Below are positions 1-42,652 of a stretch of 42,652 bases of DNA, in pieces. The stretch spans positions 1-42,652 of IMG/VR virus record IMGVR_UViG_3300029309_000089. One strand, given 5' to 3'. Made by a program: the position numbers and the translations under genes. Position 1 is the first letter of the stretch; every line of letters starts with the position of its first letter. Origin of the DNA: a virus. The notes beneath the pieces are model-generated. The model saw only the letters and a program-made list of their open reading frames with translations, was not told the origin of the DNA and did not search any database.

Positions 1-268
1 CTAAAGATGAATCAGCTGTTGTGCAATCTAGTTTTTGTGAATAAGCAAAACCTTCTCCTGAAGGAACAGTTGTGCTTTGCGAAATATCCCAAGTGCCTGC
101 ACTACTAGCAACAAATTCCCATCTATCAACTGTAAAGTAACCTGTACCTGTTTGTCCTGAAGCTGTTGCCGCCCTTGTAGCAATCTGCATTTTTCCGTTT
201 ATAAACAAATTCCTACGACCAAATACTTGATTGCTTACCATTGTTTGATCTACTTTAGTTAATGCCAT
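1..268 (-). CDS. Second tail fibre / receptor-binding protein, N-terminal part (runs off left edge)
   Basis: An open frame starts with ATG at 268, sharing one base with the TAA of the large fibre gene (TAATG), and stays open for 89 codons to the window edge. It begins MALTKVDQTMVSNQVFGRRN and contains NLFINGKMQIATRA followed by GYFTVDRWEF. From memory, this resembles N-terminal regions of tail-fibre-like proteins in marine phages, in which a beta-sandwich follows an 'INGxxQ...DRW' segment. Its C-terminal half lies outside the window. The S74 chaperone fragment at the right edge could be its end if the genome is circular or permuted, but the two pieces are out of frame when joined directly. 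The fibre role rests on position and resemblance. Confidence 0.6.
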   Translation of the reverse strand, partial: MALTKVDQTMVSNQVFGRRNLFINGKMQIATRAATASGQTGTGYFTVDRWEFVASSAGTWDISQSTTVPSGEGFAYSQKLDCTTADSSL

Positions 269-3200
269 TAGCTACCCTCTAAGGTTTCTATCCTAGATTT
301 TAAATCATTGATAGTGGTTTGTTGAGTTTCTATTATTGCTTGTTGTTCTTGCATAGCTTTGACAAGTATAGGGGTTATATTTCCATAATCCATTCCCAAA
401 GTATCGTCACTTTCATCTGTTGGCATTAGTTCTTTTACATACTGACCTAATCCGATATCTTGAAAATTTTGTGCAATAAAACCATATTCTTTACTAGGTC
501 TTGAGTCGTCTTTTGAGTCTCCATTAAGTTCCGTTCGCCAGTCAAAATCTTTTACAGTAATTTGTTTTACTTTATCTAAAACATCTGCTGAATCTGTAAT
601 GTTCATTTTCATTCTTTCATCAGATAAAAAGTTTAAGTCAATAGAATCACTATCACTTGTCATACTGAATATATTTGTACCGTTTAGCTGTTTGCCGATA
701 TACCAATATCCTGTTGTTGTATTTGTATAGTTACGAGCAGATATTCCCCAACCACCTGCTGTAGAGTGAGTTCTTAATTGTAAAATACCTGAGGTATCAT
801 CTCCAATATATCCTGCATCCGCAGCTAGAGTCAGTTTGCCTGTTGACTCCAATCTCATTTTTTCTGTTCCGTTCACTTCATATAAATATGAACCTCCACT
901 CGCAGCCATAAGTTTCATACTTGTACCATCACCACGAATATGAACTGTGTTATTGCTTACTTGATTTGCTCCTGCTCCACCTGTACCTAGTTGTATTCTT
1001 GCGTCTGTACCACCGTTTAAGTGTAGATTATTTCCTGATATACGGAGTCTTTCTGTATCAGCAGTTTGAAATTGTATAGTTGCTCCAGAGGCATCAAATA
1101 TTTGTTTTTCATCGCCATTACCAATTTCTAAATTGCCACTTGAAATATGTGCTATTTCAGTAACATTCAATTTACCATTTGATGTTAGGGTCATGTATTC
1201 AGTTCCACCTACATCAAATCTAATTACATCTTCATCTGAACTTTCTTCTACTTGTATTTTTGTATCTTCATCAGCGTCTTTTAAGATAGTCGCTGTATTG
1301 ACATCTGTTTGGTTGATTGTAATGGCTTCTACCTTCGTGCCGCTTGGTGGGGCTTCTGAGAAAGTTAAAGTTGTGCCAGAGATACTGAAAGTGTCCTTGT
1401 TTTGATAGACCCCATCTATGTAAACAGAAACATTGTTTTCATTTACAGGATTGATGGATAGCGTAAGCGTAGTGTCTGAGCCATCTCCTGTCATGGTATC
1501 TAAGTTCATGTTAGATCCAGATACAGCTCCTTTCACATGGTAAACAACTATTTTTCTTGTGTTGGCAGGAGCAACATCAAATGTCAGGGTTGTGCCATTT
1601 AAAACAAAATCATTAGGGTTTTGGTAAACACCTTCAATAAAGACAATGACATTGTCCTCAGATTCAGGGGCTTGAGATAGCGTGAATGCAGTTTCAGAAC
1701 CATCTCCTGTAAAAGTATTAACGCTTAAGCTAGATGTTGAAGTGCCTGATCCACCTATCTCTCCGAAGCTAGTTCCATCGTGTCCTTCAAATCTACTTAG
1801 CGTGGTATTGAATCTTAATTGACCTGCTGCCCCTGATGGTCTTTGTGCTGTTGTTCCTTTTGGTAAAAGTATTGCGTCTGTTTTAGATCCTGCGTCTATG
1901 GCAACTGTCGGTGTACCTTGTCCTATACCTATTCTTGAGTTTGTTCTATCTACTGCAAAAGCGTTTGTGTTGACTGTAAGATTTCCAACAACATTGGTAG
2001 TCGTGCTAGACCCACCTATGCTTGTAAGAGCAGCTAATGTATCAGTACTTGACTCTACAAACGCTTCAATTACATCTATGCCTAAGTATTTGAAATTTAC
2101 ATTACTTCCATCAAAAGTAAGAAATCCATCTCCAGAAGCAAATGCTCCATTAGCTGCATCTAAGACACTTACTGCACTTCCATCTAAAGTGTTTAGTTCT
2201 GCTGTGGTTGCTGTAACACCATCAAGAATATTTAGTTCGGCTGTCGTAGAAGTTACCCCATCAAGAATGTTAAGTTCTGCTGTAGTTGAAGTTACTCCGT
2301 CTAGTATATTTAGTTCTGCTGCGGTAGAAGTTACTGCTGTGCCACCTATCGTAATTCCAGAAGTGGTCAATGCCCCTATGATTAGATTCGCTGCTGCGTA
2401 ACCTGTTGCCCCTGTATTAACTGTCGTTGATGGAACAGTTTGTGTATCGCAAAATATTCTAAATGTGTTGTCAGTAGAGGCATCATAAAAGATACCTGCA
2501 TACTTGGTTGTGCTTGATTCTACATATTTTCCGTAAAATCCGAAGTCAGTGCTGTTACCTGAATTAGCGTTTGCCAGACCTGTGAAGTTATTATCGGTAA
2601 CAACTGAACCTGTTTGTGTTGTTGTTCCTGATACGACTAGGTTTCCTGATACAGTAAGATTATTAGAAACTGTGACATCATTTGGTAAGCCTATGGTCAA
2701 TGTGTCTGTGGCACTAACCGCAACATCTACTTCATTGCTTGTTCCTGCAACTGTTAAGGTGTTTCCGCCTGCAATCGTCTGAGTATTACTACCATCTGAC
2801 AAAGTGAAGCTCGTTGTGACACTTGCAGTACTCGCAGATGTCACTCTACCTTTTGCGTCTATACTCAGTACAGGAATAGCTGTAGCAGAGCCATAATCGT
2901 CTGCTGTGACACCTGATGCTCCTAATGACACTGCCCCACTAGAAACACTAAAATCGCCAGTAAAGCTCGCTATTCCCTTGTTGCTAGATGTGGCATCTTC
3001 CCCACTAAATGTGACTGTTCCGCTAGATTCTGCAACATCAAGCCCCTCTCCTGCTGCAAAAGTAATTGTTCCACCTAATGCGGTAGCTGTTGAATTACTT
3101 CCGTCTGAAACTGTGATGGCTGAGTTAGCTAATTTAGCGTTAGCGATAGAACCTGCCAACATAGCATTTGTTATTACACCTGAACCAATGACTAGATCTA

Positions 3201-6200
3201 TTGTTCCATCACTATCTTCGTATGTGGCTGCAATACCTGTTTCGGTGTTGCTTGAGAACATAGCTCCAACCACATCTTGTACTCTTTCTGTAGTGTGATA
3301 AAGATTGGTTGAGCCTTCGCCTAAGTCGTCTGTGTCAAAGCCTGTAAGATTCCTCGTATCAAAGTTAACTCTGTTACCCATTAGGGCATGATTAGTGCAT
3401 TGATAAAATAAAGCTGTTGGAGTGGCTGCTGTTGCGATTATCTGTGTGTATGCTCCTGAACTTCCTGCTGTTCCGTTTGTAGTTACCCCTGTTGAAAAAG
3501 AAACTGCTTTGTTTGCATCAAAATAAAAAGCTAAAGGGTGTCCGCTATTAGTATTGTCTGATTGGTCAAATCTGTAAGTCGTATCTGGTGTCAGCGTTAT
3601 GTAAGGAGCTTCAACACCATCTATGACATAAGCATTGGAACTTCCGCCATCGTAAGGGTGTTCTGCTGTTTTACTTGCTACTGTGACCACTAATGTTTGA
3701 ACTGTGTTTTCGGAAGGAGCAGTTAAGACTGTTCCTGAAAGTTCTGGATCACTTATTGTTGGATTCGTGATTGTTTTGTTTGTCAGGGTTTCTGATATGG
3801 CAGAAGTATCTACAACAAGATCAATCGTTCCATCAGAGTCCTCGTAGGTAACTGTAACCCCTGTCTCTGTATTACTAGAGAACATTGCTCCAACTGTATC
3901 TTGTACAACTTCGCTAAGATCAATATTTGCTGTTCCGTCAAAGCTAACCCCATGAATTGTTCTAGCTGTTTCTAATGCAGTTGCGGTAGCTGCGTTTCCT
4001 GTGGTGTCTTGATTGAGTGTGCCTATAACAAGATCAATAGTTCCGTCTGAATCTTGGTAAGTGGCTGTTATACCTGTTTCTGTATTGGAACTAAACATAG
4101 CTCCAACAGTGTCTTGGACGACCTCACTTAGATCTATATTGGCAGATCCATCAAAGGACACACCATGTATGGTTCTTGCAGTTTCTAAAGTCGTAGCTGT
4201 GGTTGCGTTACCTGCAACATCTCCAACAAAAGAAGTAGCTGCAAATATTTTATTAGAAACCAATCTGCCATCGCTGTTATTCCAAAGAATGCTAGGCTTG
4301 CTTGAAGAACCACCAAACTCTAACCCTGCTCCATTTGTAGCGGAAAGAGTTGTTGCATTTTTGGCTATTCGTAAAGTTGCGTCCTCAATATCAAGGTTAG
4401 TTGTGTTTATGGTTGTGGTTGTTCCGTTTACTGTCAGATCGCCTGTAACAGTTAAACCACCACCGATAGTTACATCATCTGGTAATCCTATGGTTACAGT
4501 TGCCCCCTCACTGCCAGAGCCAGAAACTTCTATCTCGTTAGAAGTACCAGAGATCCCCGCTACATAATTTCCTGTTGTTTGAGTTGATAAAGCAACAGCA
4601 TTGTTAGCAATCTGGTCTGAGCCAATGGCATCGTCAGCAATATCTAGGGTCACTGCTGCGGTTTCACTTCCTGAGTTGGCAACTGTAATTCTTGAGTTTC
4701 CTGCGTCAGCTATGGTTGCGACATAATTGCCTGTGGTATCTGTACCTAGTGCAACGCTGTTAGCTGCAACTGTTAGGGCAATAGAAGTATTGCCTAAGTT
4801 TGTTATTGTTCCTGAACCTGTGACATCGCCTGTAAAAGTAAGCGTAGGGTCACTTACATCTAGGTCAATAGTGCCATCACTATCTTCATAAGTAACAGAA
4901 ATACCGCTTTCGGTATTAGAAGAAAACATTGCTCCCACAATGTCTTGGATTCTTTCTGCATTGACAGTTACATCACCTGAACTAACAGTAAAGTCAGTTG
5001 CGTCAAATGAGGCAATACCTTTGTTAGAATCAGTCGCATCTTCTGCACTAATAGTAACTGTGGCAGTTTCAGATCCACTTCCTGAAACATCTATTCCCTC
5101 TCCTGCAGAGATAGCTGATACATAGTTTCCAGTGGTGTCCGTACCTAATGCAATTGAATTAGCTTGTATGGTGGTAGAGATTGTGACATCTCCAAGATTG
5201 GTCATAGTAGCCGAACCTGCTACATCTCCACTTAATGTTATAACAGGGTCAGCTACATTGAAGTCTAATGTTCCGTCTGAATCTTCGTAGGTGACAGCTA
5301 TTCCTGACTCTGTGTTAGAGCCAACCATTGCTCCTACGATATCTTGAACTCTTTCCGCATTTACTGTGACAGCTCCACTTGATACTGTGAAATCTGTGCT
5401 GTCAAAACTTGCAATACCTTTGTTACTGCTTGTTGCGTCCTCTGCCGATACAGTTATGGTTGCGTTTTCTGAACCACCACCGCTTACATCTATTCCTTCC
5501 CCTGCGGTTAGGTCAGCAACAAAATTACCTGTTGTATCTGTTCCTAAAGCTACACTATTAGCAGCTATTGTCGCTGTTAAAGTGGCATCACCTAAGTTCG
5601 TGATGGTCGCATTACCTGATAGGTCGCCACCTAAAGTCAATGTAAAATCATCTACATCAAAATCCAATGTCCCATCAGAATCTTGATAAGCCACCGCAAT
5701 ACCTGATTCCGTATTGCTTGATACCATTCCCCCAACGATATCCTGTACCCTTTCAGCGTTTAGGGTCACATCTCCAGACGAAACGCTAAAATCTGTAGCA
5801 TCAAACGATGCTATACCCTTGTTTGAATCGGTAGCGTCCTCTGCGGATATTGTGACCGCAGCAGTTTCACTACCAGAACCAGATACATCTATACCTTCAC
5901 CTGCAGCAATAGTAGCGACATAGTTGCCTGTCGTATCAGTGCCAAGTGCTACTGAGTTTGCTGTTATGGTTGCGGTAAGTGTTCCGTTGCCTAGTTCTGT
6001 AAGGGTTACTGATCCTGATAGATCCCCACCAAGAGTTATGGTTGGCGATTTGTTTATGGTGGTGGCACTGGAGATATCTCCGCCATTGATATCTACTGTA
6101 TTCAAAACAGGACTTGTGAGGGTTTTGTTAGTTAAAGTCTGTGTGCCTGTCAGAGTCGTGACTGTGCTATCTATTGCCACTGTGATTGCGTTGCCTGAAC

Positions 6201-6687
6201 CAGTAGTATCAATACCTGTGCCACCAGAAATACTGAGGGTTTCACTATCTAAATCAATGGATAATGCTCCACCTGAATCTCCTTGAAAATCAAGATCTTG
6301 TGAGGTTAGTTCTGCATCAACATAAGCCTTGATTGATTGTTGGGTTGCAAGGGCAGTATTACTGTTACTACCCATGTTATCTTCGTCAAGAATTGCTGTG
6401 ACTGTTTGACCAGAAGTAAAAGTAAGGTTTGGTATTTTAAAGTTGAGACTTGAGGCATCTGAATCTAATGTGGAAAGCCATCTTGTGTTGGCATGGTCAT
6501 AAATAATACCTGCTCCGTTATCACTTGAGCCTGCGGTATAACCATCTTTCAAAGAACGACCAAGTATTGAGCTTGGACCACCAGGACCTTGAATACCTAC
6601 TGTTACAACAGAAATACTACTGCTATCCGTTACAGTTATGCTGTTTACTGGGTTAGCATCGGAAACTGTAATGCTACTTATTGCCAT
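268..6687 (-). CDS. Giant repetitive tail fibre with cupredoxin-like domain and S74 intramolecular chaperone
   Basis: This 2139-residue Thr/Ser/Gly/Asp-rich protein has few Cys or Trp residues, as expected of a beta-structured fibre. In order: an N-terminal attachment region; three 133-residue repeats (about residues 230-630) with anchors such as AERVQDIVGAM and GEGIDVSG; shorter repeats; a cupredoxin-like domain (about 996-1110); four 13-residue AELNILDGV repeats (about 1450-1502); two GDGS...FTL...GVYQN modules (about 1650-1770); and a C-terminal S74 domain. The S74 domain has the usual LSDERMKMNI start (Ser2022 the likely self-cleavage site), GFIAQNFQD, and a closing coiled coil ending RIETLEGS. 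S74 domains trimerise fibres and then cut themselves off. It is presumably the receptor-binding or side fibre of the virion. It overlaps the upstream gene by one base (TAATG). Confidence 0.85.
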   Translation of the reverse strand: MAISSITVSDANPVNSITVTDSSSISVVTVGIQGPGGPSSILGRSLKDGYTAGSSDNGAGIIYDHANTRWLSTLDSDASSLNFKIPNLTFTSGQTVTAILDEDNMGSNSNTALATQQSIKAYVDAELTSQDLDFQGDSGGALSIDLDSETLSISGGTGIDTTGSGNAITVAIDSTVTTLTGTQTLTNKTLTSPVLNTVDINGGDISSATTINKSPTITLGGDLSGSVTLTELGNGTLTATITANSVALGTDTTGNYVATIAAGEGIDVSGSGSETAAVTISAEDATDSNKGIASFDATDFSVSSGDVTLNAERVQDIVGGMVSSNTESGIAVAYQDSDGTLDFDVDDFTLTLGGDLSGNATITNLGDATLTATIAANSVALGTDTTGNFVADLTAGEGIDVSGGGSENATITVSAEDATSSNKGIASFDSTDFTVSSGAVTVNAERVQDIVGAMVGSNTESGIAVTYEDSDGTLDFNVADPVITLSGDVAGSATMTNLGDVTISTTIQANSIALGTDTTGNYVSAISAGEGIDVSGSGSETATVTISAEDATDSNKGIASFDATDFTVSSGDVTVNAERIQDIVGAMFSSNTESGISVTYEDSDGTIDLDVSDPTLTFTGDVTGSGTITNLGNTSIALTVAANSVALGTDTTGNYVATIADAGNSRITVANSGSETAAVTLDIADDAIGSDQIANNAVALSTQTTGNYVAGISGTSNEIEVSGSGSEGATVTIGLPDDVTIGGGLTVTGDLTVNGTTTTINTTNLDIEDATLRIAKNATTLSATNGAGLEFGGSSSKPSILWNNSDGRLVSNKIFAATSFVGDVAGNATTATTLETARTIHGVSFDGSANIDLSEVVQDTVGAMFSSNTETGITATYQDSDGTIDLVIGTLNQDTTGNAATATALETARTIHGVSFDGTANIDLSEVVQDTVGAMFSSNTETGVTVTYEDSDGTIDLVVDTSAISETLTNKTITNPTISDPELSGTVLTAPSENTVQTLVVTVASKTAEHPYDGGSSNAYVIDGVEAPYITLTPDTTYRFDQSDNTNSGHPLAFYFDANKAVSFSTGVTTNGTAGSSGAYTQIIATAATPTALFYQCTNHALMGNRVNFDTRNLTGFDTDDLGEGSTNLYHTTERVQDVVGAMFSSNTETGIAATYEDSDGTIDLVIGSGVITNAMLAGSIANAKLANSAITVSDGSNSTATALGGTITFAAGEGLDVAESSGTVTFSGEDATSSNKGIASFTGDFSVSSGAVSLGASGVTADDYGSATAIPVLSIDAKGRVTSASTASVTTSFTLSDGSNTQTIAGGNTLTVAGTSNEVDVAVSATDTLTIGLPNDVTVSNNLTVSGNLVVSGTTTQTGSVVTDNNFTGLANANSGNSTDFGFYGKYVESSTTKYAGIFYDASTDNTFRIFCDTQTVPSTTVNTGATGYAAANLIIGALTTSGITIGGTAVTSTAAELNILDGVTSTTAELNILDGVTSTTAELNILDGVTATTAELNTLDGSAVSVLDAANGAFASGDGFLTFDGSNVNFKYLGIDVIEAFVESSTDTLAALTSIGGSSTTTNVVGNLTVNTNAFAVDRTNSRIGIGQGTPTVAIDAGSKTDAILLPKGTTAQRPSGAAGQLRFNTTLSRFEGHDGTSFGEIGGSGTSTSSLSVNTFTGDGSETAFTLSQAPESEDNVIVFIEGVYQNPNDFVLNGTTLTFDVAPANTRKIVVYHVKGAVSGSNMNLDTMTGDGSDTTLTLSINPVNENNVSVYIDGVYQNKDTFSISGTTLTFSEAPPSGTKVEAITINQTDVNTATILKDADEDTKIQVEESSDEDVIRFDVGGTEYMTLTSNGKLNVTEIAHISSGNLEIGNGDEKQIFDASGATIQFQTADTERLRISGNNLHLNGGTDARIQLGTGGAGANQVSNNTVHIRGDGTSMKLMAASGGSYLYEVNGTEKMRLESTGKLTLAADAGYIGDDTSGILQLRTHSTAGGWGISARNYTNTTTGYWYIGKQLNGTNIFSMTSDSDSIDLNFLSDERMKMNITDSADVLDKVKQITVKDFDWRTELNGDSKDDSRPSKEYGFIAQNFQDIGLGQYVKELMPTDESDDTLGMDYGNITPILVKAMQEQQAIIETQQTTINDLKSRIETLEGS
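2181..2334 (-). repeat. Four tandem 39-bp repeats coding AELNILDGV in the fibre
   Basis: Four consecutive 13-codon units encode TST/TAT-TAELNILDGV, the last changed to AELNTLDGS. The DNA copies are similar but carry synonymous changes. Such AELN-LDG repeats are common in marine phage fibres and are probably short beta or triple-helix turns. The number of units could vary by slippage. Confidence 0.8.
4800..5998 (-). repeat. Three 399-bp tandem protein-level repeats in the fibre
   Basis: The codons for the (N)AERVQDIVG anchor fall at 4952, 5351 and 5750, spaced exactly 399 bp (133 codons). Between anchors the same sequence of motifs recurs (SNTESGI, DSDGT, NSVALGTDTTGN, GEGIDVSG, SNKGIASFD). 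The DNA differs at many third codon positions, so the repeats are kept by selection on the protein rather than recently duplicated. The outer boundaries are approximate. Confidence 0.75.
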
Positions 6688-7037
6688 TATCTGCTAACTG
6701 CTCCCCTCACTGCAAAAGTTCCTTCTAATATTCGTGATATCGTTCCGTCTCCTGCTGTTATTCTTAAATCGTAGACTCCATCTCCCACAGACATATTGGC
6801 TGTATCGGTTGCAGATATATTAAGTACGACTGTGCCTGCAGAACCACCTAATGTGATTCCGCTACCTGCGGTCAATGTTTTAATTATGGCTGAGTCGTCT
6901 TGATTGGTACGCAGATCCATTTCGGCTGCAGAATAGCCTGTCAAATTGACTAATGCGTCACTAGAGTCTTTTAATGTAAGGGTTTTGCCAAATGTAGCCC
7001 CTTGTTCTATTACGAAATGATGGAAACCTGCAGTCAT
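6687..7037 (-). CDS. Small virion protein upstream of the fibre (fibre adapter candidate)
   Basis: A 116-residue protein beginning MTAGFHHFVIEQGATF. The ATG at 7037 is chosen because TTGAGGATTG lies just upstream as ribosome binding site; a further upstream TTG is part of that site. The sequence has beta-rich patterns (TLTLKDSSDALVNLTGYSA, GVYDLRITAGDG, RILEGTFAVRG) typical of small proteins found before fibres in marine phages. They resemble the N-terminal attachment domain of BppU-like baseplate proteins. Its stop codon overlaps the fibre start, which suggests translational coupling and a structural partnership. I cannot name a specific function, and the adapter role is inferred from position. 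Confidence 0.6.
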   Translation of the reverse strand: MTAGFHHFVIEQGATFGKTLTLKDSSDALVNLTGYSAAEMDLRTNQDDSAIIKTLTAGSGITLGGSAGTVVLNISATDTANMSVGDGVYDLRITAGDGTISRILEGTFAVRGAVSR

Positions 7038-7114
7038 AAAAACAATCCTCAAAAATGTTTATTTGCATGGTGTCTACCATATGGGCATCTGCCTATGTCA
7101 TATTATCACTAAAA

Positions 7115-7483
7115 TTACTTAGTTGCTTTTTTAGTGGTCTTTTTAGCTGTAGTTTTTTTGGTTGTTTTCTTTTTGGTTTCTTTCTTTTCTTCTTCTGGAG
7201 CTACTCCACCTTCCCATGCTTCATTTACATCAGGAGTAGATGGGTCGTCAGCTACATAGTGTCCTTTGTCATTTCTAGCTCTGACAGGATCTCCCTCTTC
7301 AACATCAGAAACATCGTCTACTTTGACTTCCATAGCCCAACCATTGTTGACCCAATCTTTCATGTGCTTTTCTTTCCATTCTTCTTTGGTGTCAACGATA
7401 GTATCTACAGTAAGGAGTTCTACCTCTGTACCTTCTTCTGTAGTAGCCATTGGTTTTGGTACTAAAATTTTGTATGTTGCCAT
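7115..7483 (-). CDS. Head-region protein with Lys/Thr-rich tail
   Basis: A 122-residue protein. The first 90 residues are acidic to mixed, with segments such as VRARNDKGHYVADDP and PDVNEAWEGG that I recall from marine phage structural clusters. The last 30 residues, from about EEEKKETKKK onward, are almost only Lys, Thr and Ala, resembling a histone H1-type tail. GAGAGGTAAAA precedes the ATG as a good ribosome binding site. It lies between the capsid/decoration genes and the fibre genes, just after a terminator-like hairpin. Possible roles are a DNA-binding internal head protein or a minor virion component. Neither can be shown from sequence. Confidence 0.6.
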   Translation of the reverse strand: MATYKILVPKPMATTEEGTEVELLTVDTIVDTKEEWKEKHMKDWVNNGWAMEVKVDDVSDVEEGDPVRARNDKGHYVADDPSTPDVNEAWEGGVAPEEEKKETKKKTTKKTTAKKTTKKATK

Positions 7484-7494
7484 TTTTACCTCTC

Positions 7495-7548
7495 AAAAAA
7501 TGAGGGGAGCATAAATATACAGGAGTGGTTTGTTCCTCATGCTCCCCC
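7495..7548 (-). terminator. Terminator-like hairpin after the capsid genes
   Basis: On the minus strand a 9-bp perfect stem (GGGGAGCAT at 7547-7539 pairing with ATGCTCCCC at 7512-7504) closes a loop of 26 bases. The loop has a further AGGA/TCCT pairing, and TCATTTTTT follows. This is the form of an intrinsic terminator. It lies directly after the capsid and decoration genes and 11 bp before the next start, so it probably lowers transcription into the fibre genes relative to the capsid. Confidence 0.65.
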
Positions 7549-7557
7549 CAAAGTTAT

Positions 7558-8007
7558 TTACACAGTAGAGCTTGTGTCAGCATCAACATTGTGTCTTGGG
7601 TGACTTTTGATCACAGTTACACCATAGGGAGAACCATTTGAGTGTGTACCAGTATGATCTGCTACAACTCTTATGTATCTTGCCCCACCGACATAACCAA
7701 TAGAGGTTACTTGTGGTGTTTCCGCATTATCATCTAAAGTCAAAAAGATTCCATTAGAATCTACTGTTCCGTCAGTTACCGAAGTAGCTGCTGTGACAGC
7801 AGAGAAAGATGAATTATCAGAGCTTTCTTCTAGTTTGAAATCAATTTTAACAGAACCAGAAAGAGTGTCTCCTTCTGCTCCTGAGTCAACAACAATAGTT
7901 GCTCCTTCAAACCCTTGCAGGTCAACCCCTGTGCCATTGGCATCAGCAGTTCTGACCGCAGGAGCAAGGGATTGTGCTACTGAAATATTATTTGCTAAAT
8001 CTCTCAT
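7558..8007 (-). CDS. Capsid-associated protein, decoration protein candidate
   Basis: A 149-residue protein starting MRDLANNISVAQSLAPAV, with GCGAGGTAATTAACT before the ATG. It is rich in Gly, Ser, Thr and Val, with beta-strand patterns (GATIVVDSGAEGDTL, IDFKLEESSDNSSFSAV, GARYIRVVADHTG). It follows the major capsid gene by 15 bp. Proteins of this kind (an N-terminal 'SIAPAV' segment, a 'LEESDDN' strand) commonly follow HK97-type capsid genes in marine phages, where a decoration or cement role is the usual guess. Position and composition support a head role. No motif proves it. Confidence 0.6.
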   Translation of the reverse strand: MRDLANNISVAQSLAPAVRTADANGTGVDLQGFEGATIVVDSGAEGDTLSGSVKIDFKLEESSDNSSFSAVTAATSVTDGTVDSNGIFLTLDDNAETPQVTSIGYVGGARYIRVVADHTGTHSNGSPYGVTVIKSHPRHNVDADTSSTV

Positions 8008-8022
8008 AGTTAATTACCTCGC

Positions 8023-9243
8023 TTATGCTGAAATATTTTGTTTAACGATAGCCTCTGCTTGAACCACTTGTCCACCAACTCTTCTTCTAGCAATGTATCT
8101 GACATTACCAGTAGTAGCTTGGGTAAATGGATCTCTCAAGACCGCCATGTTGATCCTATCTACGATCATGTAAGCTCTATTAAAGTCTCCAAAAACAACA
8201 GGCTTAGTACCTGAACCTACATCAGGCATATCAGTTGCCTCAATGTAAGGGAAACCTAAAATAGTGTTAGTTACACCACCAGTTAGCATCATACCTGCTT
8301 GGAAAACATACTGACCTGCAGTATCTTTCAATTTTCTGATTGCAGCTAGTGTAGTTCTGTTAAAAACAAAAGTACCATTTCTTGAGTATTCACTCTTAAT
8401 TGAGTGTACTAAAGTTAATAGTCCGTCTGCAGTTAAAAGAGTTCCACTTCCAGAGTTTACTGAACTAACATTTGAGTTAGTTAAGATCCCTTCTGGTTTT
8501 CCAACTGAGTCACCAGAAACAAACGCAGTACCTTCTGCCTTTGCGAATTGAGTCGCAAATTCAGACTGCATTTCAGCTTCAAGGTCAAATACTGAATCTT
8601 CTAAATCTTGCTCAGAGATATCTACCATAGCGTAGTATTCGTGAGCAGGGATTTCTTCCAGACCTACATTGTAACCTGTAGTTTCTGAACGAGTTCCTGA
8701 TTCAGCAACCCACTGAGCAGCGAAGGTAGAAGTTCTTTTAGGAACTTGAATACTTCTTTGTCCAGTGCTTCTTACTCTTGCAATAGATCTGATAGGAGAG
8801 ATTTCAGTTACAGTTTTAAGTAACTCTCTTACATACTCAGGTGGAGCAAGATATCCACCAGTACTATCATTGCTTACAGTTAAGGCTTTCTTTTCAGCAT
8901 CTTCCAATGCGTCAAAACCTTTTCTGCAGTAGTTTTCAAAAGCAATGCAATGCTCGTCAACTTGTTTAGTGTCAAATCCAGAGCTAGGTCTCTTTAGGAT
9001 TGTTTCTAAACTAGATAACTTTTCATTAACTTGCTCTTGAGCTTTTTCGGCTTGTGTGAATCTTTGGTTAAAATCTTCAAGACCATTCATCTTTTCTTCA
9101 ATGTTTTCAATCTTGTCGTTCAACAAAGGATCAACACTCAAACCTTTTTCAAGTTGCTCTAACTTTTCGTCATTGGCTTTTTTAAATTCTTCAAAAGCCT
9201 TTCCGTACTCGTCCAAAGCTCCTTTTATAACTTCGTCAGTCAT
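8023..9243 (-). CDS. HK97-fold major capsid protein
   Basis: A 406-residue protein. Residues about 1-100 form a charged coiled coil (EEFKKANDEKLEQLEKG onward), the scaffold-like delta domain that the prohead protease removes in the HK97 family. The rest is a classic Phage_capsid domain: GGYLAPPEYVRELLKTV, VRSTGQRSIQVPKRTS, VDISEQDLEDSVFDLEAEM, GKPEGILTNSN, GNVRYIARRRVGGQVV. The length is typical of a capsid protein with a delta domain. AAGGAGCATAAT precedes the ATG. The gene follows the protease directly, giving the standard portal-protease-capsid order. It assembles the icosahedral head. Confidence 0.93.
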   Translation of the reverse strand: MTDEVIKGALDEYGKAFEEFKKANDEKLEQLEKGLSVDPLLNDKIENIEEKMNGLEDFNQRFTQAEKAQEQVNEKLSSLETILKRPSSGFDTKQVDEHCIAFENYCRKGFDALEDAEKKALTVSNDSTGGYLAPPEYVRELLKTVTEISPIRSIARVRSTGQRSIQVPKRTSTFAAQWVAESGTRSETTGYNVGLEEIPAHEYYAMVDISEQDLEDSVFDLEAEMQSEFATQFAKAEGTAFVSGDSVGKPEGILTNSNVSSVNSGSGTLLTADGLLTLVHSIKSEYSRNGTFVFNRTTLAAIRKLKDTAGQYVFQAGMMLTGGVTNTILGFPYIEATDMPDVGSGTKPVVFGDFNRAYMIVDRINMAVLRDPFTQATTGNVRYIARRRVGGQVVQAEAIVKQNISA

Positions 9244-9253
9244 ATTATGCTCC

Positions 9254-10342
9254 TTATAAAGTTTTTAAAGTTTGGGTTAAGTTTTTTATGGCATCTACCA
9301 ATTCAGCATCTTCTTCTAGGATATCCGACATCTCGTCAGACTTCCTATCTTCAAATACTTGGTAAACTGCTTTTGCAGCCACCTTTGCTTCTGAACGAGA
9401 AAGATTGAAAGCGTCTCGCATTCCGTTTTCCCATTCTCTAATAGTAATATCCTCAGACTTAACCATGTCCACCTGTGCTTTAGGGTTCATGGGGAAAGTT
9501 ACTAAAGATACTTCCATTAATTCTACTTCCTCTATGATTCGCTTTCTTGTGCGTTTGTCATAGCGATAACCTTTCTCATTGGTTCTAAAACCAATGGATA
9601 ATCCAGATAAAGCTCCCATCTTCATTAGTTCAAAGGCTTCTTTACCTGCTTGTGTGCCTAGAGCTAGTTTACCTTTCACATAAAGACCCTTTTCATCTTC
9701 TCGGATCTCCTCGTAAACACCTATAGGCATATCTGATTTATGTTGATAGAGCATTTTGACTCCTTTAGGACCTTTTTTCCTTAAGGACTTTTCAAATGCT
9801 CCTTTTCTAATTATGTCGTTGCCGAGATCTGTATTGTTAAAAACAGATCCATACCCCTCAAAAATGCCCTCGTCTTTTTCTTCATCGTCCATTGGCATTT
9901 TGATGTCAGCTTTGAATTGAATTTGAGTCTCGTAATCTTTTGTTTCATTACAAGAGCAATCTCCTTTTCTTTTTGGCTTCTTCGGTTTTTTCTTGTCATC
10001 GTCATCATCATCGTAATAACCACTGACATTTCTACCTTCGGCAGCTATATATGCATCGTGTGAAGCACAAGGCATATAAATGGTTCTACCATCTTCGGTG
10101 TGTGAATGAGTGCCAGAGCAACCTATTTCTTCTGCTCTTGCCTCTGCTTCGGCTTCTGTCGTAAAGACATCATCCCTCAGTTCTCGTTTAGCTTGGTCAT
10201 TCCCTTTGGAGTCATCGTATGCGTTTGCACAGACAGCTAGTCTTTGATCTGGATTATATTCATCAGTCATAGTTCTGTCTCCCATGCATCTGTTTAAAAA
10301 TCGTTCTCTGCTTTCGCCTCCTTTCGGTTTGGGTATCGGCAT
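9254..10342 (-). CDS. Prohead protease (HK97 S78 type) with N-terminal extension
   Basis: A 362-residue protein. The protease domain covers about residues 140-300: FEGYGSVFNNTDLGNDII, His201 in LYQHKSDMPIG, the likely nucleophile Ser249 in SGLSIGF, and VELMEVSLVTFP with Glu277. This is the layout of serine prohead proteases that mature HK97-type capsids. The first 110 residues add two Cys-containing segments (RFLNRCM...AVCANAYDD and EEIGCSGTHSH...MPCASHDAY) that often precede proteases or portals in such phages. They are joined by a linker of six Asp followed by Lys-rich sequence and a CSC motif. The role of the N-terminal part is unknown. It sits between MuF and the capsid in the usual order. 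Confidence 0.88.
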   Translation of the reverse strand: MPIPKPKGGESRERFLNRCMGDRTMTDEYNPDQRLAVCANAYDDSKGNDQAKRELRDDVFTTEAEAEARAEEIGCSGTHSHTEDGRTIYMPCASHDAYIAAEGRNVSGYYDDDDDDKKKPKKPKRKGDCSCNETKDYETQIQFKADIKMPMDDEEKDEGIFEGYGSVFNNTDLGNDIIRKGAFEKSLRKKGPKGVKMLYQHKSDMPIGVYEEIREDEKGLYVKGKLALGTQAGKEAFELMKMGALSGLSIGFRTNEKGYRYDKRTRKRIIEEVELMEVSLVTFPMNPKAQVDMVKSEDITIREWENGMRDAFNLSRSEAKVAAKAVYQVFEDRKSDEMSDILEEDAELVDAIKNLTQTLKTL

Positions 10343-10366
10343 ATCAAATTATATCGCTAAATATCA

Positions 10367-11188
10367 TTAATTAACAATGTCATTTTCATCTGCGTAAATA
10401 ATTACACATCTGCAATTGATAACATTCCTTGCTCCGCCCCTAGAATCACCTGCAAAAGCCATAGGCGATCCACCCACCAAAAAGTCCTCATCCATGCCCA
10501 CTCGTTGTCCATTTGCTGTTGCATGAAAGGATCTAGTTCGTGAATCGTTGACCGCAACCCACTGCTTTACCATTGGTATATAAAAATCATCTTTTACCTT
10601 TTCGTGATATTTATGATTAGCAAAACTAGCTGCGTTATGTGTTTCTGTTCTGGCAATCAAAGCTCCTCTGCTTCTGACGATTGGCAAAACTATCTTATCT
10701 ATTTCTCTGCTTATCTCTCTTAGCGTTAAATTATTTGCTCTGCCTTCTCTAATAATTTTATCTACCCTATCGGCAATCCTAGTAGCTGTGCCAACTAATA
10801 AAAGCTCTCTTGTTCTAAAATATTCTTCTGCTAAGTTATCTATATCTTCGTTTCTACCAAAGACCAATGCTTCTTGTTTGATTATGTTTTCGTATTTATC
10901 TTCGTTATGTTTGTAGATAACTTCAAAGACTCTTTTGTAATGCCTGATCATAAGAGGCAATAATTCTTCGTTGATAGCCCCAATCAGAATCTCTTTCTCA
11001 AAGATACCTGTTTCCTCATAAAGAAAGTTTCTTGTTCTTATAGCTTTCCTAAAAAGGCTTGTTAGTTTTCTGAACAATGACTTTTCTAAGTTTGTTCGTA
11101 TTCTTAATTGTTGTCTTACTTCTTTAGCTCTGTTGACTCTGCCTTGACGAAAGTTGAGTAACTTTTTGAGTTCTCTAGCTAAATTCAT
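10367..11188 (-). CDS. MuF-like head morphogenesis protein (SPP1 gp7 family)
   Basis: A 273-residue protein. The N-terminal part is helical and basic. Residues about 170-270 hold the MuF signature: RGALIARTETHNAASFANH, KQWVAVNDSRTRSFHATANG, then PMAFAGDSRGGARNVINCRC. The RTR...H and NCRC elements are characteristic. Family members sit next to the portal, enter the prohead in small numbers and assist DNA packaging or ejection. Here the gene directly follows the portal gene and precedes the protease. The length is normal for a MuF protein without a C-terminal toxin domain. Confidence 0.85.
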   Translation of the reverse strand: MNLARELKKLLNFRQGRVNRAKEVRQQLRIRTNLEKSLFRKLTSLFRKAIRTRNFLYEETGIFEKEILIGAINEELLPLMIRHYKRVFEVIYKHNEDKYENIIKQEALVFGRNEDIDNLAEEYFRTRELLLVGTATRIADRVDKIIREGRANNLTLREISREIDKIVLPIVRSRGALIARTETHNAASFANHKYHEKVKDDFYIPMVKQWVAVNDSRTRSFHATANGQRVGMDEDFLVGGSPMAFAGDSRGGARNVINCRCVIIYADENDIVN

Positions 11189-13276
11189 TTATTTTGAACT
11201 TAGAGGATGCCCTTTTGGAAATAAATCCATATCGTGCTTTCCGCCCTGAAATCTTCCTGTACGCAAAGCAAAAAGGAAAGAATTTGTTCTGGCATAAGCC
11301 CATTGATCAGGTCCTGAAACTCTCGGTCTTACCGAACCAGGATTGGTATTGTACGCTCCCACTCCTCTACGAAAAACTGCTTCAAGCATTCTTACTGTTG
11401 CTCTCTTTGTTGGCTGATCCCCATATTTTTCATTATGATCATCAACCTTTTTTTTCAATGCTGCTTTGACTTTTGCAGATACTTGCTTTTCATCTTCTAT
11501 GAAAAGTTTCTCGTCATGGTCGTCTATATAGAACTGCCAATTTTCTTCTACAAATTTATCTTCTGGGTCTTTTTTACCTTCAAGTTTTTTGGTCAGCTCA
11601 AGAATGACATCTTTCATCCCTTGCATACCCAAAGTACCAACAACTCCCCATTTCATCTGTGCAACAACACCTGCAACATTTGAAAGGTTTGGTTCATCGC
11701 CTTTGAACTGTCTGCCATCTTGAAAGTGTCTAGCAGCCCACGCTTCTCGTTCTTTTATCCAATCTAAGACAGCAGGGCTTTCTGAGCCTTCTCTTGCTCT
11801 ACCCCAAAGCACAAAGGCATCGTTGCCCCTGATGTTACCCCCTGCCTTCCAGATCTTTTTTCCGACACCTACCTCTTTCACATTCTTGGCAAAGTCGTAA
11901 TCAAATTGTGGATAGTCAGAGTTTCTTAAAGAAATCTTTTTATCGTCTCCTTGATCAGGGAAGTTAGTTTGTTTTTCTAAATCAAAGTATTCCTTTTCAT
12001 CTTCATCATTCAATGGTTCTTCTGCTTCTGGAGCAGGTTCAGATCCTAATGGGAACAAAGTTGCTGAGATGTAAATATCGTCTCCTCCGTCTATTGGCGA
12101 AAGACCTATGACTTCTCTAGCTTCGTTCCTTGTCATAATTCCTGCGTTGACCGCAGATGTTATGTTTTCATAAGTTTTTCTTTTTCTTTCTGCTAAGGCA
12201 GGAATAGCATCTAAGTCATAAGCGAACTCTAGTTCTTCGCTAAACATAGGCACTAACCATTCGTTCAGGTCAGATTGAATTAATTTCAAATGCGGAATGA
12301 TTGTTTCTTCATACAAAGCTAATCTAGCCTCTGCCACATTTGCGTAAGTTTGTGCGTCAGGCACACCCACAAGCTGACTTGGGACACCAAAGCAAAGAGC
12401 AATATCTGTCGCACTCATATGCTTAAGATTGATAAAGTCCATGTCTTTTGGCGATAAACCCATCTCTTTCCAATCAAAATCCCCTTCTAAGAGCATAGGT
12501 CGTCCTGCATTAGCTGTGCCAACAAATCTATTATTTAAATCTGTAAGCAATTGTTGTCTTTGGCTTTCTGTCAGATTTACTTGGAAGCCTTGATCATCTT
12601 TAGGCTTGAATATCACAGCTCCGCTTGGTCTAGCTCCGTTATTCAATAAGTTTATGTTGTGCTTAGACGATAAGTTATGTTGATCAACTTCTACTGCTGC
12701 AGCTTGTAATGGTGAACAGCCATAGTAATCGTCTAATGGATTCCAAAGTTTAACGTGCTTGATGTCAGATATACCTGTATCTTGGTCTATGTCGTAGATC
12801 TCTTGGACTCTGCCATTGATAGTGTATTCGTATCTTTGCGGTATTGCTTTGTTGCCACCCTTAATATTTATTCTGTCAGGTCTTAGCAAATGCAGCTCTT
12901 GAGGTCCACCTACCTCACTGCCTACTCTCAAAATGTAGGCATTACCGCTTAACAGCAAAAAACCAAATAAGCTGTTGAAAAACTCTGAATAAGATTGCAA
13001 AGGGTTCGGTCTGTTAAGTAAATCTATTAAAGGGTGGTTGTCTAAAACTACATCGCCAGATTTGACCATGTAATTTACTGCTCCTGCTCCCTTTGATATT
13101 TCATTTACGCAACGATATACAATTGCGTTTTTCATGTAACCTTCTTTGGCTAAATCTTGATACTTGTAGTTTGTTGCATTTCCAGATCCAACACCAAAGT
13201 AACCAACCATATTAGATGGGGTCTGCTTTTCTTCTGCTCTTGAAAAAAGTCTTTGAAAAATATTCTTCTGTGCCAT
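11189..13276 (-). CDS. HK97-type portal protein with about 260-residue C-terminal extension
   Basis: This 695-residue protein is far longer than the usual 400-450. Residues 1-410 are the portal: YMKNAIVYRCVNEISKG, NPLQSYSEFFNSLFGFLLL, GNAYILRV, DDYYGCSPLQAA, LNNGARPSGAVI, MSATDIALCFGVPSQLVGV and TYANVAEARLALYEETI. After an acidic linker (EEPLNDEDEKEYFDLE) comes a second module. It includes VLWGRAREG, KWGVVGTLGMQGMKDVI and, near the end, RRGVGAYNTNPGSVRPRV, DQWAYARTNSFLFALRTGRF and LFPKGHPLSSK. I know this second module from many phage structural clusters, but I know no established function for it. The portal is the dodecameric DNA gate of the head. Confidence 0.9.
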   Translation of the reverse strand: MAQKNIFQRLFSRAEEKQTPSNMVGYFGVGSGNATNYKYQDLAKEGYMKNAIVYRCVNEISKGAGAVNYMVKSGDVVLDNHPLIDLLNRPNPLQSYSEFFNSLFGFLLLSGNAYILRVGSEVGGPQELHLLRPDRINIKGGNKAIPQRYEYTINGRVQEIYDIDQDTGISDIKHVKLWNPLDDYYGCSPLQAAAVEVDQHNLSSKHNINLLNNGARPSGAVIFKPKDDQGFQVNLTESQRQQLLTDLNNRFVGTANAGRPMLLEGDFDWKEMGLSPKDMDFINLKHMSATDIALCFGVPSQLVGVPDAQTYANVAEARLALYEETIIPHLKLIQSDLNEWLVPMFSEELEFAYDLDAIPALAERKRKTYENITSAVNAGIMTRNEAREVIGLSPIDGGDDIYISATLFPLGSEPAPEAEEPLNDEDEKEYFDLEKQTNFPDQGDDKKISLRNSDYPQFDYDFAKNVKEVGVGKKIWKAGGNIRGNDAFVLWGRAREGSESPAVLDWIKEREAWAARHFQDGRQFKGDEPNLSNVAGVVAQMKWGVVGTLGMQGMKDVILELTKKLEGKKDPEDKFVEENWQFYIDDHDEKLFIEDEKQVSAKVKAALKKKVDDHNEKYGDQPTKRATVRMLEAVFRRGVGAYNTNPGSVRPRVSGPDQWAYARTNSFLFALRTGRFQGGKHDMDLFPKGHPLSSK

Positions 13277-14581
13277 TTAACTAATCCTCCAACTTGCGTT
13301 GCCTGTTGATTTGTTTAGTTCTGTCAAACCCCACACTAAGGCATCTAATCTATCAGGACTGCTTTGTCCTTCGCCTGTGTAGGTACACATCTGTGATTCA
13401 AGCTCATCAAATACACCGATATGATGAACCCTTTTTTGCTCGTATAAAGCAGATATTGGTTCTGCTCTTAGTATCTTTCCTCTCGTAGCATGAACTGACC
13501 TATAGGGTATCGTATTATCTATGCTTCTCAAAAGTCGTTCTACCAGATCTCCACCATTATTTACTTCCGCTACTATACGATCAGCATTCCAATCGTAATA
13601 AGCGTTGATAGCTATTCTAGCCCATTTGTCAGGGGTATATCTACCAGAAATATCTTCTAAGACATAATAGTCGCCAAGTGCGTCTCTACCTACAACGACT
13701 ATGCCTGTCTCATCTGAGTCCTTTTTTGCGGTCACAGCAGGATCTATTGCCACTATTATCTTAGTCAATTCTTTTTCTGTATCTTTTTGCAATCTGCCAT
13801 CTTCTATCATTTGTGGTGTCCACAATGCTCCGTCAAACTGTTCTATGACCTCTGCATATAATTCTTGCCTACCTAAGATTGTTCCTTCATATCTTTCTTG
13901 AAGCATTCTCAGTGCTGACTCAGCAAGATTGTTTTCGTTCTCAAATGTTGAACCTGTTGTCACAGTGCAATCGTCTCTTGATAAAAGTGATTTGATAATC
14001 TTTGTTGGTTTTGGTGTGGTTGTGATCACACACTTAGGATTTTCACCTAATCTAAGACCAAACATAAGCTGATCAAATGCTTCTGGATATCGCCATGCTG
14101 CTAATTCATCACACCAAGCTCTATGAAACTGAGGTCCTCTAAGTCTGTCAGGATCTATTGCTGCATAACCTGTGATTTTAGATCCATTAAACAATCTGAT
14201 TTCTGATGTGCTAGAAGAATATCCTTTGAAGCCTTTCTCCTGTGAGTAACACTCTTTGGGAATGATAGATAGCAAACCAGAAGGTCCGTTGAAACAGACT
14301 CTTCTCAGATCTCCATGTGTCGGAGCTACAACCGCACAATTTGAATTAGGATTTCGTAAAGCATATAAAGCTATGTCCTGAGATCCTGTCCTAGTCTTAC
14401 CCCAACCCCTACCTGCAAGAATCATCCAGATATTTTTATTGTCTGGATCTATTTGTTTGGGTCTAGCTGTCTTTAGCCAATCAGTGTACAGAGCTATCGT
14501 TTGCTTCTCTGCGTTGCTCTGCAACTGAGTCAAGCAATTCCATAGCTTCTCGGAAGGCATCTGCTTCTTGGATGTTTGCAT
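13277..14581 (-). CDS. terL: Terminase large subunit (packaging ATPase/nuclease)
   Basis: A 434-residue protein of normal length. The ATPase domain has Walker A GRGWGKT (residues 57-63) and Walker B AWCDE (Asp158, Glu159), with ITTTPKPTK as coupling motif around 187-194. The nuclease domain has Asp280 in IIVAIDPAV, AEVNNGGD (about 338-345) and Asp410/Asp413 in PDRLDALVWG. Together these drive ATP-dependent packaging and cutting of DNA at the portal. The gene overlaps the small subunit by about 100 bp and abuts the portal gene. The first ATG (14581) has no clear ribosome binding site, so the ATG at 14560 is a possible alternative start. Confidence 0.93.
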   Translation of the reverse strand: MQTSKKQMPSEKLWNCLTQLQSNAEKQTIALYTDWLKTARPKQIDPDNKNIWMILAGRGWGKTRTGSQDIALYALRNPNSNCAVVAPTHGDLRRVCFNGPSGLLSIIPKECYSQEKGFKGYSSSTSEIRLFNGSKITGYAAIDPDRLRGPQFHRAWCDELAAWRYPEAFDQLMFGLRLGENPKCVITTTPKPTKIIKSLLSRDDCTVTTGSTFENENNLAESALRMLQERYEGTILGRQELYAEVIEQFDGALWTPQMIEDGRLQKDTEKELTKIIVAIDPAVTAKKDSDETGIVVVGRDALGDYYVLEDISGRYTPDKWARIAINAYYDWNADRIVAEVNNGGDLVERLLRSIDNTIPYRSVHATRGKILRAEPISALYEQKRVHHIGVFDELESQMCTYTGEGQSSPDRLDALVWGLTELNKSTGNASWRIS

Positions 14582-15050
14582 TTATATTTAGGTTTTCTGT
14601 AGTTTCGCCTAAAGCAAGTTTGGCTATCTTTTGTGCGTTTAATGCTGCATTGGCTAATGCGTTTAGCTGTGACGGAATCATTCCTTTCTTACCATCTTCC
14701 ATAACTTCGTCATTGGTTCTTAAAGATTTTGAAACTGTTTTCATTATAGACTTTGCTAAGAAGATTGATTCCTTGTCTATCTTTTTAGATTCTTCTGTCA
14801 GATCTTTTACTCTTTGCTTATCTAACTTTGCTCTTAAGGTCTCTTGAAATCTCTCTCTTTCTATTTTCCAATTTTCTTTTTGAGAAACTCGGTAAAGAGT
14901 AGATTGAGCAACTGAGAATTTTTTTACTAGATCTTCTACTTTGGGAAAGGTCCTGTTGCCTTCTTGATCTTGGTTTCCTTGCACAAACTCATTACGGATC
15001 TGTAATTTTAGATCTGTAGTCAGTCTTTGGGTTTGTGTTTTCTTATCCAT
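14481..15050 (-). CDS. terS: Terminase small subunit
   Basis: A 189-residue protein with an N-terminal helix-turn-helix (about residues 15-60: RNEFVQGNQDQEGNRTFPKV then VEDLVKKFSVAQSTLYRVSQ). A long charged helical region and an oligomerisation-type segment around SQLNALANAALNAQKIAKLA follow. Position directly upstream of, and overlapping, the large subunit supports the call. The small subunit recognises the packaging site and loads the ATPase. AGGAATTA precedes the ATG, and a sigma70-like promoter is visible upstream. Confidence 0.8.
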   Translation of the reverse strand: MDKKTQTQRLTTDLKLQIRNEFVQGNQDQEGNRTFPKVEDLVKKFSVAQSTLYRVSQKENWKIERERFQETLRAKLDKQRVKDLTEESKKIDKESIFLAKSIMKTVSKSLRTNDEVMEDGKKGMIPSQLNALANAALNAQKIAKLALGETTENLNINANIQEADAFREAMELLDSVAEQRREANDSSVH

Positions 15051-15070
15051 TAATTCCTAAAATTTCTCAC

Positions 15071-15098
15071 ATAATACAAGAAAAACATAGAATGTTAA
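15071..15098 (-). promoter_or_regulatory. Promoter candidate for the packaging/head operon
   Basis: On the minus strand TTAACA (15098-15093) is followed after 16 bases by TATTAT (15076-15071), 20 bases before the small terminase ATG. It sits back to back with the plus-strand promoter for the 15182-17574 operon. Confidence 0.45.
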
Positions 15099-15112
15099 AA
15101 AAATACTTATGT

Positions 15113-15138
15113 CATTTTGGAATTAGATGTGCTATAAT
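15113..15138 (+). promoter_or_regulatory. Recurrent early promoter element, copy 1
   Basis: CATTTTGG at 15113-15120 is followed after 12 bases by TATAATCT at 15133-15140, with ATGTG just before the -10 box. The same arrangement recurs at 25217-25244. No good TTGACA is found at normal spacing, so the CATTTTGG box may take that place. It precedes the first gene of the plus operon by 44 bases. Confidence 0.55.
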
Positions 15139-15181
15139 CTCCTTATAGTTATTTAAATTGAGCCGAAAGGCAGGAGATAAA

Positions 15182-15292
15182 ATGATACACATAACTAAAT
15201 TTTTAGACTCACTTGGATTGATAGTCCCCATGATTAACTTTTGCATGGTGGCTTTTCTATTTAATTACCTTTTAACTTTCTTTGGGGGTTGA
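15182..15292 (+). CDS. 36-residue single-pass membrane protein
   Basis: This short ORF has a good ribosome binding site (CAGGAGATAAA then ATG). The product starts MIHITKFLDSLGLIVPMI and ends NYLLTFFGG, hydrophobic from about residue 11 to 34 with few charges. This suggests a tiny inner-membrane protein. It is the first gene after the plus-strand promoter, so it is likely made early. Its stop codon lies two bases before the next ATG. No family is recognised. Small early phage membrane proteins often affect host envelope or superinfection, but nothing here shows that. Confidence 0.55.
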   Translation: MIHITKFLDSLGLIVPMINFCMVAFLFNYLLTFFGG

Positions 15293-15293
15293 T

Positions 15294-15689
15294 ATGAAAA
15301 ATGATAAATGGTTCGTATGGCTACCTCAGTCGGGTCGTCACTTAGTTCAGGTCAGAAGCATTGGACATAAATGGGTTTACTATAAGAAACCCAATGCAAA
15401 ATGTTTTAAAAGAATGAGTAGAGCTGTTTGGGATAAGCACTGTATTAGAACAGCAGAAGAAGAACAGTATCGCTTAGATATTTTGAATGCTTTCAAGAGG
15501 ATGGGTTTTGATCCTCATAAACCTTGTCGTGTTGTTAAGTCTCATCCAGTAAAAAAGTATGGTTACGAAAACAAAACCTTTGAAGATAAGGAAACAGAGG
15601 TTTTGGCTGAATTAGAAAATAGCAAACAAAAAGCTAAGAAAATTCCTAGTGGGAATTTAGATCACTTAGCTAGAAAATTTAAATTTTAG
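15294..15689 (+). CDS. Conserved-looking hypothetical early protein
   Basis: A 131-residue basic protein beginning MKNDKWFVWLPQSGRHLVQV. The ATG at 15294 is preferred over an upstream TTG at 15282 because GGGGGTTGAT precedes it. The N-terminal half is rich in aromatic and basic residues (SIGHKWVYYKKPNAKCFKRM), suggesting a small nucleic-acid- or protein-binding fold. The C-terminal half is helical and charged, with a Lys-rich end. No catalytic motif was seen. It is the second gene of the early plus operon. Confidence 0.6.
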   Translation: MKNDKWFVWLPQSGRHLVQVRSIGHKWVYYKKPNAKCFKRMSRAVWDKHCIRTAEEEQYRLDILNAFKRMGFDPHKPCRVVKSHPVKKYGYENKTFEDKETEVLAELENSKQKAKKIPSGNLDHLARKFKF

Positions 15690-15697
15690 GAGCATCA

Positions 15698-16057
15698 ATG
15701 AAAACTAATCAAATTACTTATCGTATTACTATCCTTAGCAGGACTAATGAAAATGATCCTGATGAATGTATTTCTCTTCTTTCACGAATTGAAGATAATC
15801 AAAGGGAGGTAATAGATTTTGGGTGGCGACACACTTTTTTGAAAGTTGCCTTACAAACTATCTTTAATAAAGTGTGTTCTATTATTAGAGAAAATCATCT
15901 AGGTGAAAATGTCTTGATTGATATATTGGATTTATCAGACAAGATTGTTTATCAAGAATTTTTAAATGACTTGGAGTTGATGAGTTTAGAAAAGACCTTA
16001 GATTTTTATGAAAAGACTTGGGGAGAAGTAAACAATCAAAAACTCAGGAGAGCTTAG
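15698..16057 (+). CDS. Hypothetical early protein
   Basis: A 119-residue protein starting MKTNQITYRITILSRTNEND, preceded by TTTTAGGAGCATCA. It is mixed charge and mostly predicted helical after residue 40 (LKVALQTIFNKVCSIIRENH). No recognised motif, signal peptide or membrane segment is seen. Its TAG stop overlaps the next ATG region (TTAGATG), so the two genes are tightly coupled. Confidence 0.55.
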   Translation: MKTNQITYRITILSRTNENDPDECISLLSRIEDNQREVIDFGWRHTFLKVALQTIFNKVCSIIRENHLGENVLIDILDLSDKIVYQEFLNDLELMSLEKTLDFYEKTWGEVNNQKLRRA

Positions 16058-16612
16058 ATGAATCATACTAAAAATAATGAACTACCCTCAAAGTTATTTG
16101 GGGGTTGGGAAATGAGAATGAATGGTTTACAGCAGTTAGGTTTATCTGCCAAAGAGTTTTTAAGGCTCTGCACTAAGACTGATAAGCTGACTCTCAAACC
16201 TTTATCCAAAGCACAAGCTAAACTCTGGCTAAACAAGAAGATCCAAAGTCAGTGTTGGTATTCTAAGAATGGTAAGTACAAAGTAGTCGTAGAGAAGATT
16301 ACTCAAGGCGATGGATTTTGCCATGATGAGTTTTTTGAAGGCACTACTTGGCTTTCTATTAGAATAAACAATGGCGATGATTACTTATGCGATTGGCGAG
16401 AGTTTCAAGAGATCAAAAATGATTTATGCGGAGAAGAGTATTGTGGCATTGAGCTTTATCCGCCAGAGAGTCGCATGGTTGATACAGTCAATGTGTTTCA
16501 CCTCTGGGTTTTTCCAGAGGGTAAGGACATTCCTCTTGGCTATATGTTCCGAGATGTATCGTTTGATCAAGAACCAAATCAAAGACAGAAATTAATTAGG
16601 AGTACAAAATGA
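16058..16612 (+). CDS. DUF7694-like phage protein
   Basis: A 184-residue protein. The middle carries WLSIRINNGDDYLCDWREFQ, IKNDLCGEEYCGIELYPPES and MVDTVNVFHLWVF. The combination of 'DWR..Q.IKN.L.G.E' with 'ELYP.ESR.VDT.N..HLW' is the pattern I know from a widespread phage family of unknown function (DUF7694). The N-terminal 80 residues look basic and helical (KPLSKAQAKLWLNKKIQ). CAGGAGAGCTTAG precedes the ATG. The family assignment is from memory of the pattern, and no activity can be inferred. Confidence 0.6.
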   Translation: MNHTKNNELPSKLFGGWEMRMNGLQQLGLSAKEFLRLCTKTDKLTLKPLSKAQAKLWLNKKIQSQCWYSKNGKYKVVVEKITQGDGFCHDEFFEGTTWLSIRINNGDDYLCDWREFQEIKNDLCGEEYCGIELYPPESRMVDTVNVFHLWVFPEGKDIPLGYMFRDVSFDQEPNQRQKLIRSTK

Positions 16613-16881
16613 GATTTTTTATAGAAGGCAATAGAACTAGAATCGTAACAACAGAAATCACAGAAACCTTTACAGGTTGTATTGATATCACCAAAAAAGA
16701 AGTCATGGCTATAACAGGTTGCCCTGCTGTTGAAGATGGCGACTCAACCGCATGGTATAACTATGTAGAAGAAGCAATCTTACAGGGAGCTAAAGTAGAA
16801 GAAGATTTAGAGAAAGATGTTGTTATGGAAAATAAATCAGAAGAATCAATCTACACAATCCTTGATGTGAGTTGGTTATGA
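16609..16881 (+). CDS. Hypothetical early protein
   Basis: A 90-residue acidic protein starting MRFFIEGNRTRIVTTEITET, overlapping the previous gene by four bases. It has a beta-rich N-terminal third and an acidic helical remainder (VEEAILQGAKVEEDLEKDV). No motif is recognised. Its TGA overlaps the ATG of the acetyltransferase-like gene (ATGA). Confidence 0.55.
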   Translation: MRFFIEGNRTRIVTTEITETFTGCIDITKKEVMAITGCPAVEDGDSTAWYNYVEEAILQGAKVEEDLEKDVVMENKSEESIYTILDVSWL

Positions 16882-17408
16882 ACTTAGTGAATCTTAAATT
16901 AGGAGAAGCTCAATATTTTATTGAGCAGAATCACAGGCATAGCGAGCCTTTGAAGAGACATAAGTTTTCCATTGGAGTATGTAATGATGACTATAACGAG
17001 CTTTACGGAGTGCTTACTGTTGATGTGCCATCTGGCAGATGGAAAAACCCTCGTGACAAAATAGAGATCCGAAGAGTTTGCACTTTGCCTAATCAAAAGA
17101 ATGTTGCTAGTTTTCTAATTGGTAAAGCGGTCACTGCCTGTTTTGCTATGGGTTATAAGGAGATCCTGACTTATACCAGACCTCACGAAAGCGGAAGCAC
17201 TTTAAAAGCCTGTGGATTTAGTCTTAACCACGCTTCAAAAATCAAAGTAGTTGATGGAACAGAAGTAACAGGTTTACTCTGTTGGTATAAAAAAAGCAAA
17301 ACACAGCAGACAAGCAGGAATACTTATAAGTATTTAGATCATCTTAAAGAATTTTTACAACAAAACTTGAAAGGAGATAAATATGACATTTCAAATGGCA
17401 GTCGGTAA
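16878..17408 (+). CDS. XF1762-type GNAT-like acetyltransferase
   Basis: A 176-residue protein. An upstream TTG at 16872 is possible, but the ATG at 16878 in an ATGA overlap is the likely start. Features: FIEQNHRHSEPLKRHKFSIG, LYGVLTVDVPSG, IEIRRVCTLPNQKNVASFLIG, KAVTACFAMGYKEILTYT and ESGSTLKACGFS. These match, from memory, the XF1762 family, a compact GNAT-fold group seen in phages and plasmids. GNAT enzymes move acyl groups from CoA to amines, and the substrate here is unknown. The final 35 residues are extra charged sequence. Confidence 0.65.
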   Translation: MNLVNLKLGEAQYFIEQNHRHSEPLKRHKFSIGVCNDDYNELYGVLTVDVPSGRWKNPRDKIEIRRVCTLPNQKNVASFLIGKAVTACFAMGYKEILTYTRPHESGSTLKACGFSLNHASKIKVVDGTEVTGLLCWYKKSKTQQTSRNTYKYLDHLKEFLQQNLKGDKYDISNGSR

Positions 17409-17574
17409 ATACGCAGGGCATTTATGGGATGAGTACGGATGTGGTATTGGTGGAGCTGACTATCCAGATCAAGAAGATAGTTACATAGATTCATTTGGTA
17501 ACTATCACTTGATGGGTTCACATGGCATTGAGCTATGTGTGGTTTACAAAAGTGGCAAAGTTACCATTGGTTAG
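17383..17574 (+). CDS. Small hypothetical protein, end of early plus operon
   Basis: A 63-residue protein starting MTFQMAVGKYAGHLWDEYGC, with AAAGGAGATAAAT before the ATG. It overlaps the upstream gene by 26 bp and the convergent minus-strand Ref-like gene by 14 bp. It is rich in Gly and Tyr, with two Cys. No family is recognised. Confidence 0.5.
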   Translation: MTFQMAVGKYAGHLWDEYGCGIGGADYPDQEDSYIDSFGNYHLMGSHGIELCVVYKSGKVTIG

Positions 17575-17863
17575 CTAATAGATTTTCTACTTGTTCCAAT
17601 AGTTCCTGTTCTGTTCCGTAGGCTTTCTCAAACCTAGCTTTGTATGGGTGTCTGCTTATAGGCTCTTCAAAACCGCCATAACGGTGATGTGAGGGGCATA
17701 AAGGCAGTACCTTAAGGTGTGTGTCTTTTTTTGTTTTTCCGTACACATGGTGGATTTCAGAAGGAGATCCGTAAAACCCTTGATTCATACAAACTATACA
17801 ACCTAGTTGCTGTACTTTACTCATATGTTCTTTTTCAGCTTTGTTTGGGTTTCTGCCTTTCAT
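17561..17863 (-). CDS. Ref-like HNH-type nuclease
   Basis: A 100-residue protein with paired metal- and catalysis-type motifs: CIVCMNQG, then EIHHVYGKTKKDTHLKV, then LCPSHHRYGGFEEPISRHP. The CxxC, IHH and CPSHH arrangement matches the phage P1 Ref family (RecA-dependent nuclease) and related phage HNH proteins. Ref cuts DNA at RecA filaments. A recombination role fits the operon, which also holds an annealing-type protein and a PD-(D/E)XK nuclease. It starts four bases inside the upstream CmoA-like gene (ATGA-type coupling). Confidence 0.7.
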   Translation of the reverse strand: MKGRNPNKAEKEHMSKVQQLGCIVCMNQGFYGSPSEIHHVYGKTKKDTHLKVLPLCPSHHRYGGFEEPISRHPYKARFEKAYGTEQELLEQVENLLANQW

Positions 17864-18516
17864 CCTTTATAGACTGTGTAACCCATAAAATTATATGATT
17901 GCCATACTTTAGTAAAATTTCCTAGATATCCTAATTCCATTTCTAATTCTTTTTCTGTTTTACAATACATTGATACACTTAATTGATTATCTTTGTCTAA
18001 AATTTGTTTGTCGGTAAAGTGCAATCTTTTTTCTTGTATGTGCATTCTATGAATTAAAGTTTGTAGTCTTGTATTATCTAAAAAAACTTTTTCAGATATT
18101 AGTAAAACAGTACCTTGCTCTATAAAATTTTTTAACAACTCTAAAACTCTTTGTCTTTTTGATTTTCCTAAAAACTGCAATGTGAACATACAAATCAAAC
18201 ATGAAACATTTTCTTTCAAATATTTTTTTAAAGATTCCTCTACATCTATTTGATAATAACAAAAGGATTGTCGTCTATTTTTAAAATTTACAGTATCGCA
18301 ACCTACATATTTTGTATCTGGCATTTTGGTTAAATTGTGTAAAAATCTTCCTGTAGAACAACCTAAATCTAATACGATACTTTCTGGTTGTGCATATTCA
18401 TATGTAATAGAACTGAATATATTGTCTAAAGTTAAAAAATTAGGTATTGATAATTTTATATGATTATCAAAATCATCTACATTACTAAAATCAAATTTTT
18501 CTTTAATACTTTTCAT
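17860..18516 (-). CDS. CmoA-like SAM-dependent enzyme (possible carboxy-SAM synthase)
   Basis: A 218-residue Rossmann-fold protein. FDNHIKLSIPNF (residues 16-27) matches the CmoA N-terminal 'F.DMI.RSVPGY'. DLGCSTG (50-56) is SAM motif I. MFTLQFL (110-116), LLISEKVF (138-145) and the C-terminal WQSYNFMGYTV match CmoA's NFTLQFL, VLSEKF and FQCFNF. CmoA makes carboxy-S-adenosylmethionine from SAM and prephenate. By eye, CmoA Arg199, which I recall as contacting the carboxylate, aligns with Asp176, and CmoA Asn132 with Met110, so the product is not certain. No CmoB partner is present, which argues against the tRNA wobble uridine pathway. Its first 14 bases overlap the cytosine methyltransferase gene, implying translational coupling and a linked role. 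Confidence 0.75.
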   Translation of the reverse strand: MKSIKEKFDFSNVDDFDNHIKLSIPNFLTLDNIFSSITYEYAQPESIVLDLGCSTGRFLHNLTKMPDTKYVGCDTVNFKNRRQSFCYYQIDVEESLKKYLKENVSCLICMFTLQFLGKSKRQRVLELLKNFIEQGTVLLISEKVFLDNTRLQTLIHRMHIQEKRLHFTDKQILDKDNQLSVSMYCKTEKELEMELGYLGNFTKVWQSYNFMGYTVYKG

Positions 18517-19651
18517 GCACTTTTTGTATTCTACTTCCTAACCATTCCATAACATTAACTGACATTGCCCTTCCACAAGCCTCATATCTTTTTGAGACAG
18601 GAGCATCCTCTTTAGGCTTATTTCTGTAAGGCACTTGCGTATAGTTATCAGGAAAACCTTGTAGCCTTTCAACCTCTATTGGTGTGAGCCTACGGATTAC
18701 ATTGTTTCTCATAATTACTGGTTGACGATTACCTCCTGTCATAGCATTTAAGGTCGGAGAAACTTCTTCCTTGTATACTCTAGCAACCTTATCAGGTGTA
18801 TTTGTTTCAACAACAGTGTATCGGTCATGAGCTGTTAAAGACCAAGAAACACCATCATCATTCCAAGACTTGCCATTAGAACCTGTTTGGCTTTCCCTCA
18901 TAATTACTAAGTCCGTTGCTGACTTATAATCCCTAGCTGCTAATGTACCTGCAACATTATCTTCAGTGTATTCGTCACTTCTTACTTGTCTAATTGTTGT
19001 TTTTGAAAGTTTTTCAAAACTATTTTTACTGTTTTCTCCAGACTTTCTGGCAATTTCTTCTGATTTTTTTCTGCGCGGCGTAGAATTGCTTGACATTGTT
19101 TCTCTGTCAAATAGTACCTCTGCTGCACTTCGCCAGTCTCCAAGACATCCGACAACGAAGATACGCCTGCGTCTTTGTGGCAATGCTCTTGGAAATCGTT
19201 GTGTTCTGACAAATTCAGTGTTAAGAACCCTGTAGGCGAACCCATACCTGAGTTCTGCCAAAGCTCCGAAGAAGGTTGCAAGATCTTTTCCTTTGTTAGA
19301 TGACAAGATACCGGGCACATTTTCCCAGAGAATCCATTTAGGCTTAATTCTTTCAGCCAACTTAATAAACTCAAGTGCGAGGTTTCCTCTATCTTCTGCA
19401 AGCCCTTTGCGAAGTCCAGCGATACTGAAGGTTGCACAGGGGGTTCCTCCAACAAGGACATCTGGTTGTTCTGGTAAGTCTTGTCTTTTGATTTTTGTGA
19501 AGTCGCCATGATTTTTTACCTCTGGATAATGATAGTTTAAAACTGCTGACCTGAATGGGTCAATTTCTGATAGTCCTACACATTTAAAACCTAATGGATG
19601 CCAAGCAACACCTACTGACTCTATACCGCTGCATATAGATAAGTATTTCAT
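18503..19651 (-). CDS. Cytosine-C5 DNA methyltransferase with Arg in place of motif X Asn
   Basis: A 382-residue protein with all C5-methyltransferase motifs: LSICSGIES (motif I), GGTPCATFS with catalytic Cys72 (IV), WENVPG at 109-114 (VI), LPQRRRRIFVVG (VIII), RLTPIEVERLQGFPDNY (IX) and ACGRAMSVNVMEWLG (X). In almost all relatives motif X reads GNS. Here it is GRA, with Arg361 (codon AGG, 18571-18569). That Asn lies by the cofactor. I recall that a basic substitution at what I believe is the same Asn in the bacterial enzyme M.MpeI allows use of carboxy-SAM. The target-recognition region is about 200-315 and the target sequence is unknown. The gene directly follows a small gene (TAG then ATG) and overlaps the CmoA-like gene. 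Confidence 0.93.
   Translation of the reverse strand: MKYLSICSGIESVGVAWHPLGFKCVGLSEIDPFRSAVLNYHYPEVKNHGDFTKIKRQDLPEQPDVLVGGTPCATFSIAGLRKGLAEDRGNLALEFIKLAERIKPKWILWENVPGILSSNKGKDLATFFGALAELRYGFAYRVLNTEFVRTQRFPRALPQRRRRIFVVGCLGDWRSAAEVLFDRETMSSNSTPRRKKSEEIARKSGENSKNSFEKLSKTTIRQVRSDEYTEDNVAGTLAARDYKSATDLVIMRESQTGSNGKSWNDDGVSWSLTAHDRYTVVETNTPDKVARVYKEEVSPTLNAMTGGNRQPVIMRNNVIRRLTPIEVERLQGFPDNYTQVPYRNKPKEDAPVSKRYEACGRAMSVNVMEWLGSRIQKVHEKY
18982..19509 (-). CDS. ORF nested in the methyltransferase gene in another frame (dual-coding candidate)
   Basis: A 175-codon frame lies wholly inside the methyltransferase gene. AGAGGTAAAAAATC precedes its ATG, a good ribosome binding site and spacing. The product has LLSWLKELSLNGFSGKMCPV, NSGMGSPTGFLTLNLSE, SSLSDVLETGEVQQRYYL and CQAILRRAEKNQKKLPESLE. 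I recall very similar sequences as annotated phage proteins of unknown function beside such methyltransferases. The overlap region in the methyltransferase frame (GDWRSAAEVLF) is itself a recurrent element. Either both frames are used, or the other entries are shadows of the same overlap. The region encodes no known domain. Confidence 0.4.
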   Translation of the reverse strand: MATSQKSKDKTYQNNQMSLLEEPPVQPSVSLDFAKGLQKIEETSHLSLLSWLKELSLNGFSGKMCPVSCHLTKEKILQPSSELWQNSGMGSPTGFLTLNLSEHNDFQEHCHKDAGVSSLSDVLETGEVQQRYYLTEKQCQAILRRAEKNQKKLPESLEKTVKIVLKNFQKQQLDK

Positions 19652-19846
19652 CTAAGGATTTTCCCTTTTGTGTAGCTCTTTCAATAGCTTAGTCCTGTGT
19701 TTCTTTTTACCTTTTTCTAATGCTTCATGGATCTCAGCTATGCTTGCCTGTTTAAGATAGAAGTGTTTCAACCGCCATCTGTTTGTTGGTTTTCCATTTG
19801 CATCTTTAATTGATTCTTTTATTGATGGTTTTATTTTTGTTGGCAT
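19652..19846 (-). CDS. Small basic protein before the methyltransferase
   Basis: A 64-residue, very basic protein starting MPTKIKPSIKESIKDANGKP. The ATG at 19846 is chosen because TTTGGAGAAAGAT lies upstream; an in-frame TTG at 19858 is inside that site. NRWRLKHFYLKQASIAEIHE followed by a Lys-rich end suggests a small nucleic-acid-binding protein. Its TAG directly abuts the methyltransferase ATG. No family is recognised. Confidence 0.55.
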   Translation of the reverse strand: MPTKIKPSIKESIKDANGKPTNRWRLKHFYLKQASIAEIHEALEKGKKKHRTKLLKELHKRENP

Positions 19847-19867
19847 ATCTTTCTCCAAATGCTTACA

Positions 19868-20209
19868 TTAGTTGCCATATCTTTTCTGCTCCTCTCTTGC
19901 ATTTACCATTTTAGTTCGCCATTCCTCAAAGCCTACTTTTACAGAATCTAATTTTACTTTGAGTCCACTCAACATACCTTTCTTTTTTGCTAATTCTAGC
20001 CTTGCTTCATGTAAGTTATCGTCATTTTCTGCATAGATTTCCTGTGAAGCCACAGACCGACATCCAGATGCAGTCGCTTCTAACATAAGCCTTGCTCTAA
20101 GCCTTTTGATATTAGCGTCAGCTTCAAATACTTCGTATTCTGCATTTTGCAAAGGCTCTGCAAAAGATCTTATCTTGTGCATCCAAAGTTCTTGTTGCTC
20201 ATCAACCAT
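19868..20209 (-). CDS. Coiled-coil early protein of unknown function
   Basis: A 113-residue, mostly helical, charged protein: AEYEVFEADANIKRLRARLM, then LHEARLELAKKKGMLSGLKV, ending FEEWRTKMVNAREEQKRYGN. Proteins of this shape are common in phage recombination and early operons, without known function. It overlaps the upstream gene by 8 bp. A central ATASGCRSVASQE segment separates two helical parts. Confidence 0.55.
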   Translation of the reverse strand: MVDEQQELWMHKIRSFAEPLQNAEYEVFEADANIKRLRARLMLEATASGCRSVASQEIYAENDDNLHEARLELAKKKGMLSGLKVKLDSVKVGFEEWRTKMVNAREEQKRYGN

Positions 20210-20438
20210 TTTTTAAATCCAAGCCTTTCTTTTGCAAAAACACTTTACATAAATCAGTCAAATCCCCTCTTATTTCATCCGACCATTCCTCCCAACCATA
20301 AGAATAGCCATCTTTCATAATTTCTTTTGCACATAACTGAGATAATTTTTTGATCAAGGTATCTTCTACTATATCTACAAATTCTTTATCAGGTATTTTA
20401 TTAAGTGTTTTCTGTACTAATTTTTTTGTCCTTTCCAT
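20202..20438 (-). CDS. Small hypothetical early protein
   Basis: A 78-residue protein starting MERTKKLVQKTLNKIPDKEF, with a helical pattern and a central YSYGWEEWSDEIRGDLTDLC segment. No signal peptide or motif is seen. It starts two bases after the end of the SSB-tail-like gene and overlaps the next gene by 8 bp, so it is part of the same early operon. Confidence 0.5.
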   Translation of the reverse strand: MERTKKLVQKTLNKIPDKEFVDIVEDTLIKKLSQLCAKEIMKDGYSYGWEEWSDEIRGDLTDLCKVFLQKKGLDLKNG

Positions 20439-20439
20439 T

Positions 20440-20829
20440 TTAGAATCCTAGTTCATCCTTTTTTTCTTCTGTTTCTTGGTTTTGTAAAAAGACTTTTAGA
20501 TATTCTGTGCCTTTTTCAGATTCGTTGATGTAGCTGCCAAACTTATATTCAACTCCATCAAGGGTAATCTTTCCGCCAAGATCAGGTGTTTTAGGCGATC
20601 TTTTATCTTCTGGTAGGTTTCTATGCAAAAGACCAACGGATCTGACAAGCTCGTATTTAATATTTCCTGTTCTATCCTCGTATCGCAGAACACTTGCATA
20701 TATTTCCTTGCGTTCTGGATCTCCTTTTTCATTTGCTACTTCATACACAACTTTTCCTTTGTATATGACTTTTACATTTGATTCAGACCATAAAAAGCCT
20801 GTGTTTGATTTGATTTCAAAATCACTCAT
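20440..20829 (-). CDS. Small beta-rich protein with SSB-like acidic tail
   Basis: A 129-residue protein starting MSDFEIKSNTGFLWSESNVK. It has beta-type segments (KVIYKGKVVYEVANEKG, IYASVLRYEDRTGNIKYELV, GKITLDGVEYKFGSYI) and KGTEYLKVFLQN. The C-terminus is acidic and ends KKDELGF, resembling the acidic, phenylalanine-ended tails of single-strand binding proteins (DDDIPF type). It lies in the recombination operon. A single-strand DNA binding role is plausible. A DUF736-like pattern near the end is an alternative. Neither is proven. Confidence 0.5.
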   Translation of the reverse strand: MSDFEIKSNTGFLWSESNVKVIYKGKVVYEVANEKGDPERKEIYASVLRYEDRTGNIKYELVRSVGLLHRNLPEDKRSPKTPDLGGKITLDGVEYKFGSYINESEKGTEYLKVFLQNQETEEKKDELGF

Positions 20830-21100
20830 TAGTTTCTCCTTGTTTATAAGATAATCGGTATCTATTACCCTTACTGAAAGGAATGCTTTTCCTTTCTATT
20901 GGATCTTTGACACTAGGTTCTATGTTGTATCTAATTCTGTATTCATCTTTCCTGATATTTCTAATAGCTGCGGAAATGGTAGGCTCTCCGTAGAACTTTT
21001 TGGTTTTTTCTTTGATAACCTTTTGGAGTTGCCAGAAAGTCCACCATTCGCCATTAGCTAAACAGATGAAAACATAGTCAGTTAAATTACTCGGTTTCAT
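20822..21100 (-). CDS. Winged-helix-like small protein
   Basis: A 92-residue protein. GEWWTFWQLQKVIKEKTKKF, then GEPTISAAIRNIRKDEYRIR, then NRYRLSYKQGE, read like the helix-turn-helix and wing of a small winged-helix DNA-binding protein. It overlaps its neighbours by 8 and 14 bp within the early minus operon. The partner is unknown. It could be an operon regulator or a replication accessory. Confidence 0.5.
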   Translation of the reverse strand: MKPSNLTDYVFICLANGEWWTFWQLQKVIKEKTKKFYGEPTISAAIRNIRKDEYRIRYNIEPSVKDPIERKSIPFSKGNRYRLSYKQGETNE

Positions 21101-21755
21101 CTTGTGGTTTGTTAAAAAAGTCTATTAGTTTCTGAAACTTAGTATCTAGTTCGTCATTGTCTTTGTTTTTAAACTTCACTAACTTAACAGTCTCAAAATT
21201 TGCTTTAAATATTTCGTCTGCATTATCAGCTTTCTTGCCATCTTCGTTTATAAGAAAACCTCTTAACTTATCAAAGTATTGTTGTGGTTTGACAGCAGTA
21301 GCCATAATCGCTGACTTACCATCTTTAGGTAAGGCTAAGATTTCAAACTTTGGACTTTCTGCTTTGTTGTTAATAGCGTTATCAACTTCAAAAGCAGAAG
21401 CATATTCACCACCAATCAAACCTGCGGAAGCCAAAGCTCTACCTATTGCAGATGTTTCACAGTTCTCCAAAGCAGAAGTTTTATTCACAGGACCTGTTCC
21501 CCTGAATTCTTCTGCATGACCATGACCCAAGACACTCCATTCGCCATCTTTTTTGATTGATACAGTGGCTTTGATGCAAACTAGTTCTAGGTCTGCGTTG
21601 ATTATTTCTGTTTCAATCTTGGCATCTTCGCCAAAGTGTTTTCTAAAAATTGATACTCTGGTGTTGACCATCGTATAAGGTTTGCCCTTAATGACTTGTT
21701 TGTCTTTATCAGGCACATTTGCTATTTCTTCAATAGCGTTAAGTAGTCTATTCAT
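21087..21755 (-). CDS. Probable single-strand annealing protein (ERF/Rad52-like)
   Basis: A 222-residue protein. The ATG at 21755 is chosen because TATGGAGTTAAA precedes it. MVNTRVSIFRKHFGEDAKIE, CIKATVSIKKDGEWSVLGHG, then GPVNKTSALENCETSAIGRA and LASAGLIGGEYASA form a pattern common in phage proteins placed beside exonucleases and usually labelled ERF-like or annealing proteins. The C-terminal 60 residues are charged and variable. The neighbour upstream is a PD-(D/E)XK nuclease, giving a two-component recombination pair. The family is not certain by eye. Confidence 0.6.
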   Translation of the reverse strand: MNRLLNAIEEIANVPDKDKQVIKGKPYTMVNTRVSIFRKHFGEDAKIETEIINADLELVCIKATVSIKKDGEWSVLGHGHAEEFRGTGPVNKTSALENCETSAIGRALASAGLIGGEYASAFEVDNAINNKAESPKFEILALPKDGKSAIMATAVKPQQYFDKLRGFLINEDGKKADNADEIFKANFETVKLVKFKNKDNDELDTKFQKLIDFFNKPQDETE

Positions 21756-21756
21756 T

Positions 21757-22548
21757 TTAACTCCATATAGTTTTAGCAAACTCTTTCTCTTCCTTACTCC
21801 ATAACCAAGTATCAAGATCAGGATAGACATAGTTTGCTATTTCATACTTATCATTTGACAAAGACAGAAGATTCATAATTGTGAGTCCCACTCTCTCTAT
21901 CTCCTTAATTCGTTCCTCTACATCGTTTACAGGTTTTGTGACCACTTCTTTGTTTCTAGTGGTGACATAAATGTAATCCAACACAGGAGAACAATCTTCC
22001 GCTTTAGCATACAGAGCCATTTGCCTTGCATGAGCAGAAGATACTTCGTAAGGATATCGTGCTGTCGTTTTGATATCCCTAACTAAGTTCGGATAAAGCA
22101 GATCAATATAGCCGATTATTGGAATCGGAATACTGTCTAACTGTAATTCTATTTTCTTTTGGTAGGCTGTTGGTTGCCCTAAATCTTTGTAGAAATCTAA
22201 AGCTAATTTGGTGTAGATCCCTACTTGTTTTGCTTCTTTGATATGTTTATCCATATCAACTTTTTGGTCTGGATGTTTGTCTTTGAAACTTTTGTAGAGT
22301 TGATCATAAAGATCTTCTGCATATCTAACACATTCTGGAATAGTCAAATCTGTTTTGGTTTCGTATTCAAAATATTTACCTATGGCTTCATCGGTTGCTG
22401 TGCCTCGCCACATGGCAGGACCTCCTACAGTCTTATAATCAAATAAATACCGCATGACATACTTTGCAGGACTTTGAATAAATGTGTTGATACTACTTGC
22501 GGAGAGATGATCTATCTCAAAAATTTCGTAAGGATTGTTAGATTTCAT
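21757..22548 (-). CDS. PD-(D/E)XK exonuclease (RecB/Cas4-like)
   Basis: A 263-residue protein. LSASSINTFIQSPAKYVMRY (15-34) is the typical N-terminal helix. WRGTATDEAIGKYFE (47-61) follows. The catalytic core has Asp149 in IIGYIDLL, Asp158 and Lys160 in VRDIKTT, and Gln176 in ARQMALYA. Such nucleases resect DNA ends for annealing-type recombination in phages, and the annealing-like gene follows one base later. It is the first gene of the early minus operon, and its promoter region overlaps an operator-like palindrome. Confidence 0.82.
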   Translation of the reverse strand: MKSNNPYEIFEIDHLSASSINTFIQSPAKYVMRYLFDYKTVGGPAMWRGTATDEAIGKYFEYETKTDLTIPECVRYAEDLYDQLYKSFKDKHPDQKVDMDKHIKEAKQVGIYTKLALDFYKDLGQPTAYQKKIELQLDSIPIPIIGYIDLLYPNLVRDIKTTARYPYEVSSAHARQMALYAKAEDCSPVLDYIYVTTRNKEVVTKPVNDVEERIKEIERVGLTIMNLLSLSNDKYEIANYVYPDLDTWLWSKEEKEFAKTIWS

Positions 22549-22567
22549 TTTACTTTCTCATTTCAAA

Positions 22568-22602
22568 GGAGTACAGTTTACACCAAAAAGGGATAATCTC
22601 AA
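22568..22602 (-). promoter_or_regulatory. Early minus promoter overlapped by an operator-like palindrome
   Basis: In the 56-bp divergent gap, the minus strand reads TTGAGA (22602-22597), 16 bases, then TAAACT (22580-22575), a plausible promoter for the exonuclease operon. Its -10 lies within an imperfect palindrome at 22568-22584, GGAGTA-N5-TACACC (one mismatch per arm pair). That is the size expected for a dimeric helix-turn-helix regulator, and such a gene starts at 22605. On the plus strand GATAAT at 22592-22597 is so close to the GTG that the regulator mRNA could be leaderless. Confidence 0.4.
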
Positions 22603-22604
22603 GC

Positions 22605-22814
22605 GTGACTTTAAAAGAATATTTACAAGAAAACAAATTATCGCAGCATAAATTTCTAGCTGACCTTAAGTCTTTGACAGGTGAAGAAATAAAACAAGCG
22701 ACTCTTGCTAGATATGTTTTAGGTCAACGAATACCGAAAAAATCACAAATGCGTTTGATCTACAAGGCTACAGATGGATCTGTAAGCCCTAATGATTTCT
22801 ATTTAGCTGATTAA
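22605..22814 (+). CDS. Cro/CI-type helix-turn-helix regulator
   Basis: A 69-residue protein with a GTG start: MTLKEYLQENKLSQHKFLAD then LARYVLGQRIPKKSQMRLIY, ending VSPNDFYLAD. The helix-turn-helix pattern and the 'SPNDFY' end are typical of small Cro-like proteins. It sits alone between divergent operons, where such regulators act. There is no integrase in the window, so it need not serve lysogeny; control of early expression is more likely. No strong ribosome binding site was seen, which fits a leaderless start. Confidence 0.7.
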   Translation: MTLKEYLQENKLSQHKFLADLKSLTGEEIKQATLARYVLGQRIPKKSQMRLIYKATDGSVSPNDFYLAD

Positions 22815-22849
22815 GTTTCGTTGAAATTATTCCTGTAATTAGGAGTGAT

Positions 22850-23461
22850 ATGTCAATTGAATACTTGAATCACGCTTTGCGTACCAATGGTCTGACACCA
22901 ACAAAAAAATTAATATTAGTAATCCTAGCGAACTATGCCGATCAAAATGGATCTTGCTTTCCGTCTTATAAGCACATTGCCAAGATGGTTGGTCTAAAAG
23001 ATCAAAAAGGAATTATCAAAGTCATAAAAGAATTTGAGTCTCTTGGTTTGTTAAGAATTGAAAAAAGAAAACTAGATAATGGTAGCTACACATCTAACAA
23101 ATATCATTTATTGATGGGTAGGGGTTCTGACACCACTAGGGTAGTGGTTCAGACACCAGATAATACTAAAGAAGATACTAAAGAAATATATGATCAAATC
23201 TTTGAGAAGTTCTGGAAAATTTATCCAAGAAAAGTTGCAAAGAAACAAGCTGCAAAAATATTCAAGAAGATCCAAGAAAAAGATCACAAGAATTTACTGA
23301 AAGGTGTAGTGCTTTTCGGTGAAGAAAAAAAGAACACTGATATTCAATATATTCCACACCCTTCTACTTGGTTGAACCAAGAAAGATGGATGGATTATTT
23401 AGATAAAGATAATAGTGTGCTTAAATTTGGTAAAAATAAATTGAACAAACTCGCAGGATAA
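22850..23461 (+). CDS. Replication initiation protein with HTH_36-type domain
   Basis: A 203-residue protein. The N-terminal winged helix (residues 1-90: LTPTKKLILVILANYADQNG, CFPSYKHIAKMVGL, FESLGLLRIEKRKLDNG) is the HTH_36 type that binds phage origins. After a linker, the C-terminal domain reads FWKIYPRKVAKKQAAKIFKK and YIPHPSTWLNQERWMDY, seen in phage O-like or DnaD/DnaT-like replication proteins that load helicase. The primase-helicase gene follows 3 bp later, so the pair likely forms the replication start module. An origin may lie in or near this gene; I could not see clear iterons. Confidence 0.78.
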   Translation: MSIEYLNHALRTNGLTPTKKLILVILANYADQNGSCFPSYKHIAKMVGLKDQKGIIKVIKEFESLGLLRIEKRKLDNGSYTSNKYHLLMGRGSDTTRVVVQTPDNTKEDTKEIYDQIFEKFWKIYPRKVAKKQAAKIFKKIQEKDHKNLLKGVVLFGEEKKNTDIQYIPHPSTWLNQERWMDYLDKDNSVLKFGKNKLNKLAG

Positions 23462-23464
23462 ATT

Positions 23465-25183
23465 ATGAATGAAAATGAAAACTTAAAACCAGAAGAACAC
23501 GGAATCAAATTAAAACGACATGATTTCGGAACACAGAAACTCAAATGCCCTAAATGCCAACCACCCCACTCAATGAAAGACAATCCACTCAGCTTGACTA
23601 TAAATGAAGCAGGTTGTGTTTGGTATTGCCATCATTGCGATTGGAAAGGTAGTTATTATGAAAATAAGGTAGTGCATTTTAGTAAGCCCATGAGAAAATA
23701 TGTACAACCAAAAAAACCAATACTAAACAAGAATGAGAAAATGTATAAGTATTTTGAGAACAGGGGTATATCAAAAACCACTGTGGATAAATTTAAGATC
23801 TTTGAAGAAGATGGTTGGTATGGCTTTCAGTATTTTGATGAGAACAGTATGCTTCAAAATATTAAGTACCGATCCGAAGATAAGAACTTTAGACAATCCG
23901 CAGGGGCGAAGCCTATTCTTTACAACTACGATGCTATACACAACCAAGAACAGATAATTTTTGTAGAAGGCGAAATGGATGTACTGTCCTGTGCCGAAGT
24001 TGGTTTCCATGCCACTTCTTTACCAAATGGGGCAGGTAAAGTTGCCAAGTTTGATAAAAAAGATTCTAGGTTCAATGCTTTAGCTAATTGTCCATTAGAA
24101 GCAAAGAAGGTAGTTCTGTTTACAGATAAAGACGAAGCAGGCGAAGCATTACACCAGGAACTACTGCACAGACTTGGTAAAGACATTTGTTGGTTTGTAA
24201 AAACTCCAGATGGTTGTAAAGACGCAAACGAAGTCTTACAGAAACTAGGTCCTGTCAAACTCAAGGAGATCCTAGACAACGCTGAACCTTATCCAATAGA
24301 AGGTTTATACACTGTCAACGATTATTACGGACAGATCCATGATTTATATGAAGGCAACTATGTCAAACCTGTTGAGGTTGGTATGGAAGGCTTAGACGAG
24401 ATCTACAAAATTATGACAGGTACTTTTACTTGTATAACAGGCATTCCTAATCACGGAAAATCTGTTTTTCTTGATCAAATGCTTTTATCTTTGGCAGAAA
24501 AAGAGGATTGGTCTTTTGCAATTTTCAGTCCAGAACACTCCACAAGTATGCACATAAGAAGATTAGTACAAATGTATTCTAAGAAAAACTTTGATGATGG
24601 TTTTGATAATCGCATGACCAAAGCGGAGCTGAATGAAGCCATTGATTTTATCCATAAGCATTTCTATTTTATTGAAACCAGAGATAGCACTCCAACCATA
24701 GATAATATATTGGAAGTCGCTAAATCTTCTATCTATAAATATTCGGTCAATGGTTTAATTATAGATCCATATAACGAAGTAGATGCCAAGAGATCTGGAA
24801 ACACTAGAGAGGATGAACACATTAGAGATTTCATTTCTTTGTGCAAAAGGTTCGCTAGAGTGTATCAAATTGTCTGTTGGGTGGTTGCACACCCCACTAA
24901 GCTGCCAAAAGCCTCAGACGGCTCGTATTTAGCTCCAAGTGCCTATGATATTAGCGGAGCTGCTCATTGGCACAACCAAGCAGACGCAGTTCTTACTGTT
25001 TACCGAGATTTTGATGAAAACACCACCAATGTAATAACTCGCAAGATAAGAGAGCAAGACCTTTATGGAAAGATAGGGGAAGCTAAATTTTCATACGATA
25101 TGAAAGAAAAGGTTTTCAAGCCCTATAAAAAATTAGCTATAGGCGATTGGGACGAGATAGATATCTCACAATATAGTAAATAA
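23465..25183 (+). CDS. Primase-helicase (T7 gp4 / Twinkle type)
   Basis: A 572-residue protein. A zinc-binding domain has Cys28, Cys31, Cys55 and Cys58. A TOPRIM primase core follows, with Glu168 in IIFVEGEMDVLS and the DxD of VVLFTDKDEAGEAL (Asp221, Asp223). A RecA-type helicase comes next, with Walker A GIPNHGKS (326-333), Walker B GLIIDPYNEVD (Asp434), and later motifs WVVAHPTKLPK and NQADAVLTVYRD. The length matches full bifunctional enzymes. It would unwind DNA and prime lagging-strand synthesis. No DNA polymerase gene is seen, so it probably works with host polymerase III. Confidence 0.92.
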   Translation: MNENENLKPEEHGIKLKRHDFGTQKLKCPKCQPPHSMKDNPLSLTINEAGCVWYCHHCDWKGSYYENKVVHFSKPMRKYVQPKKPILNKNEKMYKYFENRGISKTTVDKFKIFEEDGWYGFQYFDENSMLQNIKYRSEDKNFRQSAGAKPILYNYDAIHNQEQIIFVEGEMDVLSCAEVGFHATSLPNGAGKVAKFDKKDSRFNALANCPLEAKKVVLFTDKDEAGEALHQELLHRLGKDICWFVKTPDGCKDANEVLQKLGPVKLKEILDNAEPYPIEGLYTVNDYYGQIHDLYEGNYVKPVEVGMEGLDEIYKIMTGTFTCITGIPNHGKSVFLDQMLLSLAEKEDWSFAIFSPEHSTSMHIRRLVQMYSKKNFDDGFDNRMTKAELNEAIDFIHKHFYFIETRDSTPTIDNILEVAKSSIYKYSVNGLIIDPYNEVDAKRSGNTREDEHIRDFISLCKRFARVYQIVCWVVAHPTKLPKASDGSYLAPSAYDISGAAHWHNQADAVLTVYRDFDENTTNVITRKIREQDLYGKIGEAKFSYDMKEKVFKPYKKLAIGDWDEIDISQYSK

Positions 25184-25216
25184 AAAAAACTTTAAATATT
25201 TGTGAAATAAGTATTC

Positions 25217-25242
25217 CATTTTGGTATAAATGTGTATATAAT
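25217..25242 (+). promoter_or_regulatory. Recurrent early promoter element, copy 2
   Basis: CATTTTGG at 25217-25224, 12 bases, then TATAATCT at 25237-25244, with ATGTG before the -10 box, as in copy 1 at 15113. It precedes the 25273-26776 small-gene operon by 30 bases and lies just after the primase-helicase stop. Confidence 0.55.
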
Positions 25243-25272
25243 CTAATTATTAATTAACACATTGGAGATAAA

Positions 25273-25491
25273 ATGAAAATAAAAACATTCAAAGATTACA
25301 GCATGGTTACTGTAGATAGAAATGAAGTATCTTTAAAAGGTATCAGATATATATCTAAAGATTTTTATTGTGTAATCATAGAAGAAGATATGCCAAAAAT
25401 GAAAGAGTTGTTAGGCGACAGACTTTTTAAATGGGCGTTAGATTGTGGTAAAACTATTGAAATAGCTGAAGATGAAGTTTGGAGTAAATAA
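25273..25491 (+). CDS. Small hypothetical early protein
   Basis: A 72-residue protein starting MKIKTFKDYSMVTVDRNEVS, with TTGGAGATAAA before the ATG. It has mixed alpha/beta character and two Cys, ending ETIEIAEDEVWSK-like acidic sequence. No family is recognised. It is the first gene after the second copy of the promoter element and overlaps the next gene by one base (TAATG). Confidence 0.55.
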   Translation: MKIKTFKDYSMVTVDRNEVSLKGIRYISKDFYCVIIEEDMPKMKELLGDRLFKWALDCGKTIEIAEDEVWSK

Positions 25492-26168
25492 TGAATATGA
25501 CTAACAATCACTTACAAGAAGCATGGGCTAGTTTGCCTAAGTCCTATTATTACATTTCTACAGGTAAGGGTAATGTTCTTTATACTCTTAGATACTTGGA
25601 ATGGAAGATAAACTCTTATGGGGACTTTCCAACACCTTATCAAGCTACTTCTCATGTAGTAAATCTTTCTACGGATAAAGAAGAAGCTATTCAAAAAGCA
25701 AAGGATTATTGCAAAGAGTATGTGTACGAGTTGAAACTTGGATCTATCACCGATGATACTAATGAATGGGGTACTGCAGGTTCGGAATATTTTGACAAGG
25801 TAGCATGGGAAGCCAGACAAGAAGAAACTAGAATCCTAAATTCAGTTCGTGAAATCCAAGCTATCGCTTTTGCCGATATCAAAGATATTTTTTACGATAA
25901 AGTTCCTTCTACAGACGGAGAAAGAATCCTTTTTTCTGGTTATGTTTTAGGTACTAAATGGGTTGAAAACGATTTTGGTGGAACTGAAAAATGTCTTTTC
26001 CAAGACAACAGAGGTTTCAAAGTTTGGGGTAATTATGGTCAAAGAATGTCAGACGCTACAGAAGAAGATGGCTACTTACAGTTCATGGCTTTTTGTACCC
26101 CTAGCGATGACGATGAATACTTTGGTTTTATTAATAGACCAATACAAGCAAAAGGAAGGAGTAAATAA
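25491..26168 (+). CDS. Early protein with beta-barrel-like C-terminal segment
   Basis: A 225-residue protein. The N-terminal part has SYYYISTGKGNVLYTLRYLE and a DKEEAIQKAKDYCKEY helix. The C-terminal part reads ERILFSGYVLGTKWVENDFG then CLFQDNRGFKVWGNYGQRMS. The 'G.VLG.KW.E..FG..EKCL..D.RGFKVWG' pattern resembles a small OB-like module I have seen in other phage early proteins without known function. No catalytic residues stand out. It is coupled to its neighbours by TAATG overlaps on both sides. Confidence 0.55.
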   Translation: MNMTNNHLQEAWASLPKSYYYISTGKGNVLYTLRYLEWKINSYGDFPTPYQATSHVVNLSTDKEEAIQKAKDYCKEYVYELKLGSITDDTNEWGTAGSEYFDKVAWEARQEETRILNSVREIQAIAFADIKDIFYDKVPSTDGERILFSGYVLGTKWVENDFGGTEKCLFQDNRGFKVWGNYGQRMSDATEEDGYLQFMAFCTPSDDDEYFGFINRPIQAKGRSK

Positions 26169-26374
26169 TGAAATATTGGTCAGCTATCATAGGAAAATTA
26201 GACGCTAAATATAATATTACTTATGAGACACCTATAAAGGATTTGCCAGAAATTATGTCAGAAGAAGATTGGAAACTTTACAGTATGGCTCTAAAATACC
26301 CAAATGGGAGAATAGCTGAAAAAAGATTTGACAGAGAAGTAGGCTTGTATCATTTTGTTGAACCACAGGAGTAG
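26168..26374 (+). CDS. Small hypothetical early protein
   Basis: A 68-residue protein starting MKYWSAIIGKLDAKYNITYE, with GGAAGGAGTAAATA upstream. It is rich in aromatic residues, with IMSEEDWKLYSMALKYPNGR in the middle. No motif or membrane segment is seen. It overlaps the previous stop by one base. Confidence 0.5.
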   Translation: MKYWSAIIGKLDAKYNITYETPIKDLPEIMSEEDWKLYSMALKYPNGRIAEKRFDREVGLYHFVEPQE

Positions 26375-26378
26375 AAAA

Positions 26379-26588
26379 ATGGAAACTTTACTAGCATTTA
26401 CAAGAGAACTCCATAACAGCGTTGATAAACAAACTTTAGATAGGTTAGTAGATGCCTATTTAGATCTTTACGAAATGCTGAAAGACTATGAAGGCAAAGA
26501 GAACATTCATTCATTGATTATGGATCTTCTGCACGAAGAGATCCAGTTCAGAAGGGATGAAGAATTACAAGGGAGGTTAGGAGTATGA
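26379..26588 (+). CDS. Small helical early protein
   Basis: A 69-residue protein starting METLLAFTRELHNSVDKQTL. The ATG at 26379 is chosen for the CAGGAGTAGAAAA upstream. It is acidic and all-helical by pattern, ending LHEEIQFRRDEELQGRLGV. It overlaps the next gene by four bases (ATGA). No family is recognised. Confidence 0.5.
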   Translation: METLLAFTRELHNSVDKQTLDRLVDAYLDLYEMLKDYEGKENIHSLIMDLLHEEIQFRRDEELQGRLGV

Positions 26589-26776
26589 CTCAATACAGAG
26601 ATTTAGTTCAACGAAGGAAGGAGGAGATCCAGAAAGAAAGAGATGGCGAAGAAATATACCAATTACTATGGGATAGCAATGGCTCTCACACTTATTACAT
26701 GAATGGCAAAATAGTTTCTGAGAAAAATGGTAAAACAACTATTACTTATCAGAAATCTAGGTTAGAATTTAATTAG
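26585..26776 (+). CDS. Small charged protein, last gene of the plus operon
   Basis: A 63-residue protein starting MTQYRDLVQRRKEEIQKERD, a charged helix followed by short strands (SHTYYMNGKIVSEKNGKTT). It ends 72 bp before a strong terminator hairpin. No function is recognised. Confidence 0.5.
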   Translation: MTQYRDLVQRRKEEIQKERDGEEIYQLLWDSNGSHTYYMNGKIVSEKNGKTTITYQKSRLEFN

Positions 26777-26847
26777 GATAAAAATTTCCAATAAGTGTAT
26801 AATTTCACTGAAAAATAATAAATTTTTTTCATATTTATCCTGATTTT

Positions 26848-26873
26848 AGGGCGGTAGCAATACCGCCCTTTTT
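26848..26873 (+). terminator. Intrinsic terminator between convergent operons
   Basis: A 9-bp perfect stem, AGGGCGGTA with TACCGCCCT, closes a GCAA tetraloop (26857-26860) and is followed by TTTT on the plus strand. It ends the plus operon. The minus side lacks a T run, so it is mainly a plus-strand terminator, although the late minus operon also ends here. Confidence 0.85.
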
Positions 26874-27091
26874 CATTTTGTTTCGCTTTGATATTTGATG
26901 TTTAGACCTGCCAATGTGCATAGCCTGTTCTTTTCGTCTAAACCTTTTTGGGTAATTTTGAACTGCCCTTCTTTTTCTTGCACATAGTTATCTTTCAAAA
27001 CATCTTCCAGATCATCTTCGGTCAGTTCCTCTGCGAACATAACCGAAAGTAATGCTCCTAATCTTCTATTTTGTGTCTTACTTAGAGCCAC
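26873..27091 (-). CDS. Small hypothetical protein, end of late operon
   Basis: A 72-residue protein starting MALSKTQNRRLGALLSVMFA. The pattern ELTEDDLEDVLKDNYVQEKE followed by FKITQKGLDEKNRLCTLAG resembles a small winged-helix fold (helices, then a Lys-Ile-Thr strand). It is the last gene of the late minus operon, overlapping its neighbour by 10 bp. No function is recognised. Confidence 0.5.
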   Translation of the reverse strand: MALSKTQNRRLGALLSVMFAEELTEDDLEDVLKDNYVQEKEGQFKITQKGLDEKNRLCTLAGLNIKYQSETK

Positions 27092-27294
27092 TCTTTATCT
27101 ATTTCTTTACTAGCATCTGATGTTTTCAGATCTCCATAAAGATTTAAAATGTCATTCCACTCCTGATTGTTTTTATATTGTTTTTCTTTTAAATAAAAAT
27201 TCAAAGCCTTTTTTATCAAAATATGTTCTGATTCGCTTAAGTAAAACAGTCCTTCTTCAAATTTCTTATCGGTTTCATCTAACGGAAAAAACAT
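27082..27294 (-). CDS. Small hypothetical protein after the lysozyme
   Basis: A 70-residue acidic helical protein starting MFFPLDETDKKFEEGLFYLS, with SESEHILIKKALNFYLKEKQ in the middle. It starts 11 bp after the lysozyme stop and overlaps the next gene by 10 bp. No family is recognised. Confidence 0.5.
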   Translation of the reverse strand: MFFPLDETDKKFEEGLFYLSESEHILIKKALNFYLKEKQYKNNQEWNDILNLYGDLKTSDASKEIDKEWL

Positions 27295-27305
27295 ATATAC
27301 CTCTT

Positions 27306-27749
27306 TTAAACCTTAAACCAATCCTTGCCTTCAAATAATAGAGCCTCTGCTTCTCTTCTTCGTACTAAGCCTTGCAGAACTTCTCCACCTGCTTTGTTCC
27401 ATCGTTTCATTTCAGATGGCACATCTTCGTATCTTGCCTGATTCAAAACAGTCAACATAGTTGAGTTTTTTAGGTTTGTAGGTCCTAAGTTATAAGTCCA
27501 AGCTACCAAAGCATCAAACTGACATTGTGATAGACCGACTTCTACTAAAGTCTCTACATATTGTTCATATTCTTCTAATTCTGTATCAAGCATGGCTTCT
27601 GCTTCTTCCTGTGTTATTTTTAAGCCTTTTGACACACCTTTTGTATGTCCGTAGCCAATCGTCCAGACTCCTACGCTATCTTGATAGGATTCTAGCTCAC
27701 AGCCTTCAAATTTTTTTATAAGGGCAATACCCTCTTTAGAGATCTTCAT
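27306..27749 (-). CDS. Phage lysozyme, GH24 family (endolysin)
   Basis: A 147-residue muramidase starting MKISKEGIALIKKFEGCELE. The ATG at 27749 is chosen because GGGGAGAATAAT lies just before it; the frame is open further upstream but without a site. The GH24 catalytic triad is present in E-8-D-5-T spacing: Glu15 in KKFEG, Asp24 in YQDSVG and Thr30 in WTIGYGHT. LVAWTYNLGPTNLKNSTMLT and GLVRRREAEALLFEG complete the family. No signal peptide or signal-arrest-release segment is seen, so export would need a holin. The nearest candidates are the membrane proteins at 31795-32145 and 41832-42029. It cuts peptidoglycan during lysis. Confidence 0.92.
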   Translation of the reverse strand: MKISKEGIALIKKFEGCELESYQDSVGVWTIGYGHTKGVSKGLKITQEEAEAMLDTELEEYEQYVETLVEVGLSQCQFDALVAWTYNLGPTNLKNSTMLTVLNQARYEDVPSEMKRWNKAGGEVLQGLVRRREAEALLFEGKDWFKV

Positions 27750-27750
27750 A

Positions 27751-28140
27751 TTATTCTCCCCATGTTCCGTCCTCTCGGACTTTTGCTTTTTTTGTTCCAC
27801 CCCAATATTCAACTGCGTGTCCTTCTTTTTTGAGAAGTTCGCAAATATCTTTTCCCTCTTCTGTGTGAGGGATTCCCAAAATCCGTCCATATTTTCCACT
27901 TCCTAATGATAATAATTGTAATTTATCTCCGCATAACTCTATCAATCTGTCTTTTGCTTTTAGACCAAGAGCCTTTTCTGCGAGATTCCTTGTTCTACTT
28001 TCTGGTGTGTCTATGCCTGCTAGTCTTACTCTCTGCTTTGATAAGACAACTTCAAAACCTAAATCTATGTCCACATCTATCGTGTCGCCATCAATGACTT
28101 TGACTAAACGACAATTGTAATAATATGGTTTATTGCTCAT
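27751..28140 (-). CDS. Thermonuclease-like (staphylococcal nuclease family) protein
   Basis: A 129-residue protein with the SNase active site: metal-binding Asp in VIDGDTIDVDID, Arg39 and Glu47 in VRLAGIDTPES, and Arg86 in GKYGRILG. Arg39, Glu47 and Arg86 correspond to Arg35, Glu43 and Arg87 of the staphylococcal enzyme. It has no signal peptide. It lies between the spanin and lysozyme genes and overlaps the o-spanin-like gene by 11 bp. It would be made late and could degrade DNA in the cytoplasm or after lysis. The target is unknown. Confidence 0.88.
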   Translation of the reverse strand: MSNKPYYYNCRLVKVIDGDTIDVDIDLGFEVVLSKQRVRLAGIDTPESRTRNLAEKALGLKAKDRLIELCGDKLQLLSLGSGKYGRILGIPHTEEGKDICELLKKEGHAVEYWGGTKKAKVREDGTWGE

Positions 28141-28513
28141 TCTTATCTCCGCTTGTTACCATTCTGTAATAGACAACAACCTCCTTTAGTTCCCTGATAT
28201 ATCTTTTCAGTTCCTGCATATTGTAAGCCATCAGCTCGTAATCTGGTATAGACATTGCCACGAATACGACTCTACCTTCTTCACGATTTACTGTTTCTAT
28301 GAAGCTATCTAAGTTTTTCTCTGAAACGACATACCAAAAGGGATCTTTCAAATCTATACCTCTTGGCAAGATAGGTTGTGCGATTTGCCTTTCTACAGGC
28401 TTAGAAATCACATCTACTGATTTAGGAATCAGACTGCAACTGTAAGCCATCGTCAAGACTGTCAATGTTACGACTATCTTGCTCAATGCTGTCAAATACT
28501 TCTTTTGTGGCAT
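28130..28513 (-). CDS. Rz1-like lipoprotein (o-spanin candidate)
   Basis: A 127-residue protein with a lipoprotein signal (hydrophobic VVTLTVLTMAYSC; the Cys at about residue 26 would be lipidated). The mature part has SKPVERQIAQPILPRGIDLK and DPFWYVVSEKNLDSFIETVN, then AMSIPDYELMAYNMQELKRY and VYYRM. The 'KPVERQ...LPRGI...P.W.VV...L..F' pattern is one I know from lysis-region proteins of T7-like and marine phages. It overlaps the i-spanin-like gene by 92 bp in another frame, as Rz1 does with Rz. It is longer than classical Rz1 and lacks its Pro-rich run. Confidence 0.7.
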   Translation of the reverse strand: MPQKKYLTALSKIVVTLTVLTMAYSCSLIPKSVDVISKPVERQIAQPILPRGIDLKDPFWYVVSEKNLDSFIETVNREEGRVVFVAMSIPDYELMAYNMQELKRYIRELKEVVVYYRMVTSGDKNEQ

Positions 28514-28814
28514 CGTTTACTCGGTTTTGAATTAATCCTGGTTTAGCTGCTGCTAGTTTACTCAGATTATGTCTTTTAAAGATATCTAGGTATCTATTCA
28601 TTTCAGCTTCTATTTCTTGGTTTTTTGCTTGTAGATCCAATAGACCTGCGGTCTGCATTTTAAAATCAGATTGTAAGGTTTCTATTGCTGCTATTTGTTC
28701 TTGATTGCGAAGTTCATACGCTTGATTCAAGGAGCTGAGTCGCTGATTCTGCCAATAAAGAATACCCATGATAGATATCAGGACTAAGATAATGCCAAGA
28801 AAAATCTTGCTCAT
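28422..28814 (-). CDS. Rz-like inner-membrane spanin
   Basis: A 130-residue protein. Residues 3-21 are one membrane segment (KIFLGIILVLISIMGILYW). A periplasmic coiled coil (NQAYELRNQEQIAAIETLQS onward) and a C-terminal region HNLSKLAAAKPGLIQNRVND with TKEVFDSIE follow. This is the layout and end motif of Rz-type i-spanins in marine phages. Together with the overlapping lipoprotein it would fuse inner and outer membrane at the last step of lysis, which implies a Gram-negative host. Confidence 0.8.
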   Translation of the reverse strand: MSKIFLGIILVLISIMGILYWQNQRLSSLNQAYELRNQEQIAAIETLQSDFKMQTAGLLDLQAKNQEIEAEMNRYLDIFKRHNLSKLAAAKPGLIQNRVNDATKEVFDSIEQDSRNIDSLDDGLQLQSDS

Positions 28815-28825
28815 GGCTTATCATT

Positions 28826-29971
28826 CTAGCCACTTCCTTGTCTTATGACAATCGTAGAAGCACTTCCACCATTGACCTTAACCTGATTGGCTACCCCATC
28901 TTGTTCTAAAATAACAGTATAAGAATTGTTGCCATCAATAGTAATGTTGGCATTTGAACTAACTTCTCTTTTCATGCTTATGGATTGACCAGACACAACT
29001 GTTGTTATTTGAGTGCTGCTATCTTGTCCTACTGTTGTGCCTTTTATGTCTATTGCTGTAGCAACTTGTCTTATTTCATCTTCCTCTTCTATGGCATCTA
29101 ATTCGTTGATAATATCCAACAAATCCTCAAGGAAATTTACATTCAAAGCATCATAATCTAGCTCAGTAAATTCTAGTTCTTCTCCCTCAAGCTCATCTTC
29201 TGCTAATGCGTCATATTCAAGTTCGTCAAAATCTAATATGTCGCTTTGGCGAGAGTCAATAGCTTCCTCTTCGCTTTTTTTGCTTTTTGGTGGGGAAACA
29301 ATCAACATATTATCAATGAAGTCTAATGATAAATCTAAAATCACAGGCTCAGATGGTGGGCTTTCAAATGTTGTTGTAGTGGTAGCCTGATATGGTTTAT
29401 TTAGAATTACCTCTCCCAATGCTGTTGTGACCACTATTTCTCCTGATGATGTTCCGTCAGGGTTTGGTAAAAGAATAAATAAACTCTCTCCTGTGTCTGC
29501 CTCTACTGTAACTGTGAAATCTGTACCCCTGATTCCGACAGTTGCACTATTTGTTCTGAGAACCATATTTTTTTTGGGAACCGAACCTAATAAACCTGTT
29601 GTGAATCTAGCTGTGCCTTTTACAAAATTGAGTGCTAGTTTTGAATTGTCAGGGTTAGGGTCAAAAACAAACTCATCAATAATGACCTCTGAGTGTTCTG
29701 TAATCTTGATAGTAGTATCATCAACGAATCTGATACCCATGCGACCTGATTCTGTCTGAGCTTTGTCGTATGACTGTATGCCAAAGTCAGGTATGACTTC
29801 GTAAGCCTTATCTCGTTCTACCTGTGCGTTTCCTGAAACTTCTTCTACAGAACCTATATCAGCAGCTTGTGCTTGTACCTTGATCGTTTTGAACGACACA
29901 AACAGTACCATTATTACCGCTAGAAATAACTCTGAGCCAATCGTTGTCCAATGTGCTTGCTTGTGTAACAT
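28826..29971 (-). CDS. Secreted FecR-domain protein with curlin-like C-terminus
   Basis: A 381-residue protein. It has a signal peptide (hydrophobic LFLAVIMVLFVSF, probable cut after KVQAQA near residue 36). A FecR-type domain spans about 40-165: GSVEEVSGNAQVERD, FVDDTTIKITEHSEVIIDEF, LALNFVKGTARFTTGLLG and RTNSATVGIRGTDFTVTVE. An acidic linker follows (about 225-300, including EEEAIDSRQSDILDFDELEY). The last 50 residues carry curlin-like repeats: ANITIDGNNSYTVILEQDG then ANQVKVNGGSASTIVIRQG. The start overlaps the curlin-like gene by 113 bp; the ATG at 29911 is an alternative. Its place after csgF, csgG and the curlin gene suggests it is secreted and may anchor or seed the fibre. That role is inferred. 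Confidence 0.75.
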   Translation of the reverse strand: MLHKQAHWTTIGSELFLAVIMVLFVSFKTIKVQAQAADIGSVEEVSGNAQVERDKAYEVIPDFGIQSYDKAQTESGRMGIRFVDDTTIKITEHSEVIIDEFVFDPNPDNSKLALNFVKGTARFTTGLLGSVPKKNMVLRTNSATVGIRGTDFTVTVEADTGESLFILLPNPDGTSSGEIVVTTALGEVILNKPYQATTTTTFESPPSEPVILDLSLDFIDNMLIVSPPKSKKSEEEAIDSRQSDILDFDELEYDALAEDELEGEELEFTELDYDALNVNFLEDLLDIINELDAIEEEDEIRQVATAIDIKGTTVGQDSSTQITTVVSGQSISMKREVSSNANITIDGNNSYTVILEQDGVANQVKVNGGSASTIVIRQGSG

Positions 29972-30566
29972 TTAAAGTTCTTGAGTTGCCTGTGTGATCT
30001 AAATAAAAATAACCACCCTGATATCCATCACCATTGTAATTGATGGTATTTGAATCCCCATCTATATCCATGTAATTGGTTGCTAGATCAACATCTATGT
30101 CGGCATCTACTGTATTACTATCACCTTGAATTATCCAATCTAAGTCAAGCGTAGAAGCCATAGCAGTTGTGCCTTGATCAATGGACATATCGTTTGAGTT
30201 ACCTGTTACATCTACATTAAGGTTAGAAGAATCAGCTCCGTAAGTATTTGTCGGATCTACTTGAATATCAAAAATATTGCTGTTGCCATCAAACTCAAAA
30301 AAGCCTGTAAAAGTATCTGATGTAATATCCCCTTTGAATAAGTTGCTATCACCTATTTGATTGATATCAAGCGTCATGGTTGCTCCGTCCAAATCTAAAG
30401 GAGTCATAGAACCTGCTGTAGCATTCTGTCCACCAATAAGGTTGCCTGAACCTAATTGCTCAACATCTAAATTAAGAGTTGCTCCTACTTGATCTATAGA
30501 AACTTCATTATCAGCCCCGTAAGCTAGAGCAGTCATCATCAATACACTTAGGTATCTCAATATCAT
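29859..30566 (-). CDS. Secreted curlin-repeat protein (CsgA/CsgB-like)
   Basis: A 235-residue protein starting MILRYLSVLMMTALAYGADN. The ATG at 30566 is set by TTTGGAGGTACG upstream. The signal peptide probably ends at AYG. The mature N-terminus has clear curlin repeats: NEVSIDQVGATLNLDVEQLG, then LDINQIGDSNLF. Six further G(D/N)SN-type turns recur about every 20-25 residues (GNSNIF, GNSNDM, GDSNTVD, GDSNTI, GNSRTL, GNNGTV). Later repeats are looser and Asp-rich, and two Cys lie near the end. It is rich in Asn, Asp, Gly and Ser and poor in Lys, like amyloid curlin subunits. It follows csgG with a 56-bp overlap, so its export through that channel is likely. Confidence 0.75.
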   Translation of the reverse strand: MILRYLSVLMMTALAYGADNEVSIDQVGATLNLDVEQLGSGNLIGGQNATAGSMTPLDLDGATMTLDINQIGDSNLFKGDITSDTFTGFFEFDGNSNIFDIQVDPTNTYGADSSNLNVDVTGNSNDMSIDQGTTAMASTLDLDWIIQGDSNTVDADIDVDLATNYMDIDGDSNTINYNGDGYQGGYFYLDHTGNSRTLNVTQASTLDNDWLRVISSGNNGTVCVVQNDQGTSTSC

Positions 30567-31362
30567 CGTACCTCCAAAGGTTTTGCTCAATACCCTTCTC
30601 TATGATTTTGAGAACCGCAAATTCAATAGCGGATTGCAATGCAATAGTTACAGATTCATTTTCCACATTTCCATTCTCTATTTCAACTAATTCTGTGTCA
30701 TCTTTGACAAATCTGAACACATCTCCTGACTGTCCATGACTCAATATGGTTTTTGTAGTTGTTACTTCTAATAATATGCGTCCAGAAAGCACAGAAACGA
30801 GCCTCAAGCTCAATGTCACTGTGTCTTGCCTATATTGCCTACTTATACCAATACCGAGCAATCTAGCCCCATTACCGCCTGATCTGACATTTGACTCATA
30901 GCCTACGATAGCCCCCTCAAAGAGCATTCCTGCAAATAATAATGGCTTTAGTTTCTGCTCATCTTTGAAATCCTGTCTGGAACTTCTGATTATCTGTCTT
31001 TCTTTTGTAAGGTTGTCTAAACCAACTCTTTCAACGACTGTAAAGAATTCACCTCCTGCTGCGTCTTTTAAGGCTTTGATCAGAAGATTGGCAGGGGCTT
31101 GAGTTACCGCAGTAGAAAAGGACGCATAGGTACTGTTAGATCTTCGTTGCCCTGTCATATCAAGAAAGGCACTTGGATAAACTGCTACCACTAATTTTTC
31201 TTTAGGTGGCGACAAGTATTCAAGTTCGTAATTTATAACATCATGTAAATGCGGATATTTTGATATACGAAAGTTATCTAGTTTGTTTTTAGGTAATGCT
31301 CCGCAGCTAGAAAGTGAAACTATTGATAGGGAAAGTAATGACAGTAACATGACCTTCCTCAT
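30511..31362 (-). CDS. csgG: CsgG-like outer-membrane curli secretion channel lipoprotein
   Basis: A 283-residue protein close to E. coli CsgG in length (277). The lipoprotein signal is MRKVMLLSLLSLSIVSLSSC, with lipobox LSSC. Matches to CsgG: LVVAVYPSAFLDMTGQ, ASFSTAVTQAPANLLIKALK, FFTVVERVGLDNLTKERQII, AGMLFEGAIVGYESNVRSGG, GARLLGIGISRQYRQDTVTL, LRLVSVLSGRILLEVTTTKT and the end IEKGIEQNLWRYDD. CsgG forms a nonameric pore for curlin export. The start is uncertain: ATG 31350 has the better site (GAGGAAGGTC), but 31362 gives the positive n-region expected of a signal peptide. It overlaps csgF. Confidence 0.92.
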   Translation of the reverse strand: MRKVMLLSLLSLSIVSLSSCGALPKNKLDNFRISKYPHLHDVINYELEYLSPPKEKLVVAVYPSAFLDMTGQRRSNSTYASFSTAVTQAPANLLIKALKDAAGGEFFTVVERVGLDNLTKERQIIRSSRQDFKDEQKLKPLLFAGMLFEGAIVGYESNVRSGGNGARLLGIGISRQYRQDTVTLSLRLVSVLSGRILLEVTTTKTILSHGQSGDVFRFVKDDTELVEIENGNVENESVTIALQSAIEFAVLKIIEKGIEQNLWRYDDIEIPKCIDDDCSSLRG

Positions 31363-31795
31363 CTGTAATAGTAAGCGTAATCGTTTCATCATCTGACTCA
31401 TATTCTATGGTGTTACCTTCTAACTCAATAGAACCCTCTTTTGAGGCAGTTTCTCCGAAAAGATTTTCTACAAGTTGCCTTGATAGTTGTGCATACACTC
31501 TGCTTTCTAAGTTACGAATGAACCTAGACAAAGTGGTGTTGTTTTCTTCCCTTTCTAATTCTTCCGCTAATGCTTTGATTTCTTCTAATAATGTTTTCTT
31601 CCTTGTGTGTTCTTGATTTTCAATGGTCAGATAATGTTGCGATGTATTAAATCCAGAGAAACTAGGTGACTTAAATTTAAAAACCATCTCGTCTGTAAAA
31701 ACAAAGTTTGAGAACAATAACAAAAATATGACAAGTAAAACAAAAAATATAATTGTGTTTAGCTGTCTTTTTTTATATTCCCACCAATCTCTCAT
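31307..31795 (-). CDS. csgF: CsgF-like curli assembly factor
   Basis: A 162-residue protein. An N-terminal hydrophobic stretch (about residues 13-33, TIIFFVLLVIFLLLFSN) is followed by EMVFKFKSPSFSGFNTSQHY, which matches the mature CsgF start MTFQFRNPNFGG. That segment is the part that plugs into the CsgG pore. LSRFIRNLESRVYAQLSRQL and VENLFGE match the CsgF helix, and the C-terminal strands (TIEYESDDETITLTITDEEG, HVTVITFPINSFTF) match its beta part. E. coli CsgF is 138 residues; the extra length is a long N-terminus and a charged linker. It precedes and overlaps csgG. CsgF couples secreted curlin to nucleation at the cell surface. Confidence 0.85.
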   Translation of the reverse strand: MRDWWEYKKRQLNTIIFFVLLVIFLLLFSNFVFTDEMVFKFKSPSFSGFNTSQHYLTIENQEHTRKKTLLEEIKALAEELEREENNTTLSRFIRNLESRVYAQLSRQLVENLFGETASKEGSIELEGNTIEYESDDETITLTITDEEGHVTVITFPINSFTF

Positions 31796-32145
31796 TAGTC
31801 TTTCCTCTGGTCGTCTCTATCTGCTTTCGCTATTTTATCTTTCTGTACCAATTGAGGTACTCCCAACATGGTTTTCAATAAAGTATCTTGCCTGATTATC
31901 TCATTATCTACACTTCTGACTCTATCAATCAGGGCAACTAATATACCTTGCTGTGCATCTAGTTTAGTTTGTAATCTATCTTCCATAGCTTTAAGTTGTT
32001 CATTGACCTTATCATCAACCACATCTATTTTAGACTCCATGCCATCTATTATTCTATTGATAAGTTTCCAAACAAATATTCCCAGACCTAAAGCAGCAGC
32101 AACAGGGAAACCTAGTTCTGTTATAAGTCTTACTATGTCGTCCAT
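31795..32145 (-). CDS. Single-pass membrane protein with coiled coil (holin candidate)
   Basis: A 116-residue protein starting MDDIVRLITELGFPVAAALG. One membrane segment (about residues 10-32, GFPVAAALGLGIFVWKLINR) is followed by a coiled coil (DGMESKIDVVDDKVNEQLKA onward) and a charged C-terminus. This resembles BhlA/UviB-type small holin-like proteins. It lies between the tail genes and the csg cassette, upstream of the lysis genes, where a holin is expected. Its TAA overlaps the csgF ATG. The holin call is inferred from topology and place. Confidence 0.5.
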   Translation of the reverse strand: MDDIVRLITELGFPVAAALGLGIFVWKLINRIIDGMESKIDVVDDKVNEQLKAMEDRLQTKLDAQQGILVALIDRVRSVDNEIIRQDTLLKTMLGVPQLVQKDKIAKADRDDQRKD

Positions 32146-32387
32146 TATGTTGGTTTAGTAGGAAAGACAATATCTTCAATAGAGTTTTCTTTCGTATATG
32201 TATTTGTTAAATCTCTAAGTTGTTGTCGGTAGGTAGCCCATTCAGCTTTTTTTGAATCAGATAAAGGCGAGTCAGCAGCTTGTGTCCAATCACATTCTTC
32301 AAGCATTAAATTCCTTTTGTTTCTTAGCCATGCCATTGTTTCTGGCATTTCAAAAGTTTCGTCTGTAACAGAAGTGTATAAACTCAT
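32145..32387 (-). CDS. Small tail assembly chaperone-like protein
   Basis: An 80-residue protein. AWLRNKRNLMLEECDWTQAA, then DSPLSDSKKAEWATYRQQLR, matches the small 'W..R..R...L...DWTQ..D.PL....K..W..YRQ.LRDL' family (Phage_tail_APC). Members occur near tail-tip and fibre genes and are annotated as tail assembly chaperones. The start overlaps the tip protein stop (ATGA). Confidence 0.75.
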   Translation of the reverse strand: MSLYTSVTDETFEMPETMAWLRNKRNLMLEECDWTQAADSPLSDSKKAEWATYRQQLRDLTNTYTKENSIEDIVFPTKPT

Positions 32388-35233
32388 GCTGATAACCCTA
32401 TAACATGAAGCGATACATTACCAAGACCTTTTTGACTTGATGCATTATTTTGAATGTTATTTTGTCCACCATGAACCCTTAGATGCACTGTTGAGTTTGA
32501 AGATAAAGTAACTTTAAGAACTCTCGTAATCGTTGGACCTAAAACCTTTGCGTCAGCTCCTGCCTCTTGAACAAGACCTGAATGTGCAAAAGGGGTACTT
32601 GCAGCATCAGATGAATTAGATGCACTCAATACCATTATTACATCTGCTGTACTATCAAATGTACCTACTACTCCACAGGTAGCAATGACCATATAATCTT
32701 TACTATTACCGCCTTGATGAACAGGAGTTGAGAATGATTGATTTATGATAGCGTCAAGAGTGAAAGTGCTACCACTTACTAATGCTTTATGTGGTTGACT
32801 TGTTAAAGTTGAAAAAAAGAATAAAAGACTGAAATTAAATTCAGTTGTGTTATTAGCTGTGGCTGTTGCTCCTACACTTCCACCTAATGAGCCACTTGCT
32901 GCATGGCTTCCTATTTGTATGTCATTGTCTAAAATGTCGTTATCAACTGCATCATCCGTAAGCTGACCTGTATCAACTTTAGCAAAGGTCGCACTACCTA
33001 CTGAAAGAAAAGGAGATGAATGTGTGCCTCCATGATTGATTGCTCTAAGCCAAAAATGAAAAGTTGTTCCTGCAGTTAAACCATCTTGTGTGCCGAAATC
33101 AGCTTTACTGATTTTTCCAGGCTCCCCAAAAACAGTCTGAACTAAATCTGTGTCGTCAGTAGGTGTTGTACTATTAGTTTTTCTGTATATCTTAACTGCC
33201 CTTAGATCGCTGTTAGATGGATTAGTCCATTGTACTCTTAGTCCTAATACACCATTTGAATTTACAGAAGCACTAGAAGGACTGTTTGGAGCAGCAGTTG
33301 GTTGCGTTATTGTTATATTACTAAAGTCTGTTGCACTTGAATAAACATTGTCAAAAGTAAAATGTCTTACCCTCACATTATAAGTTTGACCTACAGTTAC
33401 ATTTGGAATGACTGCTATTGTCTGACCTTTACCTGATATCTGAGATGTGTAGGTTGAATCTGAATCCAATTTATACTGAACTTCTGTGCCTTGTATAGCT
33501 TCATTTGAGGCATTTGACCAAACAACTTTTATGTTTACTTTAGTAGTTGTGCCATCAATAGTTGCTGTTTGACTTATAGATCCTGCTGTTGGAGCTGTCA
33601 CAGTCAAAGCCCCTGATGTTAAATCACTTCCCTCTGCCTGTATGGTTGAATATTCATTGGTAGCAAAATCATAAACGCTTGTGCTGATTTCTTTAAGATC
33701 TAATTGACAAGCAATAAAAGGGTTGTCATCGCCTTCTAAAACCATGTTGACAGCCATCACTTCAAATAACTTATTGCTGAAAGATAATCTTTCATTAGTG
33801 ACTTGCACATAATCTGCAGGTTGTAACTGTAGAAATTTAAGTGTAGTTGTAACTCTAATCGTTGTTGTTTCTCTTTGATGTAATAAGGCAATTTTCCCAA
33901 GTCTTTGTGCCATTGTGTTTGATGTAGTGAAAGGTAATCTGACTTCCATAGTTTTGACAAAATTAGCTGAAGTTTCACCACTTGGAGTATCGGCAGATAA
34001 CAAAGTTGAGTTTTGTAGTATCGGTGTATCTGTAGGGATAAATTTTTGGTTTTCGTCAGAAAACATTGTTTTGACAGTGTTGTATAGATCTCCTTGCATA
34101 CTTTTTGTAGTGACTGCAATTGGTGAGAGGCAATCGTCATCTGTGATGGTCAAACTAGCGGTCTGGTTTGCTCCTGCAAAAGCATTAAACTTTCCATTGG
34201 AATAAGTCATAGTTCCTGCCATAGAACTTGTTATGCCTGCTATTATATCTTCTCTAGTTGCAGCAAAATTTGTGAATCCATTACATTCATATCTTTGCTC
34301 TGTCGTACTTCCATCTGCAAGGGTCACAGATTGCTCACAAGTATTGGCTGCTGAAGCAAAACCACCTGCATTTGTAGTGTCGTTTATTTCACTTGAGGTA
34401 ACACCAACACCATAACTTGTATCTGTTAGGATATCTCTTAAAACTAATGCAGGATTATTACCAATAACTTTACCTGTGCTATCGGTGAAAGCTGTTTGAG
34501 AAGTTCTAGGATCAAATAATTTTTTACCTTTTACTTCAAAGCTAATATTAGGAACATTCGGTAATTTTTCAGAGTCATATACCATTTGCATGTAAACATA
34601 AGGACAATTTTTAAAGATGTGGGTGTTTGGCACTGAGGTCGTATTTAGTTGTGCCTGTGCAAAGCCATCAACTGCTGTTTGTGTTCCATCGTGAAAAGTA
34701 AATCGTATCAATGCCCCAGATCCTAAATTATTTGGGTTATCCGAGTTTTCAAAGAAATTAGCTGTAACAGTATGAACAGTTTCACCATTTATAGATGATG
34801 ATGAAGTTTCAGATCCTAAAGCTAAAGCCTTATCGTTAATAAATACTTTTTGTAAACTATCTATAGGATGACCTGCTAATACAGTGAAAATGTGTAAGAC
34901 GGAGTTATCTGTTCCAGATGTTTCTATCTGAGTAAAAGTACCGCCAACCCTGCATTGACCATAAACAATCTGTCTTGGGGCAGTAGGGTTTTTTGTACTA
35001 ACTTTAGTTCCAAAGTTGTCGCCTAATCCAGAAGGAAGTTTTTTGGCGGTCATCATGGATATGCCTGTAGAAACAAAAGCCATAGTTGCGGCAAAGGCTA
35101 TAGCTGCCCCTGCTGAACCCTGTGTTAGACCAAATATTGCAGGAGCTGCTAAACCTCCTGCTCCGCCTGTAGCAACTGTTATTATGCCTACTATTGCTGC
35201 TGCTAATATAGCTGATTTTGCTGCTTTAGCCAT
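32384..35233 (-). CDS. Tail tip / host specificity protein (lambda J, GTA gp15-like)
   Basis: A 949-residue protein. The N-terminal 65 residues are Ala/Gly-rich and hydrophobic (AILAAAIVGIITVATGGAGG), as is common in J-like proteins. The Phage-tail_3-type core follows: GTKVSTKNPTAPRQIVYGQC, FTVLAGHPIDSLQKVFINDK, LRDILTDTSYGVGV, LQPADYVQVTNERLSFSNKL. Two fibronectin-III-like modules come around residues 530-735 (VKVVWSNASNEAIQGTEVQY; LRVQWTNPSNSDLRAVKIYR). The final 190 residues are a beta-rich tip domain. It forms the tail tip that contacts the host and holds the channel before ejection. It follows the peptidase gene with an 8-bp overlap, as in GTA clusters. Confidence 0.88.
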   Translation of the reverse strand: MAKAAKSAILAAAIVGIITVATGGAGGLAAPAIFGLTQGSAGAAIAFAATMAFVSTGISMMTAKKLPSGLGDNFGTKVSTKNPTAPRQIVYGQCRVGGTFTQIETSGTDNSVLHIFTVLAGHPIDSLQKVFINDKALALGSETSSSSINGETVHTVTANFFENSDNPNNLGSGALIRFTFHDGTQTAVDGFAQAQLNTTSVPNTHIFKNCPYVYMQMVYDSEKLPNVPNISFEVKGKKLFDPRTSQTAFTDSTGKVIGNNPALVLRDILTDTSYGVGVTSSEINDTTNAGGFASAANTCEQSVTLADGSTTEQRYECNGFTNFAATREDIIAGITSSMAGTMTYSNGKFNAFAGANQTASLTITDDDCLSPIAVTTKSMQGDLYNTVKTMFSDENQKFIPTDTPILQNSTLLSADTPSGETSANFVKTMEVRLPFTTSNTMAQRLGKIALLHQRETTTIRVTTTLKFLQLQPADYVQVTNERLSFSNKLFEVMAVNMVLEGDDNPFIACQLDLKEISTSVYDFATNEYSTIQAEGSDLTSGALTVTAPTAGSISQTATIDGTTTKVNIKVVWSNASNEAIQGTEVQYKLDSDSTYTSQISGKGQTIAVIPNVTVGQTYNVRVRHFTFDNVYSSATDFSNITITQPTAAPNSPSSASVNSNGVLGLRVQWTNPSNSDLRAVKIYRKTNSTTPTDDTDLVQTVFGEPGKISKADFGTQDGLTAGTTFHFWLRAINHGGTHSSPFLSVGSATFAKVDTGQLTDDAVDNDILDNDIQIGSHAASGSLGGSVGATATANNTTEFNFSLLFFFSTLTSQPHKALVSGSTFTLDAIINQSFSTPVHQGGNSKDYMVIATCGVVGTFDSTADVIMVLSASNSSDAASTPFAHSGLVQEAGADAKVLGPTITRVLKVTLSSNSTVHLRVHGGQNNIQNNASSQKGLGNVSLHVIGLSA

Positions 35234-35651
35234 CTATTCTCCACACCTTCTTAGCTACATGATTATCTCTATAGGCGTAACCATAATCTGTAATACACAC
35301 AATAAGATTGCCTGTGCAAACACCCATCAATTCTTCAAAGTTATTTTCACTATCCTCTAAAAGAACAATATCTCCTGCAGTAATAAATGCTTTGTCTAAA
35401 GTAGAAAGACCTGCTTTTTTAAGATACTTACTAGCAACCTTGTTTAATGTTTTTCCATTCTCTTTGATAAACATAAGAGCTTCTTTTTTATTAGACCAAC
35501 TTTTTTTTAGTATCTTCTCGCCTGTCATAGCTTCTATTGCGTCAATGACTAATATGCAACAATCCCATTTTCCCCATTTGAATACATGATCTTGTTTTCC
35601 TTCCAAAAAATTAAATAAAAGCATTTCCCACTGTGGTAATTTTTTAATCAT
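35226..35651 (-). CDS. Tail-tip DUF6950 / NlpC-P60-like protein
   Basis: A 141-residue protein. FKWGKWDCCILVIDAIEAMT carries the 'WG..DC' nucleophile region of DUF6950/NlpC-P60-like tail proteins, followed by AFITAGDIVLLED and NLIVCITDYGYAYRDN. It ends KKVWRIDG. In GTA-type tails the gene at this place encodes a peptidase that helps pass the cell wall. I cannot confirm the complete Cys-His pair by eye. It overlaps both neighbours by a few bases. Confidence 0.72.
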   Translation of the reverse strand: MIKKLPQWEMLLFNFLEGKQDHVFKWGKWDCCILVIDAIEAMTGEKILKKSWSNKKEALMFIKENGKTLNKVASKYLKKAGLSTLDKAFITAGDIVLLEDSENNFEELMGVCTGNLIVCITDYGYAYRDNHVAKKVWRIDG

Positions 35652-36307
35652 CTTCTGTCAAATTCTCTTGGGTCTCCTGCGGCAGGTCCACCTCCTGAGT
35701 TGCCTCCTCCGCCACCAAGATTGCCGCTTGTAGAAGTTGTTCTGCCCCAAAGTATTTCTTGATCTGCTAATTTGAGAACTCTATTAAAAGCGGTATCAGT
35801 CGTTCCTCCTGCAACGAACTTTTGTGATTCTTTGTTGTATCGCAGCATTGATGCTTTTTCTAAGTCAATAAGACGATTCTCTGCATTTACTGTGACAGTA
35901 GAACCTGTTGTATCGTCAGAAATGTTCATAGATGTCATTCTTCCTGTAAAAGCATTCATTACTCCTTTTACTTCGTTAGTACCACCATCTAAAAAACCTA
36001 AATGCACGATTAGCTTTCTGTTTTGAAAATTTTCAGTAAGGGCATAACTTAGAACTGTTTCGTCCATACCTGAAAGAGAAACAGTAATACCATTTGTTTT
36101 CATCTCTTTGGTTTCTTCAAAGCCACTGACTGCCAACAAAGTACCTGCCCCTGTGTAAGTTTCGCTATCTATCGTAATATCGTCTATACCAGACCAAACC
36201 AATATGTTTCCTGAATCAAAGAATCCTTTAACTGCAATGAAAGGAAAAACATTTTCTTCTGATAAAGCATTGACTATAGATGAATCAAGACCTTGTCTTG
36301 TAGCCAT
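35648..36307 (-). CDS. Tail hub protein, DUF2163-like
   Basis: A 219-residue protein starting MATRQGLDSSIVNALSEENV. FIAVKGFFDSGNILVWSGID, ITIDSETYTGAGTLLAVSGF, GITVSLSGMDETVLSYALTE and FTGRMTSMNISDDTTGSTVT follow the pattern of GTA gp13/DUF2163-type tail proteins. The last 30 residues are Gly/Ser-rich and flexible, ending GDPREFDRR. It lies between the distal tail and peptidase genes, as in GTA order. Confidence 0.72.
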   Translation of the reverse strand: MATRQGLDSSIVNALSEENVFPFIAVKGFFDSGNILVWSGIDDITIDSETYTGAGTLLAVSGFEETKEMKTNGITVSLSGMDETVLSYALTENFQNRKLIVHLGFLDGGTNEVKGVMNAFTGRMTSMNISDDTTGSTVTVNAENRLIDLEKASMLRYNKESQKFVAGGTTDTAFNRVLKLADQEILWGRTTSTSGNLGGGGGNSGGGPAAGDPREFDRR

Positions 36308-37180
36308 TTAGATTTTCTCCTGACAACTAAAGGAGATCCGATATATTGAGTTCCTATCAGCAGACCAACTTATTTGATTGTCAATTAATCTGAAAAGACC
36401 TTTTGGTGAACTGAATTTTACTAGGTTGTTATCTGCTAAAGCTGATCGTAATTTAGGCTCTACCCCAACTGCAAACTTATTAGCTCCTCCACCTACTGCT
36501 GTTTCTGTTGCTGCCTCAGTTACCAAAAGAAGTTGCACAGGTTGACTTGTTGTACTTGTACCGCCTAGAACACCTAAATAATCTCCAACTGCAATAGTCC
36601 CTGCAGCAGAGTTACTTGTGGCTAGAAGCGATAAGCCTTGTGAACCTTTTATGTTTTGTTGAACTTTACAACCAGAAGTTCCTGTTTCGCCTGTAAGCGT
36701 AGAATCTACTACTACGACTGTATTACTTGTTACTGTCGTTATTTTATGTGTTCCATTGTTTGCTTCGTTATTTGCTCCTGTCACAACTATGTAGTCGCCT
36801 ACTATTGCATTGGCAAATGTTGAAGCTCCTGCAGTTATCGTGCTACCAGAAAAGGTCAAAGCGACATTGGTGTTAGATATTCTAGCGTTTGCTTTCAAAT
36901 CATCAGCATCGTATGTACCTGTGTTAGTCAAAGCGTCTGGATCTGCAAATTTAAAAACATTTCCTGTGCCTTTAAGTCTTGAAAGAAATGACTGCCAATT
37001 TACAGCAGTAGATCTATTCATAGGTGGCAAAGTTACATCTGCTGTCCAAAAGACATTATCAAATTCTTGTGTTTTTTGTTGTCCTGTAAAGGGACTAATA
37101 GTTTGTCCTATTGTTCTTACTAAAGTGAACTCACTTGCTAAAAAATTAGGTGTTGTAGGCATAGTTAGTTCTTTGCTCAT
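36308..37180 (-). CDS. Distal tail protein with internal insertion (GTA gp12-like)
   Basis: A 290-residue protein. The N-terminal half has TIGQTISPFTGQQKTQEFDN, ADVTLPPMNRSTAVNWQSFL and GTGNVFKFADPDALTN, the distal-tail pattern 'W.A...LPPM.R..A..W..FL..LKG....F...DP'. A Thr/Ser-rich beta insertion (about 85-180, including NARISNTNVALTFSGSTITA) splits it from the end (SPKGLFRLIDNQISWSADRN, IYRISFSCQE). It directly follows the tape measure, overlapping by ATGA with AGAGGTATGCG as binding site. It likely joins tube to tip. Confidence 0.72.
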   Translation of the reverse strand: MSKELTMPTTPNFLASEFTLVRTIGQTISPFTGQQKTQEFDNVFWTADVTLPPMNRSTAVNWQSFLSRLKGTGNVFKFADPDALTNTGTYDADDLKANARISNTNVALTFSGSTITAGASTFANAIVGDYIVVTGANNEANNGTHKITTVTSNTVVVVDSTLTGETGTSGCKVQQNIKGSQGLSLLATSNSAAGTIAVGDYLGVLGGTSTTSQPVQLLLVTEAATETAVGGGANKFAVGVEPKLRSALADNNLVKFSSPKGLFRLIDNQISWSADRNSIYRISFSCQEKI

Positions 37181-38829
37181 CGCATACCTCTTCTAAATGA
37201 ACCACCCCTCATGTTTGCTTCTAAGACAGCAGCTTTAGATACATCTGCTATTTGTGGCAACATCTTTGTTATCTCTGCTTTTACTGTTGGCACTACTCCT
37301 GTGCTAAAGCTGATGTTTTGCACAACAGAAATACCGCCTCCGCCTAAAGCAGATTTAGTGTCAGCATTATTCATTATGTTACCTGCGGAGTGCGGAACAA
37401 AAAGCTCTGGACCTCTTTCTCCTACTAGCATAGGTCTGCCATGACTTGCTCTTCCTCCACCTGCAGATCCGTTTCCTCCTCCATCTGTAGTTCCTAAACC
37501 AGGAAATATCCCTTTTAATATTGGCTCAACTACTTGCAACCTAATAAATGTAGCAATAATTTCTGAAACTATAGATTTAGAAAAATCGGAAAAGGATTTT
37601 AAAACATTCTCTCCCTCTAACAAAGCGTTTGCAAAGTCTCTTGAAAGGTTTTGTCCTGCTTCAATAATTACTTGATCTAATTCACCAAAACTATCTTTTA
37701 AATCTTCTACACCCTCTGATGCTGTTTCAGCATTAGGATGCATAGCAGCAAGTTCTGCTGTTACATCTGCCAATGCTAAAGTTACCTCAACTATTTCTTC
37801 GGCAGCAGACCCTTGAGTTTTCATACCTGAACCAAATCTAAGTAAAAAACCTTTAATAGGATTTGCTCTATCATCAAATAATTTAGGTTGGGTTTTTTGA
37901 AGCTCCTCTAATCTATCCTGAAGAATTTTGCGTGATTGAACTGGATCTGTTGTTCCTGTGATTTCAGATGCCGACCTCATGTTTGTCAAAGTTCTAACGA
38001 CCCTAGCTGACGCAGATGCAAGACTATTCATACCATCGGCTAAATCTTTTAATAAATCTCCTAATACACCTTCAAATAAAGCGTTTTGTAAATCCTTGAA
38101 GGCTATTGTCATGTTGGAAGTCTTAGTGGATAAGTTATCCATTTTTTCTGCCATAGCCCCACCAAACCTTTGTTCCATACCTGTTATTAACTTATCAACC
38201 ATGTCAGCAGCTCCTTCTGCTGTCTGACCAAACCTAGATAACTCAAGTCTGTTGACACCTAATGCCTCTGTAAGAATTTTCGTTGCAGGAATACCTCTAT
38301 CATCAAGTTGGTTTATTTCTTCTAAACCTAATCCACCAGCAGCAGACCTAGAAACAAGTCTTATCATTGCTTCAAATGCCCCTAACTGATCTACAGATGT
38401 TGATGCTGTATCAGCAAAAGTTTGTAGCATATCCATATTAGGTTCTATGCCTGCTCCTTTAAGCTGAATAAATGCTTTTGAAACGCTTTCAATTTGAAAT
38501 GGTGTCGTTTGAGCAAACTGTAAAATTCTATTAAAAGCTCCCTGACCTGCATTAACTGAACCGAACACAGTATTAAGTGAATCTCTTAAATCTTCAAAAT
38601 CAGAACCAACTTGTGCAATTCCTCTAACAGCAGATATTCCACCTAAACCTGCTGCTACTCCACCAAGTAAAGGAATTAAAGTTCTAACAGAGCCAATCAT
38701 AGGAACAAATGCTCCTCTACCCTTTTGTGAGGTTCTTCCCAGAGTTCCTTCAATGTTACGCAGTTTGGCATTCAGATCTTTGGTATCTGCTTTTATCTCT
38801 ACAATTAATTCGTCAACTGTTTTAGCCAT
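37177..38829 (-). CDS. Tail tape measure protein
   Basis: A 550-residue protein. N-terminal helical region (VDELIVEIKADTKDLNAKLR), a hydrophobic stretch (SVRTLIPLLGGVAAGLGGIS), the TMP core QVGSDFEDLRDSLNTVFGSV, FAQTTPFQIESVSKAFIQLK, QLDDRGIPATKILTEALGV, and a lambda-like end with GRPMLVGERGPELFVPHSAG. In this class, length sets tail length; at about 1.5 angstrom per residue this predicts a tail near 80 nm. The start overlaps the chaperone T-frame stop (TAATG), and it ends in ATGA with the distal tail gene. Confidence 0.9.
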   Translation of the reverse strand: MAKTVDELIVEIKADTKDLNAKLRNIEGTLGRTSQKGRGAFVPMIGSVRTLIPLLGGVAAGLGGISAVRGIAQVGSDFEDLRDSLNTVFGSVNAGQGAFNRILQFAQTTPFQIESVSKAFIQLKGAGIEPNMDMLQTFADTASTSVDQLGAFEAMIRLVSRSAAGGLGLEEINQLDDRGIPATKILTEALGVNRLELSRFGQTAEGAADMVDKLITGMEQRFGGAMAEKMDNLSTKTSNMTIAFKDLQNALFEGVLGDLLKDLADGMNSLASASARVVRTLTNMRSASEITGTTDPVQSRKILQDRLEELQKTQPKLFDDRANPIKGFLLRFGSGMKTQGSAAEEIVEVTLALADVTAELAAMHPNAETASEGVEDLKDSFGELDQVIIEAGQNLSRDFANALLEGENVLKSFSDFSKSIVSEIIATFIRLQVVEPILKGIFPGLGTTDGGGNGSAGGGRASHGRPMLVGERGPELFVPHSAGNIMNNADTKSALGGGGISVVQNISFSTGVVPTVKAEITKMLPQIADVSKAAVLEANMRGGSFRRGMR

Positions 38830-39373
38830 TAGTCAGGATATAACTCCATAAGTTCTTCCAATTCATTTTTGGACATGGGTTGTTCGGATTCGGTTGTGTG
38901 AAATTCTTTGAAGCCTCTGATTGCAGCATACATTTCAATAGGCGATAGATCCCAAAAATCTTTAGGTCGCATTGCCATAGTGCCAAGACAGATTTGCATG
39001 AACCTTGACCAACTGATAGCTTCATCAGTTATGCTACTTGCTGAGACTTTCCCTCTTCTTCTCCGTCTGGATCGCTTAAGGTTTGAGCCAGAAGTTTTGC
39101 TACTTCTGTACTAGCAGCGACTATGCCTATGTCACTGATTATCTTACCGACTTTTTTATCATCAAAATCATTACCGCCACCTCTGAGTGCAGCTTTTAGA
39201 ACTACGATAAGTTCTCTAAGCCTTACATCAGCTTGTGCAATACGGGAAGCGAGTTTGAGAATACCAGAGTCTAGTTCATCTTCTATGCGAACTAGAGCAT
39301 CAATATTTAGCCGAGCCTTATAGGTTTCTGAACCTAGAGTGATTTCTATTTCACCCCTTAGTGGATTCGTCAT
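38829..39373 (-). CDS. Tail assembly chaperone GT fusion (predicted -1 frameshift product)
   Basis: The -1 frame downstream of the G-like ORF is open from the slip site to TAA at 38831-38829. It encodes WSRFMQICLGTMAMRPKDFW then DLSPIEMYAAIRGFKEFHTT, ending MSKNELEELMELYPD. This is the recognisable small tail chaperone domain (Rcc01693-like, 'RPKDFW.L.P.E..AA..G'). It has no good start of its own. A slip at GGGAAAG (39053-39047) after Lys109 would fuse 72 further residues, giving 181 in total. As with lambda gpG and gpGT, the fusion would recruit tube subunits to the tape measure. The TAA overlaps the tape measure ATG. Confidence 0.75.
39029..39373 (-). CDS. Tail assembly chaperone, G-like frame
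   Basis: A 114-residue protein: MTNPLRGEIEITLGSETYKA, NIDALVRIEDELDSGILKLA, then LRELIVVLKAALRGGGND and an acidic end DPDGEEEGKSQQVA. The 'RGE.E..LG...Y..R....AL..IE' pattern is typical of GTA gp10-like proteins placed between tube and tape measure. It ends in the zero frame just after the slippery heptamer. It would bind the tape measure during tail assembly, in excess over the frameshifted form. Confidence 0.8.
   Translation of the reverse strand: MTNPLRGEIEITLGSETYKARLNIDALVRIEDELDSGILKLASRIAQADVRLRELIVVLKAALRGGGNDFDDKKVGKIISDIGIVAASTEVAKLLAQTLSDPDGEEEGKSQQVA
39047..39053 (-). promoter_or_regulatory. Slippery heptamer GGGAAAG for -1 frameshift
   Basis: On the minus strand the zero frame reads GAG GGA AAG TCT, so GGGAAAG is phased X XXY YYZ. 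It is the same heptamer as at the lambda G-T junction. It lies 5 codons before the zero-frame stop, and the -1 frame continues with a conserved chaperone domain. Confidence 0.8.
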
Positions 39374-39590
39374 TTGACTTTACTCCTGAACTTCCCTTTG
39401 GAAGCTCTAATGTTAAATAAATAAGATCGTCTCTTTCATCTACAGTTGACTCTAAAACTTTATAAGTTTTGCCATCAACCTCAACTTCGGAAACATCTTT
39501 ACCTAATTTATTTGGGGCAGAAAGAACACCATCATCAAGACTAGCTTGTATAGTGTCCTTGCCCTTTTTAATTTCTACAGTCTTAAACAT
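39351..39590 (-). CDS. Small tail-region protein
   Basis: A 79-residue protein starting MFKTVEIKKGKDTIQASLDD. It has short beta-type segments (VSEVEVDGKTYKVLESTVDE, LIYLTLELPKG) and an acidic, Ser-rich end. It lies between the tube and chaperone genes, one base after the tube gene and overlapping the chaperone by 23 bp. Unknown function; probably a minor tail or assembly protein. Confidence 0.6.
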   Translation of the reverse strand: MFKTVEIKKGKDTIQASLDDGVLSAPNKLGKDVSEVEVDGKTYKVLESTVDERDDLIYLTLELPKGSSGVKSNDESTKG

Positions 39591-39591
39591 A

Positions 39592-39996
39592 TTACGCTGC
39601 TGAGAATGTTACTGCCCCACTAGATTCTAGCGTGACAGAGTAAGTAGCTTCCCCATTGTATTCCCCTGCAAACTCTAAAGAAGTTACTTGAAAACTTCCT
39701 GTGTAAGTTCCCAAATCAGGAATAACAAAATCGTAAGTATTAAAAACAGATTCCCCAACGGAAGTTCTTAATTGTTGCTCAGATGTGCTGTCCGTGAAAA
39801 CACCAGAGCCACTGATAGTCAATGATTGTATTCCACCTTGAGCTAAAAGAGTTCTTTTGTTGGAAGAATCCTTGTTGGTTATATCAACCATTTCGTCATT
39901 CAAAGTAATAGAAGAAGATCTTAAGCCACCTACTGTAACTTTAGATCCACTCACTGTTGCTTTGATGAGAACTGCTGAACCTTTCTGTGCTGCCAT
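39592..39996 (-). CDS. Major tail tube protein, TP901-1 / GTA type
   Basis: A 134-residue protein: QKGSAVLIKATVSGSKVTVG, LRSSSITLNDEMVDITNKDS, SLTISGSGVFTDSTSEQQLR, YDFVIPDLGTYTGSFQVTSL and EFAGEYNGEATYSVTLESSG. This is the TP901-1-type major tail protein pattern ('G...G.R..S.T.N...VDVTNKDS...R.LL..GG..S..ISG.GVF'), with the length usual in GTAs. It polymerises into the tail tube. No sheath gene accompanies it, which supports a siphovirus. Confidence 0.9.
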   Translation of the reverse strand: MAAQKGSAVLIKATVSGSKVTVGGLRSSSITLNDEMVDITNKDSSNKRTLLAQGGIQSLTISGSGVFTDSTSEQQLRTSVGESVFNTYDFVIPDLGTYTGSFQVTSLEFAGEYNGEATYSVTLESSGAVTFSAA

Positions 39997-40009
39997 AATT
40001 TATCTCCTA

Positions 40010-40417
40010 TTATGAAGTTCCTAAAATTATTGCACGGAATCGCATGACACCATGTCTGGTAATCCCATCTGGGTCTTTTAGTATATCACTAAATTCAAAC
40101 CTTAAATTAACAAGATTGAATCCTGTAACACTTAGACTACTATTGTGAAGTAGAGTGTGAATTCTGTCCATAATATTTTTTGTTTCCTTTGCCCCTGCGT
40201 ATTGTGACCATACATGAATGGTCATTGTGAACTCACCACCATCAAGATCTTTGGTGTCGTATTCAATAGCTGTATCGTCTGCTATCTCTACAAAAGGATA
40301 AGAAGCTGTCTCTACTACTTCATCAAAAACACCTGCCCCAAGCGTTGTCGTAAGGTTACTGTCGTTGTTTAAAGTTGAATAAATAACTGTTTGTAGGGCA
40401 AATTGTCCTATGCTCAT
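40010..40417 (-). CDS. Tail terminator protein, DUF3168 family
   Basis: A 135-residue protein starting MSIGQFALQTVIYSTLNNDS. SYPFVEIADDTAIEYDTKDL, TMTIHVWSQYAGAKETKNIM and HTLLHNSSLSVTGFNLVNLR follow the DUF3168/GTA gp8 pattern ('YPFV.IGD.......H....HVWS...G..E...I...I...L....L'). It caps the tail tube and joins it to the neck. It overlaps the upstream HK97 gp10-like gene by four bases. Confidence 0.85.
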   Translation of the reverse strand: MSIGQFALQTVIYSTLNNDSNLTTTLGAGVFDEVVETASYPFVEIADDTAIEYDTKDLDGGEFTMTIHVWSQYAGAKETKNIMDRIHTLLHNSSLSVTGFNLVNLRFEFSDILKDPDGITRHGVMRFRAIILGTS

Positions 40418-40878
40418 TTAACGTACTTACCCTCCCTAAATATTCTTTGTATTTTTCTTTTATTTTTTTCTAAGGCAGGTTGCATAAAAGGTCTTGCTTT
40501 CATATTAGTTGTACCAAATTCAAGATGTACTGAATAGGGAGCTGATGAAACTATCTGCCCTATAACCTTTTTGCCTTGAGTTTTTACTTGTGTAGAAACA
40601 TTGGAAACTAAAAATCCTGTATCGGTTGCAGGCGGTTGACCAGGAGCAGATGCGGTATGGGTTCTTCTAGGATTATAAAGTTCATAAGTTTCTCCAGACT
40701 TAGCCCCCCTTTGTATGCTTTCTACGACATGGTTTCTGACAATATCCACAGATCTATTCATCTTCCTCTTTGTTTCAAATAAGGCATCTTTAGTAAATCT
40801 TTTTTTTAGACTTTTGTTAAAAGCAGTCAGATTCTTTATATCAAACTTGATTTTCAATTGGCTACTCCCTCTTCGCAA
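40414..40878 (-). CDS. HK97 gp10-like neck protein
   Basis: A 154-residue basic protein. IKFDIKNLTAFNKSLKKRFT, RSVDIVRNHVVESIQRGAKS, GETYELYNPRRTHTASAPGQ, PPATDTGFLVSNVSTQ and SSAPYSVHLEFGTTNMKARP form the HK97 gp10 signature ('PG.PPA..TG.L..S', 'YA...EFGT..M.ARPF'). Such proteins act at the head-tail neck. Its start overlaps the head closure gene by 25 bp. Confidence 0.87.
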   Translation of the reverse strand: MRRGSSQLKIKFDIKNLTAFNKSLKKRFTKDALFETKRKMNRSVDIVRNHVVESIQRGAKSGETYELYNPRRTHTASAPGQPPATDTGFLVSNVSTQVKTQGKKVIGQIVSSAPYSVHLEFGTTNMKARPFMQPALEKNKRKIQRIFREGKYVK

Positions 40879-41177
40879 ATCAACATTAAATATCTGTCTC
40901 TTTCGTCTATGTTTTTGATTCCTCTTATGTTGAAGTTACGAGATCCATACTGAATGCGGTAATTTGTGCCTATATCACTGCGAAAACGAATCGTGATGTG
41001 ATGAGTTTGGGTTTCTTGGACTTTACCCTGTCTGACCCCTTCTTTGTTGCTCACAGGCTTAATATTAGCCCAGAGCAAAGCAAGGGTTGTGAAGGTTTTT
41101 GCAGCCCCACCCCCTGTATCTGTCGTATGTGAGGGCGATTGTAACTTGACTTGATGTCGCATCATGCCAATGCTCAT
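40854..41177 (-). CDS. Head closure protein (head-tail joining family)
   Basis: A 107-residue protein: MMRHQVKLQSPSHTTDTGGG, ALLWANIKPVSNKEGVRQGK, QETQTHHITIRFRSDIGTNY and IQYGSRNFNIRGIKNIDERD. The 'R.R......D.GG......W.W...W A.I.P.......G....THI..R....I.....I.Y..R.F.I....N.DE' pattern is that of Phage_H_T_join/SPP1 gp16-like head closure proteins. It lies directly after the connector gene. Confidence 0.85.
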   Translation of the reverse strand: MSIGMMRHQVKLQSPSHTTDTGGGAAKTFTTLALLWANIKPVSNKEGVRQGKVQETQTHHITIRFRSDIGTNYRIQYGSRNFNIRGIKNIDERDRYLMLICEEGVAN

Positions 41178-41178
41178 C

Positions 41179-41832
41179 TTAACCTACCGATAGGAGAGTA
41201 TTTGAATACAAACCCTTCATTACTACATAAGGGGCATAAAGTTTTTGCATTGATGGTGGATAAGCTTGAGCCGAATACATATCGCCCCTGTGTTCATATA
41301 AGTGTGCTATGTGTTGCAACATTCCCAACCTTATTGGCTCTGGAATAGCATAAGGAGAGGTATATCCTGAGACATACACAATCTTGATGGCATTTGCTAC
41401 TCGTAAAGCAGTCGGGAATGTTTCTCCGTTCCTTAAGACAACTCTTGATGGTTCTCTTACGTTGTCTAAGAAGTACCTTGTACTTGCAAAAGTTGTTTCT
41501 GTGTCCTCATCATTAAAGGTACTTATAGATGAAACTGAAACCACTGGTGGTCTTGCTAGTGTTATGTAATTCTTGTAATAGGTAAGGTAAGGACCTGTCC
41601 TAAATCCTTCAAACAATGGATCTTCCATTTCATCGTAACCATCTATGAACTGAGTAATAGTTTGTGTCATCAATGATCTGCCTAAGTGTTCTTCGGCAAA
41701 CCTTCTTGCAGTTTCTATGTAAGGTCTAATTATTCTTTCGTCTGTGCTGTCCTCTACACGCAGGTAATCTTTTACCTCTTGTAGCGTAAGTGGCTCTTGT
41801 GTGGGTTCAGTGCTTATTTGTAATCCTGCCAT
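41179..41832 (-). CDS. Head-tail connector (adaptor) protein, gp6-like
   Basis: A 217-residue protein: EPLTLQEVKDYLRVEDSTDE, RIIRPYIETARRFAEEHLGR, TQTITQFIDGYD and AIPEPIRLGMLQHIAHLYEH. The 'L.EVK..LRV....D..I...I..A......LGR.L' start is the Phage_connect_1/gp6 pattern, and the helix with HIAHLYEHRGD is also typical. It forms the ring under the portal. The middle of the gene encodes a beta-type segment common in longer GTA-type adaptors. Confidence 0.88.
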   Translation of the reverse strand: MAGLQISTEPTQEPLTLQEVKDYLRVEDSTDERIIRPYIETARRFAEEHLGRSLMTQTITQFIDGYDEMEDPLFEGFRTGPYLTYYKNYITLARPPVVSVSSISTFNDEDTETTFASTRYFLDNVREPSRVVLRNGETFPTALRVANAIKIVYVSGYTSPYAIPEPIRLGMLQHIAHLYEHRGDMYSAQAYPPSMQKLYAPYVVMKGLYSNTLLSVG

Positions 41833-42029
41833 TAGAGTAACCTCTCAAGTATGGTTGCTCCGACTAACAAACCATACAGACCAATGATCATACCCTCTAC
41901 ACGAGCAAACCTAGCTGCTCCTGAGTCTAATCTTTTCTCAATGTTCCTGTATCTTTCAGCACACACCAATTGATGTGCATTCAGATCATTTTGAACTTGA
42001 TTTGCTGTCGGCTTTTCCAGAGTCGGCAT
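41832..42029 (-). CDS. Small membrane protein in the structural operon (holin/XhlA-like candidate)
   Basis: A 65-residue protein starting MPTLEKPTANQVQNDLNAHQ. The ATG at 42029 is chosen for AAGAAGGAGAAAAAG directly upstream. A short amphipathic helix (ERYRNIEKRLDSGAARFARV) is followed by one membrane segment (GMIIGLYGLLVGATILERLL). This is the shape of XhlA-like or small holin proteins, but it lies among neck genes. It overlaps the previous gene by 44 bp and the adaptor start by one base. Confidence 0.55.
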   Translation of the reverse strand: MPTLEKPTANQVQNDLNAHQLVCAERYRNIEKRLDSGAARFARVEGMIIGLYGLLVGATILERLL

Positions 42030-42276
42030 CTTTTTCTCCTTCTTCGGAGTCTGCTTCATCTGAATCAAGACTTTTTTTCAAACTTAAACCATACTGATTA
42101 ATGAGCATATTTACTTCTTGCCCTCTCAAAGTGATCTGATCTCTTTCCTGTGTTAGTTGTTGTATTCTGCCCCAAAGATTTACTTGTTCTTCGGTAAAAG
42201 AATCAATCTCATAAACACTGGCTTCACCAGATTCGTCAGTAATAGTAAAAGTTTTACTTTCTTTAGCGTCTGCCAT
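41986..42276 (-). CDS. Small acidic protein, DUF6447-like pattern
   Basis: A 96-residue protein. The first 65 residues contain VYEIDSFTEEQVNLWGRIQQ then LTQERDQITLRGQEVNMLIN and QYGLSLKKSL, a pattern seen in small marine phage and cyanophage proteins (DUF6447-like). The last 30 residues are Asp/Glu/Ser/Lys-rich and disordered. It lies just after the fibre fragment. Function is unknown. Confidence 0.55.
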   Translation of the reverse strand: MADAKESKTFTITDESGEASVYEIDSFTEEQVNLWGRIQQLTQERDQITLRGQEVNMLINQYGLSLKKSLDSDEADSEEGEKDADSGKADSKSSSK

Positions 42277-42313
42277 ATTTACTCCATAAAAAAATTATTC
42301 TATCACACTAAAG

Positions 42314-42652
42314 TTATCCCTCTAGTGTTTCTATTCTTGCTTTTAAATCTTCTATTATTGTTTGTTGTTCTTGTATTGCTTTGAACAACATGGGAATCAT
42401 TCTAGTAGCTGACAATGTTTTAAAATCATCAACTTCTACATTTTTTATTTTTCTTGTTATTGTTTCTACATATTGTGGAGCAACTTTTTCAACTTCTTGT
42501 GCAATAAATCCAAAACGAGTTTTATCACTTGTTGAAGCCATCAAAAGATTGCCATCATCGTCTGTTGAATCATCATTATATTTAAAAGTAACAGGTCTTA
42601 ATTTTTTCACTATCTCAAGACCATCAGTTAAATCTTTGATGTCTGTTTTAAC
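42314..42652 (-). CDS. Tail fibre C-terminus with S74 chaperone domain (runs off right edge)
   Basis: The minus frame is open from the right edge and ends at 42314. At the edge it reads VKTDIKDLTDGLEIVKKLRP, then VTFKYNDD, RFGFIAQEVEKVAPQYVETI, ATRMIPMLFKAIQEQQTIIE, ending RIETLEG. This is an S74 peptidase/chaperone domain; the self-cleavage Ser lies outside the window. The start is not in the window, and an internal GTG at 42610 is not the true start. It is paralogous to the C-terminus of the large fibre. It may be the end of the fibre gene that begins at 268. Confidence 0.8.
   Translation of the reverse strand, partial: VKTDIKDLTDGLEIVKKLRPVTFKYNDDSTDDDGNLLMASTSDKTRFGFIAQEVEKVAPQYVETITRKIKNVEVDDFKTLSATRMIPMLFKAIQEQQTIIEDLKARIETLEG

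Follow-up and report, generated by a model that had tools for sequence, protein, structure and literature searches.

The window analysed here is an IMG/VR contig of 42,652 bases, a virus record with genes for terminase, portal, prohead protease, capsid, tape measure and tail. Judged from its sequence, it very probably carries a CmoA-CmoX DNA carboxymethylation module, in which the transferase stands outside the SPPC clade of published CmoX enzymes and is of P1-Dmt-like origin. A system of this kind was recently described for Synechococcus phage S-B43 (Yang et al., Nat Commun, 7 Dec 2025; PMC12783734). There, the phage CmoA makes carboxy-SAM (Cx-SAM), and CmoX, a homologue of C5-methyltransferases, yields 5-carboxymethylcytosine (5cxmC) at GC, a DNA modification known since 2025. 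The initial annotation of the window had proposed the same pathway, a Cx-SAM-producing CmoA coupled to a C5-methyltransferase with a basic residue in motif X. This proposal is supported by our data and has since been proven for S-B43; it was correct in kind but is no first discovery, its core idea having been published in December 2025. Apparently new is the transferase lineage, an independently evolved branch of the known system. The two adjacent genes, annotated with an overlap of 14 bp, were recovered with identical positions, strand and length, and cmoX is followed by cmoA:

18503..19651, minus strand: predicted CmoX-like DNA cytosine C5-(carboxymethyl)transferase, 382 aa (PF00145, E 4e-54; HhaI alignment)
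17860..18516, minus strand: predicted CmoA-like carboxy-SAM synthase, 218 aa (4gek, E 3.6e-13; TIGR00740; fold match to CmoA structures)
18503..18516, minus strand: cmoX/cmoA overlap of 14 bp, the start codon of cmoA (ATG) lying in the last part of cmoX
18569..18571, minus strand: codon for Arg361 (AGG), equivalent to HhaI Asn304 and SpCmoX Arg350 (alignments)
19436..19438, minus strand: codon for Cys72, the catalytic Cys of motif IV (GGTPCATFS; alignment)
19433..19435, minus strand: codon for Ala73, equivalent to HhaI Gln82; Gln in the relatives lacking CmoA (alignments)
17989..17991, minus strand: codon for Asp176 of CmoA, in the column of E. coli CmoA Arg199 (alignments)

The first gene matched the DNA_methylase family PF00145 over the whole profile. 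Catalytic motifs of a C5-cytosine DNA methyltransferase were present (PC71-72, ENV110-112, Q159-R163 as motif VIII, and motif X with Arg361), in agreement with its annotation as a full enzyme with GRA in motif X. Using a HMMER alignment with M.HhaI (10mh), ACGRAMSVNV was placed opposite QFGNSVVINV, so that R361 corresponds to N304, as had been presumed. In SpCmoX (structure 8YF3) the equivalent Arg350 touches the carboxylate of Cx-SAM, the R350N variant is inactive, and the wild type enzyme accepts Cx-SAM only (PMC12783734). The engineered M.MpeI N374K, cited in the same paper, is the change to which the annotation had referred; it, too, can use Cx-SAM owing to a basic residue in place of the motif X Asn. 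In M.HhaI, Q82 and N304 are also the positions at which smaller side chains are engineered so that bulky SAM analogues fit (PMC10666283). Yang et al. list 5,615 CmoX sequences, each with both SPPC and the Arg (PMC12783734). The window enzyme has the Arg at this position, and CmoA is encoded by the overlapping gene, but it and its branch have GGTPC around the catalytic Cys. Reading GGTPCATFS and not SPPC, it would not have passed the filter of the published search. An AlphaFold model of the window CmoX, built with 11 relatives, was discarded (pLDDT 51).

The assignment of the second gene as a CmoA homologue held at the level of both sequence and fold. Besides the match to E. coli CmoA (4gek), the family profile TIGR00740 was hit with an E-value of 1.2e-16 and 61.2 bits, below its curated cut-off of 193.3, as is SpCmoA (115.6), a proven Cx-SAM synthase with a kcat of 2.33 per s (PMC12783734). 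The structural model reached a mean pLDDT of 89, and its six best PDB fold matches were all CmoA structures (TM 0.75-0.81). Sequence identity to SpCmoA was 27%. In E. coli CmoA, Arg199 forms a salt bridge to the carboxylate (PMC3663124). It had been cautioned that this residue aligns with Asp176 in the window and that the protein may thus have another product. The alignment itself was confirmed, and the Arg is indeed not retained. However, all aligned phage CmoA sequences of the window type and of the published type have Asp or Glu in this column, and the active SpCmoA has Glu there, which removes the doubt. A CmoB, looked for in the whole record, was not found, as annotated. A CmoA-like segment was also seen within a protein of roughly 1830 aa of Maribacter phage Panino (L144:4855-10344).

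Relatives of the window enzyme in IMG/VR divide cleanly into those with GR[ASG]M together with PCAT, PCAS or PCVS and those with GNSM together with PCQ. Counting non-identical loci with room downstream, CmoA was found alongside 44 of the 46 Arg-type (GR with PC[AV]) and none of the 21 Asn-type (GN with PCQ) loci of the window branch. Fisher's test gave a p-value of 2e-15 for this contrast, with relatedness ignored and the Arg-type loci forming essentially one clade, so that their count amounts to close to one evolutionary event. Asn-type contigs searched over their whole length had no CmoA either. Co-occurrence of CmoA with the Arg variant had been named as a check on the proposal; for the window branch, the pairing is far above chance. 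Two Arg-type contigs had no CmoA nearby: at the expected place one (L171/L172) carries CmoY and the other (L168) a gene which reads as ThyX from its sequence. The L168 and L172 contigs do contain weak CmoA-like matches, but these lie inside ORFs of 1230 and 1507 aa and were left out of the CmoA count. These phages might use the CmoA of their host, by analogy with SpCmoX, which does so in E. coli (PMC12783734). In a further locus (L192), a window-type Arg enzyme was found with CmoY and a different CmoA of the Moraxella phage type. L196, an enzyme with Asn and Gln on a 32-kb contig without CmoA, falls into one clade with the window-type Arg enzymes (support 100/100). Its closest neighbour is L255 (Arg, Ala, CmoA), to which it is 68% identical over the tree columns. 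By the tree, the state of L196 within this clade may be either ancestral or a reversal. Scanning bacterial genomes for the window-type enzyme yielded Asn-type relatives only, which pointed to no host.

In S-B43 the ligase CmoY adds glycine to 5cxmC, and virion DNA contained the glycine amide while 5cxmC itself was not found (PMC12783734). The window record, which is possibly incomplete, and about 13 further long contigs of the window type gave no match to a CmoY homologue, suggesting that in them the pathway may end with free 5cxmC or some other derivative. Possible, though less likely than not, is the view that 5cxmC serves as a handle only, with its carboxylate converted by an unrecognised phage enzyme such as a non-homologous ligase or by a host enzyme, and that free 5cxmC is not the end product. 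The S-B43 virion DNA favours this conversion, as does the minority of window-type loci (9 of 46) retaining a CmoY homologue next to cmoX in the manner of S-B43; the lack of CmoY from the window and the long contigs argues against it. So does the search for a conserved neighbour able to replace CmoY, which found none in 63 loci; no other enzyme was conserved beside the pair. The Mom-like gene described below is not conserved beside the pair.

The window transferase and published CmoX differ in ancestry. Two methyltransferase trees with different samplings were calculated after removal of the diagnostic columns of motifs IV and X. In both, the window type fell within P1-Dmt-like GNSMAV enzymes. 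The SpCmoX types were nearest to enzymes with GSPPCS..FS and GMSVPP of LoVEphage and Fpv5, in whose records no CmoA was present. Forcing window-type and published CmoX into one clade was rejected by the AU test in the two samplings (dlnL 107, p-AU 6e-62, and dlnL 101, p-AU 2e-5), p-values which are indicative given the long branches in these trees. The CmoA genes of the window, published and L258 types, on the other hand, formed one clade (99/93) versus cellular-like CmoA, in a tree with a tentative root and thin cellular sampling (the E. coli segment from the alignment plus homologues from phage records). Both methyltransferase branches lost the Gln of motif IV and have Arg at the motif X position. 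We read these trees as a single lineage of phage CmoA that became linked to unrelated methyltransferases, with parallel changes in the latter at the two sites, and the ability to carboxymethylate seems to have evolved in the window branch separately from published CmoX. A single carboxymethyltransferase ancestor of both types, their distance being due to fast evolution, would agree with the common clade of the CmoA genes and with the long branches, but is improbable in view of the AU tests and of the different nearest non-Arg methyltransferases (GNSMAV versus GMSVPP).

Linkage to CmoA can also occur without the Arg. In L258-L264, L266 and L278, CmoA lies directly downstream of a GGFPC C5-methyltransferase which keeps the motif X Asn (NGM[TS]), and the relatives of these enzymes without CmoA read LGN[AS]. 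A regular expression had suggested Met at this position, a reading overturned by the multiple alignment (NGM, with Asn kept). As Asn is kept, the group is an exception and not a third lineage with a basic residue, and it falls outside the published Arg rule. In L266 (6635-7781), a second methyltransferase was observed downstream of CmoA, with GKSMAV, i.e. Lys at motif X, its N-terminal half being encoded in one frame and its C-terminal half in another. That the window enzyme is an ordinary 5-methylcytosine enzyme with a neutral change in motif X, next to a CmoA homologue that makes something else or serves tRNA, is very unlikely: the sub-threshold TIGR00740 score and the CmoA-linked lineage with Asn speak for it, but Arg, loss of the motif IV Gln and CmoA linkage covary tightly, CmoB is absent, and wild type SpCmoX with the same Arg takes no cofactor other than Cx-SAM.

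Several further features of the record were noted. A Ref-like RecA-dependent nuclease (PF16786; 17561-17863, minus strand) overlaps the end of cmoA by 4 bp. Near the pair, a Mom-like DNA modification protein of the XF1762 family is encoded at 16872-17408 on the plus strand (NF045478, E 3e-30; PHROG 1384), possibly a second DNA modification system of the same phage. Unusual for a phage are two late genes after the tail fibre, coding for CsgG of curli transport (30511-31401, minus strand) and a FecR-domain protein (28826-29971, minus strand). Inside cmoX, an ORF of 175 aa runs in the +1 frame (18982-19509, minus strand). All 42 relatives examined, of the window type and of the Asn type, keep this frame open over 145-204 aa. 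Along it, synonymous substitutions in cmoX are suppressed, with a codon identity of 0.70 as against 0.56 in front of the ORF and 0.48 behind it. The ORF is hence probably a genuine overlapping gene; the L258-type methyltransferases contain nested ORFs of a similar kind.

Genes, residue equivalences, co-occurrence and the separate ancestry of the transferase were directly observed for the module. Cofactor, product, target site and protective role are transferred from the S-B43 biochemistry. By this analogy, the CmoA homologue, sharing ancestry with that of S-B43, would convert SAM and prephenate to carboxy-SAM. In the transferase Cys72 would act as nucleophile and Arg361 would hold the carboxylate of the cofactor. 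Cytosines of the target site would receive the carboxymethyl group at C5, so that the phage DNA would contain 5-carboxymethylcytosine, most likely a protection from host nucleases. The transferase itself would derive from a P1-Dmt-like cytosine methyltransferase (GGTPCQSFS/GNSMAV), changed at the motif IV Gln and the motif X Asn in parallel to published CmoX. A broader and more speculative picture, which we regard as possible but doubtful, is that carboxymethyltransferases arose from phage cytosine methyltransferases on two or more occasions, in branches unrelated to each other, around a single mobile CmoA gene and through the same two kinds of change (loss of the motif IV Gln, Arg at the motif X position), that window-type phages stop at free 5cxmC, and that the branch of L258-L264, L266 and L278 binds carboxy-SAM otherwise. 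The window branch provides a natural replicate of the conversion of a methyltransferase to a carboxymethyltransferase, with L196 as a close natural control, and would tell which changes suffice. It may also be a source of DNA-labelling enzymes that recognise other target sites, and the window type, without CmoY, could show whether free 5cxmC itself is a protective phage base.

Comparing the module with known systems, it resembles CmoA-CmoX(-CmoY) of S-B43 in having cmoA close to a C5-methyltransferase homologue with Arg at HhaI N304 and the motif IV Gln replaced, in the acidic residue at the R199 column of CmoA and in lacking CmoB. It differs in motif IV (GGTPCATFS versus SPPC), in an identity of about 25% to SpCmoX, in the other ancestry of the methyltransferase, in the order cmoX then cmoA and in having no CmoY in the record. 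P1 Dmt-like phage methyltransferases (GGTPCQSFS/GNSMAV; e.g. of Roseobacter phage CRP-821) belong to the same C5-methyltransferase branch, with 43-55% identity and the same nested +1-frame ORF, but keep Asn and Gln on contigs without CmoA. Engineered M.MpeI N374K likewise has a basic residue where motif X normally has Asn, while being a laboratory mutant with Lys instead of Arg and no linked cofactor maker. With the CmoA/CmoB pathway for cmo5U in E. coli tRNA, the window has in common the CmoA fold and, by homology, probably the cofactor chemistry; CmoB is missing, Arg199 is replaced by Asp, and the partner of CmoA is a DNA methyltransferase.
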